Of a stretch of DNA of 64,000 nt, positions 1 to 64,000 are shown piece after piece. How positions within the stretch are numbered: position 1 is the stretch's first letter; each line of letters opens with the position of its first letter. Made by a program: the position numbers and the translations under genes. The DNA is from a virus. The notes beneath the pieces were generated by a model. It was not told where the DNA came from and made no database searches. It saw only the letters and a list, made by a program, of their open reading frames with translations. The DNA is taken from the IMG/VR virus record IMGVR_UViG_3300033978_000477, positions 1 to 64,000 of that record. One strand, given 5' to 3'.

Positions 1-1
1 T

Positions 2-463
2 CAGCAGATGAGCAAGGCCGTGCTCGGGCAGACCGAGACGGTACAGTCCTCAAACAGCAGCGGCTACGCGCAAGCGAAGGTGCATGAGCGCGTTGGCGGA
101 ACTCTCCTCAAGTCCCGCGCCAAGTCTGTAGCTGCGGACATCACTCGTGACCTTGTTCAGCCGTTCATCGAATGGAACTTCGGCAAGGGCTACGAGGTGC
201 CCCGGTTCGAGTTCATCACTCAGGACCCGGTCGACATCGGCGGGTTCGCTGACGCCATCAGCAAGCTCGTCGGCTCCGGCCTGAACATCTCCCAGGAATG
301 GGTGCGTGACCAGATTGGCGCACCAGAGCCCATCGATGGTCAGGACGTGATGGGGGCAGATGTTGACCCAGCAGCGGAGCAGGAAGCCCCAGAGGCGCCG
401 CAGAGCAAGCCCGAGCCCCCTCCTGAAGAGGGAGAGCCGGAAGACGACGAAGACGCGGCCTAG
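2..463 (+). CDS. Portal protein, C-terminal part (Mu gp29-like, DUF935), cut by window start
   Basis: The frame is open from the window edge, so only the last 153 residues are present. The stretch SKAVLGQTETVQSS followed by GYAQAKVHERV, then a segment on residual DNA-free 'DLVQPFIEWNFG' type sequence, is the conserved C-terminal part of Mu gp29-like portals. These form the dodecameric ring at the capsid vertex through which DNA is packaged. The last 45 residues are a Pro/Glu/Asp-rich acidic tail, common in portals. The protease gene follows after 19 bases, as expected for a head operon. The family call is from recognised motifs; the missing N-terminus should hold the portal core. Confidence 0.85.
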   Translation, partial: QQMSKAVLGQTETVQSSNSSGYAQAKVHERVGGTLLKSRAKSVAADITRDLVQPFIEWNFGKGYEVPRFEFITQDPVDIGGFADAISKLVGSGLNISQEWVRDQIGAPEPIDGQDVMGADVDPAAEQEAPEAPQSKPEPPPEEGEPEDDEDAA

Positions 464-482
464 CGCCGTTTAGGAGGCGCGA

Positions 483-1523
483 ATGGCGCACGACATCGAG
501 ACCAAGCCGGTTCAGGCCTACGGGCTGAACGTGAAGAGCATTCGACCCGATACCCGGGAGGCGGACTTCGTCGCATCGACCGCTGCCATCGACTCGCACG
601 GCGAGATCGTTGAGCAGGTCTGGGACCTCGAACGGTACACGAAGAACCCCATCGTCCTTTACGGGCATGACCGATGGGACTTGCCAATCGGCAAGAGCAC
701 CAAGGTTGGCCTGGTGAATGGGCAGCTTGAGTGCACCATCCAGTTCGCGTCCAAGGAGATGAACGAGAAGGCCGAACAGGTCTGGCTCCAAGTCCAGGGC
801 GGGTTCCTCCGAGCGGTCAGCGTCGGCTTTCGCCCAAACGAGGTGAGGCTTGAGGTCCGTGACGGTGAGGACGTTTGGGTCCTGTCCAAAAACGAACTGC
901 TGGAGATCAGCGTCGTCCCGATTCCCTCGAATCCGGAGGCTCTGGCGAAGATGAAAGCCAAGGCGCGCGATGCGCTTCAGGCCACAACGGTCGCAACCGG
1001 CGACACGGAGAAATCAATGGAAGTCACCGAGCAGGCCGCGAAGGCCGAGCAAGAAGAGGCCGCTGCCGTCGCAGTGGTCGAGACCGTTACGCCCGCCGCA
1101 GAGCAAGCCACGGAACAGCCTGCCGAGAAGCAGGCCCCCGAGGCCGCGCACACTACCGCCGTCGAGTCGACGGACGACGTCGCGAGCAAGGCTGTTGCGG
1201 AGCGGGATGCCGCACTGAAGGCCGCCCAGGAAGCCCGCGCAGAGTTGGATGCGATTCGCGCCAAGGCGATTGCCAAAGAGGTGGATGACCTCGTGGGCAA
1301 GAAGTTCATGCCCGCCGCGAAGGACGCGTTCCTCGCCCTGGCCAACCTCTCCAAGAAGCACTTCGACGCCATCGTTGAACACCTTCCTCCGCTCAAGGTG
1401 CTGGACCAGGTGATTCCGCAGACGAACGACAAGGCCGTCGGCGCTGCTGACCTCGGTGAGTTGTTGCTCAAGGAGCAGGACGAAGACGCGCCGGCTCAGG
1501 GCGATCTCGGCTCGCTTCTGTAA
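483..1523 (+). CDS. Prohead protease fused to scaffold domain
   Basis: 346 residues. Residues 1-160 match the HK97-type prohead protease fold: His62 in NPIVLYGHD and Ser113 in AVSVGF sit where the catalytic His and Ser of HK97 gp4 lie, and ELLEISVVPIPSNPEA is the conserved strand after the Ser. Residues 175-345 are Ala/Glu/Lys-rich with a coiled-coil stretch (about 235-265), typical of a scaffold or delta domain. The product should guide capsid assembly and then cleave scaffold inside the prohead. GGAGG at 474-478 is a good ribosome site. Position between portal and capsid genes supports the call. An in-frame internal start is listed separately. Confidence 0.87.
   Translation: MAHDIETKPVQAYGLNVKSIRPDTREADFVASTAAIDSHGEIVEQVWDLERYTKNPIVLYGHDRWDLPIGKSTKVGLVNGQLECTIQFASKEMNEKAEQVWLQVQGGFLRAVSVGFRPNEVRLEVRDGEDVWVLSKNELLEISVVPIPSNPEALAKMKAKARDALQATTVATGDTEKSMEVTEQAAKAEQEEAAAVAVVETVTPAAEQATEQPAEKQAPEAAHTTAVESTDDVASKAVAERDAALKAAQEARAELDAIRAKAIAKEVDDLVGKKFMPAAKDAFLALANLSKKHFDAIVEHLPPLKVLDQVIPQTNDKAVGAADLGELLLKEQDEDAPAQGDLGSLL
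1017..1523 (+). CDS. Possible internally started scaffold protein (nested in protease gene)
   Basis: In frame with the protease gene, ATG at 1017 is preceded by CGGAG ending seven bases upstream, a good ribosome site for an internal codon. Translation from here gives 168 residues that match the coiled-coil scaffold half exactly. Nested scaffold genes sharing the C-terminus of a protease are known in Mu (I/Z) and lambda (C/Nu3). Whether this start is used here is inference from the ribosome site and the domain border. Confidence 0.45.
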   Translation: MEVTEQAAKAEQEEAAAVAVVETVTPAAEQATEQPAEKQAPEAAHTTAVESTDDVASKAVAERDAALKAAQEARAELDAIRAKAIAKEVDDLVGKKFMPAAKDAFLALANLSKKHFDAIVEHLPPLKVLDQVIPQTNDKAVGAADLGELLLKEQDEDAPAQGDLGSLL

Positions 1524-1638
1524 CCCGTTCGGCGCGCCGCAGGCCGCCACCAATCGAAACAAGTCAACCGGCGCGAATCCAGCCGACTGCATACGACGCA
1601 GTGGGAACGGGAGAGGTGCGTCCTGAAGAGGCAAACAC

Positions 1639-2049
1639 ATGGCTACTCGTCCCCATATCAAGAACCAAAACGCGCTCGTCCAGGCATTCGTCGTCCCCGC
1701 CACCAAGGCTGTCACGCTCGGTAAGCGGGTGAAGTTCAGCGGCGCGGACAACGCCGTCGAAGACTGCGGCGCCAACGAGGACGGCATCGGCATCGCGATG
1801 GAATCCGGCGTTGCCGGCGACACCGTATCCATCGCCCTCGAAGGCTTCGCGGTTGTCGAGGCTCTTGTCGGCACCGGCGGCGCGACGCGCGGCGCATACG
1901 CCAAGTTCCTCGCCGACGGCTTCACCGACCAGGCGACCGCTGACGGTACCACCGTCCGATTCCTCGCCGGCAAGTTCATGCAGAGCGGCGTTGCGGGTGA
2001 CCGCGTCGGTCTTCTGCTGGGCGTCACCTCGCCGCACTCCACGTCCTAA
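1639..2049 (+). CDS. Head decoration protein (DUF2190-like capsid cement)
   Basis: 136 residues, Ala/Gly/Val-rich, with short strands such as VTLGKRVKFSGADN, DTVSIALEGFAVVEALV and DRVGLLLGV. This pattern of a small beta-barrel with glycine-rich turns is that of DUF2190 capsid-stabilising proteins, which bind the outside of the expanded capsid. It lies between the protease and the major capsid gene, the usual place for a cement gene. The ATG at 1639 is preceded by GAAGAGGC. No membrane segment or signal is seen. Another small head protein cannot be excluded. Confidence 0.75.
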   Translation: MATRPHIKNQNALVQAFVVPATKAVTLGKRVKFSGADNAVEDCGANEDGIGIAMESGVAGDTVSIALEGFAVVEALVGTGGATRGAYAKFLADGFTDQATADGTTVRFLAGKFMQSGVAGDRVGLLLGVTSPHSTS

Positions 2050-2066
2050 CGGACAGACAAGCGCTT

Positions 2067-2099
2067 TGAGGGCTCGCGCTTTCCACCACTGAGCCCTCA
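2067..2099 (+). other. Hairpin between decoration and capsid genes
   Basis: TGAGGGCT and AGCCCTCA pair perfectly over 8 bp around a 17-base loop. No T-run follows, so it is not a standard terminator. It may tune processing or stability of the capsid message. The other bases between 2050 and 2175 show nothing else. Confidence 0.4.
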
Positions 2100-2175
2100 C
2101 CCAACAACGCCACAAGACGTGTCTCGCAGGGTGCGGAACGCGACGGCGGCGCTCGACTTTTGACCAGAGGATTCA

Positions 2176-3231
2176 ATGCAATTCGACACCAAGAACGACG
2201 TCGTCGCTCGCGCCAAGGCCCTCATTGCGGACCCCCGCAACAAGGAGCTTGTGCTCCGCGCCAATGAGGCGCTCGTTCGCTGCAAGGGCATCGCTGGCTC
2301 CCTGCACAACGACACCACCCTCACCAACCTGTCCATCCAGTACAAGAACCCCTCCCTCATCGGCCTCCAGCTGATGCCGGTGGTGAAGGTGGACAAGCTC
2401 TCGAACAAGTTCGCCAAGTACTCCCAGCGCGACCGTCTGGCGGTGCCATCGGACGAGGTGACCAACCGCTCCATCCCCAACGAGGTCAGCGAGAACCGCT
2501 CGTTCGACAACTACAGCTGCAAGCAGTACGCGCTGCTCAACTACATCGACGAGATGGAACTCCAGAACCAGGACGCTCCGCTCAACGAGATGGTTGACCT
2601 GATGGCCGCGGTGAACGACGCGCTGGCCTTGGCTGAGGAGCAACGCATCGCGACCATCCTCACCACGGCCGCGAACTTCCCCACCGCGAACAAGGTCACC
2701 CTGTCCGGCACGGACCGCTGGTCCATCACCGGTGCGGAAGGCAGCACCAGCGACCCCATCCGTGACATCCAGGTTGCCAACCGTGCGGTGTGGAGTGGCT
2801 TCGGCAACACCAAGCGCATCGGCTACTGCTCCGGCTCGGTGTTCGATGTGCTCAAGCGGCACTCGAAGATCTCCGACCGCTTCAAGTACGTGCAGAGCGG
2901 TCTCCCGCTGCGCACGCAGATCGCGCAGATGCTGGAGCTTGACGACATCCTCGTCGGCGACGCGTGGAACGACACGGCCAACATCGGCCAGGCGCAGAGC
3001 AACGCCCGCATCTGGGGCGCCTACTTCGGAGTGGTCTCGGTGGCATCGTCCCCGAGCACCCGCAGCGCGCACTTCGGCTCCACATTCCGCATGGGCGACA
3101 AGGTCTCGAACCAGTGGTTCGACCCGAAGATCGGCATGGCCGGCGGCTACTACGCCAAGGTCGGTATGGCGGAGGATCACAAGATCGTCGCCAGCGATGC
3201 CGGGTACCTCATCTCCGCCACGGTGGCCTAA
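2176..3231 (+). CDS. Major capsid protein
   Basis: 351 residues with no signal or membrane segment. The layout is that of phage major capsid proteins of the HK97 fold: a helical N-terminus, the strand LIGLQLMPVVKVDKLSNKFAKYSQ near residues 55-80, a helix-rich centre with AVNDALALAEEQRIATIL, and a C-terminal part with RIWGAYFGVVSVAS and VGMAEDHKIVASDAGYLI. It should build the icosahedral shell. It sits after protease and cement genes and is followed by a terminator-like hairpin after one small gene, as expected for a highly expressed product. CAGAGGATT upstream gives the ribosome site. Confidence 0.85.
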   Translation: MQFDTKNDVVARAKALIADPRNKELVLRANEALVRCKGIAGSLHNDTTLTNLSIQYKNPSLIGLQLMPVVKVDKLSNKFAKYSQRDRLAVPSDEVTNRSIPNEVSENRSFDNYSCKQYALLNYIDEMELQNQDAPLNEMVDLMAAVNDALALAEEQRIATILTTAANFPTANKVTLSGTDRWSITGAEGSTSDPIRDIQVANRAVWSGFGNTKRIGYCSGSVFDVLKRHSKISDRFKYVQSGLPLRTQIAQMLELDDILVGDAWNDTANIGQAQSNARIWGAYFGVVSVASSPSTRSAHFGSTFRMGDKVSNQWFDPKIGMAGGYYAKVGMAEDHKIVASDAGYLISATVA

Positions 3232-3428
3232 TGGCATCGCCGAAGAAGGAAGCGCCTCCTGAGGGAGAGCAGTCCAAGGAACAGACCCCGGTCGAGGCAC
3301 CGAAGAAGGTGCACTTGGTCAGGCTCGGTGTTGGAGCAGTCCAGCACCACGCAGGCCACTTCAGGGAGGGCGAGCCCGTTCCTGAAGAGCTTGTGGCAGA
3401 GCTTGCGGACCTGGTCGAGGAAGCGTGA
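3231..3428 (+). CDS. Small charged protein downstream of capsid gene
   Basis: 65 residues starting MASPKKEAPPEGEQSK. Start and capsid stop overlap as TAATG, so translation is probably coupled. The first 25 residues are Lys/Glu/Pro-rich and likely disordered; the rest (VHLVRLGVGAVQHHAGHFREGEPVPEE) may form a small fold. Genes of this type and position, with a short beta domain ending in a 'G..v..el...l' motif, are common in phage head modules but have no assigned role. A head-completion or minor capsid role is a guess from position. Confidence 0.6.
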   Translation: MASPKKEAPPEGEQSKEQTPVEAPKKVHLVRLGVGAVQHHAGHFREGEPVPEELVAELADLVEEA

Positions 3429-3435
3429 CACAACG

Positions 3436-3460
3436 GTGAGGCCTTACGGGGCCTCACTTT
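3436..3460 (+). terminator. Rho-independent terminator candidate after capsid block
   Basis: GTGAGGCC (3436-3443) pairs with GGCCTCAC (3450-3457) around TTACGG, followed by TTT. The stem is perfect but the T-run is short, so it may be a partial terminator or an RNA-stability element that limits read-through from the capsid gene. Confidence 0.55.
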
Positions 3461-3698
3461 AACCCCCACGGTGTCGAGGCCTTCGGGTCGCCACGCCGTG
3501 GTTCTTTCGCACGATGTCATTGCGGGACAGAGCCGCATGCCTCCTTTAGAGGACGGCCGCCTATAAGCGAAAGCGAAGGGCGTCATCCGGTGGTGCAACT
3601 CCACCATCGTGCACCGGGGCAGCAGTTGGGCCCCACATACGCTCATCCGGCACGACCGGAAAGAGTAACGGCGTCATCCGCAAGGGTGGCGCCAGCAT

Positions 3699-3774
3699 GG
3701 GGCAGCAAGCCGCAAGGCGCGGCTCCCGATTCCAAATCGGGGAGAGCTTGGTTCGATCCCAAGGCGTCCCGCCA
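3699..3774 (+). tRNA. tRNA-Trp (anticodon CCA) candidate
   Basis: Anticodon stem CCCGA/TCGGG (3725-3729, 3737-3741) encloses TTCCAAA, giving anticodon CCA at 3732-3734. The variable loop is GAGAG, the T arm is CTTGG-TTCGATC-CCAAG, and the D stem is GCCG/CGGC. The 3' strand GCGTCCC, a discriminator G as in bacterial tRNA-Trp, and an encoded CCA complete it. The acceptor stem pairs over 7 bp (one G-U) only if A3704 is bulged. Position 8 is not T and position 14 is not A, so it may be degenerate. It lies between capsid and connector genes. Confidence 0.5.
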
Positions 3775-3797
3775 ATCACCGCCAGCGAGGCAAGACC

Positions 3798-4292
3798 ATG
3801 ACCGTCGCGACCTACTTCTTCACCGACGCAGAGCTTGCCCAGCGCATCGGCAAAGACGCGGTGCGCGCGTTGTTCGACGACAATCAGGACGGTGTTGCAG
3901 ACACCGACAACCTGACTGCCATCAAGCGCGACGCGACGGCATGCGTTGCAGGCTACATGCGCGGCATCTACGCGCTTCCGCTGGAAGAGCCGGTGTCGAA
4001 CGAGGTCAAGCGCCTCGCCCTCGATGTCGCCGTTGCCTACGCGGCAGAGCGGCACCCCGAGTACGTTCGTCGAGATTGGCGCGCAGCTTGGGAGAAGGTG
4101 CGGCAAGAGCTTTGCGATGTCCGCAACGGCAAGACCCGCCTCGACATCTCCCCGAGCACCAACCCCGCAATCGCGCCGTCCAACGTCGGCGGTTCGGTTG
4201 GGACGGTAGTCTCCTCCGAGCAAGCCAACGGGAAGTCCGCCACCGCGGCACCAGAGGCTGGTTCGTTCTGGGGTGAGATGGGCGACTTCTAG
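3798..4292 (+). CDS. Head-tail connector (DUF1320, Mu gp36-like)
   Basis: 164 residues. The first 110 (TYFFTDAELAQRIG, NLTAIKRDATACVAGYMRGIY, LALDVAVAYAAERH) match the all-helical DUF1320 family of Mu gp36-like proteins, which dock under the portal and link head and tail. Residues 115-164 are a Ser/Gly/Ala-rich tail. Position at the start of the connector block is the expected one. ATG at 3798 follows AGCGAGG. The exact place in the neck cannot be read from sequence. Confidence 0.8.
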   Translation: MTVATYFFTDAELAQRIGKDAVRALFDDNQDGVADTDNLTAIKRDATACVAGYMRGIYALPLEEPVSNEVKRLALDVAVAYAAERHPEYVRRDWRAAWEKVRQELCDVRNGKTRLDISPSTNPAIAPSNVGGSVGTVVSSEQANGKSATAAPEAGSFWGEMGDF

Positions 4293-4294
4293 TC

Positions 4295-4678
4295 GTGACC
4301 ATCAGCATCGAGTTCGAGGGCATCGAGGAGTTCCGCCGCAACTGCCAAGAGGCAGCCAAGGAACTCGATGCCGGTCTCTACTCCGCGGTGAAGGAAGCCG
4401 CGGAAGCGGGCGCACTCGAAGCGCGCACCAACCACCCGTACACCAACCGTACCGGGATGCTCGAAGCGAACACCGTTGCGCTGATGCTGCGGCAGGGGTT
4501 CGCAAACTACGAGGGAGAGATCTTCGCGAACCGCGAATACGCCTCCTACGTCAACGATGGGACGAGCCGTTCGAGGCCATACCCCTTCATGCCCCAGGCA
4601 GAGGCGAAAGCCCGCCAGGTGTTCGACTTCATCACCGGGAGCACCGTTGCAAGGGTCCTGGCCATCCTGAACCGCTGA
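4295..4678 (+). CDS. Neck or tail-completion protein (HK97 gp10-like)
   Basis: 127 residues from GTG at 4295, two bases after the previous stop. The run of an N-terminal strand (ISIEFEGIEEFRRN), a long helix with AVKEAAEAGALEA, then YTNRTGMLEANT and YASYVNDGTSRSRPYPFM is characteristic of the HK97 gp10/Mu gpG-type family that joins portal complex and tail. The 'rsRP.pFm' motif is especially typical. It precedes the tail-terminator-like gene by 4 bases. Confidence 0.75.
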   Translation: MTISIEFEGIEEFRRNCQEAAKELDAGLYSAVKEAAEAGALEARTNHPYTNRTGMLEANTVALMLRQGFANYEGEIFANREYASYVNDGTSRSRPYPFMPQAEAKARQVFDFITGSTVARVLAILNR

Positions 4679-4682
4679 GCCC

Positions 4683-5651
4683 ATGCCCAACCTCCTAGGA
4701 CCTCTCGCACTGCCGATCCCGGCAACGGAGCAGGAGGATAGCGCGGGCGATCCGCTCCTCGACTTGCTTGGCGAGTTCCTGACAGCGGCCATCAATGAAG
4801 AGTGCACGAACGCATGGCGCGAGCTGTCGAAGGACAGCACGGAAGCCGTCAATGCAGTCTTCACCTTCGACCCGAAGCAGCGCGGCGTTGAGTCCAAGAA
4901 GTTCCCGGCGCTGTTCATCTGGCGCACGGAGGACGGCGTAGACCGGCAGGTCGGTGATCTGCACATCTCCACCAACACAATCCAGATCCTCTGGGTGATG
5001 CCGGGACACTCAGGGCGGCCCCAGGTGACACGCAGAGACCCGTTCTGGCATGGGGTGATGTCTGCGGCACGGCTCGCGCTCACAAGCGACAGGCACCCCG
5101 CCTGGACGCACGTAGACGACGACACCGAAGGCGGCGCCTTCTACGGCTCCTGCTTCTCTAAGTGGGCCAACCTCTACTCGGAGCCCAAGGTCGGTAGGGC
5201 CAAGCCAGAGAAGCTGTCCGTCGAGTTCGTTGGCAGCAAGGACATGGTCCCAGAATACGTCGGCGCCTCACTGATGCTGATGGTGGATGAGACCGCGACC
5301 GGCACCGGTGCACCGGCACTGCCCTTCAACGGCGGCATCACCGGCACCATCGTCACGGGAGAAGACCAGGGGCATACCCACCTTGCATTCGAGCTTGGTG
5401 TGAAGGTCTTCGCTCTGTCCGCTTCGACTGGCGACATTGCCGGCGGAGAGACCTTGACCATCATCGGCAACGGATTCGCCGAAGGCTGCACTGTCCTGTT
5501 CGGGACGGTGGCCGCGGCATCGGTCGAGTTCGACTCCGAGACAGAGCTGACCGTCGTCACGCCTGCCCATGCGGCGGGCTTGGTTGACGTGACGGTGACG
5601 AACCCATCCGGCGAGCTTGGCGTCCTTGGGGGCGCGTTCACCTTCGCCTGA
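4683..5651 (+). CDS. Tail terminator-like protein with C-terminal IPT/TIG domain
   Basis: 322 residues. Residues 1-220 lie where phages place the tail terminator (after the gp10-like gene, before the sheath) and have a mixed alpha/beta pattern with FPALFIWRTED and NTIQILWVMPG, as in gp37-type proteins. Residues 235-322 form an Ig-like IPT/TIG domain: VFALSASTGDIAGGETLTI, GNGFAEGCTVLFG, VTVTNPSGE. Added Ig-like domains are common on virion surfaces and bind host glycans or other virion parts. On a neck protein this would decorate the head-tail joint. The N-terminal call rests on position more than motifs. Confidence 0.6.
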   Translation: MPNLLGPLALPIPATEQEDSAGDPLLDLLGEFLTAAINEECTNAWRELSKDSTEAVNAVFTFDPKQRGVESKKFPALFIWRTEDGVDRQVGDLHISTNTIQILWVMPGHSGRPQVTRRDPFWHGVMSAARLALTSDRHPAWTHVDDDTEGGAFYGSCFSKWANLYSEPKVGRAKPEKLSVEFVGSKDMVPEYVGASLMLMVDETATGTGAPALPFNGGITGTIVTGEDQGHTHLAFELGVKVFALSASTGDIAGGETLTIIGNGFAEGCTVLFGTVAAASVEFDSETELTVVTPAHAAGLVDVTVTNPSGELGVLGGAFTFA

Positions 5652-5695
5652 ACAACACATCTGCCTCGCATCCGGCGAGCACTGGAGACTCCTGA

Positions 5696-6265
5696 ATGCA
5701 GCGCACCATCAGCGTCATTGCGAACCCGTTCCACTTCATTGACGCCAACAACCGCCCCGCAGGCGTTGTCCCGGTGCCAGGTTTCCCAGGCCGCTACATC
5801 GGCGCCTTCCTCGACCACGAGGCCACCAGCAAGACGCGCTCAGAAGAGAAGATGGCCCGCCGGGGCGGGAAATCTGTCTTCGGCTACTTCGCCGACGCAG
5901 ATGGCAAGCTGAAGCCGCAGAAGCTACCGGGGGACACTGGCTTCCTCGCTGGCATCTCCGCATCGATTCATGACGGCGCCATCCTCGCCGCAGACCTTGA
6001 GACCGCCGCGATGGTTGGCCTCAGCGCTCAGGCGTTCAAGGACCCCTACGAGCAACTGAAGGTTGAGCGCGACGCAGCTGTCGCCCGTCTGGAAGCAGAG
6101 GGCCGCAAGCCTGGTGCTTGGGCGACGGATGACAAGTTCTTCGCTCCACCGCAGGAGCCAACGCCAGAGGCGCAAGCCCAGGCAGAGCAACCCAAGGCCG
6201 AGGCAGAGCCGGAGCCCAAACAACCGCAGCGCGAGAAGAGCGCTGAGAAAGACAGCGCACAATGA
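5696..6265 (+). CDS. Small protein upstream of sheath, unknown
   Basis: 189 residues, start ATG 5696. Residues 1-100 (TISVIANPFHFIDANNRPAGVVPV, RYIGAFLD) look like a small beta domain; residues 110-150 are helical; the last 45 are Glu/Gln/Pro/Ala-rich and probably disordered. It overlaps the sheath gene by four bases (ATGA), so it is translated with it. In Mu the matching place is held by gp38, of unknown role. I do not recognise a family. Confidence 0.6.
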   Translation: MQRTISVIANPFHFIDANNRPAGVVPVPGFPGRYIGAFLDHEATSKTRSEEKMARRGGKSVFGYFADADGKLKPQKLPGDTGFLAGISASIHDGAILAADLETAAMVGLSAQAFKDPYEQLKVERDAAVARLEAEGRKPGAWATDDKFFAPPQEPTPEAQAQAEQPKAEAEPEPKQPQREKSAEKDSAQ

Positions 6266-7782
6266 GTGGACCGTTCGATACGGGCGTCTCCGCCTCGTAC
6301 AAGGTTCCCGGGTTCTTCGGGAAGATCATCTTCGGCGCGGGCACTGTCAGTGCGGGCGCTGTTCGGCTTGTCTGTCTCCTGGTCGGCATGAAGACCAGCG
6401 CTGGAAGCCTCACGGTGGACAGTCAGATCGCCGACGGCACCAGCCAGGAAGAGGCAGACTCCTACGCGGGCGCCGGCTCGCAACTGGCGCGCATGGCGTA
6501 CTCCGCGCTTCAGGTGCCGACGGTCAAGCTCAAGATGGCAGCCGTCACCGAGCCCGGCGGCGGCACCGCTGCAACCGTCACCATCGTCCTCACCGGCACC
6601 ATCACTGCGGCAGGTGAGACCCACATCCGCATCGCAGGCAAGAGCTACAAGACGGCCTTCCTCGCGACCGACACCCTGGACACCATCGGCGCAGCGGTCG
6701 TCGCGAAGATCTCATCGGACACCCGCTGCCCGTTCTCCGCGGCCTACAACAGCAGCACCGACACCATCACCCTGACGTGCCGCAACAAGGGCACGCAGGG
6801 GCGAGACTGGATCGTCTACTGGGTGACCGATGACATCGCTGCATCCGGCCTCATCGGCACGATTGCCGGCAGCTCTACCGTCAACACTGGCGGTGTCCGA
6901 GCCGGCGCAGCATCGTCAGGCACCGGTTCGGAGGACGTCACCTCGCTCCTCACCAAGCTCCTGACGAACCGCTACGCTCGCGTCGCTGTCGGTCACAACG
7001 ACACCACGAACGCTGCGCTCTGGGAGGCCCACGTCAACGCCAAGGCGCTTGCCACCACGATGCTGTATGACCAACTGGTCTTCGGCTTCAACGGCACCTA
7101 CGCCAACGCCATCAGCCTCGCGGCAACGACCCTCAACGCGCACCGCGCGCAAGTCGTTTGGCATCGCAACAGCGAAAGCCACCCCTGCGAGATCGCGGCC
7201 TACGTGGCAGCGAAGCGCTCGGTGGTGGAGCAGGCGACTTGGGTGCCGGACTACGATGGTCTGGAACTCACCCCCATCGCGCCTCAGGCGTTCGATGCGG
7301 ACAAGCCCACGCCGCCCGAGCAAGACGCCGCCCTCAACAACGGCGTCACACCATGCACCACGGTCAACGGCGTTGCGGTCTGCGTCCGCGCCATCACCAC
7401 GTACTGCCTGAACGGCACTGCGCAGGACGAACGCTGCCTCGACATCGGCGATGCGGTCTGCCCGGACCAGGCGATGATCGATCTGCAACTCTTCTGGTCC
7501 ACGGAGTTCCGTCCGGCCAATCCATACGTCGGTCCCGATCCGGCGGAGGGAGACCCCGAGCCCCCCAGCGGCGTTGCCTTCCCCAAGCTCTGGAACGGCA
7601 AGGTCGTTCAGAAGCTGGAGGAGTGGGGCCGCGCCGGCTGGATGAAGTTCCCGCCGACCGGCATCTGGGCGCCGACGTCGACCTTCGTTGAAGCCTCCGA
7701 GGCCATTGCGACGGTCATCCCTCTTCCAGTTCGACGCCTGCAACACCGCACCGACCAGGTGATGCGCCAGACCGCGAGCTGA
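6262..7782 (+). CDS. Contractile tail sheath protein (Mu gpL-like)
   Basis: 506 residues. It opens PGFFGKIIFGAGTVSAG, then carries a variable outer domain (about 90-220, with TATVTIVLTGTIT and GRDWIVYWVTDD) and the conserved segment TSLLTKLLTNRYARVAVGHNDTTNAALWEAHVNAKA. The C-terminal helices end PVRRLQHRTDQVMRQTAS. This is the plan of Mu-type sheath proteins, whose rings contract around the tube. Neighbours are the terminator block before and the tube gene after. A strong terminator follows, matching a highly expressed structural gene. Confidence 0.85.
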   Translation: MSGPFDTGVSASYKVPGFFGKIIFGAGTVSAGAVRLVCLLVGMKTSAGSLTVDSQIADGTSQEEADSYAGAGSQLARMAYSALQVPTVKLKMAAVTEPGGGTAATVTIVLTGTITAAGETHIRIAGKSYKTAFLATDTLDTIGAAVVAKISSDTRCPFSAAYNSSTDTITLTCRNKGTQGRDWIVYWVTDDIAASGLIGTIAGSSTVNTGGVRAGAASSGTGSEDVTSLLTKLLTNRYARVAVGHNDTTNAALWEAHVNAKALATTMLYDQLVFGFNGTYANAISLAATTLNAHRAQVVWHRNSESHPCEIAAYVAAKRSVVEQATWVPDYDGLELTPIAPQAFDADKPTPPEQDAALNNGVTPCTTVNGVAVCVRAITTYCLNGTAQDERCLDIGDAVCPDQAMIDLQLFWSTEFRPANPYVGPDPAEGDPEPPSGVAFPKLWNGKVVQKLEEWGRAGWMKFPPTGIWAPTSTFVEASEAIATVIPLPVRRLQHRTDQVMRQTAS

Positions 7783-7804
7783 GAGGCGCGCGCAACCATC
7801 AACC

Positions 7805-7844
7805 CCGCCCTGCTGGCATGAGTCGGCAGGGCGGTCCTGTTTTT
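7805..7844 (+). terminator. Rho-independent terminator after sheath gene
   Basis: CCGCCCTGC (7805-7813) pairs perfectly with GCAGGGCGG (7826-7834) around a 12-base loop, followed by TCCTGTTTTT. It separates sheath and tube genes and probably sets their ratio by partial termination, since no clear promoter follows before 7882. Confidence 0.8.
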
Positions 7845-7881
7845 CGCGCGGTCTCTTTCCGCGCCCGAAAGGACCACGCCA

Positions 7882-8265
7882 ATGGCAGCCCCCCGGATTC
7901 GCTCGCTCGCCTTCTACTACAAGGGCAAGAAGGCCGTCACCGTCAACAAGTTCTCCATCAAGTACAACCTCAACCGCTCGGCGCAGTTCGGGCATGACGA
8001 GTACCTTGCCCACGCCGAAGGCATCGGCATGGTGCAGATCACATGCACCGAAGTCGTCACCGTCTCCGGCTCCACCACGGTCGACGACCTGGAGAACATC
8101 CTGCTGAAGGGCGGTCGCGTGAAGTGCTCCGCCATCATCGGCGGTCGCTTCCAAGAGTTCGAGCTGACGGTGACCGACCTGAACTACGAGTCTGACTCGC
8201 AGGCTGGTACGGCCACTGGCAACATCACCCTTGAAGGCGCGCTGCCCGCTGGCGTGTCCGGCTAA
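7882..8265 (+). CDS. Tail tube protein
   Basis: 127 residues rich in beta strands: SLAFYYKGKKAVTVNKFSI, MVQITCTEVVTVSGSTTV, GGRFQEFELTVTDLNY, GTATGNITLEGALP. Size, strand pattern and position just after the sheath fit the tube protein of contractile tails, which stacks as hexamers along the tape measure. GAAAGG precedes the ATG at 7882. Stop and next start overlap as TAATG, coupling it to the chaperone gene. Confidence 0.8.
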   Translation: MAAPRIRSLAFYYKGKKAVTVNKFSIKYNLNRSAQFGHDEYLAHAEGIGMVQITCTEVVTVSGSTTVDDLENILLKGGRVKCSAIIGGRFQEFELTVTDLNYESDSQAGTATGNITLEGALPAGVSG

Positions 8266-8909
8266 TGGCTACGCTGAAGCAAGTGTCCGAGCGCTTCGCC
8301 CACCTTCAGGGCGGAAAGCGGCAACGCTTCACCGTAGAGCTTCCGCTGGATGCTGTTTACGACGAAGAGAAGGCCGTCTACACGGGCCAGACCATCAAGG
8401 TAGACGTTACCCCGCTGGACATGCAGGAGGAGATCCTGGTGCTCGCGGGGGCCCGGCAATTCGCGGCAGACAACGGGGGCAAGGAAGACGACCCTGGCGA
8501 CCCCATCTACGAGAAGGGGGCAAGGCTCAACACTTTGCTTCTGGCGTGCGTCGACCACGAGAGCCCGAAGGATGCGCCGGTTCCGTTCTTCTCTTCGGTC
8601 TCGGAGATACTCCAGCAGAAGCTCCTGTCACCCGACCACCTAGCCATTCTGCACGAAGCGCAGATGACGCATCAGGATCAGTGCTCCCCCCGCAAGCTGG
8701 ACATCCCGGCTAGCCAGTACATCGCGACAGTGGTGCACATGGCGGGAGGGAACCTCCCTTTTTTTCTCAGGCTGCGGCCAGGCATGCAGTGGAGCTTGGT
8801 GCATACTATGGCCAAGCAGCTTCTAGACTCACAAGCGCTCAAGTCGCTCTATTCCTTGCCCTCCGACACGACGACGCCGGATACGAGCGAGCCTTCGGTG
8901 AGTGAGTGA
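8265..8909 (+). CDS. Tail assembly chaperone (Mu gp41-like position)
   Basis: 214 residues starting MATLKQVSERFAHLQGGKRQ. The strand-turn-strand TVELPLDAVYDEEKAVYTG and helical remainder, with place between tube and tape measure, fit a tail assembly chaperone that coats the tape measure before tube polymerisation. A T7 run at 8759-8765 forms an in-frame -1 slippery heptamer; the shifted frame stays open to 8905. Such frameshifts are widely conserved in this gene class. The family call is from position, size and the slip site. Confidence 0.65.
   Translation: MATLKQVSERFAHLQGGKRQRFTVELPLDAVYDEEKAVYTGQTIKVDVTPLDMQEEILVLAGARQFAADNGGKEDDPGDPIYEKGARLNTLLLACVDHESPKDAPVPFFSSVSEILQQKLLSPDHLAILHEAQMTHQDQCSPRKLDIPASQYIATVVHMAGGNLPFFLRLRPGMQWSLVHTMAKQLLDSQALKSLYSLPSDTTTPDTSEPSVSE
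8759..8765 (+). promoter_or_regulatory. Candidate -1 ribosomal frameshift site (T TTT TTT)
   Basis: In the chaperone frame the run reads cc-T TTT TTT ctc, an ideal -1 slippery heptamer. After slipping, 46 codons are open (beginning SQAAARHAVELGAYYGQ) and stop at TGA 8903-8905, directly before the GTG start at 8906. The zero-frame tail has the better GC3 (about 77% against 50%), so both frames may be used. Confidence 0.5.
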
Positions 8910-9475
8910 GCACGTTCTCCCAACTGGCCAAGGAGGTCATCGAGCCGCCGATGACCATCACTGTCCCAAAGAACGTCTGGGCTCACACGTGGGAAGAGCG
9001 ACCGAAGACGGACCTCCTCGCCGGGATGCGACTCATCTCGGACGCTGAGGTTCAGGCCGGACAACATCTCGCCCGCAAGTTCGCTACGGATCTTCACCCT
9101 GGCGACACGATGCGGGACCGAGAGCTTTGGGTGATGGCCTACGAGGACGCACTCATCCGCCACGTAGCCGCACGCTCACTATGCGACCCGCACAACGTTG
9201 ATGAGCCGTTTCGGGCAATCGCCCCGGCGCCTGAGGACATCATGGCGTCGAAGGACTATGTGCAGCCGGATGGCGTTCGATTCCTGTTCGACGCATACGA
9301 GCGCCTGCGCATCGAGTTGGACCCGACGCAGCCACTGCTTGAAGACGGGCAGTTGATGGACCTGGTCGATGCGTTCGACCTTCACATCGACGAACTGTCA
9401 CCGACGAAGGCCGGACGCATTCGAAGGCTCCTCTCCTACTGCCTCTCCGAACTGACAGAGCAAACCAATGGCTGA
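8906..9475 (+). CDS. Tail chaperone-like second protein, unknown
   Basis: 189 residues from GTG 8906, overlapping the previous gene by four bases and lying in the -1 frame of the slip site upstream. It is helical and acidic, with DYVQPDGVRFLFDAYERLRIELDPTQP and a C-terminal helix RIRRLLSYCLSELTEQ. The position between chaperone and tape measure is where many phages keep the second chaperone product. No enzymatic motif is seen. Confidence 0.6.
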   Translation: MSTFSQLAKEVIEPPMTITVPKNVWAHTWEERPKTDLLAGMRLISDAEVQAGQHLARKFATDLHPGDTMRDRELWVMAYEDALIRHVAARSLCDPHNVDEPFRAIAPAPEDIMASKDYVQPDGVRFLFDAYERLRIELDPTQPLLEDGQLMDLVDAFDLHIDELSPTKAGRIRRLLSYCLSELTEQTNG

Positions 9476-11693
9476 GATTCGCATCAAGATCGGCGCGTCG
9501 GTAGACCGCGGTCTTGAGAACGCGTTCCGGCCCCTGGAAGAGTCAGCAAAGCGCGCGAAGCGAACGCTCCGTACTGAGTTTGACGCGAGCGCCAAAGAGC
9601 AACTGAAGGCCCAACAGAAGGCCGACAGGGAGATGGCCAAGTCCGCGCGAGACGCGGCGCGAGAGCAGGCCAAGGCGGCCAGGGAAGCGGCAGCCCAGAA
9701 GACCAAGGCGGAGCGGGACGCAGCGAAGGAAGCCGCAAGGCTGGACCGTGAGCGAGTCCGCACGGCAGAGCGGGCAGAGCGAGACATCGTTCGGGCCAAG
9801 GAGAAGGCCGAGCGCGAGAAGGCTGAACTCACTAAGAAGGCCCAGCGCGAGGAAGAGCGCGCGCAAAGGGATGCTGTCCGCGCCGCAGAGAAGGCCGCGA
9901 AGGACCAAGCACGAGCCATCGCCAGGCAGCAACGGGAGCAGATTCGCGCGACTCATCAGGCGGAGCGCGACCATCGTAGACAGTCCCGCGCAGACCACTA
10001 CGACCGGATGCTTGCGTCTCGCAACGTCGGCCGCACCGTCGACAACATCGTCACTCCTGCCGCTCGCCTCGGGGGCAAGGGACTATCCTTTGCAAAGGGG
10101 GTCTTGAGCGACGTTGCCCAGGGCGCGGGCGCAGACTTCTCGCTGGCATCTCACGTCCAGAAGAACGTGAGCTTGGAGAAGAACGCAACAGACCTCACCA
10201 ACGCCGGCTACATGCCAGGGGAAAAGGGACAGGCCGGTATACGGCAAGACCCGCAAGCCCTCATCAGGGATGTCCGCAAGGCCGCTGATGCCACTGCCAC
10301 CGATGCCAACGTGGCCATGGAAGGCCTTCAGAAGTTCGTAGCCAAGACAGGCGACCTTCAGACCGGACGCGAAATCATCCAAGACTTGGCGAAGTACTCT
10401 CGCGCAACGGGCGCTGAGTTGGATGACATGGCCGACGCTGCCGGCGACGTTGCGAGCGCTCTAGGCGAAACGGACAACAAGGGCGAGAAGGTAAAGGCCG
10501 TCATGAAGGCCATCGCTGCCCAAGGCAAAGTGGGCGCGGTCGAGATCAAGGACCTCGCCACTCAGATGGCGAAGATCGGCGCATCAGCAACTCAGTTCAC
10601 CGGTGACGGTGCTGAGAACGTTGCGAAGATGGCTGCCATCTCCCAGGCCGCTCGCCAGAAGGGCGGTGCCGCAAGCGCCACCCAGGCCGCGCAGTCGACC
10701 ATGGGCTTCATGGCGACGTTCTCCAAGGCAGCCAGGCAGAACCAGTTCAAGGCGTACGGGGTCAACATCCGCGCTGCTGACGGCAAGGTTGCGGACCCAA
10801 AACAGATCATCATGGATTCGATTGCCGCAGCGGCTTCAGAGAAGCACGGCGGCATGGCCAACTTCGACAAGAACATGGGCAAGATGTTCATGGACTCTTC
10901 GTCGAAGCGAGCGACGCGCGGGTTCGAGGCGGTCTACAAGGACACCAAGGGCACGCACGAGCAGAAGATGGAAGCGGTGTCGAAGTACTTCGACAAGCTG
11001 GCCAATGCGACCATGAGCGAGACGGAGGTGATGGAATCATTCACCCGCTCGATGTCGACGACCGAAGCGCAAGCCCAGTTGGTCAACAACCAACTGTCCG
11101 CTGCTGCCCAAGAGTTGCAGAACAGCCTCCGACCAGCGATGGCCGGAATGGCCCCAGTGATGATTCAGGGGACGAAGGCCGTCACCGACTGGATCGGGAT
11201 GCTGACAGGCATCAAGGCCCAGATGTCGCAGGCGGCCGGTTACCGTACGTCGAACGAGTCCGGCAACGCGCGCCGACTTCTTGAAGGCGACACGTCCAAT
11301 GGTGTTGTTGGGCAAAACTACGATGTAGCCGTCAGCAAGCAGAAGGCGCTACAGGACGCAATCGCGGCCAAGGAAGCCGAGCACAAGAAGAACATCCTCC
11401 AGGACGAGGGCAAGCAGAAGCTCAGCCTCGCAAACCCAATGGGTGATGTCGGCGCGGCACTGTTCGACAAGTTCACTGGTCGCACTGAAGCGCGAAAGAA
11501 GAACCTCGACACGGAGCGCGAGGACCTTCGCCTGATGCGCGAAGAGAACGACAAGATGACGAAGGCCCTCGAAGGCGTTCGCCGCGGTCTCCTCGAAGGC
11601 ACGCTGAAGGTGGAGGTTGTGAACCAGCCGACGCCAGGACCTCCGGGCGCACCAACTAGCGGACGTTCGACGCAGACGCAGACCACACCATGA
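9468..11693 (+). CDS. Tail tape measure protein (TP901-type)
   Basis: 741 residues. Residues 25-180 form a long, very charged Ala/Arg/Glu/Lys coiled coil; residues 240-520 hold the tape-measure core (DVASALGETDNKGEKVKAVM, VGAVEIKDLATQMAKIGASA, MGFMATFSKAARQNQFKAYG); the end is another coiled coil and a Pro/Thr tail. It sets tail length and is ejected with the DNA. At about 0.15 nm per residue it would predict a tail near 110 nm (general rule, inference). Start at 9468 overlaps the previous gene by 8 bases. Confidence 0.85.
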   Translation: MAEIRIKIGASVDRGLENAFRPLEESAKRAKRTLRTEFDASAKEQLKAQQKADREMAKSARDAAREQAKAAREAAAQKTKAERDAAKEAARLDRERVRTAERAERDIVRAKEKAEREKAELTKKAQREEERAQRDAVRAAEKAAKDQARAIARQQREQIRATHQAERDHRRQSRADHYDRMLASRNVGRTVDNIVTPAARLGGKGLSFAKGVLSDVAQGAGADFSLASHVQKNVSLEKNATDLTNAGYMPGEKGQAGIRQDPQALIRDVRKAADATATDANVAMEGLQKFVAKTGDLQTGREIIQDLAKYSRATGAELDDMADAAGDVASALGETDNKGEKVKAVMKAIAAQGKVGAVEIKDLATQMAKIGASATQFTGDGAENVAKMAAISQAARQKGGAASATQAAQSTMGFMATFSKAARQNQFKAYGVNIRAADGKVADPKQIIMDSIAAAASEKHGGMANFDKNMGKMFMDSSSKRATRGFEAVYKDTKGTHEQKMEAVSKYFDKLANATMSETEVMESFTRSMSTTEAQAQLVNNQLSAAAQELQNSLRPAMAGMAPVMIQGTKAVTDWIGMLTGIKAQMSQAAGYRTSNESGNARRLLEGDTSNGVVGQNYDVAVSKQKALQDAIAAKEAEHKKNILQDEGKQKLSLANPMGDVGAALFDKFTGRTEARKKNLDTEREDLRLMREENDKMTKALEGVRRGLLEGTLKVEVVNQPTPGPPGAPTSGRSTQTQTTP

Positions 11694-12643
11694 GCCGAGT
11701 ATTCACCGTTCACCGGAAGGCTGGCTTCTTCGGCCGAGTCTTCCCGGTGACCGATTGCGTGATCACTGGCGGCATCCGCCACCACGTACACGAATACCCG
11801 CACACCCCAGGCGGCGACACCGAGCCGATGGGGCGCAAGCTCTACACGATTCGGATGCGGGCATTCTTCGGAAGCGTCCCAGGCTCCAAGCTCAACCGGG
11901 ACTACCCGGACCTCTACCCGACGACGTTGCAGATCCTGCGAGCGGCGTTCGAGGAGGAGAAGGTTGCCGACCTGCTCATCCCAACGGTGGGCACCATCAA
12001 GGCGCGCGCTGTTGGCTGGACGCAAACGATGTCGTCGGGGAACCTCTCCGGCGAGACGATGGAACTGGAGTTCCTCGAAGAGTACGAGAACCAGTACCTC
12101 GACAACTCCGGGTCGGTAGACATCAACATCGACGTCGATGCGGCGAACGACGCGCTCCAAACGGCAGCGGCGGCCAAGCTGGCTGACCTCGACACCGGCG
12201 AGTTCGGCAATCCAGAGCCGCGCATCGAGAAGGCAACCAGCCTGTTCCAGTCGCTCAACGATGCGGTAGGTGCAGTGCTCGCCATCCGCGACACGGTGGA
12301 CGTCGCGGCGCGGCTCATCGAGGCCAAGCTGCTGAAGGTCGCTGACTTGTGCCGCGAGGTCGACAGGACACTCGGGACACTGCAAGGCGCGGACTTCGTC
12401 CGGGTGATGCAGGCTAACCGGGACCTCTGGCAGAGCGTCAACGAGACCATCGAGAACGTCACCAAGAAGCCGAGCCCGCTCCAGTACTACGAGACGCCGA
12501 AGCTGATGGGCGTCAACGAGGTTGCCATTGCCCTGTCCAAGTACGGGGTGAAGCCGGTGGACCTGCTCTCGCTCAACGGATTCGAGGATGCGTTTGCCAT
12601 CCCACCCGGCTACCGCGTCAAGTACCTGAACCTCGCAGCCTGA
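11690..12643 (+). CDS. Mu gpN-like tail/DNA circularisation protein
   Basis: 317 residues, start overlapping the tape measure stop (ATGA). The N-terminal 130 residues carry the DNA-circulation/gpN-type domain: ITGGIRHHVHEYPHTPG followed by RKLYTIRMRAFFGSV, LQILRAAFEEEKVADLLIPTVG and ETMELEFLEE. The middle is helical and the C-terminus ends in a LysM-like segment (ALSKYGVKPVDLLSLN, IPPGYRVKYL). In Mu this protein is a tail-tip component. Order gpN-gpP-gp45 is kept downstream. Confidence 0.75.
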   Translation: MSRVFTVHRKAGFFGRVFPVTDCVITGGIRHHVHEYPHTPGGDTEPMGRKLYTIRMRAFFGSVPGSKLNRDYPDLYPTTLQILRAAFEEEKVADLLIPTVGTIKARAVGWTQTMSSGNLSGETMELEFLEEYENQYLDNSGSVDINIDVDAANDALQTAAAAKLADLDTGEFGNPEPRIEKATSLFQSLNDAVGAVLAIRDTVDVAARLIEAKLLKVADLCREVDRTLGTLQGADFVRVMQANRDLWQSVNETIENVTKKPSPLQYYETPKLMGVNEVAIALSKYGVKPVDLLSLNGFEDAFAIPPGYRVKYLNLAA

Positions 12644-12646
12644 CCC

Positions 12647-13801
12647 ATGGCCAACATCGGCAAAGACGGCGAGCTGGACGACCGCGTCCGGCTGAAGCTT
12701 GGGGGCGTCGAGACGAAGAACTTCGAGTCCTACTCGGTCAGCACGGCAGTACTGACGCAACCGTCGGCATTCTCCGTCCGGCTCGGCTCGTCCGAAGTCG
12801 CGGCCAAGTTCTTCCAGAAGTACCCGCCACGGACCGCGTTCCAGTTGATGATCGGCGACCTCGCCCAGTTCACTGGCGAGACCGACGGGTTCCAGGGAAC
12901 TGGCAGCGCCACATCTACCAGCATCACCCTGAAGGGCAGGGACCTCCTTGCTCGCTTGCATGATGCAGACGTCACCGCAGACACCCCGTATGCAGAGGTG
13001 ACATACGAGGACATGGTCAAGGCGGCCATGAAGGAGGTCGGTCTTGGGGATCGCCTTCTCATCGTTGGCAATGCCGTCTCGCGCGAAGCGAAGGTTGGCC
13101 GCAAGATCAGCGGCACCGAGCCGCAGGTCAGTAGCTTGGTGACGCAGACCGTCGGTGCAGGCGGACTCGTCCGGCAAAGCGTCCGCGCGAAGATGGGCGA
13201 GACGTGGCTGAACTTCTGCCTTCGGCACCTCGAAAGCGTCGGCCTGTTCCTCTGGACAGACTTCGAGGGGAACCTCGTTCTCTCCAAGCCCAACCCGAAC
13301 CAGAAGCCTTCCTATCGGTTCATCCGCGAGGTGGGCAGCCGCACCAACCGCGTCAACATCACCGACTGGTCATTCAACAACGACACCACCCACCGCTTCA
13401 GCGAGATCGTCACGTGGGGCAGGGCGCCCGGTAGGGGCAAGGGACGCGGCAAGATCAAGGGCGACCTCGACGACGCCGAGATGATTGAGTGGGGCTACGA
13501 CCGCCCCAAGGTCTTCCACGACAGCGACATCACCAACGGGCAGAGCGCGATTGCGCTAGCCAAGCGGCGAATGGGTGAGGCCAACCGCGCCGGCTGGCAA
13601 CTGACCTACACCTTCCAAGGTCACACGGTCCCATCGATTGACGGGCGCAGCCGAGTGGTTGTTGCTCCCGACACGGTCGCCCAGGTGCAGGACGATGAAC
13701 TCGGCATCAACGAGCCGCTCTACATCGAGAGCGTCGAGTACCACTGCCCGCCGACGCAGACGGTAGTAACGATGATGCGGCTCAAAGACGTTGTCTTCTG
13801 A
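12647..13801 (+). CDS. Baseplate hub protein (Mu gpP / phage gene D-like)
   Basis: 384 residues. Beta-rich with FESYSVSTAVLTQPSAFSVRLG near the N-terminus, a long middle (TLKGRDLLARLHDADV, SLVTQTVGAGGLVRQSV) and IVTWGRAPGRGKG; the end TVAQVQDDELGINEPLYIESV closes a barrel. This is the pattern of gpD/gpP hub proteins (T4 gp27-like), which form the trimer joining tube and spike. It ends in ATGA-type overlap with the spike gene at 13801. Confidence 0.75.
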   Translation: MANIGKDGELDDRVRLKLGGVETKNFESYSVSTAVLTQPSAFSVRLGSSEVAAKFFQKYPPRTAFQLMIGDLAQFTGETDGFQGTGSATSTSITLKGRDLLARLHDADVTADTPYAEVTYEDMVKAAMKEVGLGDRLLIVGNAVSREAKVGRKISGTEPQVSSLVTQTVGAGGLVRQSVRAKMGETWLNFCLRHLESVGLFLWTDFEGNLVLSKPNPNQKPSYRFIREVGSRTNRVNITDWSFNNDTTHRFSEIVTWGRAPGRGKGRGKIKGDLDDAEMIEWGYDRPKVFHDSDITNGQSAIALAKRRMGEANRAGWQLTYTFQGHTVPSIDGRSRVVVAPDTVAQVQDDELGINEPLYIESVEYHCPPTQTVVTMMRLKDVVF

Positions 13802-14589
13802 TGGACCAACTATCCTTTCACTTCGGCGTAGCCACTGGCTCAGAGTACGACGAAGACAACCACATCGGCATCCAGATTGACCACTTCGGCGAGGCCGGCA
13901 GTGTTCCCGCTGAGACGGTGATGCCCTTCGGCCTTCTGGCTCGTCCGCTTGACCCCGAGGTTGACGGAGACGCCTCCCCGCAAGAGGGCTGCACCCTCAT
14001 GTGGAACGAGGAAGGCTCGCGCACCAACGCGATGCCCCTCTCGGACAACCGCGTCACGAAGCTCCTGCCCAAGCTCCGCAAGGGCGGGTCAATGCTCTAC
14101 TGCGGGGCCGGCAACTACGCGCTGTTCGACGGCAAGGATCCGACGGACGAAACCAAGCGCGCCGGCTCCTATTACGTTGGCGTGAAGTACGGAGCCAAGA
14201 GTCACCTGCTCGGCATGGTGACGCGGGAGAGCGGGCAGGAGTTCGTCACCCTGGTGCATGGCGAAGGTCACGGCCTGATGCTCACGGCGAGTGGCAGCGC
14301 CATCCTGAAGAACAAGAGCGGCAACGCGTACATCGAAGCTTCGGACGATGGCATCAACATCGCTGGAAACGTCTCGCTCGTTGGGACATTCCAGGCTGGA
14401 GACCCGGCAACGGCTGGTTCGCTTGTGCTTGCATCACAACTGCTTTCGCTGATGCAGGCCATGGAGGCCAAGCTGATTGCTGGCATCGCGCTAGCGTCTG
14501 CAACGTTCGCGGGTGGTGTGGTCATCCCGCCAAGCATCAACGCTGGACTCGTCGCGAGCATCGGCACGAAGCAGATCAAGGCGACATGA
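13801..14589 (+). CDS. Baseplate spike protein (Mu gp45 / gpV-like)
   Basis: 262 residues. N-terminal barrel with GIQIDHFGEAGSVPAETVMPFG, a central domain (SMLYCGAGNYALFDGKDP, SYYVGVKYGAKSHLLGMV) and a repetitive beta-helix-like part (GHGLMLTASGSAILKNKSG, AYIEASDDGINIAGNVSLVG). It should be the membrane-piercing spike trimer under the hub. Position and fold pattern are both as in Mu-like tails. The last 60 residues are hydrophobic and Ala/Ile-rich and may bind the small repeat protein that follows. Confidence 0.75.
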   Translation: MDQLSFHFGVATGSEYDEDNHIGIQIDHFGEAGSVPAETVMPFGLLARPLDPEVDGDASPQEGCTLMWNEEGSRTNAMPLSDNRVTKLLPKLRKGGSMLYCGAGNYALFDGKDPTDETKRAGSYYVGVKYGAKSHLLGMVTRESGQEFVTLVHGEGHGLMLTASGSAILKNKSGNAYIEASDDGINIAGNVSLVGTFQAGDPATAGSLVLASQLLSLMQAMEAKLIAGIALASATFAGGVVIPPSINAGLVASIGTKQIKAT

Positions 14590-14915
14590 GTTGCGGGTAC
14601 CCGACGCTGCAACTCTCGTTGCCAGGCATCGACATCCCGGCAGTCAGAATACCGGGAGTGCCAACGCTTCCGGGGTTCGACGTCGACCTAGATGCGACAC
14701 TGCCAACGCCAACAGCGCAACTCTCGCTCCCTGGCATCGACATCCCCGCTGTACGTATCCCCAAGGTCCCAACAATCCCTGGGCTGGATGTTGACTTGGA
14801 CCCAAGCCTTCCGTTCCCAACGGCGCAACTCTCGTTGCCGGGCGTCGGTATCGGCGCCCCACGAATCCCATCACTCCCGACCCTTCCAACTCTCCCTTGC
14901 CCCTTCGACGAATGA
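14586..14915 (+). CDS. Three-repeat LPGIDIP protein next to spike, unknown
   Basis: 109 residues, start overlapping the spike stop (ATGA). It consists almost entirely of three repeats of about 35 residues built around QLSLPGIDIPAVRIP, then VPTLPG and DVDLD. Pro and Leu recur every few residues; there is no long helix. The repeats hold little charge beyond the DVDLD turns. Similar Pro-rich small proteins follow spike genes in some phages, but I do not recognise this one. A spike-tip cap or a glue between spike and hub is possible. Coding is supported by repeat conservation at the protein level. Confidence 0.7.
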   Translation: MSCGYPTLQLSLPGIDIPAVRIPGVPTLPGFDVDLDATLPTPTAQLSLPGIDIPAVRIPKVPTIPGLDVDLDPSLPFPTAQLSLPGVGIGAPRIPSLPTLPTLPCPFDE

Positions 14916-14918
14916 ACC

Positions 14919-15377
14919 ATGGGAGCCGGTAGCACTTCAGCAGGGTCGACCCCCGCAGGTCTCGACACCGTCGTATCAAGCGGGCGAGTTGAGTTGCCGG
15001 CGCTCAAGTCGCCGCTCTACGACCCTGCCATTCGCGGCTTTGCCATGCAGAGCGCGGGTGACTACCCCATCCAGGTTCATCCCGTCATCGAACGGGCATC
15101 GATGCTCATCGGCATGAGGCGAGGGGCGAGCCCTTCAAGCCAAGACGTTGGCTTGCGCTTGGAGGAGATCCGCAAGGCTTCAGACGAAGACGTCCAGAAC
15201 GTTGCGGCGGACGAGGTCAACATCGCCCTCAAGCCGTTGCTGGACGCGCGAGACATCAAGGTGGTTGCGGTCGAAGTGATCCGCGATCTCTGGGGAACAC
15301 GCGCAGCGATGGTTGTGACAGTCGCAAACCTTCGGGAGCCCGGTGCCCCATCAGTCCCCATCCGCAGGGCGTTCTAA
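14919..15377 (+). CDS. Baseplate wedge protein (gp25/gpW-like, Mu gp46)
   Basis: 152 residues. The part from residue 45 on is typical gp25-like wedge sequence: DYPIQVHPVIERASMLIGMRRG then an acidic helix EIRKASDEDVQNVAADEVN, and the strand pair IKVVAVEVIRD, AAMVVTVANL. Residues 1-30 are a Ser/Gly/Thr-rich lead. It should link sheath to baseplate. The following gene is baseplate J, the standard neighbour. Confidence 0.75.
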   Translation: MGAGSTSAGSTPAGLDTVVSSGRVELPALKSPLYDPAIRGFAMQSAGDYPIQVHPVIERASMLIGMRRGASPSSQDVGLRLEEIRKASDEDVQNVAADEVNIALKPLLDARDIKVVAVEVIRDLWGTRAAMVVTVANLREPGAPSVPIRRAF

Positions 15378-15380
15378 CAA

Positions 15381-16847
15381 ATGAGCACTGACGATCTTCC
15401 GAGTGAGTTCTTCGTCCCGTCTCGGGATGAGATCGCGCTCCAGTACCAGCGGGACTACAAGTTCCACCAGCCGACCGCCGTTGTCGGCGCTGGCACCGCC
15501 GCCGCTGCCCGAGGCAACGCACTCGCGGATACCCTGCTCCCGCTGTACGCGGATGCCAAGGCCGTTGCGCAAGACGCGAAGCTTGCGGACATGACCGAGG
15601 CCGGGCTGAACAAGGAGGCCACCGCTATCGGCATTGCGACGCGGTTGCCGCCGTCGGCTGCCACTGGCTACGTGACCATCACCGCATCGACCGGCGGCGG
15701 GACCATCCAAGCCGGCGACGAACTGCGGGACCCCAAGACGCAGATCCGTGCCCGCGTGCTGCGGACGGACCTCTACACGCAAGGCTCGTCCTGCGCCATT
15801 GAGACAATCGACACCGGCCCGACGGCGAACCTCGCCGAAGGCACCCGGATGACGTGGGTGACGCAGCGGCCGGGCATTGGCTCCACCGCAACCGTCGCAG
15901 GGCAGAACGGTGCCGGCCTCGAAGGCGGTAGGGACCAAGAGACGCTGGACGAGATGCGGGCTCGCATCGCTGACGCCAAGGCCAACCCGGCCAGCGCCGG
16001 CAACGATGCGGAGATTCGGAAGGTCGTCCGCGAGACCCCGAACGTCCCCGTTCAGGAGGTCTTCACCTACGCATGCAGCGATGGCCCAGGGACGACCGCC
16101 TACGCGTTCACCCTTCGCCCCGCTACTGCCGGAGGGTCGCGCGCCCCAAGCTCTGCACAAGTCGGCCTGACGCTGGCAAACGTCATCGGAGAGCTACCCA
16201 AGGATGACGGCATCATTGCGTGCCTGACGGTTGAGGAGCCGACGTACACCGAGCTTGCCGTTCGGTGGGTTGCCGATGCGCCCGGATGGGCAGACATCTC
16301 CCCATGGCCCAGCTCCGTAACGCTCGTCCTGTCGGCGGGCCTCACGGATGCCTACAACTTCAGCGTCAGCACCGAGCCGAAGGTTGGGGCGACGTTCGCG
16401 CTCTACAACCCGGACACTGGCAAGTTCTCTCGCAAGAAGGTCCTGTCCTACAGCCCGGTGATGGGCGGATATGCCGTTTTCTGCGACCAGACCAATGGCG
16501 CGAGTGACGCATACCTTCCGGTTGCGCTGCAATCGGTCTCCCCTTGGAGTGACTCACTGGACCTGCTGTTGCCGCCCCTGGTTGGCGTCTACGACGGCGT
16601 TGGACCTGGCGAGATGGTGGCGAGCTTCTTCGACGAAGGGATGCGGCAGAAACGCAACCCGGCGACGAACCCGAGGCGCTACCCGCACACACTGACCGGG
16701 AAGTCCTTCGATCCGGTCGAGGACATCCCTGACGTTGACGAGTTGCAGGTCAACAGCCCGACGCTTCCGTACGTGACGCCGGTCGGGACGCTCAACGTTT
16801 CGGTCAACCTCCTGACCCTTGGCGACATCGCCGTTTACCCGCTCTGA
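15381..16847 (+). CDS. Baseplate assembly protein J (Mu gp47-like)
   Basis: 488 residues. Conserved J features are visible: an N-terminal helix FFVPSRDEIALQYQRDYKFH, TGYVTITASTGGGTIQAGDEL, then NGAGLEGGRDQETLDEMRARI and a catalytic-free helical block EIRKVVRETPNVPVQEVF. The C-terminus is beta-rich. J proteins form the wedge arms of contractile baseplates (T4 gp6-like). Neighbouring gp46- and gp48-like genes support it. Confidence 0.85.
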   Translation: MSTDDLPSEFFVPSRDEIALQYQRDYKFHQPTAVVGAGTAAAARGNALADTLLPLYADAKAVAQDAKLADMTEAGLNKEATAIGIATRLPPSAATGYVTITASTGGGTIQAGDELRDPKTQIRARVLRTDLYTQGSSCAIETIDTGPTANLAEGTRMTWVTQRPGIGSTATVAGQNGAGLEGGRDQETLDEMRARIADAKANPASAGNDAEIRKVVRETPNVPVQEVFTYACSDGPGTTAYAFTLRPATAGGSRAPSSAQVGLTLANVIGELPKDDGIIACLTVEEPTYTELAVRWVADAPGWADISPWPSSVTLVLSAGLTDAYNFSVSTEPKVGATFALYNPDTGKFSRKKVLSYSPVMGGYAVFCDQTNGASDAYLPVALQSVSPWSDSLDLLLPPLVGVYDGVGPGEMVASFFDEGMRQKRNPATNPRRYPHTLTGKSFDPVEDIPDVDELQVNSPTLPYVTPVGTLNVSVNLLTLGDIAVYPL

Positions 16848-16856
16848 GGACGACGA

Positions 16857-17342
16857 ATGGCAGCCACCGCAAACCTCACCTTCGACAACGTTGTCGCGAC
16901 GCGTCCGACGCTCGCGGAGCTTGGCGGGGCGACGAAGGAAGACCATCCGAAGTACCCGCCGAACCCGGCGACGATGGCGACCGCGAACGAGTACAACCAC
17001 TTCACCAAGCTGCTCCAAGGCTTGGCGAACGTCACCCCATCGGTGAGCATCTGGATTCAATTCACGTCAGGCACTCCAGCAGTGAGCGCGATCCGGGCGG
17101 TTGGCAGTACCGTCGTCAGCGGAGACTTCACCGTTACCGACAACGGCGCGGGTGACACCACCATCTCCTGGGCGGCGGGCAAGCTGCCCAACCCAACGGG
17201 GCAAGGCGCAGCCGTCAGCCTTACGGCGGACGTCGAGATTGACCGCGTCCGCGCGTACTACCCGACCACCACGTCAGTGCGGGTGAAGACGAAGCTTTCG
17301 GCAACTGGCACTGACGCAGACTTCCTCGTCCAGATCATCTAA
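16857..17342 (+). CDS. Small baseplate-region protein, unknown
   Basis: 161 residues, N-terminal helix-turn (TRPTLAELGGATKEDHPKYPP, TANEYNHFTKLLQGLANV) followed by a beta domain with VSIWIQFTSGTPAVSAIRA and DVEIDRVRAYYPTTTSV. It sits between baseplate J and the gp48-like gene, which are usually adjacent, so it is an insertion in the standard order. A fibre-adaptor role is possible; no family recognised. Confidence 0.6.
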   Translation: MAATANLTFDNVVATRPTLAELGGATKEDHPKYPPNPATMATANEYNHFTKLLQGLANVTPSVSIWIQFTSGTPAVSAIRAVGSTVVSGDFTVTDNGAGDTTISWAAGKLPNPTGQGAAVSLTADVEIDRVRAYYPTTTSVRVKTKLSATGTDADFLVQII

Positions 17343-17346
17343 GCCG

Positions 17347-18333
17347 ATGCCCCTCTTCTCCGCATTCACCCCGTTCGGCATGCTGGACTTCTCCAGCCAG
17401 GACAGCGACGCCGAGAAGGCGTACCGCGCGCTCAAGGCGAACTACGGCGAGGAAGCGTTCGACTACACCATCGGCACCGAACACGAGGCCGACGTCTACG
17501 CGACGGCAATGGCCATCGGCGCGGCCAAGGCGACCATCCGCCGGGCAGGCAACCAGCACAACCCAGCAACCGCTTTCGAGTTGCTCCCCGCGCATGAGGC
17601 AGCCTTTGGCCTCGTCCCGGCCCGTGGCGCCTCTCTGGCGAGCCGGCAGGCAGCGGCAGCGGCAAGGAATAGGGTCCTGAGGGGCTCGCGTCCTGAGGCC
17701 ATCCAGGAGGCACTGGAGGGGGTTCTCGGGTCAGACCTCCTGGCCATCCGCGTTCTGACCGTCGCAGAGTCGGACCAATGGCCGACAAGCATTGTCGATG
17801 CCGGCCCTGGGCTCTACTCCGACCCCCGCAAACCGCTCAAGTTCATCAAGCTCCTGGACCCCGTAGCGGGCGCACTCGATGGCATCACCCCCATCGAGTT
17901 GACTCTGCCCTACGAGAACTGGGACACCACCGATACGCCCGTCACCCTGGCCCGCGGGGAGCTTCTCCTGGTGGAGCCTGAGATCCCCGACGAGGCAGAG
18001 GTTGTCGAGGTGACCGAAGTCGCGACCGTCGGCGGGGTGAAGACATTCACCGCCGAGTTCCTCCGCGCTCACAACTTCGAGTCCGCAGCGACAACGCGCC
18101 CCACTCCCATCCGAACATCGACCAAGCGGCACTACCTCATCGTCGTCACCGCAAGCGCTTCGCTTGACGCCGTCATCCGCAAACAGGTGAACGAGACGAT
18201 GCAGCGGATGGTACGCGGCGTGTCGACCTGGAACATCGTCCAGCCGTACGACATCCCGTCTCGTGTGGTTGGCCCATTCTTCTTGAACCAATCCGGTCTC
18301 GGTGTCGTCACCATCGAACAGATCACCTACTGA
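17347..18333 (+). CDS. Baseplate/tail protein (Mu gp48-like position)
   Basis: 328 residues. Helical N-terminus (YRALKANYGEEAFDYT, DVYATAMAIGAAKATIRRAG), then AREVL-like SRQAAAAARNRVLRGSRPEAIQ, a beta centre, and a C-terminal helix AVIRKQVNETMQRMVRG with WNIVQPYDIPS. Proteins at this place (gp48/DUF2313 or tail protein I) complete the wedge and receive fibres. The call rests on position and general pattern. Confidence 0.55.
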   Translation: MPLFSAFTPFGMLDFSSQDSDAEKAYRALKANYGEEAFDYTIGTEHEADVYATAMAIGAAKATIRRAGNQHNPATAFELLPAHEAAFGLVPARGASLASRQAAAAARNRVLRGSRPEAIQEALEGVLGSDLLAIRVLTVAESDQWPTSIVDAGPGLYSDPRKPLKFIKLLDPVAGALDGITPIELTLPYENWDTTDTPVTLARGELLLVEPEIPDEAEVVEVTEVATVGGVKTFTAEFLRAHNFESAATTRPTPIRTSTKRHYLIVVTASASLDAVIRKQVNETMQRMVRGVSTWNIVQPYDIPSRVVGPFFLNQSGLGVVTIEQITY

Positions 18334-18336
18334 CCC

Positions 18337-19167
18337 ATGGCTCACAACACGCGCAGACTCACGGACGCAGGGACCGTCATCGGGACCAGTGCGGACCTTG
18401 CCGACGCGTTCCGGGACATTGACGAGACCACCACCAAGGCACTGAATGGGGCGGACGGCGGAACGTTCACCGCGGCTGCCACCATCACCATCGGCGGGGC
18501 CGGTGTGCAGTTGGCCTGTCCGGTGGACATGAATGGTGCTGCGATTGCGGCAACATCAACGAATCCGCTCACCCACGGAGCCCTGACCGCAACCGACGAC
18601 TACATTCGACTTGGCCCTGGGCACACGGGATCAACGCGAACGTTCAGGCAGTGGTTGGCGCCCGTCATCAGTCCCGAAATCTTTTGGGTCACGTCCGCCG
18701 ACCTTGAGGAGGGGAGCGCAGCTACATCGCGCTTTCCAGGCAATCGGTTTGCAGCGAGACTTCGCGTGCATGACGGGGCCACGCTCGCGAGCGTAGTTGT
18801 CAGGTGGAAGGTCAAGTGGGCGCATGCAGCACTTCCGGCGAAGCTCCCGGTGTTCCGTGTGATCCGGACAGACACCAACGGTGATGTCCAAGTGTTGCGG
18901 GCAGACTCGGGACTGGCAAGCGATGGGTTCATTGGCCTGGCCGCCAACCCATCAAACCTATCCAATTATCAGGCATCGAACGGTCCGCAGGACAGTGCGA
19001 CGTACGTCTGCGATCAGAACAACGTCGTTGACGTTTCCAAGTATGACTACCTGGTAGAGATCATCGACGAAGACGGAACCAATGCCTTCGACCAGTACGT
19101 CAGAGGCAACGTCTTCTACTGGGCCGAGACCACCGTCGACTTCATCACCAGCCTGAGGCCGCAATGA
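18337..19167 (+). CDS. Tail fibre-like protein, paralogue 1 of 3
   Basis: 276 residues, first of three tandem paralogues sharing two blocks: LRVHDGATLASVVVRWKVK near residue 145 and QNNVVDVSKYDYLVEIIDEDG near the end. The N-terminus (GTVIGTSADLADAFRDID, TFTAAATITIGGAG) resembles a short capping helix plus repeat strands. Probably a distal tail or fibre subunit. Stop and next start overlap (ATGA). Confidence 0.6.
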   Translation: MAHNTRRLTDAGTVIGTSADLADAFRDIDETTTKALNGADGGTFTAAATITIGGAGVQLACPVDMNGAAIAATSTNPLTHGALTATDDYIRLGPGHTGSTRTFRQWLAPVISPEIFWVTSADLEEGSAATSRFPGNRFAARLRVHDGATLASVVVRWKVKWAHAALPAKLPVFRVIRTDTNGDVQVLRADSGLASDGFIGLAANPSNLSNYQASNGPQDSATYVCDQNNVVDVSKYDYLVEIIDEDGTNAFDQYVRGNVFYWAETTVDFITSLRPQ

Positions 19168-19997
19168 GTGCACGAAGCAAGGTGCGTCCTGGCGGTCAGT
19201 GGTACGGCACGACGACCATCGGTCCACGGCAGCTATGCGCACTTGACCAACGCGTTTCCGAACTCATCAACATCGATGGCGGCACGTGGAACCCGACGAA
19301 CCACATCACCTTCGGCGGAGTCGGGCTCAAGCTGAATGGTGTCGGTGGCCTCACTGGTGGTGTCACCACGAAGATGGGCTATGGCGGAGATGAGCCGCGG
19401 ATCCGCTTGCCAGCCAGCACGTGGCCATCGTTCTCGACGCCATCAACGCGCACGCGCAGCATCTTCGTGCCGGCGACCGGTATAGAGAATGGGGCGTTCG
19501 TCGCCTCGTTCCCGACGATGACGTTCGTCAACAGCGATGGTGTCCCTGTCCGCTACAGGTACGAACTTCCGACGTTCCCGGATCTCTATGGCGTGATGTC
19601 GGTCCCGCAAATGCGGTTCCACGACGGCGCGACACTGACGAAGGCGACGTTCTACTACAAGTTCATTGGGCCGAAGCTGTTGGGTACTGAGAGGCTTGGG
19701 GTGTTTCGGGTGGATGCCTCAAATACCATCCAAGCTCTTTGCACCACACACACCAGTTCTGGGATCGTTTACTCGGATGCCACCACGTACACCGGTGGGG
19801 CAAAGAGGGACGTGTCAACCGCTGACGCGTACTATGCCGACGGGGCCACAATCGCCCTTGAGTTCGTTCCGGATCAGTACAACGTCATCGACACGAGCGC
19901 GTACGTCTATCAGGTGCGAGCGTACTTCGAAGATGTGTGGCCCATCATCTACGGGGTGAAGTTCGACTTCACCATTCCAAACAGGCGCTACGAGTAG
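19164..19997 (+). CDS. Tail fibre-like protein, paralogue 2 of 3
   Basis: 277 residues. It repeats the paralogue blocks as MRFHDGATLTKATFYYKF and QYNVIDTSAYVYQVRAYFED. The N-terminus QLCALDQRVSELINIDGGTWN matches the capping region of its neighbours. Divergence between copies is high except in these blocks, pointing to old duplication and selection for variety, as expected of receptor-facing parts. Confidence 0.6.
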   Translation: MSARSKVRPGGQWYGTTTIGPRQLCALDQRVSELINIDGGTWNPTNHITFGGVGLKLNGVGGLTGGVTTKMGYGGDEPRIRLPASTWPSFSTPSTRTRSIFVPATGIENGAFVASFPTMTFVNSDGVPVRYRYELPTFPDLYGVMSVPQMRFHDGATLTKATFYYKFIGPKLLGTERLGVFRVDASNTIQALCTTHTSSGIVYSDATTYTGGAKRDVSTADAYYADGATIALEFVPDQYNVIDTSAYVYQVRAYFEDVWPIIYGVKFDFTIPNRRYE

Positions 19998-20000
19998 CCA

Positions 20001-21095
20001 ATGGCAGCCTTCACACGCACCCAATCAGACGGCACATGGAACACCGGCTATGCGGTGACACCGTCAGACATCGCTGACCTTGAACGCAAGGCGTTCCAGG
20101 GGATCAATGGCGATGTCGGTGGAAGCTATACCCCGACGTCAGAGTTGTTCATCCAGGGCAGCTCGATGGTTGTGAGTGGTCCGACGGAGATTCGACAGCG
20201 CGGCATCGTGACTGGAGCCGTTGTTCTGTATGGGACGGAATTCGAGCGGTTCGCCGTCGGGCACGTCAACCGGTCCAGGACCATCTGGCAGCCATGCTCG
20301 CCCTTCGCTGTCGTTGGTCCCACGCCTTGGGCGGTTGTTCCTAGCATCAACCCGCGAGGCGCGCATGCGGTCGCAAGCCGCATCATTGGGCACGAGGCGG
20401 CAGTGGTGCCGGAGTTCGTTGTTGAGCTTCGGGTTCACAACGGAGCCACGTTGAGCAAGGCGAGGCTTCGGCTCAAGGTCACAACCCCGCACTCAAGCGC
20501 GCCGGCAGCCATGCCGAAGGTTCGCATCGGCAGGATGCGATACGACGGAGTTGTCGAATACCTGACCAGCGGCATCGACAACTACGTATCCCTTCCGAAA
20601 GCGAACTCGGGGCAGGACTGGTACAAGGACGGCGACGTTCAGGAGTTCGAGATCCCGTGTACGCAGAACAACGTCATCGACATCTCGCAGTACAGCTACT
20701 TCGCCAACGTAGTCGAGGAGAGCGGCATTCGTGGGTATCCGTTCGAGATTGATGTCTTCGCGGCTGAAGACATCCAAGCGGCCTCCCTGACGAACCAAGC
20801 CATCCCGCCAGGCACCATGTCTCTCTTTATGGGGCAGAACGTTGCTTCCGAGAATGGCGTTTACGATGCAGGTGGACGAGCCGGAATCAGACTGTCGCCC
20901 GACTTCAAGAATGGCATGGTCTTCTTCGTCAGGTCTGGTGATGAGTTCACCGGAACATACTGGCAGATGAGCATCCCGGAACCGTTCACGGTCGACTCAT
21001 CGCCGATCCGGTTTAGCTCGGTCGTCCCCCGAGGAACCCTGTTCCTCGGCTTCCTCCTCGACTTCACGAACATCACTGACAACCGCTTCCAGTGA
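20001..21095 (+). CDS. Tail fibre-like protein, paralogue 3 of 3
   Basis: 364 residues. Paralogue blocks are ELRVHNGATLSKARLRLKV and QNNVIDISQYSYFANVVEE. Unlike the other two copies it has about 90 extra C-terminal residues (IPPGTMSLFMGQNVASENGVY, GMVFFVRSGDEFTGTYWQM) forming a further beta domain. The 120 bases after it hold only a short GCGCG hairpin near 21113-21127. Confidence 0.6.
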   Translation: MAAFTRTQSDGTWNTGYAVTPSDIADLERKAFQGINGDVGGSYTPTSELFIQGSSMVVSGPTEIRQRGIVTGAVVLYGTEFERFAVGHVNRSRTIWQPCSPFAVVGPTPWAVVPSINPRGAHAVASRIIGHEAAVVPEFVVELRVHNGATLSKARLRLKVTTPHSSAPAAMPKVRIGRMRYDGVVEYLTSGIDNYVSLPKANSGQDWYKDGDVQEFEIPCTQNNVIDISQYSYFANVVEESGIRGYPFEIDVFAAEDIQAASLTNQAIPPGTMSLFMGQNVASENGVYDAGGRAGIRLSPDFKNGMVFFVRSGDEFTGTYWQMSIPEPFTVDSSPIRFSSVVPRGTLFLGFLLDFTNITDNRFQ

Positions 21096-21215
21096 GCCAC
21101 TGAGCGGCCCTCTGCGCGCTTCGCGCGACTGACCGGCCCAAGGCCAACCCGCGCCCATCAGGCGCTGCAAACCACCAACGCGGCCCCGCAAAGGGCAACG
21201 CGAACGGACACATCT

Positions 21216-22619
21216 ATGCCCAGCGCAGCAGCAAGGGTCTCCATCAATGGGGGCGCCAACCAGACTTCGGCGAACAAGCCCATCGTTGCGCCCAGCGCGG
21301 CAACCGTTGCGCTGTCGAGTGCGGACACATCGTTCTGGACGCAGCAGCGTTGGGAAATCTACGCCTACCCCGATGGGTGGACCGCGCCAGTCGGTTGGAG
21401 CACTGACGCCAACGGCGTCATCTACAGCACCAGCGTTACGCCTTCGTCGTTCAGCCTCCCGGCGAACACCACCAGATGGGGCAAGTGGGGCATCCGACTG
21501 ACCGTCAACAACGGCCTTGTCGACGGCGTTGCGGACGCGTCGATGGTTGATGAGTCGCTCGCCTTCGAGATGCTCTCGCCGTCAGGTCTACACGACCTGA
21601 TGAAGTACGAGTCCAACCAGTTCGGCGCGGACTGGACGGAGCAGTTTCGGGAGAACCTTCGAGAGCTGGCGAACGGTGGGAACCCAGGCGGTTCCAATAC
21701 CCAGATCCAATACAACAACGCTGGCGTGTTTGCTGGTGTCGGCAATGTCGTCCACAACGCAGGGAACCTATCCCTATCAGAGTCCGCCCCGACCACTGGA
21801 ACGACTGGTCAGGTCACCGTTGCTTGCGTGCAGCGCGCAGGCAAACGCCACCTAGTGGTGGGAGACGGGTACGTCTCTTCGTGGGTGCGCGCGACCGGCG
21901 GATCTGTCGTTGTGGGCCCGCACCCTGGCCACGTAAAGCAGTCCTTTTACAACCCGTGGGGCAACGCCGAAACCAGTGTTACGGCAACGTTCACCATGTC
22001 GCTGACGGGCACGCTCGGCGCTCCATCCGTCGCGAGCACGTCGCTTCTCGCAAGCACGTGTAGGATACAGTCTACAAGCGCAACTGCCATCGGCAGCTTT
22101 GCGTCCCTCTATGAGTCTTCCGCGCGCCTTTGGCGCGGCAACGCAGCGGACCGAGGCGGGTTTTACCTCGTGATGCGGTTCGCACCTGAGGACGCCGCTG
22201 CGGTTTCCGGCGCTCGCATGTTCGTCGGGCTTCATACGTCGGTGGCAGGGGCGACCAACGTCGAACCCAACACGCTCACGAGCATCCTTGGCGTATGCCA
22301 GTTGAGCACGTCGAACAACCTGCACCTCATCAACAACGACGGCACCGGCACCGCGACGACGGTTGACCTTGGCGCGTCCTTCCCTGCAAACGGGAACACG
22401 GCTGCCTATGAGTTGACGATGTGGTGCCCGCCGAACGAATCATTCGTTGGGTACCGCATTGAACGGCTGGACACGGGAGACGTCAGCGAGGGGACTTGGA
22501 CAACTGACCTGCCTCCGAACACGACGTTCCTGGCGCGCCGCGCATGGCGCACGAACAACGCCCAGGCGCTAGCCGTCAAGATGACCATCATCAGTATCTA
22601 TGCGGAGACGTTGGTGTGA
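21216..22619 (+). CDS. Tail fibre/structural protein with internal trimer-like region
   Basis: 467 residues. Residues 1-110 are a beta sandwich (WEIYAYPDGWTAPVGWSTD); a short helical stretch MKYESNQFGADWTEQFRENL leads to GGSNTQIQYNNAGVFAGVGN, the 'stutter' repeat common in trimeric phage fibres. The rest (AETSVTATFTMSLTGTLGA, FYLVMRFAPEDAAAVSGARM, FVGYRIERLDTGDVS) is a jelly-roll-like head domain. Likely a host-binding fibre. Confidence 0.65.
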   Translation: MPSAAARVSINGGANQTSANKPIVAPSAATVALSSADTSFWTQQRWEIYAYPDGWTAPVGWSTDANGVIYSTSVTPSSFSLPANTTRWGKWGIRLTVNNGLVDGVADASMVDESLAFEMLSPSGLHDLMKYESNQFGADWTEQFRENLRELANGGNPGGSNTQIQYNNAGVFAGVGNVVHNAGNLSLSESAPTTGTTGQVTVACVQRAGKRHLVVGDGYVSSWVRATGGSVVVGPHPGHVKQSFYNPWGNAETSVTATFTMSLTGTLGAPSVASTSLLASTCRIQSTSATAIGSFASLYESSARLWRGNAADRGGFYLVMRFAPEDAAAVSGARMFVGLHTSVAGATNVEPNTLTSILGVCQLSTSNNLHLINNDGTGTATTVDLGASFPANGNTAAYELTMWCPPNESFVGYRIERLDTGDVSEGTWTTDLPPNTTFLARRAWRTNNAQALAVKMTIISIYAETLV

Positions 22620-24760
22620 TTGCGGAGTCAATGAGGCCGGCATCGCTGGCCATCATCGCGACACTGGCACTCCAGTGTTTCCCCGTCGCGGTGAGACCAA
22701 AGCTTGTCGCGGTGTCTCCAGACCTTGGAGATGTTGATGGCGAGGTTTTGGTTACGCTCTCCGGCGCGAACCTCATTGGCGCAAGCGGGGCAACGATCGG
22801 TGGGTCTGAGTGTTCGCAGCTCAAGGTCGTCGACAACGCTACGGCGACATGCCTGACGCCGTCTAAGCCGCTCGGCACGTACAACGTTGTCATCACCACA
22901 CCAGCGGGAAGGTCCACACTCGTCAATGGATTCGAGTCCTGGTACCCGACGGCAATCACCGGCGCGCGTATCTATGACTCTGCGAAGGAAGTCGCTGCGG
23001 CCGGGTCATCGTTCGTCGTCAACTTCTCGATGGTCTCGGAAGAGATCGATCCGTCCTGGAAGCTGCGTGATGGACATGTGGCGTTCTACACACCGGGCAC
23101 CGATGACGTTGCGCTCGTAGGCGGCTGGAACCCATTCTACTCGGACGGCCTCGGCAACGGCGGCGACGGCACGCGCCCTGGCTGGACCTCCCCGCGGCAG
23201 ACCACCAACGAAGTCTGGAAGAGCACCAACGGCGGACAGAACTGGACGGCGCTGCTTGCGGACAACAACGCCGAGTTCGAGCGCCGGCACACGCCTGGCA
23301 TCGCGCAGGTCGGCAGTAAGTGGGTCATGATTGGCGGCGATCTTTGGGTCAACGATCCGCCCGACTCCTACCAGCGAGACATCGTATCCAGCACTGACGG
23401 CGGGCTGAACTGGACGACGGAGATGGCGACAACGCCATGGTCGTCGCGCATGCTTCACCTCGTCACCCAGAAGCCATTCGCCGGCAAGCTCTGGATGTTC
23501 GGCGGGCAAGACGGCGTCCTTGGCTTTGGCGGAACGGCAGACTTCCACAACGACGTTTGGAACTGCCCAGAGGACGACCTCGACAACTGGACGCAAGTCA
23601 TTGCCGACGGCGCAGCGATCGCAACGCGCCCTGGTGGGCGCGGAGGCGTCAACAACCTCATCGTGTGGGCACCGCTGACGGGCACCTACGCTGGCATCGA
23701 GCGCATGTGGCTGGCTGGCGGCTGTCAGTACGGATCTCCACACGTCTACTACAACGAGGTTTGGAGCACGACCAACGGGACTAGTTGGGTGCAGCACGCA
23801 GACGCCGGCTGGACCCCGCGGTTCTACCACTCCCTCTTCGTGCTCCGCGGTCGGCTTTGGATGATCGCCGGCGGCGACAACGTCGCCGGGAACAAGAGCG
23901 ACCTCTGGTACACCGAGGACGGCGAGAACTGGACCGAAGTCGACGCGCGCTTTGCGCCGCTCGAAGCAGGCTCGCATGCCGATGCCATCACTGTCGTGGA
24001 TGATCGCTACGCGATCTTCGCGATGGGCAACGGTTCCCTCGGGGCCGGGCCTCCGTACCTCAAGCGAGTCTGGCGCATCGACGTTCACTCTGGGACGCGA
24101 GTGTCGGCATGGGGCGACCACGGATCTGGCAGTGTCGACCTGACCGCATCAGGGGTGAATCGGCCGCTGCTGCTGGCCTCCGGCCAAGTTGGCAGCTTCG
24201 CCGCCCGACCCGCCATCGTCTTCGACGGTGCCGACAACTACATGGCCGCCGCATCCGTGGACATCCAATCTGGCGGCTACACCAGGTTCTTCTTCGGTCG
24301 GATCCCTCACCGAAAGGATGATGCGTCGCCAAGCGACACGACCGTTCAACATTGCGCCTTCGGCAATGACGCCGCGAACCAATACGAGACGACCGGACTG
24401 TCGAACGGAGCGCTCGCCATCACCGACGGCTCCGTCGCATGGGACCTGACAACGCAAGGCCTCACCAATCACGATGATGGTTTCGGAACGGCAAAGGCCT
24501 ACACCGTGACGCGCGCGACCGACAACAGCGTCAAGTTCTACGTCGATGGCGTCCAAGTAGGGACCACGCAGACGGTGAACTACAACACCACGTACAGCGG
24601 TTGGAAGTTCATCGGCGCTGGGCTGGGTACGGACTCCCCGACATCATCGAACAACAAGTTGCAGGGCGCCTTTGGTGCCTTCGTCACTTGTGACGGTGTG
24701 ATCAGTGAGGCCAACATCGCCAAGCTCTCGAAGTGGGGCCACGGCAAGTTCAAGGAGTGA
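22616..24760 (+). CDS. Large adhesin: TIG, Asp-box/kelch propeller and LamG-like domains
   Basis: 714 residues from GTG 22616 (GTGA overlap). A hydrophobic N-terminus (SLAIIATLALQCFPVAV) precedes an IPT/TIG domain (PKLVAVSPDLGDVDGEVLV...). Residues 115-500 form a propeller with Asp-box turns STNGGQNW, STDGGLNW, TTNGTSW and TEDGENW. The last 200 residues are a LamG-like sandwich (FFFGRIPHRKDD, VKFYVDGVQVGTTQ). Sialidase-like propellers bind or cut glycans; no catalytic set is evident. Probably a receptor-binding adhesin. Confidence 0.7.
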   Translation: MIAESMRPASLAIIATLALQCFPVAVRPKLVAVSPDLGDVDGEVLVTLSGANLIGASGATIGGSECSQLKVVDNATATCLTPSKPLGTYNVVITTPAGRSTLVNGFESWYPTAITGARIYDSAKEVAAAGSSFVVNFSMVSEEIDPSWKLRDGHVAFYTPGTDDVALVGGWNPFYSDGLGNGGDGTRPGWTSPRQTTNEVWKSTNGGQNWTALLADNNAEFERRHTPGIAQVGSKWVMIGGDLWVNDPPDSYQRDIVSSTDGGLNWTTEMATTPWSSRMLHLVTQKPFAGKLWMFGGQDGVLGFGGTADFHNDVWNCPEDDLDNWTQVIADGAAIATRPGGRGGVNNLIVWAPLTGTYAGIERMWLAGGCQYGSPHVYYNEVWSTTNGTSWVQHADAGWTPRFYHSLFVLRGRLWMIAGGDNVAGNKSDLWYTEDGENWTEVDARFAPLEAGSHADAITVVDDRYAIFAMGNGSLGAGPPYLKRVWRIDVHSGTRVSAWGDHGSGSVDLTASGVNRPLLLASGQVGSFAARPAIVFDGADNYMAAASVDIQSGGYTRFFFGRIPHRKDDASPSDTTVQHCAFGNDAANQYETTGLSNGALAITDGSVAWDLTTQGLTNHDDGFGTAKAYTVTRATDNSVKFYVDGVQVGTTQTVNYNTTYSGWKFIGAGLGTDSPTSSNNKLQGAFGAFVTCDGVISEANIAKLSKWGHGKFKE

Positions 24761-24778
24761 TCTCCGCAGGAGGGCGCC

Positions 24779-25294
24779 ATGAGCGAAGAGGTATCGAAAC
24801 TGACCCCCGAGGAACGCCTCGAAGGTCTCATGTTGGCGCTGTCCGGACGCATCGAAGAAGCGCATCAGGAAGCGAAGGGCTGGTACCGCACCGTTCGCAA
24901 CTCCATCGCTGAGACCAACCAAGAGCTGTCGATGCTCAAGGCTCGGCTTGACTCCGCCGAGAACAAGCTGCGCCGGCACGACTCCGGTTTTGCTCGCGCC
25001 TCCGATGCGGACCTGAAGCAGAACGAAGACATCAAGTCCATCGTCGCGGCAACCGGGAACTGCGTACAAGCCATCGACGCACTTGAGAAGAAGCTCGAAG
25101 CGTACGAGGCCAACGCCAGTACCAAGGCCGAGAGCATGCAGACGGTTGCAACGGAAGCCGTCTCGCAGACCCAGACCTTGGAGTCTCAAAAGCAGAAGCT
25201 TGAGAAGGAGGGCAGCAAGTCCACCCTCGGGCTCGTCCTCACCATCGGCGTTCTCGTTCTCCAGATCGTCGAACACTACATCAGCCGGAAGTGA
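24779..25294 (+). CDS. Coiled-coil protein with C-terminal membrane anchor
   Basis: 171 residues. Residues 1-145 are helical and charged with heptad-like runs (ETNQELSMLKARLDSAENKLR, VQAIDALEKKLEAYEANAS); residues 150-167 (TLGLVLTIGVLVLQIVEHY) are one membrane helix near the end. This is the shape of XhlA-like holin partners and other tail-anchored phage lysis proteins. Three tiny membrane proteins follow at once, which supports a lysis or membrane role. GGAGGG precedes the ATG. Confidence 0.55.
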   Translation: MSEEVSKLTPEERLEGLMLALSGRIEEAHQEAKGWYRTVRNSIAETNQELSMLKARLDSAENKLRRHDSGFARASDADLKQNEDIKSIVAATGNCVQAIDALEKKLEAYEANASTKAESMQTVATEAVSQTQTLESQKQKLEKEGSKSTLGLVLTIGVLVLQIVEHYISRK

Positions 25295-25297
25295 CTG

Positions 25298-25402
25298 ATG
25301 ACACCTGCAACTCTCGAACGGATTGAGACAGTGAAGACCTTCATCATGCTGTCGGTGCTGGTGCACGGCGCGGCAATGCTGGCCGTCTACTACCTGCGAT
25401 GA
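25298..25402 (+). CDS. 34-residue membrane microprotein
   Basis: MTPATLERIETVKTFIMLSV begins it and one hydrophobic helix fills residues 13-31. It overlaps the next start as ATGA. Tight packing among four membrane-protein genes and intact overlaps support coding. Could be a holin or holin regulator; no family recognised. Confidence 0.5.
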   Translation: MTPATLERIETVKTFIMLSVLVHGAAMLAVYYLR

Positions 25403-25491
25403 GCTTGGAGGAGGCACTCGACGTAGCGGCCTACGCCGTCGTGACTGTCTCCGTCATCATCTGGCTTCAGCTTCTCCAAGTCTGGCGCTGA
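25399..25491 (+). CDS. 30-residue membrane microprotein
   Basis: Reads MSLEEALDVAAYAVVTVSVI and ends WLQLLQVWR. A single hydrophobic helix with an acidic N-terminus and an Arg at the end suggests N-out or N-in anchoring. TTGGAGGAGG-like bases lie inside its start. Coupled by overlap to the gene before it. Confidence 0.45.
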   Translation: MSLEEALDVAAYAVVTVSVIIWLQLLQVWR

Positions 25492-25497
25492 CCACCA

Positions 25498-25617
25498 ATG
25501 CGTAACGACCTCGTAGACGCTGCCAAAGGCTGGCTCTGCATGGTCGCGCTCGCTCTCGCGTTCAGCGCAGTCATTGAAGTTTGCACGGGCCGATGGCCCA
25601 CCGGAGTATCCCCATGA
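25498..25617 (+). CDS. 39-residue membrane microprotein
   Basis: MRNDLVDAAKGWLCMVALAL opens it, with one membrane helix at residues 11-27 and a short polar end TGRWPTGVSP. It overlaps the next gene (ATGA). Third of a run of three mini membrane genes. Confidence 0.45.
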   Translation: MRNDLVDAAKGWLCMVALALAFSAVIEVCTGRWPTGVSP

Positions 25618-26090
25618 ATCGTGACAACCTCATCGGCCTTGGCTTCATCGTTGCCATTGTTGGCGCAGCCGTCCTGACCTACTTCGGCAAGGCGGACCCG
25701 GTCTACAGCTTCGGTTCCATCATGGGAGCTTTCCTCCTTTGGGTGCAGGACCGACCGGCCTTTGTGAAGAAGTTCTTCGGCGGCAAGGACGACCCGCCGC
25801 CGCCCGCTGCCGGCGCCGTAGCAGCGGTGTTGCTCGTGCTCTGCATGGGTGCGTCTAGCTCCCAGGCATCCTGCTCTCCAGCGTTCCGCAATGCCGTAGC
25901 CAAGAGCATCGTCGAGTTGGCCCCGTGCCTTCTGCTGAAGGTAGAGCAGGACGTTGAAGCCAAAGATGCCATCCTCCAGTGCAACGTCCCTCAGGAGTTG
26001 GTTGAAGATGCGCTGATGCTGGTCGCGGCGCAGAAGGCCGCTCACTCGCATGTGCTCGCGTCGAAACGAGACGCCGGGGCTTGCCAGTGA
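25614..26090 (+). CDS. Multi-helix membrane protein, possible holin
   Basis: 158 residues from ATG 25614. Hydrophobic helices at about 6-23 (LIGLGFIVAIVGAAVLTYF), a weaker one near 30-42, then a Lys/Pro linker and a third at 62-80 (AGAVAAVLLVLCMGASSSQA). The C-terminal 75 residues are soluble, helical and carry four Cys. Two-to-three membrane helices next to protease and lysozyme genes fit a holin; the long soluble tail is unusual for one. It overlaps the protease gene (GTGA). Confidence 0.5.
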   Translation: MNRDNLIGLGFIVAIVGAAVLTYFGKADPVYSFGSIMGAFLLWVQDRPAFVKKFFGGKDDPPPPAAGAVAAVLLVLCMGASSSQASCSPAFRNAVAKSIVELAPCLLLKVEQDVEAKDAILQCNVPQELVEDALMLVAAQKAAHSHVLASKRDAGACQ

Positions 26091-26899
26091 CAGACCTGAT
26101 TCAGACGGCTGCCGACGCGGCGGAGTTCGTCAAACGGAAGTGGGGGCGGAAGCTCTTCCACGATGCCACGCAGATTGAGGAGTCCGACTGGATGTACTCC
26201 TCCGCGTTCCTCCTTGAGACCCATTTGCCGGGCGTCTCGATGCGGCCGCTTGTCGGGGCCATCCGTGACCAGGGGGCCACGAGTGCTTGCACCAACTTCG
26301 CCCTGTCGCGCAGCGTCGCGACTCGCGCGTACACCGTCGGCGCTCCACTGACGAACTACCCGAGCGAGGTGGCCAACTACAAGCTTGGCCAGATGCTGGC
26401 GAACCCAGATGCCCCGCTCGTAGACATGGGCGCCAAGCTCGGCAAGGTGCTCCAGTCCGCGCGAGACGTTGGGATGGTGAGCGAAGCGCGCGCACCGTTC
26501 GACCCTGACACCATCACCGAACCGCTTCCGTGGGACGTGTACCGCGCCGGGTCTTCGGCGATGTCGGTACTGAACAAGGGCCTGTCCTACTACCGCGTCT
26601 TCGGCTCGGTGCAGGCCAAGCAAGCGCTTTCGAGGAACATCCCACTCGTGATCGGCATGTCTGTTGACGAGTCGTTCATGAAGTACGACGGAGGCACCTA
26701 CGTTCGCGGTGGTGCAGTTGTCGGCGGTCACGCAATGACGGGCATCGGCTACCGCGCTGGCTGCCTCGAACTGGTGAACTCGTGGGGCGAGTTCTGGGGT
26801 GAGTCTGGTTTTGCCTGGCTCCCTCTCGAATACCTGGACTCCCCGAGCATCGTCTTCGAAGTCTACGCAATCGACATTGCCCCGAGGGCCGTCGTATGA
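26087..26899 (+). CDS. Papain-like (C1A) cysteine protease
   Basis: 270 residues from GTG 26087. All C1A active-site marks are present in order: Gln62 and Cys68 in AIRDQGATSACTNFA, His215 in GGHAMTGIGY, Asn231 and Trp233 in LVNSWGEFWGESGF. There is no signal peptide or long propeptide; 50 residues precede the first strand. Papain-type enzymes are rare in phages. It lies between a membrane protein and a lipoprotein gene with GTGA/ATGA overlaps, so it may act in lysis, on host defence, or as a virion protein. The family call is secure; the target is unknown. Confidence 0.85.
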   Translation: MTDLIQTAADAAEFVKRKWGRKLFHDATQIEESDWMYSSAFLLETHLPGVSMRPLVGAIRDQGATSACTNFALSRSVATRAYTVGAPLTNYPSEVANYKLGQMLANPDAPLVDMGAKLGKVLQSARDVGMVSEARAPFDPDTITEPLPWDVYRAGSSAMSVLNKGLSYYRVFGSVQAKQALSRNIPLVIGMSVDESFMKYDGGTYVRGGAVVGGHAMTGIGYRAGCLELVNSWGEFWGESGFAWLPLEYLDSPSIVFEVYAIDIAPRAVV

Positions 26900-27219
26900 A
26901 GCGCCTCGCATTCCTCGCGCTGCTCTTTGCGGCGTGTTCATCGGCCAAGGTTCTCCCCGTGGAACCCCCTGCTGTTGTCGTCTTTCCGCGCGACGGCGGG
27001 GCCGGTTGCTGCGAGCCAGCTTGTGCACGGATGCGCGAGAGTGGTTGCCCCGAGGGCGACCCATCCGAAACCGGCGAGTCCTGCGAAGACCTCTGCCGCC
27101 GCATCACTGCCATGCGCATCGACATGGGGGCTTGCTGCGTTGCTGCCTCCCGCACCAAAGACGAACTGCTCTCCTGCGGGACAACGAAGTCCGCTCGCGC
27201 AGTCCGTTGCCAACACTGA
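26896..27219 (+). CDS. Cysteine-rich lipoprotein (possible outer spanin)
   Basis: 107 residues. A signal peptide MKRLAFLALLFAAC with lipobox LFAAC puts the lipid Cys at residue 14. The mature part holds ten further Cys (for example GCCEPACARM, SCEDLC, GACCVAASRT), so it is likely disulphide-linked in the periplasm. Overlaps the protease gene (ATGA). Small phage lipoproteins near lysis genes may serve as outer spanins, but the Cys-rich body is not typical of Rz1. Confidence 0.7.
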   Translation: MKRLAFLALLFAACSSAKVLPVEPPAVVVFPRDGGAGCCEPACARMRESGCPEGDPSETGESCEDLCRRITAMRIDMGACCVAASRTKDELLSCGTTKSARAVRCQH

Positions 27220-27227
27220 CGGGGTGT

Positions 27228-27509
27228 ATGCAGATGGACAGTCGCGACCGAACGTACCCCACCGGGCGAATGCTTGCCGTGGTGGTCAAGACGATCAGTG
27301 ATTCAGTGCCCCCGCCGGCCCCACCACCGTTCTTTGGTGCGTGCGAGCGATGCGAGGGCGTTGGCTTCAAGGAACGCGTTGTGGAGCCCTATAGCGGCCC
27401 AATGCTGGCGAGAGAGAAGAAGTGCCGCGTCTGCGATGGCACTGGACTCGCGACACCGGAGCAGAACGAAGCATGGCGCGCCGAATTGTCAGCCAAGCAG
27501 AGCGCTTGA
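27228..27509 (+). CDS. Small DnaJ-type zinc-finger protein A
   Basis: 93 residues from ATG 27228 (ATG 27234 is an alternative). Two CxxCxGxG motifs, ACERCEGVGF and KCRVCDGTGL, about 30 residues apart make one DnaJ-like zinc centre. It lacks a J domain. Possible roles are binding unfolded protein or RNA. Its end overlaps the next gene, which has the same motif. Confidence 0.65.
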   Translation: MQMDSRDRTYPTGRMLAVVVKTISDSVPPPAPPPFFGACERCEGVGFKERVVEPYSGPMLAREKKCRVCDGTGLATPEQNEAWRAELSAKQSA

Positions 27510-27676
27510 CGCATTGCTGCCCGGCTTGCTGCGGACTCGGCAAGACAGAGCACGTCGAAGAAGGCGGACTCGACATCACGTACCACATCCAACTTTGCGA
27601 CACCTGCTGGGGCGCTGGGCGCGTCACTGAGAAGCGGATGCGCAAGTACTGGAACGACACCCCCGCAACAGCCTGA
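27473..27676 (+). CDS. Small DnaJ-type zinc-finger protein B
   Basis: 67 residues from ATG 27473, overlapping the previous gene by 37 bases in another frame. CCPACCGLG and CDTCWGAG form a DnaJ-like zinc centre. Two adjacent, overlapping genes for the same small fold suggest a heteromer or duplication. AGCAGAACGAAGC precedes the start; the ribosome site is weak. Confidence 0.6.
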   Translation: MARRIVSQAERLTHCCPACCGLGKTEHVEEGGLDITYHIQLCDTCWGAGRVTEKRMRKYWNDTPATA

Positions 27677-27750
27677 GCGCTGCTGACGACAATTCAAACC
27701 CATCGATTGCTGGGCCCCGTCACCGGTGCGCCTGAACGGAGAACTACGCC

Positions 27751-28191
27751 ATGTCTATGTCGAACACTTCGGAGAACAACCTTCTCCTCCTCCTCTTCAA
27801 CAACACCAACTGGGCAAACCTTGGTGATGCGACGGGGCTCCGAAGTTCCACCACCGCCGGGTCGTTCCACATCTCGCTGCATACCGCAGACCCCGGCGAG
27901 GCTGGCTCCCAGACCACCAGCGAGATCAGCTACACCGGGTATAGCCGCGTTGCTGTCGCTCGCAGCGGTTCCGGCTTCACCGTCACCGGCGCATCAGTGA
28001 GCAACGCTGCTGCCGTCACGTTCGGAGCCTGCACCGCGGGCAGCGGAACTGCGACTCACTTCAGCATCGGCCGAGACGCTTCGGGCACTGGTGAAATCAT
28101 CATCAGCGGCGCGCTCTCGGCGAGCCTCGCGATCTCTGCGGGTATTACTCCACAATTCGCTATCGGGCAGATGACCGCCACGGCCGACTGA
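27751..28191 (+). CDS. Conserved phage tail-associated protein
   Basis: 146 residues. The start SENNLLLLLFNNTNWANLGD followed by TTAGSFHISLHTADPGEAG is a widely shared phage structural protein pattern; it recurs next to fibre genes. The rest is a beta sandwich (VAVARSGSGFTVTGASVSN, ATHFSIGRDASGTG). Likely a virion surface or fibre-associated protein. 74 bases upstream are free of genes. Confidence 0.65.
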   Translation: MSMSNTSENNLLLLLFNNTNWANLGDATGLRSSTTAGSFHISLHTADPGEAGSQTTSEISYTGYSRVAVARSGSGFTVTGASVSNAAAVTFGACTAGSGTATHFSIGRDASGTGEIIISGALSASLAISAGITPQFAIGQMTATAD

Positions 28192-28251
28192 CCGTGAAGG
28201 TGTTCGAGGTGGCTTCAGAGCAGGAACGTATTCGGACGGAGTCCTAATCAG

Positions 28252-28701
28252 ATGGCAGACAATGTTGGATACAGCCCTGGCTCTGGGGCCACCATCGCAT
28301 CGGATGACATTGGTGGCATTCAGCACCAGCGCGTCAAGATCACACTGGGCGCTGATGGTGTGTCGAACGGCGACGTCAGCGAAGCGAACCCGATGCCCGT
28401 CATGGGTGAGGGCGAGCTTGTCGAGTCGCTCTTCGCGATTCGCTCGGCGCTCGAAGTCCTCGCGCGCAACACCGGGCAGGCATACCCAGACACCGCGGGC
28501 CGCTTGCGTGTCGCGATTGACTCAATCAGCTCCGCGCTCACCCTAGCGACCATCACCACCGTCGGCACTGTCACCACGGTTACGACCGTGACGACGATGA
28601 CAAACCAGGTGAACGTGGGCGGCTACTCGGCGGCGCCGCAAATCCAGGCTCTCACGCAAATCGGGGCGGAGTCGCTCCGTCGAAATATCTCGGTGACCTA
28701 A
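28252..28701 (+). CDS. Fibre-region structural protein with TVTTVTT repeat
   Basis: 149 residues. The N-terminal half (VGYSPGSGATIASDDIGG, QRVKITLGADGVSNGD) is common among phage tail proteins; a helix LVESLFAIRSALEVLARN follows, then a Thr/Val repeat TVGTVTTVTTVTTMTNQVNV that should form a narrow trimeric beta-helix. It ends in one-base overlap with the next start. Probably a fibre connector. Confidence 0.6.
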   Translation: MADNVGYSPGSGATIASDDIGGIQHQRVKITLGADGVSNGDVSEANPMPVMGEGELVESLFAIRSALEVLARNTGQAYPDTAGRLRVAIDSISSALTLATITTVGTVTTVTTVTTMTNQVNVGGYSAAPQIQALTQIGAESLRRNISVT

Positions 28702-30137
28702 TGGCGACCACGAACGGCAACCGCAAGATCCTCGACCTCAAGCGCTGGGAGATGTGCGCGCCCGCACCCGTCGCAACGGCCGCGGCGCACTTCATCGCAA
28801 GCTCGCGCTGCTACCGACAGCAGCAACTGCTCGTGACGTCCAACACCGTTGCGTACCTGTACGCGCCGCTCGAAGACGGCTTCGTGCAGGTGCCCAGCCC
28901 GGCGCTCGCTGGCACCTTTGGCGCTGGTGCAACCGGCTGCGGCGTTTCGTGGACGACCGGCTCAACCATCGGCGCCGCCTCGCTCACTGCGACCGCTGGC
29001 ACGACAACCAGCATCACAACGAACCAGACGCTGGCGCGCCACCTCCGCGGTTACAGTGTGCACATCCTTGCCGGCCCGAACGCTGGCGAGACGAAGACGA
29101 TCGCGTCCAACACCATCGGCGCCAACGCCGTCATTACGTTCACCGCTGCAAGCGGTGTCGCGTTCTCGGCGTCGACGGTGTACCGCATCATCGCTCCCAA
29201 GTTCTTCGTGCTCGGCGCGGGCACGCTCGCGGCGGGCTCGTTCAAATCCTACGACTTCGCCACCAACACTTGGACGACCTGCACCATCACCGGTCTGCCG
29301 GCCACCATCGGTACCGACGCGAAGCTCATCTCGACGCCGGGATGGCTGGACGATACATACAATGCTTTCGCGACTGGAACCGCGACGGCTGGCGGCGCTA
29401 GCACGCTGACCAACAGCGCGAAAACCTGGGCCACGAACCAGTGGGCCAACTATCAGATCCGCATCACTGCGGGCACCGGGGCTGGCCAGATCCGCACGAT
29501 CGCCAGCAACACCGGCACGGTCATTACCACCAGCGCGGCCTGGACGACGAACCCCGACGCGACGAGCCAGTACTCAATCGAGGGGAACGACAACTTCCTC
29601 TACTTGATTGGCAACAACGCCGTCACGATGTACCGCTACGACATCGCCGCGAACACCTGGTCGACGCTGGCCCCTGGTGTTGCCCGTGGCGCCGCTCCCG
29701 GCGCTGGCATGTCGGGACACTGGGTGCACTCTGCACCAGAGGCCGAGTGGAACAACGAAAGCACCATCCAGAACGGGCGCTACATCTACTCGTTCCGTGG
29801 CGCCGCTGGTGCGCTGCTGGACCGCTACGACATCGCTGCCAACACCTGGTCGGCGGTGACATACAGCCCCGCCACGGAGACGTTCACAACCGGAACGAAG
29901 TACACCATCTTCGATGGTGCACTCTACATCCAGAAGGACGCGACAGGCCGGTGGTTTCGGTACAACTTTGCGACCAATGAAATGGATGGGTGGGGCACCA
30001 TGCTCTACCCCAACGGCGCTGCCATTGTCGGCGACACCGCGTTTTATGCGTACTTCGACGACGGCGCGACCAAGATCACGTTCGTGTACATGATCCTCAA
30101 CACCTCGGCGGTGATGCTGCGGCAGATGATCATCTGA
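28701..30137 (+). CDS. Kelch-like propeller tail protein
   Basis: 478 residues. Kelch blades end in YDFATNTWTTCTITGL, YRYDIAANTWSTLAPG and DRYDIAANTWSAVTYSP. Two related inserts of about 65 residues (…AGPNAGETKTIASNTIG and …AGTGAGQIRTIASNTGT) sit between blades, a unit found in phage tail proteins. Likely a receptor-facing particle on the tail; no enzyme motif seen. Confidence 0.65.
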   Translation: MATTNGNRKILDLKRWEMCAPAPVATAAAHFIASSRCYRQQQLLVTSNTVAYLYAPLEDGFVQVPSPALAGTFGAGATGCGVSWTTGSTIGAASLTATAGTTTSITTNQTLARHLRGYSVHILAGPNAGETKTIASNTIGANAVITFTAASGVAFSASTVYRIIAPKFFVLGAGTLAAGSFKSYDFATNTWTTCTITGLPATIGTDAKLISTPGWLDDTYNAFATGTATAGGASTLTNSAKTWATNQWANYQIRITAGTGAGQIRTIASNTGTVITTSAAWTTNPDATSQYSIEGNDNFLYLIGNNAVTMYRYDIAANTWSTLAPGVARGAAPGAGMSGHWVHSAPEAEWNNESTIQNGRYIYSFRGAAGALLDRYDIAANTWSAVTYSPATETFTTGTKYTIFDGALYIQKDATGRWFRYNFATNEMDGWGTMLYPNGAAIVGDTAFYAYFDDGATKITFVYMILNTSAVMLRQMII

Positions 30138-30195
30138 GAGCCTGATGGCTTTCATGGACAACTGAAGACCAAGATCCAAAGCCCACACACATCCG

Positions 30196-32058
30196 ATGTT
30201 CCTTACCCTCCTTGGCGGCGCGGCCTACCCGCTTACACTCGCCTGGACGGGTTTTTGGAGAGCCAACTACACCGGCAGTCCCTGGACCGGACTGCCGTCC
30301 GCTGGCGCATCGGGTGGTCGGCTGCTCTCGGAGGGAACCAACCCGGCGACGGTGGGCGTCGTCCCGCAGAATGGGTATGACCCTGCAAGCTTCGACGGCA
30401 CCAATGACATCCTCGCGACCGGCGTTGACTTCACGTCCGGTGAGTACCTTGAGGACTTCGTATCCGGCATCACGTCCCCCTGGACGGTGCATGTCGTTGT
30501 GCGTTGCAACTCACTCGTTGCGACAGGTGCATGGTACCTGGACCCGGGCATCGTCAGCCACTCAGGCTCCAGCGTCATCGGCATTACTGCGTCTGCTGAT
30601 GGTGTGCAGGCGCACATCTACACCAGCGGCGGCGCGGTAACCACCGGCCTCATCCCAATCACGACGTCGGACTACCACGTCGTTCAGGCGCGGTGGGACG
30701 GGACGGACCTTTCGCTCCGAGTTGACGGTGGCACATGGGACACCGTTGCCGCCGCGGACATGTTCTATGCGTCCGATCGCGCACTGCAACTTGGGTGTAA
30801 CTACGACAGGACCGCGTTCCTTGACGCAGACTTTCTAGAGTTCGGAATTGCGTCGTCTGCGTTCTCGAACACGGAACTCGACGATCTCTACGACTATGCC
30901 GTAGCCGAGTATGCGCTTGGTGGCGTCAGTGCCATCTCTGGAACCGCGAGCCTCACACTCGCCACCGGCACATCGGTCCTCACTGGCACCGGCGCCCTGG
31001 TCGGCAGCGGGACCGCGACCCTTGCCACTGGTACGAGCACCCTAACCGGTGTTGGTGGCCTTGTTGGCTATGCGCCCATCGTCCTCGCGACGGGCACGTC
31101 GACTCTCCGTGGCACTGGGGCACTGGTCGGCTCCGCAAGCGCCACGCTTGCCACCGGCACCTCTACCCTGACGGGCAGCGGGGCGCTGACTGGTTCAGCC
31201 TCCGTAACGCTCGCCACCGGCACCTCCGCACTCACCGGGGTTGCGGCTTGCGTCGGCTCTGCCTCGCTCGCGCTCACCACCGGGACCAGTACCCTTCTGG
31301 GCACTGGCGCCATGGTGGGGTCTGCCCCGCTCTCGCTGACGACGACGGGCGACCTGACCGATGCGTCGTCCGGCTTCTCGTACATCAGCGGGTCGGCAAC
31401 CATCACCCTGTCGGCAAGCGCAACGCTTGCTGCCCAGGGCGCTCTGGTTGGCTCCGCAAGCCTCGCGCTTGCCACCGGGACGAGCACCCTAAGGGGAACG
31501 GCAAACGCCCAGGGAAGCGCGACAGCGAGCCTTGCCGCGTCTGCTACGGCCACCGGGACAGGGGCGCTATCTGGGACTGCCCCCGTCGTCCTGACGTGCT
31601 CCGCGACACCGCGAGGCACGGGCGCACTGGTTGGGTCAAGCTCCCTGGCTGTAGCGGCAACCGCTACGGGTCGGATGCTTGCGGCCATCGCCGGCTCGGT
31701 GTCATTCAGCCTTGGCGCCAACGGCACCATCGTCGCCACCGGAGGCCTGCAAGGCCTTGCCCTGGTTGCGCTGTCGACGTCCGGGACTCTGACCGGGGTT
31801 GCGTCTGCGGCAGGCACCGGAACGCTGACGCTTGGGGCCAGCGCATTGCTTGGCGCAACCGTCACCGCAAGTGGCAGCGCTGCACTGGCACTGTCACTCA
31901 CCGGAACGCTTGGTGTCGTCACTGAGGACGTTATCCCAGGCGGGCCATACACCACGCGACTCGCCGGCAACTTCATCGGCGTGACTCGTCCGGTGTCGGA
32001 CGAGAGGGCATCGACCCGAATCGTCGCATCACAAGTCGCAAGGACGAGGCGCCCATGA
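30196..32058 (+). CDS. Long fibre: LamG-like head plus tandem beta repeats
   Basis: 620 residues. Residues 30-240 form a LamG-like domain (YDPASFDGTNDILATGVDF, WTVHVVVRCNSLVATGAWY, LQLGCNYDRTAFLDADF). Residues 249-575 are about sixteen tandem repeats of 20-21 residues with consensus GSASLTLATGTSTLTGTGAL. The last 45 residues end in a basic tail. The repeat shaft is Ser/Thr/Ala/Gly-rich and probably a beta-solenoid or Ig-less spacer. Last gene of the fibre block; it overlaps the next start by four bases. Confidence 0.65.
   Translation: MFLTLLGGAAYPLTLAWTGFWRANYTGSPWTGLPSAGASGGRLLSEGTNPATVGVVPQNGYDPASFDGTNDILATGVDFTSGEYLEDFVSGITSPWTVHVVVRCNSLVATGAWYLDPGIVSHSGSSVIGITASADGVQAHIYTSGGAVTTGLIPITTSDYHVVQARWDGTDLSLRVDGGTWDTVAAADMFYASDRALQLGCNYDRTAFLDADFLEFGIASSAFSNTELDDLYDYAVAEYALGGVSAISGTASLTLATGTSVLTGTGALVGSGTATLATGTSTLTGVGGLVGYAPIVLATGTSTLRGTGALVGSASATLATGTSTLTGSGALTGSASVTLATGTSALTGVAACVGSASLALTTGTSTLLGTGAMVGSAPLSLTTTGDLTDASSGFSYISGSATITLSASATLAAQGALVGSASLALATGTSTLRGTANAQGSATASLAASATATGTGALSGTAPVVLTCSATPRGTGALVGSSSLAVAATATGRMLAAIAGSVSFSLGANGTIVATGGLQGLALVALSTSGTLTGVASAAGTGTLTLGASALLGATVTASGSAALALSLTGTLGVVTEDVIPGGPYTTRLAGNFIGVTRPVSDERASTRIVASQVARTRRP
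30940..31920 (+). repeat. About 16 tandem repeats of roughly 60-63 bp inside fibre gene
   Basis: Coding repeats of GSASLTLATGTSTLTGTGAL type. The first six and the ninth are close to each other in DNA and protein; later ones diverge. Recombination among near copies could change fibre length. In-frame period rules out a CRISPR array. Confidence 0.85.
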
Positions 32059-32378
32059 GCCGATTCGACATCAAGCGCAATGACAGGTTGCCGGCCATCT
32101 CGGTCTTTCTGGAGGCCGGCAACGCTGCCATCGATCTCACCTCTTGCACCGTCCGGTTCCTCATGACCAGCGAGGCGACTGGGGTACTGAAGGTGGATGG
32201 CGCAGCGACCGTGCTGAGCGCCTCGACTGGCAAGGTCTCCTACGAATGGGGCGCGACGGACACTGACACCTCGGGAGTCTACCGCGCGGAATGGGAGGTC
32301 ACGTTCCCAGGTGGCAAGACACGCACTGTCCCATCGAAGGGCTACGACACCGTCGAAGTCCACGATGACTTGGATTGA
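32055..32378 (+). CDS. BppU-like Ig domain protein
   Basis: 107 residues. RFDIKRNDRLPAISVFLEAG, IDLTSCTVRFLMTSEATG and the C-terminal TDTSGVYRAEWEVTFPGGKT match the N-terminal Ig-like domain of phage upper baseplate proteins (BppU family), which hold receptor-binding proteins. It is a lone domain without a fibre tail. ATGA overlap with the fibre gene before it suggests that it attaches that fibre. Confidence 0.75.
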   Translation: MSRFDIKRNDRLPAISVFLEAGNAAIDLTSCTVRFLMTSEATGVLKVDGAATVLSASTGKVSYEWGATDTDTSGVYRAEWEVTFPGGKTRTVPSKGYDTVEVHDDLD

Positions 32379-32383
32379 CACCG

Positions 32384-32680
32384 ATGGCTGACGAAGACGG
32401 GAAGGCTCGCCGCCTATCGTTCCGCAACCGGCGCATCAACCCGAGCGTAGGCGCCGAGTCACCAGATGTTCCGGCCGTTCTTGAGCCGGGCACACTCGCC
32501 GCGTTTATCCGCCCGCTTCGGTGGGTTCAGATCTACGCACTCGACGATTGGTGCACGAAGGTTTGGTGGCGAGAGGCCATCGTCGATGCGGACATCCGAG
32601 GTCTTCTCCAGTGGAACCGTGAAGCGATGACGTGGGGTCTGACCGATGCGGGTCGCAAGGCCATTCGTGACGTGAACTGA
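32384..32680 (+). CDS. Small hypothetical protein after BppU-like gene
   Basis: 98 residues from ATG 32384; TTG at 32375 would overlap the previous stop and is an alternative. It is Arg/Trp-rich: FIRPLRWVQIYALDDWCTKVWW. No family recognised. It lies between the BppU-like gene and the endolysin. Confidence 0.55.
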   Translation: MADEDGKARRLSFRNRRINPSVGAESPDVPAVLEPGTLAAFIRPLRWVQIYALDDWCTKVWWREAIVDADIRGLLQWNREAMTWGLTDAGRKAIRDVN

Positions 32681-32692
32681 AGGAGCGGGTCA

Positions 32693-33718
32693 ATGCGCGC
32701 AGTGGTACGAGCAACGTTCCCTGGTTGGTCGGCGGAGTTGGAAGGTGCGGTTCCGTACTTCTACCTCGACATCATCGGCAAGGTGACGATTGCCATCGGC
32801 AACCTCGTAGACCCTGTCGAGTTGGCGCTTGATCTCCCGCTCATCAACAAGCACACCGGCAAGCTCGCATCGCGTTCGGAGATCCGCGCCGAGTGGCAGT
32901 TGGTCAAGAGCCACCCAAAGCTCGCGCAGTGGGGGCATAGGCCAGCGGCAGACATCACCAATCTTCGCCTTCCCGATGATGGGGTGGTTGAGTTCCTCCA
33001 GCGGATCGCATCGCGCTTCTGGGGCGAGCTTCGGGGGCGCTTCCCGCACATCGACGATTGGAGCGCAGACGCCCAACTGGCGACACTGAGCATGGCATGG
33101 GCTTGCGGGACGGGATTCAACTTCCCCGTCCTCGTCCGGATGCTCAACAAGCCAGACTTCTCCGCGGCCTCGTACAACTGCCACATCAACACGGATGGCG
33201 CAGACCGAAGGCCCGGCACCTCCGACGACAACCATGGCGTTGTCCCGAGGAACCACCGGAACAAGATCCTCTACCGCAACGCCGCCGTTGTCGCGAAACT
33301 CGACCTCGACCCGGAGCGGCTCTACTACCCCGAAATACTCTGGCCGGACCTCTCGCCATTCGTCATCTACGCCACGGAAGCGGAGTCGCTACGCGCCGCA
33401 CGGGCCGAGATGAAGGCAGAGCACTTCCGGGCAGCGCAAGCGCGTCTGAAGGCCGCTGGGTTCGACCCTGGCCCCATCGATGGCGTCTTTGGGAAACGCT
33501 CGCAAGCCGCACTCAGTGCTGCCGGCGGGGACAACATCGACACCTGGGCCGCGCTCTGGCAGACGACCCGAGGGCCTGAATACGAAGGGTCCGACGTACC
33601 CATCACCATCGAACTCGATGGCCCGCTTGGTACGAGCAAGGGCATCGTCGACTGGACGCTTGATGCGCGACGAAGAGAGCAATCGGGCAACGACGACCCG
33701 CCACCGGAGGCTGCATGA
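32693..33718 (+). CDS. Endolysin: lysozyme-like domain plus peptidoglycan-binding domain
   Basis: 341 residues. FPGWSAELEGAVPYFYLDIIGKV with TIAIGN resembles the Glu-bearing start of phage lysozymes (E...YlDviGk.TiGiGn). The helical middle has WSADAQLATLSMAWACGTGF and FPVLVRML. Residues 245-280 (RLKAAGFDPGPIDGVFGKRS) are a peptidoglycan-binding repeat. It should cut murein at the end of infection. ATGA overlap joins it to the metallopeptidase-like gene. Confidence 0.75.
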   Translation: MRAVVRATFPGWSAELEGAVPYFYLDIIGKVTIAIGNLVDPVELALDLPLINKHTGKLASRSEIRAEWQLVKSHPKLAQWGHRPAADITNLRLPDDGVVEFLQRIASRFWGELRGRFPHIDDWSADAQLATLSMAWACGTGFNFPVLVRMLNKPDFSAASYNCHINTDGADRRPGTSDDNHGVVPRNHRNKILYRNAAVVAKLDLDPERLYYPEILWPDLSPFVIYATEAESLRAARAEMKAEHFRAAQARLKAAGFDPGPIDGVFGKRSQAALSAAGGDNIDTWAALWQTTRGPEYEGSDVPITIELDGPLGTSKGIVDWTLDARRREQSGNDDPPPEAA

Positions 33719-34059
33719 TTCGGGAAACCATCGCGGTGCTCGGTGTTGTCTACAACATCATCAAGGCTGACCTCGCATCCAACGATGAAGGCGAGATGGA
33801 TGCCGACTCTTGCGAGATCCGCGTAGCCAGCAGCGCAACGCCGCCGCGCTACTGGTCCATCGTCAGGCACGAGATCGGTCATGCCGCTTGGCACGAGTCG
33901 GGCGCCGGTCTCGTGATGCGCCAAGACTTCGGCATGTCGGACGAGACCGCCCGCAAGGCGGAAGAGATCGTGATGTCTGTCTTTCTCCCAACCTTCTGCG
34001 ATGCACTTGAGCGGAAGGGACTCCTGTCTCCCATGGTGCTTCAGGAGTACGAGCAATGA
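33715..34059 (+). CDS. HExxH metalloprotease-like small protein
   Basis: 114 residues. IVRHEIGHAAWHESG gives His52-Glu53-x2-His56, and a later helix ARKAEEIVMSVFLPTF holds Glu residues that could be the third ligand. This is the minimal zincin pattern, as in ImmA/IrrE-like proteins. Overlaps genes on both sides by ATGA. Substrate unknown; it could mature a virion protein or act on a host regulator. Confidence 0.65.
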   Translation: MIRETIAVLGVVYNIIKADLASNDEGEMDADSCEIRVASSATPPRYWSIVRHEIGHAAWHESGAGLVMRQDFGMSDETARKAEEIVMSVFLPTFCDALERKGLLSPMVLQEYEQ

Positions 34060-35432
34060 GCGGCGTTGTCAGTCGGTGGACAGAGCAGAACATCGACATC
34101 CTCATCGCATGCGTTCGTGGCGCAAAGACCATGGGCGAGGCGCTCATTCATGCGTCAGCAGCCCTTGGCTTTGAGGTGACGTTCCCCGGTGCGGCCGGTG
34201 CGCTTCGCAGGTCTCGCAAGCTTCGCATTGGATCGCTGCTCGGAAAACTGCCGACGCAGACCGATGAAGACGGCCCGCCTACGCTGCCGTCCGTCCGAGC
34301 CCCTGAGCAACTGGACCCGGAGTCCACGGTTGAGCTTGCAGCCTTCCGAGCCAGGCAAGCGGCGCGGCAGAGCGTTGCGCCGATGGCTTTCGTCCCGACG
34401 CCTCCGCCGAAGGAAGAGAAGCCCAAGCGAGAGCCCACCGTCGAAGACGACTTGGCGCTTCATCGGGCCAAGATTCGCATCTCGGATCTTGAGGATGCCA
34501 AGAAGCGTCTGCTGAAGGAACTCGACGACCACAAGGACCAGATCGCGGTGATGCGCGACCTGCGCAGCGCTCGCCCGATGGGGCCGGTGACGGCAGCCAA
34601 GAAGGTGGGCGGCAAACAGCGAACCGGAACCCCGGTGATGCTCTGCTCCGACTGGCACATCGAGGAGCCCGTCGACCCGGCCAAGGTCAACGGCATCAAC
34701 GAGTACAACCTCGACATCGCCGCGCGCTGCATCAACGACCTCGCGGACGGCTTCGAGTGGATGATGCGCGACACCCGCTACGACTGCCGATCTGCGGTAG
34801 TGTGGCTCGGGGGTGACCTCTTCAGTGGATACATTCACGAAGAACTGACCGAGGGTAACTTCCTCTCACCGACGCAAGCGGTGCTCTGGCTGCAAGACCG
34901 CATCGAGGCGATGCTGAGGAAGATCGCGGCGACCTGCCCGAACCTCGAACGCATCATCGTTCCTTGCAACGATGGCAACCATGGGCGGATGACGCACAAG
35001 ATCCGAGTCAGCACTCGGACAGCGAACAGCCTCGAATGGTTGATGTACCAGAACCTCGCGGTTCGGATGCGAGACGATCCTCGCTTCGAGTTCCAGATTG
35101 CCGAAGGGGAGTGGACGTTCCTCGACCTGTACGGCGACAAGCTCGCCTTCACCCATGGCGACTCGTTCAGCTACGGCGGCGGCGTCGGAGGCATCTCTAT
35201 CCCCATCCGCCGCGGCGTTGCTCGGCAGTTCGCTGGGCAGAAGATCGCCAAGGTTTGCATGGGGCACTTCCACCAGCGCCAAGACTTCGGCGACATCGCG
35301 GTGAATGGCAGCTTGATAGGCCCAGGGCCCTACTCGATGCGCATCCACGCAGCTCCAGAGCCGCGACAGCAACACTGGTTCCTCTGGGACAGTGAACGCG
35401 GGCAGGCATTGAGCGCTCCCATGTGGCTTTGA
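34056..35432 (+). CDS. Calcineurin-like phosphoesterase (Mre11/SbcD-like)
   Basis: 458 residues. Residues 1-190 are helical and charged with an HTH-like start and a coiled-coil stretch. From 195 on, the metallophosphoesterase motifs appear in order: CSDWHI, GGDLFSG, CNDGNHGR, THGDSFSYG and GHFHQRQ. Two metal ions would be held by these Asp, His and Asn residues. It may be a nuclease or phosphatase; Mre11-like enzymes pair with SbcC-type ATPases, and this phage has one at 51.3 kb. Confidence 0.8.
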   Translation: MSGVVSRWTEQNIDILIACVRGAKTMGEALIHASAALGFEVTFPGAAGALRRSRKLRIGSLLGKLPTQTDEDGPPTLPSVRAPEQLDPESTVELAAFRARQAARQSVAPMAFVPTPPPKEEKPKREPTVEDDLALHRAKIRISDLEDAKKRLLKELDDHKDQIAVMRDLRSARPMGPVTAAKKVGGKQRTGTPVMLCSDWHIEEPVDPAKVNGINEYNLDIAARCINDLADGFEWMMRDTRYDCRSAVVWLGGDLFSGYIHEELTEGNFLSPTQAVLWLQDRIEAMLRKIAATCPNLERIIVPCNDGNHGRMTHKIRVSTRTANSLEWLMYQNLAVRMRDDPRFEFQIAEGEWTFLDLYGDKLAFTHGDSFSYGGGVGGISIPIRRGVARQFAGQKIAKVCMGHFHQRQDFGDIAVNGSLIGPGPYSMRIHAAPEPRQQHWFLWDSERGQALSAPMWL

Positions 35433-35448
35433 TTCTCACGAGACAAGA

Positions 35449-35751
35449 ATGACCCTCACCACCCTCCGCCCCGCATTCCTTCGCACCTCCCCAGATGGAT
35501 CTTGGGGCATCATCGACTCCTTCACCGACGCCCAAGGCATATCGTTCGACTGTCCCTGCTGCGGCAAGAAGCATCGAATCGTCTGCTGGTTTGACGACCG
35601 AGGAACCCCGAGCGCAATCGCGGCAGACCGTGGGAGGTGGGTTGCGTCCGGTAGCGGACTCGCAGACCTGACGTTGTCCCCATCGATCCACTTGCTCGGC
35701 GGTTGCGCTTGGCAGGGGAGTGTTACCAACGGCGAGGTCACTTCCGCGTAA
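35449..35751 (+). CDS. DUF6527-like small zinc protein
   Basis: 100 residues. DCPCCGKKHRIVCWF followed by LTLSPSIHL and CAWQGSVTNGEV matches the DUF6527 pattern found in many phages and near ubiquitin-like systems. The Cys cluster could bind zinc. It closes the rightward block and is followed by a terminator. Confidence 0.7.
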   Translation: MTLTTLRPAFLRTSPDGSWGIIDSFTDAQGISFDCPCCGKKHRIVCWFDDRGTPSAIAADRGRWVASGSGLADLTLSPSIHLLGGCAWQGSVTNGEVTSA

Positions 35752-35787
35752 GACTTTCAGCGCGCATCGTCCAGCGCACAAAACAAG

Positions 35788-35821
35788 AAGGCCGCAGGCT
35801 CCGAGAGGGGTCTGCGGCCTT
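35788..35821. terminator. Bidirectional terminator between converging blocks
   Basis: AAGGCCGCAG (35788-35797) pairs with CTGCGGCCTT (35812-35821). A-rich bases lie before it and T-rich bases (CAGCTATTTTG) after it, so it can end transcripts from both the rightward late block and the leftward gene at 35874. Confidence 0.8.
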
Positions 35822-35873
35822 CAGCTATTTTGTCTTTGGCTTGAACTGGCCCGCGGGCCAATCATCGCAATCG

Positions 35874-36455
35874 TCACTCATCGAACCCAGCGACCCCGCG
35901 AGCCCCAAGCCAGCGCTTGGCCTCCTTGGACGGGATGCTGTTGTTCGGCAGTGCTGCGATCTCCCCAGCGCGAATCAACTCCCGGACCCTCTCTGGGTGG
36001 ACGCCCGCTAGGGCAGCAAGCTCTTTCACTCGGACAGCTTGGCCGAGCATCACCGTCTGCCGCGCATTGGCTGCCAGCATGACGACGCCAATCTCGTCCG
36101 TTGCGTCCACCTCGTCAGGCAGGTCGAAGGCGCCACCTCCAAACGTCCCGCGGTCCCCAGCGCAGGAATAGAGCGCGGACATGACTTCGATGAGCGCGTC
36201 TTGGCAGCAGCCGTCATCTGGCCAGTCAGTTGCGGATCGCCCGCGCTGGGCGTAGCCCGTCAGCAGTTGGACAGTGAAGCGAAGCGTTGATGGTGCGGGC
36301 ATGCCATCGCCAGGGCCCTGGCCGTCTCCGATGACGGTCGCCCCGATGTCCATTGCGCGAGTCGCGATGAATTCAAAAACCTTGTCGTGGACCTCCTTTG
36401 CAAGCTTCTTCCCGTCGATGTCCGCGAGCCTTGGTTGCGTGGGCTTGGGTGCCAT
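35874..36455 (-). CDS. Protein with C-terminal helix-turn-helix (excisionase-like fold)
   Basis: 193 residues. The last 50 (VRVKELAALAGVHPERVREL then IRAGEIAALPNNSIPSKEA) are a MerR/HTH_17-type DNA-binding domain as in excisionases and phage regulators. Residues 1-140 are helical with four Cys and no recognised fold. Last gene of the leftward run. Could regulate late genes or help excision; unproved. Confidence 0.65.
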   Translation of the reverse strand: MAPKPTQPRLADIDGKKLAKEVHDKVFEFIATRAMDIGATVIGDGQGPGDGMPAPSTLRFTVQLLTGYAQRGRSATDWPDDGCCQDALIEVMSALYSCAGDRGTFGGGAFDLPDEVDATDEIGVVMLAANARQTVMLGQAVRVKELAALAGVHPERVRELIRAGEIAALPNNSIPSKEAKRWLGARGVAGFDE

Positions 36456-36575
36456 GTCTCTCGTCTCCGTGTATGGTTGTGATGCCCAACGCGCGCAGCG
36501 TGCATCTGCTCCGCTTCGCGCATTGAGCCATGGCCCCGGGGAAGTAGTGCTCCCGCGGGGCCGCTTTTGTTCTGA

Positions 36576-36851
36576 CTACGCCGCCGCAGTCGACTCGATG
36601 GTCTGTCGGAGGGTAGCGCTGTAGCCGTCGAACAGAACGTCTCCGCTCGCGACCATGGTAGCCAAGTAGTCCACGCCATCCGCGACACTGTCGGCGCGGT
36701 ATGCATCGACAATGCGGGCTGCAATCAGCCGCGCGTCACCCGTCGCAACGAGCACGTCGTCGTGGTTGACGTGACACGAAACGGCATCGGGGTGTTCTGC
36801 GCGGAGAGCTTCGGCAGCGGTGCCGTAGGCCAGTTCTGTTTTGCGGCTCAT
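36576..36851 (-). CDS. Small hypothetical protein
   Basis: 91 residues, MSRKTELAYGTAAEALRAEH at the start. Mixed alpha/beta, no Cys, no membrane helix. Fourth in a chain of small genes joined by start/stop overlaps (start overlaps stop of the gene upstream within GAGGTGTCCCAATGAGC). The 120 bases after it contain a GGCCCCG/CGGGGCC hairpin near 36530-36565. Confidence 0.6.
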   Translation of the reverse strand: MSRKTELAYGTAAEALRAEHPDAVSCHVNHDDVLVATGDARLIAARIVDAYRADSVADGVDYLATMVASGDVLFDGYSATLRQTIESTAAA

Positions 36852-37075
36852 TGGGACACCTCGGTGAGCAGGCCGACAATCTTCCCGGCTTGGATCTCCA
36901 CCGCGACAACGGTGCCGTCGATTGCGTCCAGCGAATCACGCACAAGCTCCGCGAGGTCTGCCTCCTGATCGCGTCGAGTGGCCGCGTCCACGGTGCCAGC
37001 CCAGGCCACTGGCCGGGAGAGGGTTCGGATCGTGTCGAGGGTGTACGTGCCCGTAACGCTGGTTCGGAGGCTCAT
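36848..37075 (-). CDS. Small hypothetical protein
   Basis: 75 residues, beta start (RTSVTGTYTLDTIRTL) and a helix RRDQEADLAELVRDSLDAID, then VVAVEIQAGKIVGLLTEVSQ. Ends in the EVSQ word shared with its neighbour because the junction DNA is repeated. Overlaps both neighbours by four bases. No family recognised. Confidence 0.6.
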   Translation of the reverse strand: MSLRTSVTGTYTLDTIRTLSRPVAWAGTVDAATRRDQEADLAELVRDSLDAIDGTVVAVEIQAGKIVGLLTEVSQ

Positions 37076-37263
37076 TGGGACACCTCGCTGATCACCACAA
37101 CGCCGGGGAACTTGGCGGCTAGGCTATCCAGTTCCTTCGACCATCCGCCGCGCGCCTCAAGCTCCCTCACCCAGACGTCAATATCTGCCTGTTGAACGCC
37201 GCTCGTGTCTGATGCGAGCTGTTCGATTTTGGCGAGAATGTCCACGCTATTCAGGCGGCTCAT
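37072..37263 (-). CDS. Small hypothetical protein
   Basis: 63 residues, helical (VDILAKIEQLASDTSG, IDVWVRELEARGGWSKELDS) with an end VVVISEVSQ. Starts MSR, as do two neighbours, owing to the repeated junction sequence. Translationally coupled on both sides. Confidence 0.6.
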   Translation of the reverse strand: MSRLNSVDILAKIEQLASDTSGVQQADIDVWVRELEARGGWSKELDSLAAKFPGVVVISEVSQ

Positions 37264-37532
37264 CGGGACACCTCATTCGAGATAGTGACAGCCCAGGCTC
37301 CCTTGCCCATGGCGTCGCCACCGACCGCGATCACCTCGTCGCCGTTGCGCAACACCGTCACCTCGTCCGTGTTGCGACGAGCAAACACCAGGCCGTACCC
37401 GTCAGCACGGAGCGAGGCTACCGCCTCGTCCACGTCCTCTTCGGTCGGGTCCCATCCGCGGCCGGCGTTGTTGCCCTGATCGTACAGGCGGGAGGCTTCA
37501 GTCATCGTGAGGTTCTTGATGTCGATAGTCAT
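37260..37532 (-). CDS. Small hypothetical protein, first of four-gene chain
   Basis: 90 residues from ATG 37532 with GGAGCAGAACG upstream. Sequence MTIDIKNLTMTEASRLYDQG, then a helix DVDEAVASLRADGY and strands VFARRNTDEVTVLRNGDEVI. It leads the coupled chain 37532 to 36576 and would be driven from the divergent region 37533-37705. Confidence 0.6.
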   Translation of the reverse strand: MTIDIKNLTMTEASRLYDQGNNAGRGWDPTEEDVDEAVASLRADGYGLVFARRNTDEVTVLRNGDEVIAVGGDAMGKGAWAVTISNEVSR

Positions 37533-37625
37533 CGTTCTGCTCCTTGTTTTTGCCGCGCCGGGTAGTGCACCGTCGCGACACCTGGAATGTGCACTGGGAT
37601 ACGGCATTGGTCAATACAGTATCAT

Positions 37626-37654
37626 GTCGATAGTTTGTAAGTCCGCGTATCGAC
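37626..37654. promoter_or_regulatory. Operator-like inverted repeat in divergent promoter region
   Basis: GTCGATA (37626-37632) and TATCGAC (37648-37654) face each other with centres 22 bp apart, two helical turns. The surrounding 37590-37680 is the most A/T-rich stretch nearby and lies between diverging genes at 37532 and 37706. A dimeric regulator, perhaps the basic protein encoded at 37706, could bind here. Confidence 0.5.
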
Positions 37655-37705
37655 AAGGGAACTATTTTCACTTGGGCCCGGCGGAAGGGCTGGTATCTCT
37701 CGGGG

Positions 37706-38107
37706 ATGCGCACTTCTCCCTTCGAATCTGCCGTCCAGTCCCTCGCTGCCGAGTTCGCCCGCGCCGTTGTCCGCGCCCTTGGGTCTATGACCCTGGACGA
37801 GATTGCCGCCGTCAGGGCGAGCGCTGGCGGGTCTCCCGTCGCGCTTGCTGCGCCCGCTGCCAAGGCGCCCAGCAAGCCCGCCAAACGCGCGCCAGGGCGT
37901 CGCAGCGCTGAGGACCTGGACGCTGCGGTCAAGGCGATTGTGGGGGCGCTACGGGGCGCCAAGGGCGGGCTCAGCAGTGAGCAGATTCAGAAGGCGCTTG
38001 GGATGACGGCGAAAGAGACGCCGCGGCCCATCGCCAAGGCCCTCGCGGCCAAGGCGATCCGCAAGCGCGGGAGCAAACGGGCTACTCGGTACTACGCTGT
38101 CGGGTGA
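37706..38107 (+). CDS. Basic DNA-binding protein with winged-helix-like C-terminus
   Basis: 133 residues, the only rightward gene in this region. Residues 45-70 are a Lys/Pro/Ala linker as in histone-like proteins; residues 75-133 (LDAAVKAIVGALRGAKGGLS then SEQIQKALGMTAKETPRPIA, ending RATRYYAVG) look like a small winged helix. An inverted repeat sits just upstream, so autoregulation is plausible. Its stop abuts the converging gene at 38108. Confidence 0.65.
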   Translation: MRTSPFESAVQSLAAEFARAVVRALGSMTLDEIAAVRASAGGSPVALAAPAAKAPSKPAKRAPGRRSAEDLDAAVKAIVGALRGAKGGLSSEQIQKALGMTAKETPRPIAKALAAKAIRKRGSKRATRYYAVG

Positions 38108-38446
38108 CTATCTTGCCCGCCGCACCCACTGGGAGATCAGTTGCCCCACGCCGATGCCCATGTTCGCCGCAATGGCCTTGAGGCTCTCCGCGTCTTCGGG
38201 TGGCAGTCGAACATAGACAGCGACCGTCGTCCGGTTTGCGTCAGCGCCAGATGGGCCGCTAGGTGAGGGCCGCTTGATGCCGTTTGCCTTGAGCCATTCC
38301 CAGAGAGAACTCGACGCCGGTGCTGTCGCGCGGAGCTGTTGCAAGCTGCACGTTGCCCATGCGTCGTCTGAGCCTTTGCGTCTGCGAGAAACGCCGACCG
38401 CGTCCACCTGGTACTCGTACACGCCGAACTCGAAACGCTCACCCAT
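38108..38446 (-). CDS. Protein with C-terminal ribbon-helix-helix-like segment
   Basis: 112 residues from ATG 38446 (GAGAGG upstream). The N-terminal half is mixed; the end VAVYVRLPPEDAESLKAIAA then GIGVGQLISQWVRR resembles a ribbon-helix-helix DNA-binding unit with a strand followed by two helices. Possible antitoxin-like or phage regulator. No partner toxin is adjacent. Confidence 0.55.
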   Translation of the reverse strand: MGERFEFGVYEYQVDAVGVSRRRKGSDDAWATCSLQQLRATAPASSSLWEWLKANGIKRPSPSGPSGADANRTTVAVYVRLPPEDAESLKAIAANMGIGVGQLISQWVRRAR

Positions 38447-38500
38447 GATTGACCTCTCGGTTGTAAGTCGGCAGCATAGCCGATGGTGGGTCCTATCCAC

Positions 38501-38896
38501 TCACCCACGGGCTCGGCCATTGCAGTGGCGCGAGCCCACTACTACCTGCGCGTCGATGTCCCAGAGACCAAGCCTGCCGAGTACCGGCACCTCGGCCACG
38601 CGCTTCACCAACTTGACGTGCCACGCGTAGAGTCCAGGAGACCAGACAATGCCAGCGGCTTGCGCGTGCGACGGCAGGAACTCCGTGCAGTCGGTCACAT
38701 CGACGATGCACATAGTCACACCGTCACTGCGCAAGCCCACAACGTCGATGGTCGGGACGTTGCGAGTGTCGGGCCTTGCCGATGAGCAGATCATCAACGG
38801 CCCGCGGTAGTGGATGCGGCGACTACGAACCTCGATGGTCTTCTTGCCGTCTCGGATGAGCGATGCCCACGGGTTCTTGACGGAGAGCGCCTTCAT
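38501..38896 (-). CDS. ASCH/PUA-like domain protein
   Basis: 131 residues from ATG 38896. MKALSVKNPWASLIRDGKKT and IEVRSRRIHYRGPLMICSSA are the classic ASCH start: a first strand, 'P.a..i..G.K..E.R'. The rest is a beta barrel ending LGLWDIDAQVV. ASCH proteins bind or process RNA or modified nucleosides. It overlaps the upstream gene (ATGA). Confidence 0.8.
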   Translation of the reverse strand: MKALSVKNPWASLIRDGKKTIEVRSRRIHYRGPLMICSSARPDTRNVPTIDVVGLRSDGVTMCIVDVTDCTEFLPSHAQAAGIVWSPGLYAWHVKLVKRVAEVPVLGRLGLWDIDAQVVVGSRHCNGRARG

Positions 38897-39222
38897 CGCA
38901 GCACCAGCTCTGCCCAGTTGTAGGTGCGCCCGGTGGCGAAGCGGTCGTAGCCACCGCAAGGTCCGCCGATGATGCCAGTGTACCGATGCATCTCCTGAGT
39001 ACGGCGAACCGGAGTCATGCGAGCAATCCAGGACCAACGCTCGACGACGTTGCCGGGCTCGCGATGCGCCACGAAGTCGGTGCCGCGCCACACCTCGCTC
39101 GCGACCTTGGCGCCATCATGAAGTCGAAGCGCTCCGCGACTGCGACGCACCCAGCGATGAGCGACCAGTACGTCCCTTGCGCCGGTGCGCGCGAGTTCGT
39201 AGCGCCTGTAGTTGCCGGTCAT
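38893..39222 (-). CDS. Hypothetical protein upstream of ASCH gene
   Basis: 109 residues from ATG 39222. Arg/Trp-rich: YRRYELARTGARDVLVAHRW, then VWRGTDFVAHREPGN and YTGIIGGPCGGYDRFATGRT. No family recognised. Four-base overlaps on both sides place it in the same unit as the ASCH gene. Confidence 0.55.
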   Translation of the reverse strand: MTGNYRRYELARTGARDVLVAHRWVRRSRGALRLHDGAKVASEVWRGTDFVAHREPGNVVERWSWIARMTPVRRTQEMHRYTGIIGGPCGGYDRFATGRTYNWAELVLR

Positions 39223-39542
39223 GACGCCACCGCCTTCATGCGCTTGCGGTCGCCGGACTTGCGGGACGCTTCCGACAGCGCAGCCGCCATCCGCGAGGCG
39301 ATGAGCCAGGCCCCGTCCCATGAGTCGAACAACTTCACCCGCACGATGTGGGTCCCGTGGCAGAACAGTTCGATGATGCGTCCCTCGTTGTTGCCGTTCT
39401 TGACGCGGACGTCGATGACGCCGTCAGCGAAGCCGGACTTGCGGATGGCCGTCACGATGTCGGGACGTTGGACGCTGACCCACTCGACGCTCAGGTTGTT
39501 GATTTGCGCCCAGCGTTCGAGGATGCGGTTGTTGATGCACAT
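39219..39542 (-). CDS. Hypothetical alpha/beta protein
   Basis: 107 residues with TAGGAGTCTC before the ATG. WAQINNLSVEWVSVQRPDIV, then a strand GVIDVRVKNGNNEGRIIELF. The leader CTGGATAGGAG is shared with the gene at 41056, suggesting a common expression signal. No family recognised. Confidence 0.55.
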   Translation of the reverse strand: MCINNRILERWAQINNLSVEWVSVQRPDIVTAIRKSGFADGVIDVRVKNGNNEGRIIELFCHGTHIVRVKLFDSWDGAWLIASRMAAALSEASRKSGDRKRMKAVAS

Positions 39543-39580
39543 GAGAGACTCCTATCCAGAAAGGTTGAGGGGGAAAGGAA

Positions 39581-39606
39581 GGGCGCTGCGTTGCAGCGCA
39601 GCGCCC
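39581..39606 (-). terminator. Leftward terminator after DUF932-like gene
   Basis: GGGCGCTGCG and CGCAGCGCCC pair over 10 bp around TTGCAG. Read leftward, TTCCTTTCC follows the stem. It ends transcripts from 41056 before the gene at 39542. Confidence 0.7.
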
Positions 39607-39622
39607 TACCGGGTGACAGAAC

Positions 39623-41056
39623 TCAGCGCGCTTCGACGTAGCGGAGCGGCTTGACGTTGTTGACCATCCAGGCCCCGACTGCGCGCTCTGCGTCGCGACG
39701 TTGCTCGGTGCCCTGGGTCTGGATGTACTTGGTCCAGCCCTGGGCGAAGTCGGCGCGGGACAAGTAGGACTCCTCGCGGCGCTCGTTGAAGAACGCGGTG
39801 GTCAGTCCCTCGATGTGGTGGTCGGTGCGGCCGGGGAGCACCGCCGAGAGTTCGCTGCTGCGGTCAGTCAGCAGCGCGCGCCAGAAGCCGGGGATGGCAT
39901 CTTCGAGGGGGACACCCGAGGGCACCTCGATTGCCTGCGCGCGCTTGGTGCCCCAAGCTTTGCAGAGTACCTCGATGGCCGCAGTGGCCGCGTCGACCAT
40001 GACTGCGACGTCGTCCAGAATCGCGCCGCGGTGGATGCGCGAGGCGCCGACGCCGTCAGCGACGTAGGTGGAGGCGTTGAGGCAGCGCAGGAGTTCGATG
40101 CCGCCGCCGCCGTCAAGGCGTCCGGTGCCGTTGTCCCGCGAGCGGAAGGACGCGAAGCCCTTGAACGCCTCGCCGACCGCTTGCTCTGCCACCGGGGTAG
40201 GGGTCCAGACCGAGGCGCGAAGCTCCCAGCCCGTCGTCGTGGGGTCGTACGCAGTGGCGCCGCGGGCATCGGCCGGCAGGGCGTCTACAAGCCGCGCCAG
40301 CGCTTCCGGGGCATCGGCGACACCGTAGGAAGGGGAGACCGCGGCGAAGATGTCCTGGAGCCCCTGAGCGGTGCGGGTGCGCAACTTGAAGCGCAGGTCA
40401 GGGCGGCGCTTCAGTTCGCGCACCATCACCTCGGCAATCGTCTCCTTGTCGTGGCGGACAGCCGCCATGTCGCGCTCGTCCTCCGGCTTGGCAAGCTCCT
40501 CGCTGACGCGCTCACGTAGACCAAGCAGGAACCCAAGGCAGGGGGACTGAAGGCGTCCGCAGATGCCGCGGAGCGCGGTCTCGGTCATGCGGAGGCCATT
40601 CATTGAAACGATGCCGTTGACGTGAACGCCGCGCGCCATGTCCGCCGCGCTCGTCTCAACGTCGACCCGCTTCTCAGCGCGAACCATCTCGATGATTTGG
40701 TGGGCCGCATCGCGGACCAGGGTCATCGCGTCGTGCTCTGCCTTGCGGGCGTTCTGAGTCTCGTAACCCTCGACCGCCATCCGGGTGCCAGTGGCGTAGA
40801 ACTGCTCCGCAGCGTTGACAGCGACGCCGCCAGCGATGAGCGCCGCCTGCTGTTGCTCGATGCGCTCCTTGGCGGCAACGTCGACCGTCTGCTCCGTCCA
40901 GGTGGAGTAGACCGGAGCGTCAACCACCGGAACGATCTGCGGGATACCGCCGCCTGCCTCGCGAACCATCGCGTCGGCGACGCTCATCGGGTCATCGGCG
41001 AGGGCAACGACCTTGGTGATGTCGTTCAGGGTGATGCTGTAGTGGGTCGCGTTCAT
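39623..41056 (-). CDS. Large hypothetical protein, weakly DUF932-like
   Basis: 477 residues, ATG 41056 with GGAGATTCCCCC upstream. The middle has AVSPSYGVADAPEALARLVD, then TTTGWELRASVWTPTPV, FRSRDNGTGRLDGGGGIELL and SRIHRGAILDDVAVMVDAA. The order 'S..Y...', a long variable part, then an 'R..H.g' helix is loosely that of DUF932 phage proteins. It is a free-standing unit with its own terminator. Function unknown; the family link is weak. Confidence 0.6.
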   Translation of the reverse strand: MNATHYSITLNDITKVVALADDPMSVADAMVREAGGGIPQIVPVVDAPVYSTWTEQTVDVAAKERIEQQQAALIAGGVAVNAAEQFYATGTRMAVEGYETQNARKAEHDAMTLVRDAAHQIIEMVRAEKRVDVETSAADMARGVHVNGIVSMNGLRMTETALRGICGRLQSPCLGFLLGLRERVSEELAKPEDERDMAAVRHDKETIAEVMVRELKRRPDLRFKLRTRTAQGLQDIFAAVSPSYGVADAPEALARLVDALPADARGATAYDPTTTGWELRASVWTPTPVAEQAVGEAFKGFASFRSRDNGTGRLDGGGGIELLRCLNASTYVADGVGASRIHRGAILDDVAVMVDAATAAIEVLCKAWGTKRAQAIEVPSGVPLEDAIPGFWRALLTDRSSELSAVLPGRTDHHIEGLTTAFFNERREESYLSRADFAQGWTKYIQTQGTEQRRDAERAVGAWMVNNVKPLRYVEAR

Positions 41057-41123
41057 GGGGGAATCTCCTATCCAGTTGTTTGGGTTGTGCGTCGCGTTGC
41101 AGCGCGCCGCGGGGTGTCGTTGT

Positions 41124-41279
41124 TCAGCGCCAGTACCCGGTGGCCTTCAGCGCGTCCTCGGCCGCGAAGTATTCGCGCCATGCCTTGTTCTGCGAAGACT
41201 TCGAGAGGTTCGCAGACTCGACGCGGCGGACGTTTGCTTGCGCTTTCTCGAACCGGCTCTTGATGTCGTCGTTGCTCAT
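41124..41279 (-). CDS. Small helical protein
   Basis: 51 residues, MSNDDIKSRFEKAQANVRRV then NKAWREYFAAEDALKATGYW. Fully helical and charged. A TTGCGC-N17-TATGTT promoter places the start of transcription at about the first base of its ATG, so it may be leaderless. Confidence 0.5.
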   Translation of the reverse strand: MSNDDIKSRFEKAQANVRRVESANLSKSSQNKAWREYFAAEDALKATGYWR

Positions 41280-41285
41280 GAGATT

Positions 41286-41314
41286 AACATACGCGCGCGG
41301 CAATCCGCGCGCAA
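41286..41314 (-). promoter_or_regulatory. Leftward promoter with palindromic spacer
   Basis: Read leftward: TTGCGC (41314-41309), 17-base spacer, TATGTT (41291-41286). The spacer and -35 contain the palindrome GCGCGCGG-ATTG-CCGCGCGC (41293-41312), a likely operator. The same -35 word is used at 57.84 kb. Confidence 0.5.
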
Positions 41315-41325
41315 GTGGATAACGC

Positions 41326-41351
41326 AAAAAAAAGACCAGTGACGGTCTTTT
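41326..41351 (-). terminator. Strong leftward terminator closing the csf/cysH/SLOG operon
   Basis: Read leftward, AAAAGACC pairs with GGTCTTTT around a GTCACT loop and the T-run continues to eight T. It lies 20 bases after the SLOG gene and marks the operon end. Confidence 0.9.
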
Positions 41352-41371
41352 CTGCGGGAAACGCGATGCTT

Positions 41372-41731
41372 TTAGTTGAGCATGTCGACGGCGTCGACAA
41401 CCTCGACGCCAGCCGCACGCGCCCTCGCGACCATGTCCGCAGTCCCGCGTCCACCAGGGAACGCGACTACGAGGTCGGGCTTCTCCCGCTCCAGCATCAG
41501 CGCGTTGCGGATGGGTCCTGCTGCCCGACCGTGCGTCTTCCAGTCGGCATGGTAGGCGACGCATTGGTGTCCGTTCTCCCGCGCCCAGCGGGCCGCCAGC
41601 GCGTCAGCGCCAGTGGCTCCGCCGTGGACGATGCGGAGGTCACCGTGGAACGCGTGTAGCGTGTTCAGCGTGTCTCTGACGCGGTGCCAGTCTGAGTAGT
41701 CGCGTCCGCCGCAAACGAGGATGGTGGTCAC
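41372..41731 (-). CDS. SLOG-family nucleotide-binding protein (DUF2493, YspA-like)
   Basis: 119 residues from GTG 41731. ILVCGGRDYSDWHRVRDTL, then IVHGGATGADALAARWA, PIRNALMLEREKPDLVVAFP and GGRGTADMVARARAAG give the complete Rossmann-like SLOG fold with the GGATGAD and PGGRGT loops. SLOG proteins sense or process nucleotide-derived ligands and several act as effectors in defence systems. It overlaps the cysH-like gene (GTGA) and is the last gene of the CRISPR-type operon, so an accessory role there is plausible. Single SLOG genes also occur in phages without csf genes. Confidence 0.85.
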   Translation of the reverse strand: MTTILVCGGRDYSDWHRVRDTLNTLHAFHGDLRIVHGGATGADALAARWARENGHQCVAYHADWKTHGRAAGPIRNALMLEREKPDLVVAFPGGRGTADMVARARAAGVEVVDAVDMLN

Positions 41732-42477
41732 CGGTTCACGTCCCGTTCCCGCGCTGCAAGCGCGTCAGTCAACTCGTCCGAATAATACGCGCGCTCCCAC
41801 GCGCGTCGCCCATGCCCGGTCCCTCGGTCCCCTCCCAGCGACCCAACGCGGATGTAGTTCCGGTCGTACATGCCGCCTTGGGTGCATGCGTACGCGGGAT
41901 GCAACGGCAGCCCATGGGCATGAATGAACGGGAACACGTGAAGCGCCACCTTCCAGTGCCCGATTGGGGCGCAGGTGTTCTCCGTGGTGAGTCCGTAGTG
42001 CGCCGTTCGAAGGCGCCTGACCGCAGACTCTTGGGCGCGCACACCCGAGATGTGGCGCTTCCCGAACATGCGCTCGGCTTGCGCGAAACCCTCGGATGAC
42101 GTGAGCCCCTTCTTCGCGGTACGAGCCTCGACCTCGTGATAGTTGGCGGTCGGATGCATCGCGAGAAATGCGTCCCGAACCAAGACGCAATCTGGGTTCT
42201 CACGATCATCGACGCGCACCCAGACGAGAGGAACATGGATCCCGTGGGTCAACGCGATGTGCGCCGTCACCACGGAGTCCTTGCCCCAACTCACCCCGAG
42301 GTAACCGCGCCTGCCATCAGGGCCGGCATCAAGGAACGTTCGCATCTCGTGAGCTGCCTTGCGAGCAAGCACATCAAGAGTCGGCCGCATCCTCTTTGCC
42401 TCAAGCGCATCGGTGCGCTCATAGATGGCCCACTGCTCCAAATCGCGTGGCGTATGGCGCGGACTGGCTATCAGCAC
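41728..42477 (-). CDS. cysH: CysH-like PP-loop protein (type IV-B accessory)
   Basis: 249 residues from GTG 42477. YLGVSWGKDSVVTAHIAL is the PP-loop (here SWGKDS rather than SGGKDS). LVWVRVDDRENPDCVLVRD and the end HWKVALHVFPFIHAHGLPLH then PAYACTQGGMYDRNYIRVG follow the PAPS-reductase/DndC-like plan. A cysH-like gene is the known hallmark partner of type IV-B csf operons; its reaction there is unknown. It overlaps csf3 by seven bases. A pure sulphur-metabolism or DNA-modification role is the alternative, but the context favours the csf link. Confidence 0.85.
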   Translation of the reverse strand: MLIASPRHTPRDLEQWAIYERTDALEAKRMRPTLDVLARKAAHEMRTFLDAGPDGRRGYLGVSWGKDSVVTAHIALTHGIHVPLVWVRVDDRENPDCVLVRDAFLAMHPTANYHEVEARTAKKGLTSSEGFAQAERMFGKRHISGVRAQESAVRRLRTAHYGLTTENTCAPIGHWKVALHVFPFIHAHGLPLHPAYACTQGGMYDRNYIRVGSLGGDRGTGHGRRAWERAYYSDELTDALAARERDVNR

Positions 42478-43106
42478 GCAGTGGCCTCCTCACGATGTTT
42501 CTGCCAGTACGGAGGCGCCAGAACGCGCCGTTCGATGCGATGCTCTCCCAGTCCCTCCCAGTCGAGCGGAAGCGGTCTGAGTGGCCGCCCAGCGCGAAGA
42601 ACGGGGAAGCCCGGCCACGCTTCGATCGGCTCAACCACCCACCGATCCACACGGCCGAGACCGACGCCGCGCTTCTTCCCGAGGTGAGTGACGAGCGAGA
42701 GGATGTCCGTCACCGCGTCGATGTCCCCGATGGCATAGAACGTCATCAGATCGCCATGCAGGTGCAGAGTCTCGGCGGGGATGCGGAAGCCCTTGGACAG
42801 GCCGCCCTTTGGGTTGACGCTCATCTTGGTCTTCCCGAGCATCTGCGCCTCCAGCATCGGGAAGCGCTTGTTGATGAACCGCTTCTCGTGCAGCTCGACA
42901 CTGAACTGCCCCGTCGACGCGAGGTAGATGCCGCGCTCTCGCGAGATGGGGATCTGAATGTCAACGAGAGGACCGAACCCCGGAGGGGGGAGCGCGTCGC
43001 GCACGGCAATGGCTGCCATGAGCAACGCGTCCAGTGCAATGCTCGCATGAGGAAGCATCACGGAACCGCGCAGGTGTGCGCGAGCGACGAAGGGACCCAT
43101 GGTCAC
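42471..43106 (-). CDS. csf3: Csf3, Cas5-like subunit of type IV CRISPR effector
   Basis: 211 residues from GTG 43106 (ATG 43100 is an alternative; GAGGTGGA serves both). SVMLPHASIALDALLMAAIA is the first RAMP helix with the 'LD.LL' mark of Csf3. Residues near 110-130 (GFRIPAETLHLHGDLMTFYA) precede the glycine-rich loop LGKKRGVGLGRVDRW. Csf3 would cap the 5' handle end of the guide RNA. Overlaps csf2 by GTGA. Order csf1-cas11-csf2-csf3-cysH is that of type IV-B. Confidence 0.85.
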   Translation of the reverse strand: MTMGPFVARAHLRGSVMLPHASIALDALLMAAIAVRDALPPPGFGPLVDIQIPISRERGIYLASTGQFSVELHEKRFINKRFPMLEAQMLGKTKMSVNPKGGLSKGFRIPAETLHLHGDLMTFYAIGDIDAVTDILSLVTHLGKKRGVGLGRVDRWVVEPIEAWPGFPVLRAGRPLRPLPLDWEGLGEHRIERRVLAPPYWQKHREEATAC

Positions 43107-44110
43107 GCGTCCACCTCGGACAGAAACTTGGCGACCTTCTCTTTCCGCTCGCTCACATGCGAGAAGAAGAGGGAGCCGATCTTCGGCGCCAACGCTCCAA
43201 CGTCCAGGTTCTCCGGCGCCTCACGAGGGCGACGAACCGCGATCTGCTTTGCGATGATCGGACGGATGCGCCCGTGCCCGGTCGCGCGTTTCCCCCCGAC
43301 GCGAGCATCGCGAAGGAAGGCGCCAACCATCGTGTTGAACGTGTCCCGCTCAAGCTCCGTGTGGACCGTCGCAGTGACCGACCAGTAGAACAGTGCGCCG
43401 GAGACAACGGTCTCATGGTTGCGAGGAAGCATCGTGCTCTTGGACGAGTCCGCAATGACGACGTCGCCGACTTCCTTCCCGTGTTCGGACGCAAGCAGTC
43501 GCCGCTCGATGCTCAGCCCTCCGTCCGTCAGAAGCTTGCGCTTCCCAGGGTCCAGGCTCGGGTCCATGCGAACGCGCATCACCTCTTCGACGTGACCGCG
43601 TGCAGATGAGAGTTTGACCCCGTGCTCCTTCAGCCATTCGTTGACCCACTCCGGCATCCGGTGGGCAGTCTCGTCGCAGATCAAGTCCGCCGCATCCACT
43701 TGGACCTTCCCAGGGATCGCGCGGTTCTGGGCGCAGCCTCCGAGGAGTCCTAGGGGAGGGCAGAGATCGATCATGACAGAGTAGTCCGACAACTTCACGG
43801 ACCCTTCCTGCGAGCCAGATATCATCCCGCCAGCGAAGAGAAGTCGCAGAGCGGCCTCGCCAAGCGCGGGGTTTTCCAGCATCCCGGCCGCATCAAGAAG
43901 CGCGTAAGCGCCGGCCTCGCGCAGACCGTGGCGCATCGTGTCTCCGGTGATGATCGGTACATGTGCAAAGGAGCCATCGGGCAGACGGCGCTTCTCGCGC
44001 ATCACGAGAGACGTGTTGCCGATGCTCTCCGATGCATGGGCAATTGGCGTAAGGGCCTCAAGGATGAAATCGTAACGAACCACTTCGTGAACCTTCTTCG
44101 TCTCGCTCAT
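43103..44110 (-). CDS. csf2: Csf2, Cas7-like backbone subunit
   Basis: 335 residues from ATG 44110, overlapping the cas11 stop (ATGA). YDFILEALTPIAHASESIGN, then LPDGSFAHVPIITGDTMRHG and LREAGAYALLDAAG are typical for Cas7 of type IV (strand, 'LtPl.H', 'ip.i.G..lRh.LRe'). The C-terminal half has MLPRNHETVVSGALFYWSVT and the loop VGGKRATGHGRI. Copies of it would form the helical filament along the guide RNA. No nuclease motif is seen, as in other type IV complexes. Confidence 0.87.
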   Translation of the reverse strand: MSETKKVHEVVRYDFILEALTPIAHASESIGNTSLVMREKRRLPDGSFAHVPIITGDTMRHGLREAGAYALLDAAGMLENPALGEAALRLLFAGGMISGSQEGSVKLSDYSVMIDLCPPLGLLGGCAQNRAIPGKVQVDAADLICDETAHRMPEWVNEWLKEHGVKLSSARGHVEEVMRVRMDPSLDPGKRKLLTDGGLSIERRLLASEHGKEVGDVVIADSSKSTMLPRNHETVVSGALFYWSVTATVHTELERDTFNTMVGAFLRDARVGGKRATGHGRIRPIIAKQIAVRRPREAPENLDVGALAPKIGSLFFSHVSERKEKVAKFLSEVDA

Positions 44111-44493
44111 TGTGCCGCTTCCTCTCGTGCTGCCTGGGCAGCTTCCTTGCGTTGTTCGGCGATGCCACGGGCCATCGCAATCAGGTAGCCAAACTCCCTT
44201 TCGATCAAGTCGAGCCATGCGCGGGAGCAGTTGTTCTCTCGGACGAAGTCCGCGAGATCACGAGAAGAGCGAGAGCTGTCCACTCGCAGCGCCCCCAACT
44301 GAAGCGTTCGAACCATCTTGGTCGTCCACTCCTCTACCGATTCGCTCTGCCGAGATGCCGCCAGCATCCGGCTCTGCAACTGATCCCAGTGCTTCAGGAC
44401 GTTGCACCCAGGCGTCCCCAGGTACGCGCTCCGAAGCTCCAGCAGAAGCTCCACTGTCAGCGTCCGCAGACGCTCTTTCTTTTCCTCGTTCAC
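44107..44493 (-). CDS. cas11: Cas11-like small subunit, nested start inside csf1
   Basis: 128 residues from GTG 44493 with AAGAAGGGA upstream. All-helical: RLRTLTVELLLELRSAYLG, VEEWTTKMVRTLQLGALRV, AWLDLIEREFGYLIAMARGI. Size and helix content fit the small subunit that lines the belly of type IV-B complexes. It lies between csf1 and csf2, its usual place. Its first 78 codons overlap the csf1 tail in another frame. The longer open frame upstream is Arg-rich shadow of csf1. Family call is by context and shape, not by a signature motif. Confidence 0.75.
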   Translation of the reverse strand: MNEEKKERLRTLTVELLLELRSAYLGTPGCNVLKHWDQLQSRMLAASRQSESVEEWTTKMVRTLQLGALRVDSSRSSRDLADFVRENNCSRAWLDLIEREFGYLIAMARGIAEQRKEAAQAAREEAAQ

Positions 44494-45268
44494 GTTTCGG
44501 TCCCTTCTTCTTGGTCGGCCCATCAGCCTTCGATTTCGTCGTCTTCGCCGCGGCCTTCTTTGCCGCCTTCTCTTGTTTCTCCGCTTCCATCCTTTCGGCC
44601 ACTGCGGCCTCGTCACGTTGCGCCAGCCAGATGGCCAACTCAAACCACTGCCCACCACGCCTAAAGCCGTGCTTGGTCTCGAACGCGTGAAGCTTCGCCC
44701 CGCACAACTGCCACGCGCGCGAGCCGAGAGCCCCAGACAGAATCTCCTCCTTCGTTGCGCCCATCGTCAGCAGATCGGCGATGTCGTCCAGCATTGACCA
44801 GCCTTCAGCATCGCGAGGCAACTCGACGATGGCCTCCTCGAACAGGACCGCACCACCGGCCTGTCCAGGCGCGTTGATGGGGGTCCACGGGATCAGGTGC
44901 TTCTTGCCGCTGTCCGCGATGGCGGCGAACCATGGGGCCTCGTGGGTGCGGCGAATGAAGTCTCGGATGGCTGGCTTCTGCCCCTTGTTCACGCGGACGT
45001 GAGAGGAGCCTTCCACCAGGTGCGTCCACATGCGCTCAGTGTCGGGAGGTTTGCCGGCCATGACGTGGACACATGACTCGCAGACGTAGCCGCTCTCTGC
45101 GCAGCGGACGCGGTTCTGGCCTGTAAAGTTTGCGCCGGCCCACTTGTGACGCTCCACCCCTCGCGTCGCGTCACCGCCGCAAACCCAACAATGGAACGCT
45201 TCCATGTCTCGGCACATGGCGTTTGGCTTGAGCCCGAGAATCTTGTGGATGATCTGGCTAGGGCTCAC
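44258..45268 (-). CDS. csf1: Csf1, zinc-finger large-subunit protein of type IV CRISPR
   Basis: 336 residues from GTG 45268 (GTGA overlap with the Cas6-like gene). The Csf1 zinc site is clear: Cys27-x2-Cys30 in CWVCGGDATRG and Cys63-x2-Cys66 in YVCESC, with Cys56 between. Residues 70-215 are the compact body (IRDFIRRTHEAPWFAAIADS, ILSGALGSRAWQLCGAKLHA, WFELAIWLAQRDE). Residues 225-265 are Lys/Ala-rich and 266-330 Gly/Ser/Asp-rich, both likely disordered. The chain ends GQLSLFS, a clamp-binding consensus. The tail overlaps cas11 out of frame and may be an extension gained by loss of an earlier stop. Confidence 0.85.
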   Translation of the reverse strand: MSPSQIIHKILGLKPNAMCRDMEAFHCWVCGGDATRGVERHKWAGANFTGQNRVRCAESGYVCESCVHVMAGKPPDTERMWTHLVEGSSHVRVNKGQKPAIRDFIRRTHEAPWFAAIADSGKKHLIPWTPINAPGQAGGAVLFEEAIVELPRDAEGWSMLDDIADLLTMGATKEEILSGALGSRAWQLCGAKLHAFETKHGFRRGGQWFELAIWLAQRDEAAVAERMEAEKQEKAAKKAAAKTTKSKADGPTKKKGPKRERGKERASADADSGASAGASERVPGDAWVQRPEALGSVAEPDAGGISAERIGRGVDDQDGSNASVGGAASGQLSLFS

Positions 45269-46203
45269 GGAACCTCCGAGACACGAATGCGCCCAAAGCC
45301 AAACGCGGTGCGCCCTCCAAAGCCGGTACGTGCTGCGACTTCAAGAAGCCACCGGGCTGGAGCGTTTGCCTCGACCACGCAATGCCCCTCCCAGCCTGAA
45401 ACGGTGCCGTACTTGCCGCCGACCTCTACCCTGGCGACCCTCGTATCGACCTCAGACGCTTCGACGCGGATCAGGTCGTCCGTCTTCAGGTGTTCGAGAG
45501 AGAAACGCTGAAGCCAAGCTCCGGCGAGTGTGTTGAGCAGCGCGACTGATGTTGGCTTCTCGTGGCTCTTGGTGCGCCCATCCGTTGTCATGACGACAGG
45601 GGTGATGGTGTCGATACGGACGCGCTTCCTGCCCCTAGCAATGCCGCGCGGCGCCTTGATTCGGAAGGCCTGTCCAAACTTGAACTTCGATGGATGCCCG
45701 TACAGTGGACAGTCGACAGTCTTGCCGGCCAATGAGGCGCCAGCATCGTGCCACCAGTGGACCGCCCAACCGCTCTGATACGGGAACAGCGTCCACAACG
45801 GAAAGCGAGGCATGTGCCCCATGTCGAGGATGTTGGTCAGTGCGCCATGAAGGCCCCGGGTGTTTCGCAACTCAATGGGCCACTTTGGCGACGGGTAGAC
45901 ACTGAAGGCCATTGATGCGCCCGGCAGGTACGTGTCGAACGGAGGGGCGCCAGCAAGCCATGGTTTGCGGGTGGAGCAGGCTCGGTTTGCCTCTGCCCAC
46001 TTGCGGTTCCGCTCCCTGTCCTTCTCGACGTAGGAAGGCGATGCTCTCCGTGCACGGTCCCGCTCCCGCTCCCGTTCCTTCCTGCACTCTTCAGAGCAGA
46101 ACTGCGTCATCCAAGGGTTGGCCGTTTGGTACACCGACCGGCAACGTTTGCACTCTGCTTCGTACCGCTCACGCTCTGCTGCGTTCATCAACTCACACCT
46201 CAC
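45265..46203 (-). CDS. cas6: Cas6-like RNA-processing protein with N-terminal C4 zinc ribbon
   Basis: 312 residues from GTG 46203; ATG 46188 with GAGGTG upstream may be the true start. Cys18-x2-Cys21 and Cys36-x3-Cys40 form a zinc ribbon, followed by an Arg/Glu/Lys helix. Residues 80-312 look like Cas6: MAFSVYPSPKWPIELRNTRG, RKRVRIDTITPVVMTT, VSGWEGHCVVEANAPARWLL and the C-terminal glycine-rich loop TGFGGRTAFGFGRIRV. Cas6 cuts CRISPR transcripts into guides. Type IV-B operons usually lack cas6, and the ribbon fusion is unusual. First gene of the csf set; overlaps the MazG-like gene (GTGA). Confidence 0.72.
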   Translation of the reverse strand: MRCELMNAAERERYEAECKRCRSVYQTANPWMTQFCSEECRKERERERDRARRASPSYVEKDRERNRKWAEANRACSTRKPWLAGAPPFDTYLPGASMAFSVYPSPKWPIELRNTRGLHGALTNILDMGHMPRFPLWTLFPYQSGWAVHWWHDAGASLAGKTVDCPLYGHPSKFKFGQAFRIKAPRGIARGRKRVRIDTITPVVMTTDGRTKSHEKPTSVALLNTLAGAWLQRFSLEHLKTDDLIRVEASEVDTRVARVEVGGKYGTVSGWEGHCVVEANAPARWLLEVAARTGFGGRTAFGFGRIRVSEVP

Positions 46204-46559
46204 CCATTCCGATGCGACCGCGTCTCGTTGTAGGCGCTCTTGATCAGCACCGCGCGACCGATGTCGACGCCGTTCTCCTCTGCGGTGTCGAGCGCACGGA
46301 TGATGATGTCAGCCAGCTCCTCTTCCATGCAGGTGAGGGGCTCAGCCGTCTTCTTGTCGCACGGCTTGTCCAGCATCCCGCGCCGGTAGGCCTCCCAGAG
46401 TTCGGAGACCTCGCCGTGCAGGTTTGCGACCGAGACAGCCATGGGCACCGGTTCGTCGTGGAAGCCTTTCGACCTGGCGATGCCGTAGACGTGGTTGGCA
46501 AGTGAGCGCAGCGAGTCCGCGATGCGCCGGCCTTCGCCGCTGTCTATGTATAGAGTCAT
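46200..46559 (-). CDS. MazG-like nucleotide pyrophosphohydrolase
   Basis: 119 residues from ATG 46559 with GGAGGGG upstream. NLHGEVSELWEAYRRG and CMEEELADIIIRALDTAEEN carry the paired acidic motifs (ExxE and ExxD) that bind magnesium in MazG-type all-alpha NTP pyrophosphatases. Phages use such enzymes to adjust nucleotide or alarmone pools. Start overlaps the DUF7768 stop as TGATG. Confidence 0.82.
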   Translation of the reverse strand: MTLYIDSGEGRRIADSLRSLANHVYGIARSKGFHDEPVPMAVSVANLHGEVSELWEAYRRGMLDKPCDKKTAEPLTCMEEELADIIIRALDTAEENGVDIGRAVLIKSAYNETRSHRNG

Positions 46560-46939
46560 CACATCCCCTCCGTCTTCTTCACCGGCCCCGTCTCCACCAT
46601 CGCCATCAGGTCCGCAGGTAACGTTCGGTACTCCACCGCCGTCCCGCGACTGTTCGCCGTATCGACCCCGAGCGCCATCCCGCTGCTGATGCCGAAGTCC
46701 GTGTAGACCGCCACCAGATCGCACTTGTTGCCCCAGGCAAAGCCCGCGCTGATGCCGAGCGTTCGGTGTTCCTTGTTCGTGTCGTCCAGCAGTTGTGTGT
46801 AGAGCAAGTGCGAAGCCATCGGGGCTTCATTGCGTCGCTCAATGCTGTCGAGGCAGCATAGCCGCGCGTAGTTGATGTTCTGCTCGAACGTCCTGCCGTT
46901 GGCTGGACTCAGCGGACTCTCAATGACCACTAGCTTCAT
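46559..46939 (-). CDS. DUF7768 / deoxyribosyltransferase-like protein
   Basis: 126 residues from ATG 46939. MKLVVIESPLSPANGRTFEQ, then NINYARLCCLDSIERRNEAP and KCDLVAVYTDFGISSGMALG match the small Rossmann-like family (DUF7768, related to nucleoside deoxyribosyltransferases) common in phages. It is predicted to handle nucleosides or their derivatives. It lies with MazG, a nucleotide-pool neighbour. Confidence 0.75.
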   Translation of the reverse strand: MKLVVIESPLSPANGRTFEQNINYARLCCLDSIERRNEAPMASHLLYTQLLDDTNKEHRTLGISAGFAWGNKCDLVAVYTDFGISSGMALGVDTANSRGTAVEYRTLPADLMAMVETGPVKKTEGM

Positions 46940-47091
46940 GACTTCTTGAACTCCTTCTCCTGATGCCGCTTCCTTGCCCCAGCAATGCGGCACTTCTTCG
47001 ACTTTGCATGACGGTGCAGCGGCCGATGTGTCCCGACCGCATGCACCACCAACGCGCCACAATTGGCGCAGCGAGCGACGTAGCCGCTCAC
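46936..47091 (-). CDS. 51-residue zinc-binding-like protein
   Basis: GTG at 47091, AGGA nine bases upstream, ATGA overlap with the next gene. Begins MSGYVARCANCGALVVHAVG, then H-rich THRPLHRHAK and a third Cys in KKCRIAG; the end is basic. Cys-x2-Cys plus His/Cys suggest one zinc. Too short for most gene finders; the clean fit between dnaN and the next gene supports it. Confidence 0.6.
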   Translation of the reverse strand: MSGYVARCANCGALVVHAVGTHRPLHRHAKSKKCRIAGARKRHQEKEFKKS

Positions 47092-47095
47092 CAGT

Positions 47096-48223
47096 TCAGA
47101 TCCTCATCGGCATGACGACGCACAAGAAGTCATCGCCAGACTCCGCCTCGGGCGCCACCATCAGCGGGTCGAGTTCCCCGTTCAGTTTGAGGACCACCTC
47201 CTCGCAGGACAGAACGTTGCAGGCGTCGACGATGTATTTGGCGTTGAATCCAACGCTGATGTTCGGTCCGGTGTAGCCGATGATCAGTTCGTCCGCCCCA
47301 TCACCATGCTCCGGGCTCTCCGCCTCGATGCGGAGCGTCCCCTTGGAGAAGCGGAACTTGACGCCTCCAGTGCGCTCGTTCGATGCAACGGAGATCGCCT
47401 TGCAAGCCTCAATGAGCGCGAGCCGGTCGACTTCCGCGATGCTGTCGTTCCCCTTCGGGATGACCTGCGAGTATGGCGGGAACTTCGCGTCCACCAACTT
47501 GATGCTGTAGACCATCCCGGCGAAGTCGAAGAACGCGTTGTTGTCTGCGATGGTGACGCGGATGACCGATCCAGCATCCGCTGCGCTGGCCTCGTCACAC
47601 ATGCGACGGATGTCAGTTGCTCCCTTCAGCGGAAGAAGGAACTCAAAAGCGGTTCCTTCGGAGACGGGGAGGTTCGACAACGTCAGACGATGCCCGTCGG
47701 TGGAGACCGTTCGCAGGTTGGTGCCATCAGCCTCGAACTTGATCGCGTTCAGGTGGGCCCGCGACTCGTCCACGCCAACGCTGGAGATGACTCGACCGAT
47801 GGCGCGCGACAACGTCACGGCATGGAACTCGCGCGACGCCGTTGTGTTTGCGCCGGCAGCCTTTGCGACGGGCGGGAAGTCTTCGGCATGGTGGCATGGG
47901 AGCCGAAACTTTCGCGCCCCCTTCTCCGCCTTCATCTGGACGGCCTTGTCATCACCGATGATGGTGAGGTTGCCCGAAGGCATCGCCTTGACGCGAGCTT
48001 CCAGATCCTTCGCGCCGATGGCGATGGCCCCGGACTTCGAGACCTTGGCGTCCACGGACCCGGTGACGGATCGGTAGAGGTCGGTCGCGGTGAAGTGGAC
48101 CTGTCCATCTTCGCAACGTAGGAGGATGTTCGCGAGCATCGGCATGGTGCTCTTGTGGTCTGCGACAGGCGTTGCCCGTCGAAGGATCTTGTCGAGGTCG
48201 TTGCGTTGAATCGTCACTTCCAT
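47096..48223 (-). CDS. dnaN: DNA polymerase III sliding clamp (beta subunit)
   Basis: 375 residues from ATG 48223, the full length of bacterial beta clamps. Three repeats are visible: MEVTIQRNDLDKILRRATPV / MLANILLRCEDGQVHFTATD; FHAVTLSRAIGRVISSVGVD / VSTDGHRLTLSNLP; LIEACKAISVASNERTGGVK / FNAKYIVDACNVL and ending CVVMPMRI. It would form the ring that tethers polymerase and other proteins to DNA. Phage-encoded beta clamps are uncommon; it implies phage control of clamp-bound partners. It lies two genes after int in the same leftward unit. Confidence 0.92.
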   Translation of the reverse strand: MEVTIQRNDLDKILRRATPVADHKSTMPMLANILLRCEDGQVHFTATDLYRSVTGSVDAKVSKSGAIAIGAKDLEARVKAMPSGNLTIIGDDKAVQMKAEKGARKFRLPCHHAEDFPPVAKAAGANTTASREFHAVTLSRAIGRVISSVGVDESRAHLNAIKFEADGTNLRTVSTDGHRLTLSNLPVSEGTAFEFLLPLKGATDIRRMCDEASAADAGSVIRVTIADNNAFFDFAGMVYSIKLVDAKFPPYSQVIPKGNDSIAEVDRLALIEACKAISVASNERTGGVKFRFSKGTLRIEAESPEHGDGADELIIGYTGPNISVGFNAKYIVDACNVLSCEEVVLKLNGELDPLMVAPEAESGDDFLCVVMPMRI

Positions 48224-48438
48224 TGTCTGTTCTCTCCGTTCGTTCGGGACCCGCCCGACTCGGTTGATGCAATTCGTTTCTCGATGGCCCGCTGAACAGC
48301 CACCACCTTCCACTGAGGGCAGCCGTTGGTGTCCGCGTACTGCCTTGCCCTGGCAACCAGATCGTCGAAGCTCGCGCTCCCGAGCCAGGCCAGGAACTTG
48401 ATGTCCGCATCGATCCGGTGATGCTCCCCGCGCCTCAT
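48214..48438 (-). CDS. Small hypothetical protein
   Basis: 74 residues from ATG 48438. HHRIDADIKFLAWLGSASFD, DLVARARQYADTNGCPQWKV and VAVQRAIEKR are helical; the end is polar. Overlaps dnaN by ten bases and the upstream gene by four. No family recognised. Confidence 0.55.
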   Translation of the reverse strand: MRRGEHHRIDADIKFLAWLGSASFDDLVARARQYADTNGCPQWKVVAVQRAIEKRIASTESGGSRTNGENRQWK

Positions 48439-48644
48439 TGCCCGGACACCTCCCGCCAACCGGCATCGGTCAGCCGGTAGTAGGTCTTTGGCCCATCGGC
48501 GAACTGCACCGTCGCAGTCGCGCACAACCCCCTCAGGACGAGCGCGTCAACCGCATCGGCCTGGGATGGGGTCTCGGGCATGAAGAGCATGTGGCGGGCC
48601 ATCTGGCGCAAGCAAGCGGCCTCTGCGTCGATAGCCATCAGCAC
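48435..48644 (-). CDS. Small winged-helix-like protein
   Basis: 69 residues; ATG 48644 or ATG 48638, the first overlapping the integrase stop by seven bases. ADAVDALVLRGLCATATVQF and KTYYRLTDAGWREV have the helix-strand-strand pattern of small phage winged-helix proteins. Could be a regulator or excision factor next to int. Confidence 0.55.
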   Translation of the reverse strand: MLMAIDAEAACLRQMARHMLFMPETPSQADAVDALVLRGLCATATVQFADGPKTYYRLTDAGWREVSGQ

Positions 48645-50014
48645 GCCTCCTCTGCCGCGACATTGGCGCGATGCTCCGTCACCAATGCGTCGACCGCAGC
48701 GGCCAGGTCCAAGCCCTTGCGGGTCGCAAACGGGTCCCGCTCAGCAACAGCCGACAGGTAGGACCCGGATAGGGCCCAGAGCTTGTCCATCGGCGCGAGA
48801 TCATTCATGACTGCCCCCGTTTGCAAAACCGTCATACGTGGGTTCGAATCCCATCCACGCCTCTCAATCAATTCAATGGCTTGGCCCGCATCCTCGCTCA
48901 CTGGCTCGGGCCCTATTCGGACCCTATGTTGCGGGATGGCATTGCTCGGAAGGTCGACACTGGGCCCCATCGAGAGACCGATGGATCGCGCGTAGCGCTC
49001 CGTGACCTTGACCGAAGAGTGACCCAGGAGGTCCTTCACGGCCTCGTAGCTCCAAGGCTTGCCGTCCCAAGCTCCGGTCAACAGGAGCGTTGCGCATGTG
49101 TGGCGGAGATCATGCCAGCGGACGCGGCGAGTGATCCCGGCCTTGGCCTTCCAGGCTGCCCAGTCAGCGGCGGCGACGATGCGTCCCTTCGGGCGATGCA
49201 GTCCGGTGACGCTCGGCAGGACGATGCCTTTGCGCTCGGCCTCTGGCACCGCCAGGACGGCCTGTAGCGCGATGCCGAACAGGCGAACCTTCCGCACTCG
49301 CCCGCTCTTCGTCGAGACGCCTGGGGTGCCATAGCGGAGCACTACGTGGGGGACCTTGGCGTTGACGTGAACGTCGGACCAAAGAAGCGAACGCTCCTCG
49401 CCTTGGCGCATCCCGGTTCCGATGGCCAAGCAGACGGCCAGGTCGTTCCCGCTCGCAGCGATCAGCGCAAGCGTCTCCGCCATATCGAGGGCGGTGCTCT
49501 TCTCGTCCGTGCTGCCATGGTCTTTGACCTTGATGCCAAGCGCGACGTTGGTTGCGAGCTTGCCGGCCTCGACTCCGTAGGAGAGAACAGCGCGCAAGGT
49601 GTTGAGCGCGTTGCGCCGGGTCATCGTCGACAGCCCGCGCGCGGAGATGTCCGCCAGCCATTCCCGGATCTGTCCAGTCGTCAGATCGCGAGCCGGCATC
49701 CGCGATGCCTCCCACGGAAGGACGTAGGCGTTCCAGCAAGACTTGAAGCTCTTGATCGCCTTGTACCCATCGCGCTCGCGAAGGTCGATGCAGGACTCGC
49801 CAAGGCGCTTCAGGCTGATACCGCCTCGCGTGCACTCGCTCTCTGCTAGCACCGCTAGGATGCCATCGAGAGCCATCTCCGCCTCTTCGTAGGTCGCAAA
49901 CGGGGAGCCTTCGATCTCTTCCCTTCGTCCAATGGTGAACGGGAAGCGCGCGCGGTACCGTCCGTCTGCGATCTTGGTGATGGTGCCAGAGCCCTTAGGC
50001 CTTCGCTTCGTCAT
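48638..50014 (-). CDS. int: Tyrosine integrase with attP inside its coding end
   Basis: 458 residues. N-terminal arm-binding part (GSGTITKIADGRYRARFPF), core-binding helices, then the catalytic set: Arg203 in GTGMRQGEERS, His301 and Arg304 in WHDLRHTCAT, His332 in LLGHSSVKVT and Tyr341 in ERYAR. About 117 residues follow the Tyr. Residues 385-400 (RRGWDSNPRMTVLQTG) are the reverse translation of a tRNA-Cys 3' half, the attP core. Integration would therefore swap the end of the protein but leave the active site intact, as in phage Mx8. ATGA overlap with the gene upstream. Confidence 0.93.
   Translation of the reverse strand: MTKRRPKGSGTITKIADGRYRARFPFTIGRREEIEGSPFATYEEAEMALDGILAVLAESECTRGGISLKRLGESCIDLRERDGYKAIKSFKSCWNAYVLPWEASRMPARDLTTGQIREWLADISARGLSTMTRRNALNTLRAVLSYGVEAGKLATNVALGIKVKDHGSTDEKSTALDMAETLALIAASGNDLAVCLAIGTGMRQGEERSLLWSDVHVNAKVPHVVLRYGTPGVSTKSGRVRKVRLFGIALQAVLAVPEAERKGIVLPSVTGLHRPKGRIVAAADWAAWKAKAGITRRVRWHDLRHTCATLLLTGAWDGKPWSYEAVKDLLGHSSVKVTERYARSIGLSMGPSVDLPSNAIPQHRVRIGPEPVSEDAGQAIELIERRGWDSNPRMTVLQTGAVMNDLAPMDKLWALSGSYLSAVAERDPFATRKGLDLAAAVDALVTEHRANVAAEEAC
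48820..48862 (+). other. attP core: 3' half of a tRNA-Cys (GCA) gene
   Basis: Plus strand: anticodon loop TTGCAAA (48821-48827), 3' anticodon strand ACCGT, variable CATAC, T arm GTGGG-TTCGAAT-CCCAT, acceptor strand CCACGCC and T. The 5' half is absent and the 5' anticodon strand does not pair, so identity starts at the anticodon loop. This is the usual phage attachment core in a tRNA gene, next to and inside int. Confidence 0.82.
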
Positions 50015-50238
50015 ACGCCGCCTCGCTTCTTTATCATCCGCCTTGCCCGTGACGTGTACAGGTCATCGGTGACTGGAGACAAGGGCTGCGGGAACGGCCT
50101 CGCACGAAGTGCCCGAGGGCGACTCTTTGGAGCAAGCGGAGCCGGGTCATTGGCGGGCTCGGTTGCCTCCAGTTCTTCGGCGATGTCGGTGAGTACATCA
50201 GCCAGTGCGCGGTAGAGGTTGGCTAGCTTGGCGCTCAT
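50011..50238 (-). CDS. Small protein upstream of integrase, possible excision factor
   Basis: 75 residues. Helical start MSAKLANLYRALADVLTDIA then EELEATEPANDPAP, followed by a very basic part (KSRPRALRARPFPQP, SRARRMIKKRGG). Overlaps int by ATGA. Size, basic end and position fit a recombination directionality factor, but no such family is recognised. Confidence 0.55.
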   Translation of the reverse strand: MSAKLANLYRALADVLTDIAEELEATEPANDPAPLAPKSRPRALRARPFPQPLSPVTDDLYTSRARRMIKKRGGV

Positions 50239-50468
50239 TGCGAAACCTTGGTGAGGGTCTTCGGGATGCGCCGCGCCGTCAGCTTTACCCCGATGCCGCG
50301 CAGTGCGTCCAGGAACCGCGATGCGACTTCGACGGAAACGCGCTGGCTACCATGGCAGAGGTTGCAGTGACGGGCATTGTGCTTGGCAGCCTTGCGCCTC
50401 GCGACTTCGGTGCCGTGCATCGGGTTGCAGGATGGGCATCGGGTAGGGACCTGATCATCGTCGCTCAT
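50235..50468 (-). CDS. Small zinc-ribbon protein
   Basis: 77 residues with GATGAGGAG upstream. Cys-x2-Cys pairs in TRCPSCNPMHG and RHCNLCHGSQR make a zinc ribbon; the rest is a basic helix VASRFLDALRGIGVKLTARR. It follows a structured, gene-free stretch of 173 bases. Likely nucleic-acid binding. Confidence 0.6.
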   Translation of the reverse strand: MSDDDQVPTRCPSCNPMHGTEVARRKAAKHNARHCNLCHGSQRVSVEVASRFLDALRGIGVKLTARRIPKTLTKVSQ

Positions 50469-50491
50469 CTCGTGTACTCCTCATCAAAAGC

Positions 50492-50626
50492 GCCCGTCTC
50501 TCCGGGCTGTCACGCTGCAATGCTGCGTTGGCACTGGTCTCGCGACCATGTGGACGCTGGCGGAATCGAACCACCAACACGCGCGCATGCCACATGGGCG
50601 CCCCGTTGATGCCGGTCTCTCCCGGC
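50492..50626 (-). ncRNA. Structured RNA candidate with two covarying GAGAGA hairpins and a T-arm-like loop
   Basis: Leftward transcript order: GCCGG-GAGAGA-CCGGC (50626-50611); a closed element GGGGCGC...GCGTCC (50604-50552) holding GGTGG-TTCGATT-CCGCC (50575-50559); TGGTC-GCGA-GACCA with a GNRA loop (50548-50535); an ACGC/GCGT hairpin (50528-50512); GCCCG-GAGAGA-CGGGC (50507-50492) then GCTTTT. The two outer hairpins share TGACA before the stem and differ by compensating stem changes. It fills the only long gap between 50468 and 50642. Could be a tRNA-like RNA, a nut-like site or a leader. Confidence 0.5.
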
Positions 50627-50641
50627 TGTCAGTTCAACGAT

Positions 50642-50863
50642 TCACCCTTCCCAGTGAGCGGACTGTGCTGCGCGCTCCACCGCCACACTCTCTGCTTGGC
50701 GCAGCGCTATCGACAACACGTCGGCGACCCTGTCGGCATCCCGCTGCGTCATGTCTCGCGATGCAAGTCGCCACTCCTTTCCGGTCCAGACTTCCACTAG
50801 GCGTCGATGCTTGAAGCTGTTGATGCCGTTCACTACGCGCACCATTGGGTGACGATCGCTCAT
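50642..50863 (-). CDS. Small hypothetical protein
   Basis: 73 residues: MSDRHPMVRVVNGINSFKHR, then VWTGKEWRLASRDMTQRDAD and a helix VADVLSIALRQAESVAVERA. ATGA overlap with the upstream gene fixes the start at 50863. No family recognised. Confidence 0.55.
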   Translation of the reverse strand: MSDRHPMVRVVNGINSFKHRRLVEVWTGKEWRLASRDMTQRDADRVADVLSIALRQAESVAVERAAQSAHWEG

Positions 50864-51279
50864 AGTGGCCCACCCGAGAGCTTTCGAAGTTGGGCCATCA
50901 CACGGTCCTCCCCATCCTTCAGCCCGCGCCGATACGCCGCCGCATTCTCACTGGCGAACATGGTGGAGATTGTCGCGGCCCTCATTGACCCAACAGCAGC
51001 GATCAGTTCATTCTCACAAGTGCGCTCGAAGATGCCTACCGCGCGGCCCATGTCTTCGACAATCTGACCCATCACCGCCCTTGCCAAACACACGAAGTGC
51101 ACGTCATTGGCGGTCATGCTCTCGGCAATCAGCGGCGCTCCGTAGAACTCCTCGGAGCCGTTCGTATTGGCCAATGGGGCGACGATGTGATTGATGCTGC
51201 TGCCATCGCCGGATGCGATCCATGGGCCCTTGGTCGCTCGCTGCACAACCTGATCAAGCTCGTAGTGCCGAAACCTCAT
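50860..51279 (-). CDS. Hypothetical protein
   Basis: 139 residues. MRFRHYELDQVVQRATKGPW, then IVAPLANTNGSEEFYGAPLI, FVCLARAVMGQIVEDMGRAV and a C-terminal helix RRGLKDGEDRVMAQLRKL. The opening resembles short phage proteins that begin with a 'ATpGPW' motif (here ATKGPW), which are common in phage early regions and uncharacterised. Overlaps the ATPase gene by ATGA. Confidence 0.6.
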   Translation of the reverse strand: MRFRHYELDQVVQRATKGPWIASGDGSSINHIVAPLANTNGSEEFYGAPLIAESMTANDVHFVCLARAVMGQIVEDMGRAVGIFERTCENELIAAVGSMRAATISTMFASENAAAYRRGLKDGEDRVMAQLRKLSGGPL

Positions 51280-52775
51280 AGCGGTGCATCATCGTCTTCC
51301 TCGACAGCCTCAATCGCCTCGAACACAACCTCTCCCGCATCAACCCGGGTCCCGATGAGTTGGTAGTCGTCCCGCGTTGCGTCGGCGACGAACCGCCGCA
51401 TCTGCTCTTCATCCAGACGCTCCAACCCGTCGACCACCAGGATCTTGCTCTTGGCGTTCAGCCTCCGCGCGATCTCAACAGCGAAGCCAAGTTGCTCCTG
51501 GCCGCAGCGTTCGACGATGTCCACCCCGTCCAGAAGGACCTTGTCCCCGTCCACCGACAACCCACTGATGCCGTCAGCGTTGGCAAGCAGCTCGTTCGGG
51601 ATGTCTTTGCGCAACCGGTCGAGGATGGCGGTCAGTGCCTCAGAATCGGCCTGTAGCCGCGTCGCGAGCTTGGACGCCTCTTCATGCCTTGCCCGTTGCT
51701 CGCGGGCCTTGTCGGCTGCCCTGGCGCGTTCTACGAGGGCCTTGGCCTCATCCCTAGCAGCCTTGGCCTTGGCCAACTTTGCTGGGTCCATCGGGGTGCC
51801 GTGCGCAGAAGCAAGACCTGACTCCAGGGTGTTCGCCATCGCGGTCAGTTCCTTGGCCTTGGCAAGCTTCGCCATGTCCGCCTGAACTTCGGCAAGCCTC
51901 GCCCTAGCGGCAACCACCTTGCGCTCCAGTTGTTCGAGTTCGTTGACCGCAGCGTTCTCATGAGAGCCGTTTGCGAGTGCTTCCAGGTCATCCCAGACAT
52001 GCAGTGCGGCATGAAGCGCCCCGGACTCTGTCCGCATCCCATCGATGCGCTTTCGCATCTCCTCCGCCTTGGCCCCGGACTCCTCGAAGCGCTTGGCCTC
52101 CGACTCCAGTTGACCGAGAGCCTTCTCCGCCTCGCTCAGCTTGGCATCTGCCTCGCCAACTGCGGGAGCCTCAAGCGCTGCATATGGTACGTACAACTCC
52201 GTCGCCCTGGCTTCGGCAGCCTTGGCCTGCGCGTTGATGTCCTTCCGCGCGTTGTAGACCAGTGTCGCCAGTTGCTCGGCAACCTCCAGCCCATGGGCAT
52301 CGTAGTTGATGGCCTCAGCGGCGGGGCGAATGGCCGGCGGGATGATCTCAAGTGCTGCGGCTCGGCTCAGCTTCGCTGGCATTGCCCGAAGGATGATCGC
52401 CTTGCGACGCTTGGCGTCTGCCTCGTAAAGCTCGATGGGGTCCAGCGGGCTCGTCCCGAGCAACTCCATCAGCAGCGACTGCGGGGCGCTCAGCTTGTGG
52501 CCGTCTTGCTCTACCGTCAGCGTCGAAGTCTTCGCGGTGATGAGCCGACGAACAGACTTGTCCCCAAGGTCCACCAGGATCTCCGCCTTCGATGCGCCCA
52601 GGCGGATGGCGTCTGCGCCGATGTCCCTGCCTGCTAATGCGGCGCGGATGGCCTTCAGGACGCTGGTCTTGCCGGCGCCGTTGCTGCCCTTTACGACAGC
52701 ACCAGCCTCGCCAATGGTCTGGTCGAGAGCTTCAATGCCGCGGTAGTTCGTTACGCGTAGTCGTGTGATCTTCAT
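51276..52775 (-). CDS. SbcC/RecF-like AAA ATPase with coiled coil
   Basis: 499 residues. KITRLRVTNYRGIEALDQTI then Walker A GSNGAGKT (30-37). Residues 175-400 are coiled coil with Ala/Glu/Lys heptads. The C-terminal lobe has VDGDKVLLDGVDIVERCGQE, GFAVEIARRLNAKSKILVVD with Walker B, then LERLDEEQMRRF. Such ATPases bridge DNA ends and drive partner nucleases. The DnaQ-like exonuclease follows in the transcript order just upstream; the Mre11-like gene is at 34 kb. Start overlaps that exonuclease stop (ATGA). Confidence 0.82.
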   Translation of the reverse strand: MKITRLRVTNYRGIEALDQTIGEAGAVVKGSNGAGKTSVLKAIRAALAGRDIGADAIRLGASKAEILVDLGDKSVRRLITAKTSTLTVEQDGHKLSAPQSLLMELLGTSPLDPIELYEADAKRRKAIILRAMPAKLSRAAALEIIPPAIRPAAEAINYDAHGLEVAEQLATLVYNARKDINAQAKAAEARATELYVPYAALEAPAVGEADAKLSEAEKALGQLESEAKRFEESGAKAEEMRKRIDGMRTESGALHAALHVWDDLEALANGSHENAAVNELEQLERKVVAARARLAEVQADMAKLAKAKELTAMANTLESGLASAHGTPMDPAKLAKAKAARDEAKALVERARAADKAREQRARHEEASKLATRLQADSEALTAILDRLRKDIPNELLANADGISGLSVDGDKVLLDGVDIVERCGQEQLGFAVEIARRLNAKSKILVVDGLERLDEEQMRRFVADATRDDYQLIGTRVDAGEVVFEAIEAVEEDDDAPL

Positions 52776-53437
52776 GGCATCTCCTGCACCGGGAAGGCGA
52801 GCATTGCCGCTTCCTCAACGACCATCTTCTTCCACCATTGACTGCGGTCTGGGTCCCACCGGAACCCGGCCGCCTTGAGTTCGTCATTGCGGCTGCGCGG
52901 GACGTTCGCGACGAAGCGAGCCTTTGGCCGCATCGCCTTGGTGAGCATCGCGTCAACGTCATGGCCCTTCTCGGCCACCCGTTGGAACATCCGCGCAAGG
53001 GTCAGGACGTCATCGAAGGCGCGGTGCGCGAAGGCCACCGGAACGTCATGCGCGAGCGCCAAGGCCACCAGGGACTTGCTGCTCTTGCCGGCGTTCGGCC
53101 ACTCGATGTCGTTGCAGGAGCAGACCCAGGGGACGTCCGCAAAGAGGCTGCTGCTGAACCAAGGCCGGTCGAAGTCGACATGGTGGCAGACAACCGCGTC
53201 GACGAAGTTGGCCTTCATGTCGCGCTCGATGAAGTGCAACGCTCGGCCGTGCTGGAGAAGCTCCGCGGGGATGCCGTTGACTTTCTCCGCCTCATTGCCC
53301 ATCGCGTCCACAAGCTCCGAGTGAACGCTGATGATCGCGTTGTAGGTGGTGTCGAACAGCGCATAGGCCACCTCCACCACATGGTCCTTTTCGTGGTCGA
53401 GACCGGTCGTCTCAGTGTCACCAATGAGCAGCCTCAT
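52772..53437 (-). CDS. DnaQ-like DEDDh 3'-5' exonuclease with extra C-terminal domain
   Basis: 221 residues. Exo I DTETTGLD (Asp7, Glu9), Exo II VVCHHVDFDRPWF, Exo III AFAHRAFDDVLTLARMF with the His-x4-Asp pair. Residues 175-221 (RSRNDELKAAGFRWDPDRSQ then WWKKM) add a small domain seen at the end of other phage exonucleases, probably for DNA binding. It may proofread or trim ends in recombination. Overlaps neighbours on both sides. Confidence 0.85.
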   Translation of the reverse strand: MRLLIGDTETTGLDHEKDHVVEVAYALFDTTYNAIISVHSELVDAMGNEAEKVNGIPAELLQHGRALHFIERDMKANFVDAVVCHHVDFDRPWFSSSLFADVPWVCSCNDIEWPNAGKSSKSLVALALAHDVPVAFAHRAFDDVLTLARMFQRVAEKGHDVDAMLTKAMRPKARFVANVPRSRNDELKAAGFRWDPDRSQWWKKMVVEEAAMLAFPVQEMP

Positions 53438-54027
53438 GGCCGCCTCCAGGTGATGCGCGCAGCGTCGACGATGAACGGGATGTCGTCATCGCCAGATACG
53501 AAGTCGGCAGACGCGAACGGGTCCCCGCCGTCATCATCGCCGAACGATCCGCCGTTCTGCGCAAAGGCATCAGGCTCCTTGGACTCTGCACCCATAGGCG
53601 CCAGCGCCTTTGGCTTCCAGCCTTCACGAATGCGCTTGGCCCATCCACGGGCGAGGCGAGCTGTCTTCCGACCAAACCGAGACATGGGGTACGGCGCCTT
53701 GCCGCCCTTGGGCTGGTACATCTTCCCGGACTCGTCGTCCTTCGACGCCATCCAGTCTTGCAGACTGGCAAACTCCTCAAGGAAGTCGGCCGGGCACTGC
53801 GAGAGCTTGTACCCCTTGTAATCGTGGCCGCCGTTCTCCAGCCACTTCTTCGGGCTCTTGCGAACTTGCTCGTCCCCGTATTGGGAGTCCAGCTCGCGGT
53901 CGGTAGCAACCTCGCCACCTGCTCCGCCGACACCAGCGCTTCCGCCAACGAACACCGCCTTGAGTGCTGCAATGGTGGTCTCCAGTGCCTGCACCCTGGA
54001 CTCCAAAGCCTTGATGGGATCAGTCAT
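53434..54027 (-). CDS. Replication/recombination-region protein with acidic DDDIPF-like tail
   Basis: 197 residues. N-terminal helix KALESRVQALETTIAALKAV; a central domain GHDYKGYKLSQCPADFLEEF then LQDWMASKDDESGKMYQPKG; an acidic tail ending GDDDIPFIVDAARITWRRP. DDDIPF is the protein-docking tip of bacterial SSB, though here 12 residues follow it. Could be an SSB partner or mimic. Lies between nuclease genes. Confidence 0.55.
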   Translation of the reverse strand: MTDPIKALESRVQALETTIAALKAVFVGGSAGVGGAGGEVATDRELDSQYGDEQVRKSPKKWLENGGHDYKGYKLSQCPADFLEEFASLQDWMASKDDESGKMYQPKGGKAPYPMSRFGRKTARLARGWAKRIREGWKPKALAPMGAESKEPDAFAQNGGSFGDDDGGDPFASADFVSGDDDIPFIVDAARITWRRP

Positions 54028-55181
54028 GCCGCGCTCCGCTTCTTCTCTCGTGTCTTCTTCGGTGCCCCGGTCTTACTCCCCACCGGCCGAATCTGGTGGC
54101 CCTCGCTCTCGATGTAGCAAGACGCGATCTGATCGTTGTTCGCCCCAAGGTCGAGGATGAGCCCGATGGCCCGGTCCTGGTTGAAGCTCTTCCTGGACAT
54201 CGGAATCTTCTTCAGTGTGCGACCGTCGGGGAGGGGGATGTCTTGCCGTTCAGCCATCGCCTTGATGCCCTTGGCAACGGCATCCGCAAGGCGTTCGATC
54301 TGCTTCAGCTTCAGGTATGCGGCGCCCAGTTCATCGGGTGTCATCGCAGTGAATCGAGACGCCACCACCGCTTCCAAGTCTTCCTTCTTGGCCTCTGTCA
54401 TCGCGACGGCTTCCGGCCCTGCGAACGCCTCCACCATCGGGAGCATGTGCCGCGCGATGCCGACGTATGCCGGGCATGCGTTCATTGCTGGGCAGTATTT
54501 GCAGTGGTCGCCAGCCCTCACCGGGACAGGCTCTCCCGCCGCCATCTTCAGCCGCGTCCGCTTGACGTTGCTGACAAGGCCCACCAGTTCATCGCCGAAG
54601 CTGTCGAGGTCGAAGGTGTCGAGGAACGCAACGTCCAGCGTTACCGACCCGTCCTCTGCGACATAGGCGATCCGGGCCTCGACCATCTCCGCGCCATGTC
54701 GAAGTTGGGCGATGCGAGCGAAGTAACGGATCTGCGCGTTCTCTGCCGCAGGCGTCACGTCTTGCCCGCTCTTGACGTCAATGACTACCGGATGGCCCAG
54801 CGTAGACATGCCCTCAATGTCGACCGTTCCGCCGATCTGCGTCGGGCTCAGCTTCGGGTAGTTGCGCCCGATGTTGATGCCAAGTTCCGTCACTTCGTCC
54901 GTCGCCGTGTCGAGTGCGTAGGCCACCTCGCCGCGGACATCGGTCAGCCCGCCCGTCAGCTTCGCCCAGTCCAACGCCTGGCATGTGGCCCGCCACTGGA
55001 TGGGGATGCGGACGGATGCATCATGAGGGGACATGCCGGCCACCACGTCTCGGATGAACTTGGCGATGGCCGTTCCTCGCTCTGCGGGCTCGCCAGGGGC
55101 ATCGTACGTCGCCGGGAGCACATGACTAGCCGTGCACGCCAGAACGCGTTCCAGGGCCGACGCAGTGGGGTTGTCGCTCAC
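54024..55181 (-). CDS. Cas4/RecB-like Fe-S nuclease
   Basis: 385 residues. PD-(D/E)xK core: Asp121 in IGGTVDIEG, Asp135 and Lys137 in VVIDVKSGQ, and Tyr153 in AQIRYFAR. Four Cys for an Fe-S cluster: Cys16 in LACTASH, and Cys227, Cys230, Cys236 in CKYCPAMNACPAY. This is the plan of Cas4/AddB-type exonucleases and DUF2800 phage nucleases. Beside a RecT-like gene it should resect DNA for annealing, like lambda Exo with Bet. It is not in the csf operon, so an adaptation role is not suggested. Confidence 0.82.
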   Translation of the reverse strand: MSDNPTASALERVLACTASHVLPATYDAPGEPAERGTAIAKFIRDVVAGMSPHDASVRIPIQWRATCQALDWAKLTGGLTDVRGEVAYALDTATDEVTELGINIGRNYPKLSPTQIGGTVDIEGMSTLGHPVVIDVKSGQDVTPAAENAQIRYFARIAQLRHGAEMVEARIAYVAEDGSVTLDVAFLDTFDLDSFGDELVGLVSNVKRTRLKMAAGEPVPVRAGDHCKYCPAMNACPAYVGIARHMLPMVEAFAGPEAVAMTEAKKEDLEAVVASRFTAMTPDELGAAYLKLKQIERLADAVAKGIKAMAERQDIPLPDGRTLKKIPMSRKSFNQDRAIGLILDLGANNDQIASCYIESEGHQIRPVGSKTGAPKKTREKKRSAA

Positions 55182-56053
55182 TGCGCGGCCTCCTCGCTAG
55201 CCGCCGCCGGTTCAGACGCAGGAGCAGGCTTTGCCGCCGCTGCGAACTTCGAATTGTACGCGGCCTTCGCGTCCGTCGCCCATGGCTCCCCGGCTTCAGA
55301 CACGAACTTCTGGACCATCGCCCGGACTTGCTTCCCCGCATCGGCCTTTGCGATCTTGATCTTCAGATCCTCAAGCTCGCTCGCGTAGTCGCGAATCGCG
55401 CCAGCGACCGGAGAGGGCTGCTTCGGTTCCTCGACAACCTCAGCATCCGGGATCTTGTCCGACGGCGGAGCTTGAGGGATTGGACCTTGCTGCGGCCCTT
55501 GGACCTTCAAGGGCTTTGAGTTCTCCTCCTGCATGTCTTCGTACGACGGCATCCCGTTGATCAGATCGGGAAACTCCGACTGCGCCGCGTAGCTTCGCGC
55601 TCGCGCTTGCAGCATCCGCTTCGGATACATCTCCCAGTTGCCGCCGGCCTTGATGAGGTTCGCCCTGCGAGCTTCGGCGATCGTGAACTCGTACTCACGA
55701 CCCGGACGACCGATGCGCTTTGCGTAGTACACACACTTCTCTTCGGTGATCTCGCGCATCTCGAACGCGTCAACAACGCGTTGCCCCTCGGGAGCAGTCA
55801 TGTTGCCGAGGATGCGGCTCTCCATGAACTGCGCCGCCAGCGTCGCCCGGCCCTTGATGAAGTAGATGTTTTGCATCGACTCAAAGGCGCTCATTCCCAT
55901 CGAGCGGCCAGCTTGGATCTTGGCGAAGGCGACCTGCGCAGTGATCTCGTAGGCAACAGCCAAGTTCGTTGCGAACTTGATGGCCTCCTGAATGTCTGCC
56001 GGCTCCAAGAGGGCAAGACTGCTTGATTGAACTAGTGACGTAGTCGGTGACAT
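55178..56053 (-). CDS. RecT-like annealing protein
   Basis: 291 residues from ATG 56053 with AAGGAGAAC upstream. LVQSSSLALLEPADIQEAIK, GRSMGMSAFESMQNIYFIKG then RATLAAQFMESRIL, the strand YEFTIAEARRANLIKAGGNW and MYPKRMLQARARSYAAQSEF follow the common phage RecT-type annealase. The C-terminal 100 residues are Pro/Ala/Lys-rich with a helix. It pairs complementary single strands made by the Cas4-like nuclease encoded next to it (ATGA overlap). Confidence 0.75.
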   Translation of the reverse strand: MSPTTSLVQSSSLALLEPADIQEAIKFATNLAVAYEITAQVAFAKIQAGRSMGMSAFESMQNIYFIKGRATLAAQFMESRILGNMTAPEGQRVVDAFEMREITEEKCVYYAKRIGRPGREYEFTIAEARRANLIKAGGNWEMYPKRMLQARARSYAAQSEFPDLINGMPSYEDMQEENSKPLKVQGPQQGPIPQAPPSDKIPDAEVVEEPKQPSPVAGAIRDYASELEDLKIKIAKADAGKQVRAMVQKFVSEAGEPWATDAKAAYNSKFAAAAKPAPASEPAAASEEAAQ

Positions 56054-56093
56054 TGTTGTTCTCCTTGTTCCCACTCAACACTTGGACCAGCGC

Positions 56094-56201
56094 CTCGGAG
56101 TTGAACCAAGGACAGGGCCGTAAACCTTCGCCAGTCGGCAGACTCAACGGGCTCTCCGTCTGCCAGGGAATCAGTCAGGTGCGCTCGCATTGCGCAAGCG
56201 C
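56094..56201 (-). other. Structured gene-free stretch with T-arm-like hairpin
   Basis: In the 186-base gap 56054-56239, read leftward: GCGCTTGCG-CAA-TGCGAGCGC (56201-56181, 9 bp with two wobbles); GGCAGAC/GTCTGCC (56164-56137) enclosing CGGAGAGCCCG; and CTTGG-TTCAACT-CCGAG (56110-56094), a tRNA T arm. No acceptor partner or good anticodon arm was found, so it is not called a tRNA. It resembles the element at 50.5 kb in parts and order. Confidence 0.4.
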
Positions 56202-56239
56202 CCATGTTCCTCGCGGTCTCACCCGCGCCCGTCGAAGTC

Positions 56240-56440
56240 CTACGCGACCTTGTCGCTCTTCCCGTCGCAGAGCCAGCACACCAGCCCGTCCGGCGTCTCG
56301 TACGTCGGCACCGGCTGCCCGCACTTGGCGCAACCCTTGTGCGCCGACGCGTACTGCCGCAGCGTCATCTCGCGCTGCGCCCTGTCGAGTCCCATGACAT
56401 CGCGAACGTTCTGCCCATTGCTCGCTGCCCAAATCATCAC
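56240..56440 (-). CDS. Small zinc-ribbon protein
   Basis: 66 residues. Cys-x2-Cys in GCAKCGQPVPTYETPDG and in LVCWLCDGKSD form a compact ribbon; upstream is a basic helix MGLDRAQREMTLRQYASAHK. ATGA overlap with the gene upstream. Probably binds nucleic acid. Confidence 0.65.
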   Translation of the reverse strand: MMIWAASNGQNVRDVMGLDRAQREMTLRQYASAHKGCAKCGQPVPTYETPDGLVCWLCDGKSDKVA

Positions 56441-56790
56441 TTGCCTCCCAACCGCTCAACCCGAGCGGCAATTGATTCTTCGACGGCTGCCCGTCGCTTG
56501 CGGCCAAGCTGGTAGAGCCCGACCAAAACATCCCGCGCTTGTCGCGGAGTCACCCCGGCAACTTGCGCCAGCAACACCAAGTCCTCCGACGCCCGGAGTT
56601 CCGTCTCCAGTCGCACCTGGGCAGAAGACTTCTCCGCCGCTGCCAGCATCTCGTGAGCCTTGCGGTAGTCCTCAATCAGGGGCACCAGCGTTGCCGCCGA
56701 TGCCTCCCGATGCCTCTGCGCGTCCCGCATCGCCCGCTCATGTGCGAGCGAGATTACGGCGCACGTGTCGTCTGCCTTGGGCCGGCGCAT
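56437..56790 (-). CDS. Helical hypothetical protein
   Basis: 117 residues, nearly all helix: ISLAHERAMRDAQRHREASA, LVPLIEDYRKAHEMLAAAEK, then VTPRQARDVLVGLYQLGRKR. Overlaps neighbours by one and four bases. No family recognised. Confidence 0.55.
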   Translation of the reverse strand: MRRPKADDTCAVISLAHERAMRDAQRHREASAATLVPLIEDYRKAHEMLAAAEKSSAQVRLETELRASEDLVLLAQVAGVTPRQARDVLVGLYQLGRKRRAAVEESIAARVERLGGK

Positions 56791-57269
56791 CAGGCCGCCC
56801 GACGACCGTCAATTCGCATGTGGCTCTCGCTCACCAGCCGCCAGGTCACCGTGTGACCGGTGCCGACGAACACCCGGCGGTAGTGCTCCGCTGCCTTGGC
56901 TTCCGCCTCCTCGACAGAGCGCGCAATGAACTCGTCGATGTTCCCATTCAGGTACTGCGCAGTCGTCCGGACCTCGAAAACGAAGGCCCGCGGGCGCATC
57001 ATGTCGCGCAGGAGGAACTTGCGCGTATCCGATACGGAGAGGGTTACCGAGCCGTCTTCGTGAATCTCAGCAAAGCCATGCTTGCCCTTGCCGTCAAAAT
57101 CGAATGGGCTCAGCAGAACGCACCCGTTGCTCGCGCGCTCATCGCCAGCGACGAACACCGGCACCCATTCACCGTAGACCGTCTGGCACTCCCACTGCCC
57201 CTCTCGGATGCACCGAGCAAGGTTCTCGCGTGGGAGTAGATTGCGCCGCGCCTTCTTGACCGTGTTCAT
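56790..57269 (-). CDS. Hypothetical beta-rich protein
   Basis: 159 residues from ATG 57269. ARRNLLPRENLARCIREGQW, then WVPVFVAGDERASNGCVLLS, GFAEIHEDGSVTLSVSD and RAFVFEVRTTAQYLNGNIDE. A strand-rich fold with a helix EEAEAKAAEHYRRVF at the end. ATGA overlap with the gene upstream and TGATG with the one after. No family recognised. Confidence 0.55.
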   Translation of the reverse strand: MNTVKKARRNLLPRENLARCIREGQWECQTVYGEWVPVFVAGDERASNGCVLLSPFDFDGKGKHGFAEIHEDGSVTLSVSDTRKFLLRDMMRPRAFVFEVRTTAQYLNGNIDEFIARSVEEAEAKAAEHYRRVFVGTGHTVTWRLVSESHMRIDGRRAA

Positions 57270-57448
57270 GCTGCCTCCTTCGCCCGTTCCGCTGCCAGTT
57301 GCCGCATCTCCGCGGCCATCTCCGTCCGCCCTTCTGACTCGTAGACGCTGGCCAGTCGCAGGGTCGACTCGGCCAAGCTCGCAAAGAACCGCTTCCGAGC
57401 CGCAGCTTGCAGCGCCTCGCGGTGACGTCGTTTCGCGCCGCGCCCCAT
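57266..57448 (-). CDS. Small basic helical protein
   Basis: 60 residues from ATG 57448: MGRGAKRRHREALQAAARKR then STLRLASVYESEGRTEMAAE. One long helix-turn-helix hairpin, very basic at the start. One-base overlap with the upstream gene's stop region. Possible nucleic-acid binding; unknown. Confidence 0.5.
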   Translation of the reverse strand: MGRGAKRRHREALQAAARKRFFASLAESTLRLASVYESEGRTEMAAEMRQLAAERAKEAA

Positions 57449-57759
57449 CACGCCACCGCCTTCGGCGCCATGACGCCAACGCACTCGCTGACGCTGCTGG
57501 GCATCTCGTCCCAGTTGAAGGCGAGGATGCTGTAGTGCCGCGTCGCCGCCGGCTCATCGGGCTCTTCGCCGATCTCGGAGACCGAGTGACTGACGTTGAT
57601 GCCCGTGAGCGCCCGGCCGATGCTCTCGACAATGGCCATCACATCGGCCCTGCTGGCCGCGTAGATGACGAACCCGACGTTGCCGGCGTCGATGCTGCAC
57701 GGCAGGCCGGCGGCCTTGTAGAGCGCTTCCAACCGAGACTCAGCAGCGGACTTCTTCAT
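57448..57759 (-). CDS. First gene of the long leftward operon, unknown
   Basis: 103 residues. MKKSAAESRLEALYKAAGLP, then VGFVIYAASRADVMAIVESI and RHYSILAFNWDEMPSSVSEC. Alpha/beta with strands suited to a small ferredoxin-like fold. It is driven from the repressor-controlled promoter at 57.81-57.84 kb with a leader near 48 bases. No family recognised. Confidence 0.6.
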   Translation of the reverse strand: MKKSAAESRLEALYKAAGLPCSIDAGNVGFVIYAASRADVMAIVESIGRALTGINVSHSVSEIGEEPDEPAATRHYSILAFNWDEMPSSVSECVGVMAPKAVA

Positions 57760-57813
57760 CGCAAACTCCCCAGCTTCTGCGGCCCGGCCCCATCGCCGCG
57801 CCCCATGAGTGTA

Positions 57814-57842
57814 TTCTTACGTCCGAATTCTGACGTGCGCAA
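57814..57842 (-). promoter_or_regulatory. Early leftward promoter with operator
   Basis: Read leftward: TTGCGC (57842-57837), 17 bases, TAAGAA (57819-57814). The spacer is the inverted repeat ACGTC-N8-GACGT (57819-57836). The word TCTTACGTC here also occurs in the repressor/Cro intergenic region, which points to control by the repressor. Confidence 0.65.
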
Positions 57843-57954
57843 GGGGACGGAAGAAAAAAAGTAAGAAAAGTGACATTCGCCGCTTTTCGACGCGAAACCT
57901 TGGCTGGGGTTCGGTCGACAGGGGCATTGACCGGCCAGGCCGGGAAGGGGTCCA

Positions 57955-58566
57955 ATGCGGGGAATGAATGTGGAGGGGTTTGCGGCCTACTTGCGCCGCA
58001 AAGCGGGCATCAGGGCAACCGAACTGGTGATGGCGCCGACCATCGTGGCCCGGCTCATGGGCGATGGCGCGCTGGGTCTTGCCCCAGGTCTTGCGTCCGC
58101 CGCCTGCCTGACTGCCATGGGGGGCCGGCACGTCATCCTTTTGCGGGAGTTCTCACATGATTCGAACTTCGACATCATGCACGAGTGCGCCCATTGGGCG
58201 CTGCGCGTTGTATGGGGGCGACCATCTGACGACACTGAGCGGAACGCTAACGCGCTCGCCGCCGCTATCCTGGCTCCACCTCAGCTGCTGCTGTCAGCTC
58301 ATCGAAAGCATCGTTCGCTCCAAGCCATGTCCAACGAACTGATGTTGTCGCAGACGGCTACATTCCTTCGCCTTGGTGAGGTCCTGCGGGACGAGCGCGC
58401 GGTCGTCACCCGTTCCGGGAATGTGCTCGTCCGGACGCAGGGCGCCTTCCCATGGGCCTCGGTGCCCGTGGTTGATGTGGCCCGTGGCAGGCGCTGGCCG
58501 GGGCTTTCTAGAGCCCACCTGCGCGGCGGCATCGACGACGGGCGCGTTGCGCTGAGGGTTGGCTAG
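57955..58566 (+). CDS. ImmA/IrrE-type metallopeptidase
   Basis: 203 residues. DIMHECAHWAL gives His76-Glu77-x2-His80; TERNANALAAAILAPPQLLL is the following ImmA helix with Glu95 as likely third ligand. The rest is helical and ends in a small beta part. ImmA-type proteins cleave phage or ICE repressors during induction. It lies beside the immunity region but points away from the repressor gene. ATG 57955 follows GAAGGGGTCC; ATG 57964 is an alternative. Confidence 0.82.
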   Translation: MRGMNVEGFAAYLRRKAGIRATELVMAPTIVARLMGDGALGLAPGLASAACLTAMGGRHVILLREFSHDSNFDIMHECAHWALRVVWGRPSDDTERNANALAAAILAPPQLLLSAHRKHRSLQAMSNELMLSQTATFLRLGEVLRDERAVVTRSGNVLVRTQGAFPWASVPVVDVARGRRWPGLSRAHLRGGIDDGRVALRVG

Positions 58567-58567
58567 T

Positions 58568-59158
58568 TCACTCGTTTGCTGGACTCGCGGACACGAACGA
58601 GTCTACGGGCAGGATGGCCCCGATGCGCATGAACTCGAACGCGCCTCTGACGTTGGCGGTGATGGCGTTGCATCCGTTCGGGCGGCCGGCGTAGATGCCG
58701 TTGTCGAACCGCGGGCCAACCTCGTGCAGCGTCTTGCCGTCAAGGACGTACTTCGGCGCAGCGATGCCCTTGATTTGGTAGTACAGCGGCTCGCCGGTGC
58801 AGTCCGATTTTGCCCAGTAACTCTCGGTGAAAACCGCGAACTCTGGGACGCAATGGTAGTCCCCGAGGGCTTGCGTGAACACACACGCTTCGGTGCGCTG
58901 TAGGTCGACGAACCCAAGGAACTGACGCGACCCATCGGCACCGATGAGGTATCGAACTCTCAGTCGAGAACCGGACCTGTACCACTCGTCCGCCATCGCG
59001 TTGTTGACCACCGGCTTTCCAGCTTCAGCCGTTGCGTTCGGCGCTCCACCATCCTGCGAAGAACCCATGTCGCGGTCGGTTGCCGCTTCGCATGCGGCCA
59101 TGGCGTAGTAGACCGCAGCGCCCGCAACCAGCGTCTTGCCTGCGCGACCGAACGTCAT
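58568..59158 (-). CDS. Repressor-operon lipoprotein, lysogenic conversion candidate
   Basis: 196 residues. A signal segment (KTLVAGAAVYYAMAAC) with lipobox AMAAC, then a polar linker and a beta domain LRVRYLIGADGSRQFLGFVD, CVFTQALGDYHCVPEFAVFT, SDCTGEPLYYQIKGIAAPKY. Similar short-strand, two-Cys lipoproteins are common in myxobacteria. Third gene behind the repressor, so it would be made in the lysogen. Candidate for superinfection exclusion. Confidence 0.7.
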   Translation of the reverse strand: MTFGRAGKTLVAGAAVYYAMAACEAATDRDMGSSQDGGAPNATAEAGKPVVNNAMADEWYRSGSRLRVRYLIGADGSRQFLGFVDLQRTEACVFTQALGDYHCVPEFAVFTESYWAKSDCTGEPLYYQIKGIAAPKYVLDGKTLHEVGPRFDNGIYAGRPNGCNAITANVRGAFEFMRIGAILPVDSFVSASPANE

Positions 59159-59334
59159 CGGCCACCCGCATCAGCAACTGCCCGCTCAAGAGCTTCGCGG
59201 GCCTCCTTCGAATCACGGATCGCTTTCTCCGCTGAGGCGTGCGCCGCAGCCGACTTTGCCCGCTGTTCCTCCCTGTCGCAGCCGACGACGGCCACCAGAC
59301 AACAGACGGCAATGGTTGTCTTGAGCGCGTTCAT
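59155..59334 (-). CDS. Small lipoprotein in repressor operon
   Basis: 59 residues from ATG 59334. MNALKTTIAVCCLVAVVGCD is a lipoprotein signal with lipobox VVGC (Cys19); the mature part is a helix KSAAAHASAEKAIRDSKEAR. ATGA overlaps on both sides join repressor, this gene and the larger lipoprotein. Confidence 0.65.
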   Translation of the reverse strand: MNALKTTIAVCCLVAVVGCDREEQRAKSAAAHASAEKAIRDSKEAREALERAVADAGGR

Positions 59335-59945
59335 TTCTTCGACCCTTCCTGATCGTTCCTGGACTTCTTGATTCGTCTTTCCGCATTGTCTGGCTGGACA
59401 ATGGTCACCTTCAGCCGCTCGCCGATGTCGCCGCGCCGAAGTTGCTTGATGTGGTCGTAGACCTTTGCGGCGTTCGACTCTGCTTCCCTGGCCGGACTCG
59501 CGCGCAGACGAAGCATGTCTTGCACCGTGACGTCTCGATACGTTGCAGCCGCAGCCGAGATCGCCGGGTTGCCGTGGAACCATGCGAGGAATGACTGCAT
59601 CGGCACCGGCTCACTCCCCCCATCGACAGTGGGGCTTGGGCCAGACGTGAAATCGTCCAGCGTGATCTGCCCACGCAAGTAGGCGTTCGCCCGCTCCGCG
59701 GATGCCCCCACGGTCGCGCCGATGCCGAGCAGCCACTTCGACGTTTTGCATGCGTTATGGCCGTTGAGGGCGGTGTTCATCTCGGTCCGGCGCACGCCGA
59801 CCCGTTCCGCAAAGTCCTCCTGCCGCCCCCCAATGTGGTCGAGGAGTGCCCTAAGTCTCCCGCCAACCTCTGGAAACTTTGGGTCTGATGCCGTCTTCCG
59901 TGCAGCCATATCCGGATGGTCAACCATCAGCGAAGACAAGGGCAA
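59331..59945 (-). CDS. CI-like repressor with helix-turn-helix
   Basis: 204 residues from TTG 59945 (ATG 59927 and ATG 59909 are alternatives). Residues 25-85 form an XRE-like HTH: RLRALLDHIGGRQEDFAERV then GVRRTEMNTALNGHNACKTS. The remainder is helical without the Ser-Lys autocleavage dyad of LexA-type repressors, so induction may not depend on RecA. This would fit the ImmA-type peptidase nearby. It is divergent from the Cro-like gene. Confidence 0.8.
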   Translation of the reverse strand: MPLSSLMVDHPDMAARKTASDPKFPEVGGRLRALLDHIGGRQEDFAERVGVRRTEMNTALNGHNACKTSKWLLGIGATVGASAERANAYLRGQITLDDFTSGPSPTVDGGSEPVPMQSFLAWFHGNPAISAAAATYRDVTVQDMLRLRASPAREAESNAAKVYDHIKQLRRGDIGERLKVTIVQPDNAERRIKKSRNDQEGSKK

Positions 59946-59968
59946 CCGACCTTTTTCTGACGCCAGAC

Positions 59969-59998
59969 TTGACGCGTACGGAATCTTACGTCAGTAAT
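59969..59998 (+). promoter_or_regulatory. Switch region: rightward promoter and operator
   Basis: TTGACG (59969-59974) and AGTAAT (59993-59998) or CAGTAA, 17-18 bases apart, drive the Cro-like gene. Between them lie GACGC and ACGTC half-sites and the word TCTTACGTC (59985-59993 region) shared with the operator at 57.82 kb. The predicted start of transcription is at about 60005-60006, where an in-frame ATG lies. Confidence 0.6.
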
Positions 59999-60353
59999 GA
60001 GACCCATGCGCGGTGAGATTCGTCGGAAGGTTCGTGGTCCCAGGTCAGATGGCGCTCGTGAGACGGACCGATACCTGCGCGAGCGCGGGATTTCGGTGCC
60101 TGTTTTTTGCGCTGAGAACGCCATCAACTGGCCAACTCTTCGCGCATTGATGGCCGGTGAGTCCCATCGGGCCTCGGTGGACATCTGCCTTGCGGTGCAG
60201 GCCGCGACGGCTGGCCGTGTAACCGCCGAGATGTGGCGCGAGTCCACGGTGAGGGATGACATCCCTGGCGAGACAGATGTGGCGCCTGCGGCCGTTGCAA
60301 GCGGCACCAGCGTTGCTGCCGCCGTCTCTCTGCCGCCCACCGGCACCAAGTAA
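59997..60353 (+). CDS. Cro-like regulator
   Basis: 118 residues from ATG 59997; ATG 60006 is more likely if the promoter is read correctly, giving a leaderless message. DRYLRERGISVPVFCAENAI then NWPTLRALMAGESHRASVDI is a Cro/YdaS-type HTH; AVQAATAGRVTAEMWRE completes it. The last 40 residues are Ala/Pro/Thr-rich. Divergent from the repressor and followed at once by a terminator, the lambda cro-tR1 layout. Confidence 0.75.
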   Translation: MRPMRGEIRRKVRGPRSDGARETDRYLRERGISVPVFCAENAINWPTLRALMAGESHRASVDICLAVQAATAGRVTAEMWRESTVRDDIPGETDVAPAAVASGTSVAAAVSLPPTGTK

Positions 60354-60360
60354 CTCACCC

Positions 60361-60392
60361 GCCCGCATGCTCCGCGCTGCGGGCTTTTCTTT
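60361..60392 (+). terminator. tR1-like terminator after Cro-like gene
   Basis: GCCCGCA (60361-60367) pairs with TGCGGGC (60378-60384), followed by TTTTCTTT. Only 24 bases separate it from the next gene, too few for a new promoter. Read-through or antitermination is needed to express genes to the right. Confidence 0.85.
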
Positions 60393-60416
60393 GATCGATC
60401 GCGGGAGAGGTTTGTC

Positions 60417-60668
60417 ATGTCGGTACCCAAGGACCGTGACTCGGAACGGGAGCGCGCGAAATCTGCACACCTGCCACGCCTCACGCGTGAACAGGTGCGC
60501 ACTCGTCTCCTTCTGGCTCGCTCTGCCCCCGACCTTTACGTCGGATTGGCGCGCACCAAGACGCGCGAAGTCCACCTTTCCTGCGGGCATTCGGTGCTTG
60601 TTTCCTCGCGCGAAACAGCTCACCCGACTTGCCCGATGTGCTCCGCGAAATCGTCAGAGGTCGGCTAA
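60417..60668 (+). CDS. Small zinc-ribbon protein
   Basis: 83 residues with GGGAGAGG upstream. Basic helix RLTREQVRTRLLLARSAPDL, then VHLSCGHSVLVSSRETAHPT and CPMCSAKSSEVG. Cys-Gly-His and Cys-x2-Cys give one zinc site. First gene after the tR1-like terminator, where lambda has N- or P-type early genes. TAATG overlap with the next gene. Confidence 0.6.
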   Translation: MSVPKDRDSERERAKSAHLPRLTREQVRTRLLLARSAPDLYVGLARTKTREVHLSCGHSVLVSSRETAHPTCPMCSAKSSEVG

Positions 60669-60883
60669 TGGACCTCTCCGTTTCGTCGCTTTTGTCCGCC
60701 CTTTGCTCACCTGCCAACAAGCGCAGCAGTTCGGGTGTCCATGTGACTCCACGCCCCATTGGCCATCAGAACGGCGGGGCATTCGACACCCCAGTCGGTT
60801 GCAAGTGCCATGTCTTTCGGCCTGCCGGTGAGGCGCTGAGTGGCGCTCGGCTCGTGTGCCCGATGCATGGGGGTGCGTCGTGA
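60668..60883 (+). CDS. Small hypothetical protein with Cys/His residues
   Basis: 71 residues: MDLSVSSLLSALCSPANKRS, then FDTPVGCKCHVFRPAGEALS and LVCPMHGGAS. Three to five Cys and two His could bind zinc. Overlaps both neighbours (TAATG, GTGA). Confidence 0.5.
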   Translation: MDLSVSSLLSALCSPANKRSSSGVHVTPRPIGHQNGGAFDTPVGCKCHVFRPAGEALSGARLVCPMHGGAS

Positions 60884-60996
60884 GCAAAGCCCTCGCTGCG
60901 CTTGATGGCGCATCCGACACATTCACCCTGGCCCTATGCGGCATTTTCATTCTGTTCCTGATCTCTCAGGAGATCGAAAGGCGGTTTCGTTCATGA
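60880..60996 (+). CDS. 38-residue membrane microprotein
   Basis: GTG start, opening MSKALAALDGASDTFTLALC; one helix TLALCGIFILFLISQE spans the membrane, then a basic end ERRFRS. GTGA and ATGA overlaps lock it between neighbours, which is the main support for coding. Confidence 0.5.
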   Translation: MSKALAALDGASDTFTLALCGIFILFLISQEIERRFRS

Positions 60997-61181
60997 ACTC
61001 TTGGCTCGTGTATCTCTCTGATGCTTGGCTCGAAGCGCTCCGCGCTGCCGCCGCCTGGTGCCATCTTTGGTCGCTCGAACTGGCGTGCATCACGGAGCAG
61101 TGGCAGCGTCGCGAGCACTCGTTTGAGGACGACACCGACGTCCCTGGCTGGCCCGTTCCGCCGGTTGAAGGTGTCCAATGA
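60993..61181 (+). CDS. Small Trp-rich hypothetical protein
   Basis: 62 residues: MNSWLVYLSDAWLEALRAAA then WCHLWSLELACITEQWQRRE and an acidic/Pro tail. Amphipathic helices, possibly membrane-associated. ATGA overlaps on both sides. Confidence 0.5.
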   Translation: MNSWLVYLSDAWLEALRAAAAWCHLWSLELACITEQWQRREHSFEDDTDVPGWPVPPVEGVQ

Positions 61182-61360
61182 AGCCGGACCTGTCTGCCGC
61201 TCTGCGGAGAGAAGAGGGGTTTTGGCAGGCGTTCCGCATTGCCAGTGGATCGAAGTCGTTCGGGCCAGAAGAGACAGACGCTGTCTGTCGGGAATGGCTT
61301 GAGGCGCGTAGCGAGCGGATTGAGCTTGAGGCTCGGCTGAAGCGGATGGGGGCGTCATGA
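61178..61360 (+). CDS. Small helical protein before helicase
   Basis: 60 residues: MKPDLSAALRREEGFWQAFR, then VCREWLEARSERIELEARLK. Helical, charged. ATGA overlaps with neighbours; unknown. Confidence 0.5.
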   Translation: MKPDLSAALRREEGFWQAFRIASGSKSFGPEETDAVCREWLEARSERIELEARLKRMGAS

Positions 61361-62784
61361 GCTACGAGGACTTCGTTGCTGGCAAGTTGACTCGCGCGTT
61401 GCCAACCGGACTCGGTGATATTCCTGAGCTTCACGATTCTCTGTTTGGGTTTCAGCGCGACATCGTTAGATGGGCTCTGAAGCGTGGCCGTGCCGCGGTC
61501 TTCGCGGACACTGGTCTTGGCAAGACCGCAATGCAGCTTGAGTGGGCTCGCCATATCCCGGGCGACGTACTCATCCTCACCCCGCTAGCGGTCGCCACGC
61601 AGACCGCGCGAGAGGGTCAACGCATCGGCGTAGACGTCACCGTGTGCAAGTCCGGAGACGATGTTCGTCCAGGCGTCAACGTCATCAACTACGAGCGCAT
61701 TCACCTCATCGACCCGTCTCGCTTCACCGGCGTTGTGCTGGACGAAAGCAGCATCATCAAACACTACGCGTCCAAAACGCTTGGGCAGTTGATGGCGGCG
61801 TTCTCGCAAACGCCATTCAAGCTATGCGCAACCGCGACCCCGAGCCCAAACGACTACACGGAGCTTGGTACACACGCTGAGTTCCTTGGCATCTGCACGC
61901 GTCAGGAGATGCTCGCAGAGTTCTTCTGTCATGACGGCGGGGAGACGCAGGGATGGCGACTGAAGGGGCACGCTAAGGCCACCTTCTGGCGTTGGGTTGC
62001 GTCGTGGGCTGCGCTGATTCGAAAGCCGAGCGACCTTGGCTACGACGACGGCGGCTACGCGCTTCCACCGCTCGTAGTGACCAATCACACGATCCCAGCA
62101 GACGCTGCGACTGTCGCCGCTTCCGGGCTTCTGTTTGCGGAAGAGGCGTCCACTCTGACGGAGCGCCGAGATGCCCGCCGCGGAAGTCTCAATGCTCGGG
62201 TTCTGGCCGCAGTGTCAGCGATGACGATGTGCACATGCGAGGAGAAGAGTGCGCCATGTACTTGCGACGCAAGTGAGAGGTGGATTGTTTGGTGCGACCT
62301 CAATGTCGAACAGGACATGCTTGAGTCTCTCCTCGGAGAGGAGTGCATATCGATCTACGGGTCGCTGGATTCCGATGAGAAGGAACGCAGGATGGAATCT
62401 TTCCTGGCCGGTGGAGCCAGGATTCTCATTGGGAAGCCATCAATATTTGGGTTCGGGCTGAACCTTCAGATGCTGGCCCGCATGGCCTTCGTAGGCGTCA
62501 CCGACTCTTGGGAAGCCTACTACCAGGCCGTGCGCAGGGAGTGGCGGTTCGGCCAACTGCGGGACGTTCACGTCCACATCTTCTCCTCCGAGCTTGAAGG
62601 GGCGGTCATCGCAAACCTTCGAAGGAAAGAGGCCGATGCATTGAGCATGGCCGAGGAGTTGTCGGCAGAGACGAGGGATGCGGTGCGCGCCGAGGTTGGC
62701 GGGCAGACGCGAACAACGAACACGTACGACCCGCAGCTTCGCATGGTCGTGCCTGCATGGATTTGTCAGGAGGTTACGTCGTGA
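61357..62784 (+). CDS. SNF2-like DEAD-type helicase
   Basis: 475 residues. Q-like GFQRDIVRWALKRGRAAVFA with motif I DTGLGKTAM; motif Ia VLILTPLAVATQTARE; motif II VVLDESSI (DESS); motif III ATATPSPND. The C-terminal lobe has IYGSLDSDEKERRMESFLAG, ILIGKPSIFGFGLNLQ and YYQAVRREWRFGQLRDVHVH (motif VI). A Cys cluster CTCEEKSAPCTC lies between lobes. It overlaps the methyltransferase (GTGA), and such pairs are common in phages, perhaps remodelling DNA for methylation or replication. Confidence 0.87.
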   Translation: MSYEDFVAGKLTRALPTGLGDIPELHDSLFGFQRDIVRWALKRGRAAVFADTGLGKTAMQLEWARHIPGDVLILTPLAVATQTAREGQRIGVDVTVCKSGDDVRPGVNVINYERIHLIDPSRFTGVVLDESSIIKHYASKTLGQLMAAFSQTPFKLCATATPSPNDYTELGTHAEFLGICTRQEMLAEFFCHDGGETQGWRLKGHAKATFWRWVASWAALIRKPSDLGYDDGGYALPPLVVTNHTIPADAATVAASGLLFAEEASTLTERRDARRGSLNARVLAAVSAMTMCTCEEKSAPCTCDASERWIVWCDLNVEQDMLESLLGEECISIYGSLDSDEKERRMESFLAGGARILIGKPSIFGFGLNLQMLARMAFVGVTDSWEAYYQAVRREWRFGQLRDVHVHIFSSELEGAVIANLRRKEADALSMAEELSAETRDAVRAEVGGQTRTTNTYDPQLRMVVPAWICQEVTS

Positions 62785-63686
62785 ACGAACAGGTAAAGGT
62801 TTTGTCGCAGTCGGTTTCGGAGCGCTTTGCGCTGTACCACGCGGACTGCGTTGATGTGCTTCGTGGGCTGCCGAGCGATTCTGTCCACTACTCGATCTTC
62901 TCCCCGCCGTTCGCGTCGCTCTACACGTACTCGAACTCCCCTCGCGACATGGGGAACGTCAAAGGTGATGGCGAGTTCTTCGCTCACTTCGCATTCGCCA
63001 TCGATGAGCTGTTCAGGGTCATCAAGCCCGGTCGGTTGCTGTCGATGCACTGCATGCTCATTCCGTCCATCAAGGAGCGCGACGGCTACATCGGTCTGCG
63101 CGACTTCCGTGGCGATCTGATTCGAGCCTTCCAGAAGGCTGGATTCATTTTTCACTCGGAGGTCGTGATCTGGAAGGACCCCGTCACTGCCATGCAGCGG
63201 ACGAAGGCGCTTGGATTGCTGCACAAGACCATCCGCAAGGACTCTTCGATGTCTCGCCAGGGCATCCCCGACTACCTCGTGACGATGCGTAAGCCCGGCG
63301 TCAACGATGAGCCCATCGCACACACCCACGAAGACTTCCCCGTGAGCCTTTGGCAGCGGTACGCGTCTCCGGTGTGGATGGACATCAACCCGTCCGACAC
63401 GTTGCAGTATCGCAGTGCTCGCGAGAACGATGACGAGCGGCACATCTGCCCGCTGCAACTCGAAGTCATCCGCCGCGCGATGAAGCTCTGGACCAACCCC
63501 GGCGACCTGGTTCTGTCCCCGTTCGCCGGCATCGGGTCCGAGGGCTACGTGGCCCTTGAGGAAGGCCGCCGCTTCGTCGGCGCAGAACTCAAGACATCTT
63601 ACTACGAGCAGGCTGCGCGCAACCTTGCGTCCGTAGCCAACGGGCGTCCTCAAACGTCAATGTTTGCTGAGGTGGTGAGCCAGTGA
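62781..63686 (+). CDS. DNA (N4/N6) methyltransferase
   Basis: 301 residues from GTG 62781 with AGGAGG upstream. Motif IV is SPPF (SIFSPPFASLYTY) instead of DPPY; motif I is LSPFAGIGSEGYVALEEGRR near the C-terminus, so the order is beta-class. CMLIPSIKERDGYIGLRDFR lies between. It has no restriction partner here, so it is likely an orphan that protects phage DNA or marks it. Overlaps the transglycosylase start (GTGA). Confidence 0.87.
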   Translation: MNEQVKVLSQSVSERFALYHADCVDVLRGLPSDSVHYSIFSPPFASLYTYSNSPRDMGNVKGDGEFFAHFAFAIDELFRVIKPGRLLSMHCMLIPSIKERDGYIGLRDFRGDLIRAFQKAGFIFHSEVVIWKDPVTAMQRTKALGLLHKTIRKDSSMSRQGIPDYLVTMRKPGVNDEPIAHTHEDFPVSLWQRYASPVWMDINPSDTLQYRSARENDDERHICPLQLEVIRRAMKLWTNPGDLVLSPFAGIGSEGYVALEEGRRFVGAELKTSYYEQAARNLASVANGRPQTSMFAEVVSQ

Positions 63687-64000
63687 AGCACATCCCCCTA
63701 ATCCTCCTCTCCCTTCGCCTTCTTGGCGCGAAGACCGATGACGCACTGGCGTTCCGCATCGAGCTGGCCCAGGCCATCGTAGACGCCGACACCACCGCTC
63801 ACGAGGCTCGCATCCTGATGAGCATTGCCCGCTGGGAGAGTGGGTATCGGCGCGACGTTGCCAACTGCACGGTCAACGGGGACGCCAACAAGGCCTATGG
63901 CCCCTTCCAGGTTCAAACCCGCTCCGCCAAGGAACGCGAGTGCATCTGCGGCTCCCTCGTTTGCGCCGCCCAGGTGGCCGTCAAACGCATCCGTGAGTCG
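63683..64000 (+). CDS. Lytic transglycosylase-like protein, cut by window end
   Basis: The first 106 residues from GTG 63683 are present. After a short hydrophobic start (MKHIPLILLSLRLLG), ARILMSIARWESGYRRDVAN carries the catalytic Glu of SLT-type lysozyme folds, and NKAYGPFQVQTRSAKE is the following 'A.GpfQi' strand; C-terminal CICGSLVCAAQVAVKRIRES continues the domain. It should cleave murein, in DNA entry or lysis. The second half lies outside the window. Confidence 0.75.
   Translation, partial: MKHIPLILLSLRLLGAKTDDALAFRIELAQAIVDADTTAHEARILMSIARWESGYRRDVANCTVNGDANKAYGPFQVQTRSAKERECICGSLVCAAQVAVKRIRES

Follow-up and report, generated by a model that had tools for sequence, protein, structure and literature searches.

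An integrase gene that reads through a tRNA-Cys half, and a C-terminal domain predicted to be detached by integration, in a probable temperate myophage of myxobacteria

Results and discussion

The integrase gene (int) of the viral DNA analysed here (the window, i.e. the 64,000 nucleotides at positions 1 to 64,000 of IMG/VR record IMGVR_UViG_3300033978_000477) contains the 3' half of a tRNA-Cys gene and continues beyond it to encode a further domain. It is probable (roughly five chances in six) that this 45-bp tRNA half represents the attP core, embedded in the segment of int that codes for a flexible linker, and that integration would detach the C-terminal domain (CTD) of the enzyme while excision would restore it, with the CTD presumably serving integration specifically. 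The location of attP inside int is known, as in phage Mx8, while the conserved, detachable C-terminal domain appears to be new. The relevant features of the window are:

48638-50014, minus strand: int, encoding a tyrosine integrase of 458 aa while the DNA is circular (attP form), predicted 401 aa once integrated
48819-48863, plus strand: putative attP core, the 3' half of tRNA-Cys(GCA), 45 bp; antisense to int, encoding Int residues ~384-399
48864-48979, minus strand: linker running from catalytic Tyr341 to the core; Int residues ~346-383, predicted to be mostly disordered
48641-48817, minus strand: CTD of Int; residues 400-458, predicted to be removed by integration
48806-48808, minus strand: ATG codon within int where the CTD begins; might serve as a start of its own (MNDLAP...)
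48759-48777, plus strand: left arm of an inverted repeat of 19 nt that is symmetric around the core; candidate arm-type Int site
48908-48926, plus strand: right arm of the repeat, partner of 48759-48777

The int gene and its tRNA-derived core

Int was assigned to PHROG 1 (integrase), its residues 190-344 match Pfam family PF00589 (Phage_integrase, E 1.2e-18), and its predicted fold is closest to that of lambda Int (E 6e-10); R203, H301, R304, H332/W and the Y341 region are invariant in the integrase alignment, as befits a tyrosine recombinase. The core reads GTTTGCAAAACCGTCATACGTGGGTTCGAATCCCATCCACGCCTC on the plus strand, where it spans the anticodon loop to the 3' end of tRNA-Cys(GCA), and is translated as RRGWDSNPRMTVLQT in the int frame; no complete tRNA was detected at this locus by ARAGORN. 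With the catalytic tyrosine at position 341 and the core at residues ~384-399 of 458, the tRNA half lies inside the int frame and downstream of the catalytic domain, the arrangement of the Mx8 type. The original prediction had placed the core at 48820-48862, which is correct as to location, the true extent being 48819-48863 (45 bp); however, it took the core for the last part of int, whereas 59 further codons (residues 400-458) follow. It overlooked this 59-residue tail, its conservation as a domain and its recurrence across a large group of integrases. The proposal that the window derives from an unintegrated or circular form held, since the viral record (85,451 bp) carries direct repeats of 131 bp at both ends (130/131 identical) and is therefore a circular, unintegrated map. 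The 19-nt inverted repeat is centred on the core, and its arms are complementary at 16 of 19 positions, which was equalled in 1 of 100 dinucleotide shuffles; the arms may perhaps be arm-type binding sites.

It is highly improbable that the tRNA half, instead of being attP, was left over from a tRNA carried by the phage or is a fortuitous antisense resemblance. The phage does carry a complete tRNA-Trp elsewhere (3699-3774), but the match within int runs from the anticodon loop to the exact 3' end of the tRNA gene, which is the usual att core, and related integrases have cores that are duplicated at both ends of their elements.

The host tRNA-Cys gene

All 45 bp of the core are identical to complete, intact tRNA-Cys(GCA) genes on contigs L006, L009 and L010, which belong to three myxobacterial metagenome-assembled genomes (MAGs). 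The host gene sought by the original prediction was thus located, and its claim of an antisense, in-frame tRNA-Cys(GCA) half within int was borne out. Furthermore, when 85,000 GTDB species genomes were scanned with a 31-bp piece of the core, eight matching stretches were obtained, seven of which contain a complete tRNA-Cys; all eight lie in MAGs whose titles read Myxococcales, Polyangiaceae or Polyangia, and none was found outside Myxococcota. Additionally, when the 4.4 kb surrounding int were searched blindly, as DNA, in 318 genomes of one class (that of the L009 MAG, G004, as given by the MAG title), 39 genomes yielded matches at E<=1e-10; the match fell on the tRNA-Cys core (query 420-464, equivalent to window 48819-48863) in 38 of them, with 100% identity in three. 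The correspondence between core and tRNA is far above chance, and the best explanation of the sequence evidence is that the host would be a Polyangia-type myxobacterium and the phage a temperate myophage.

A stretch of L010/L018 that resembled an int remnant at the tRNA-Cys gene was ruled out, as the match consists mostly of the tRNA core itself and thus represents an empty attB. In L012/L016, the decayed catalytic part is genuinely present.

Predicted prophage form

Integration in silico into the three hosts (L006, L009 and L010) rebuilt a complete tRNA-Cys at attL in 3/3 cases, and attR never contained one. For each host the integrated Int is 401 aa long and ends in ...RRGWDSNPRMTVLQTVA*, residues 400-458 being replaced by Val-Ala-stop, and the new stop codon lies in the antisense D-arm of tRNA-Cys (...RRGWDSNPRMTVLQT-VA*). 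At attL a single frame still encodes residues 1-399 and with them the entire catalytic domain; the codons for residues 400-458 end up at attR. The SSV-type 'suicidal' archaeal integrases likewise carry att within their own gene (PMC8371274); in contrast to these, where the gene is split and the integrated enzyme is inactive, Tyr341 and all of the catalytic domain of the window Int would be kept together with the protein start in the prophage form.

The predicted end occurs in relatives at a complete tRNA-Cys. The int of L159, which is 58% identical over the catalytic part and is located on a viral contig that terminates in a complete tRNA-Cys, ends in ...RMTVLQTVA*; that of G274 ends in ...VTVLQTVA*, and the decayed copy in L012/L030 in ...RMTVLQTVA*, each at a complete tRNA-Cys. 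Exchange of the Int C-terminus upon integration, which had been proposed together with a comparison of Int ends, therefore occurs in silico for the window phage and is reflected in these relatives; a short, host-derived Int end was also recovered in four complete elements of relatives (see below). An integrated copy of the window phage itself was not found, only relatives being seen at tRNA-Cys, and the converse situation, in which host genomes carry prophages of this type at another locus with a different core, was not encountered.

The decayed integrase of L012 (5420-5830) is 63% identical to Int residues 268-398 and enters the tRNA-Cys at the contig end; it adjoins host-like genes, and the contig shares a 141-bp overlap with L007.

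Integrated elements of related integrases

Among the closest Polyangia homologues, the majority of int frames enter a tRNA. Four complete integrated elements were recognised by a second copy of the core (a duplicated tRNA 3' half):

G149: 42.7 kb, tRNA-Arg CCT, 65-bp core
G288: 33.8 kb, tRNA-Arg CCG, 47-bp core
G282: 41.4 kb, tRNA-Arg TCG, 46-bp core
G180: 5.3 kb, tRNA-Thr CGT, 47-bp core

In three of the four elements (G149, G288 and G180) the D-arm of the tRNA supplies the end of the integrated Int; in G282, int is in sense with the tRNA and the integrated Int ends in host DNA. Excision of the four elements in silico lengthens Int beyond the core by 140, 181, 290 and 366 nt (about 45-122 aa), and the empty site rebuilt from the element flanks is a complete tRNA.

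The 5.3-kb element (G180:C8:276006-281380), which lies between two tRNA-Thr core copies and has its own int of the same group, is possibly a phage satellite. A mirror arrangement, with the tRNA 3' half in sense with int, was observed in L034, L037, L041, L053, L055, L181 and G282; in this orientation, integration would leave Int to terminate in whatever host DNA follows the tRNA. In L168, int continues through a tRNA-Trp half and on into a tail. L168/L169 were compared with a 76% identical relative, L172, which has a complete tRNA-Trp at that place with phage DNA returning ~1.2 kb downstream, as if a host tRNA had been kept, an observation that counts against the preferred reading. L172 was considered as an integrated twin of L168 and dropped; it was left out as evidence because the phage DNA seems to resume ~1.2 kb beyond its tRNA-Trp.

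Distribution of the arrangement among viral integrases

Scanning IMG/VR with the integrase alignment yielded 80 loci and was more productive than a tail-profile search of genomes. The tRNA halves in viral loci correspond to Cys, Thr, Arg, Trp, a CAT anticodon, Ala, Val and others, and int is found in each of the three possible frames relative to the tRNA (10/8/12). The predicted attP-in-int arrangement is widespread, extending to dozens of integrases in viral contigs and in integrated elements of myxobacteria. The in-frame label was clustered on the tree built from 93 integrases, with 12 changes compared to 29.3 in shuffles: on one well-supported side 55 of 73 rows carry the label and three more are doubtful, while on the other side it is present in one of 20. 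The label has been gained or lost several times on this tree.

Openness of the reading frames was assessed in 26 close, non-duplicate viral loci where int contains a tRNA half in antisense. In 23 of these the frame of int remains open for at least 40 codons beyond the core (median 69), as opposed to 10 of 52 among the two alternative frames (median 8; p=4e-7), the latter count being a reminder that long open frames are fairly common in GC-rich DNA.

The C-terminal tail

Alignment of the window tail with the rebuilt tails of G288 and G149, pairs that were tested ahead of any seed selection, gave z=5.5 relative to shuffles. In leave-one-out HMM searches the window tail scored 28.7 bits against a shuffled maximum of 12.2, and p<=0.0005 was obtained for 14 of 18 seeds; because the seeds were picked by eye, which flatters the numbers, these figures are supportive rather than unbiased. 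The tail predicted to be lost is a homologous domain, as judged by these comparisons, in many, though not all, members of the group: no homology to the window tail was detectable in the tails of Mx8, G180, L171/L183, L173/L177/L180 and L042. The Mx8 tail scored -2.0 bits against the tail HMM (p 0.95), tail homology to Mx9 was likewise sought and not found, and Pfam has no family for the tail. AlphaFold2 models of 14 attP-form integrases included the window Int, the CTD of which is predicted to form two helices (406-424 and 433-457, pLDDT about 80). Residues 346-372 and 381-403 have pLDDT <50, and this disordered stretch includes the tRNA-encoded residues; a disordered linker would explain the tolerance of different tRNAs and frames. 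GC content by codon position gave an ambiguous picture in the tails, that at third positions (GC3) not being above that at first positions (GC1).

A neutral origin, whereby attP happens to lie just behind int and loss of the stop codon has appended a functionless tail, is unlikely. The off-frames that stay open for at least 40 codons, the tails lacking detectable homology and the few clade members that stop before the core (relatives stopping before any tRNA are L039, L176, L186, L195 and L196) would be compatible with such read-through. Conversely, the int frame is open far more often than the off-frames (23/26 vs 10/52), tails are homologous across integrases with different tRNAs and frames, two helices are predicted with confidence, and the differences between the L171 and L183 tails fall mostly on third codon positions (20/21/42).

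The internal ATG raises the further possibility, which we regard as quite improbable, that the tail is a separate small gene of 56 aa that lost the preceding stop and is not needed by Int. This ATG is situated just past the core with an upstream G-rich GGGGG and a 5-nt spacer, and small overlapping ORFs come next. However, Met is absent from that position and its vicinity in the homologous tails of L160, L161, L166, L033 and G282, which are in frame with int; additionally, no stand-alone homologue of the tail was found in phages, and a five-tail profile searched against the 318 genomes gave strong E-values only for its own members, at att sites or in int.

Degradation tags form part of integration-dependent immunity in BPs-type mycobacteriophages. 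By analogy, the tail might be a protease tag that renders the Int of the free phage unstable, integration yielding a stable, shortened enzyme, and the principle has been published for phages of that type with attP in the repressor gene (PMC4557955). This explanation is improbable here, as the tail C-termini are heterogeneous (…EEAC, …ARAG, …KETA, …RPK, …RGAG) and mostly without an ssrA-like LAA, and the conserved part is an internal two-helix motif.

Proposed mechanism

According to the preferred reading, in which integration detaches a functional CTD, the free circular phage would make the long Int (458 aa, CTD included). Recombination with the host tRNA-Cys would rebuild the tRNA from the host 5' half and the phage core, and would join the int body to antisense tRNA, where the D-arm stop after Val-Ala would give a protein of 401 aa; the CTD coding sequence would be stranded at the opposite end of the prophage, and excision would return the long Int. 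This scheme supposes that recombination happens at the core as predicted, and that the CTD confers on free-phage Int an integration-specific property that is absent from the prophage form, in which case the recombination state would be written into the integrase itself. More tentatively, it is possible that a large group of integrases from myxobacterial and related phages carries a dedicated, homologous, detachable CTD only while the element is circular, that its loss acts as a one-bit memory of the recombination state, setting the direction either alone or alongside an excisionase, and that the flexible tRNA-encoded linker permits the adoption of new tRNA targets in any frame.

Excisionases are the usual explanation for how an integrase is kept from undoing its own integration, while here a DNA rearrangement would edit the enzyme. 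The natural pairs of long and short Int are available for the question of direction control. For annotation purposes, prophage-derived integrases of this group would miss a real domain, and free-phage ones would include antisense tRNA.

Relation to known systems

Mx8 has so far been an isolated case, and the survey adds a shared domain that is kept in frame while tRNA targets and frames vary. In Mx8, 112 tail residues are reportedly replaced by 13. The Mx8 precedent invoked by the original prediction is apt: in the D86464 annotation the recombination site (2387-2415) falls within intP (1154-2755), a tRNA T-arm was found in frame in Mx8 Int/IntP, and in both phages an antisense tRNA 3' half lies in the 3' part of int, which acquires a new 3' end on integration in Mx8 (PMC6070905) and is predicted to do so in the window phage. 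According to the same review, the recombinant Mx8 int is not inactivated but changed in specificity (PMC6070905), and Mx9 is reported to work on a similar principle. The Islander authors describe the integrases of Mx8 and SSV as extending across attP (PMC4383910), and the kind of arrangement is therefore already known. Unlike Mx8, the window phage has a tRNA-Cys core, is a myophage with a tail sheath and has a tail domain that is not homologous to the Mx8 tail; neither Int retrieves the other in tblastn of the phage collection. The immunity systems of BPs and Brujita resemble the window phage in that attP lies in a gene and integration alters the C-terminus of its product (PMC4557955); there, however, attP is in the repressor gene and not, as here, in the integrase gene. 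No description of a conserved detachable tail domain, or of the breadth of the arrangement, was found in the literature searched (most subscription journals were outside the search).

Other genes of the phage

The complete tRNA-Trp gene noted above has the anticodon designation CCA and lies among the structural genes. Close downstream of int, a DNA polymerase III beta clamp gene (47096-48466, minus strand) was identified with all three Pfam domains and assigned to PHROG 947, and a phosphoadenosine phosphosulfate reductase-like gene (PHROG 2302) is located at 41728-42477 on the minus strand.
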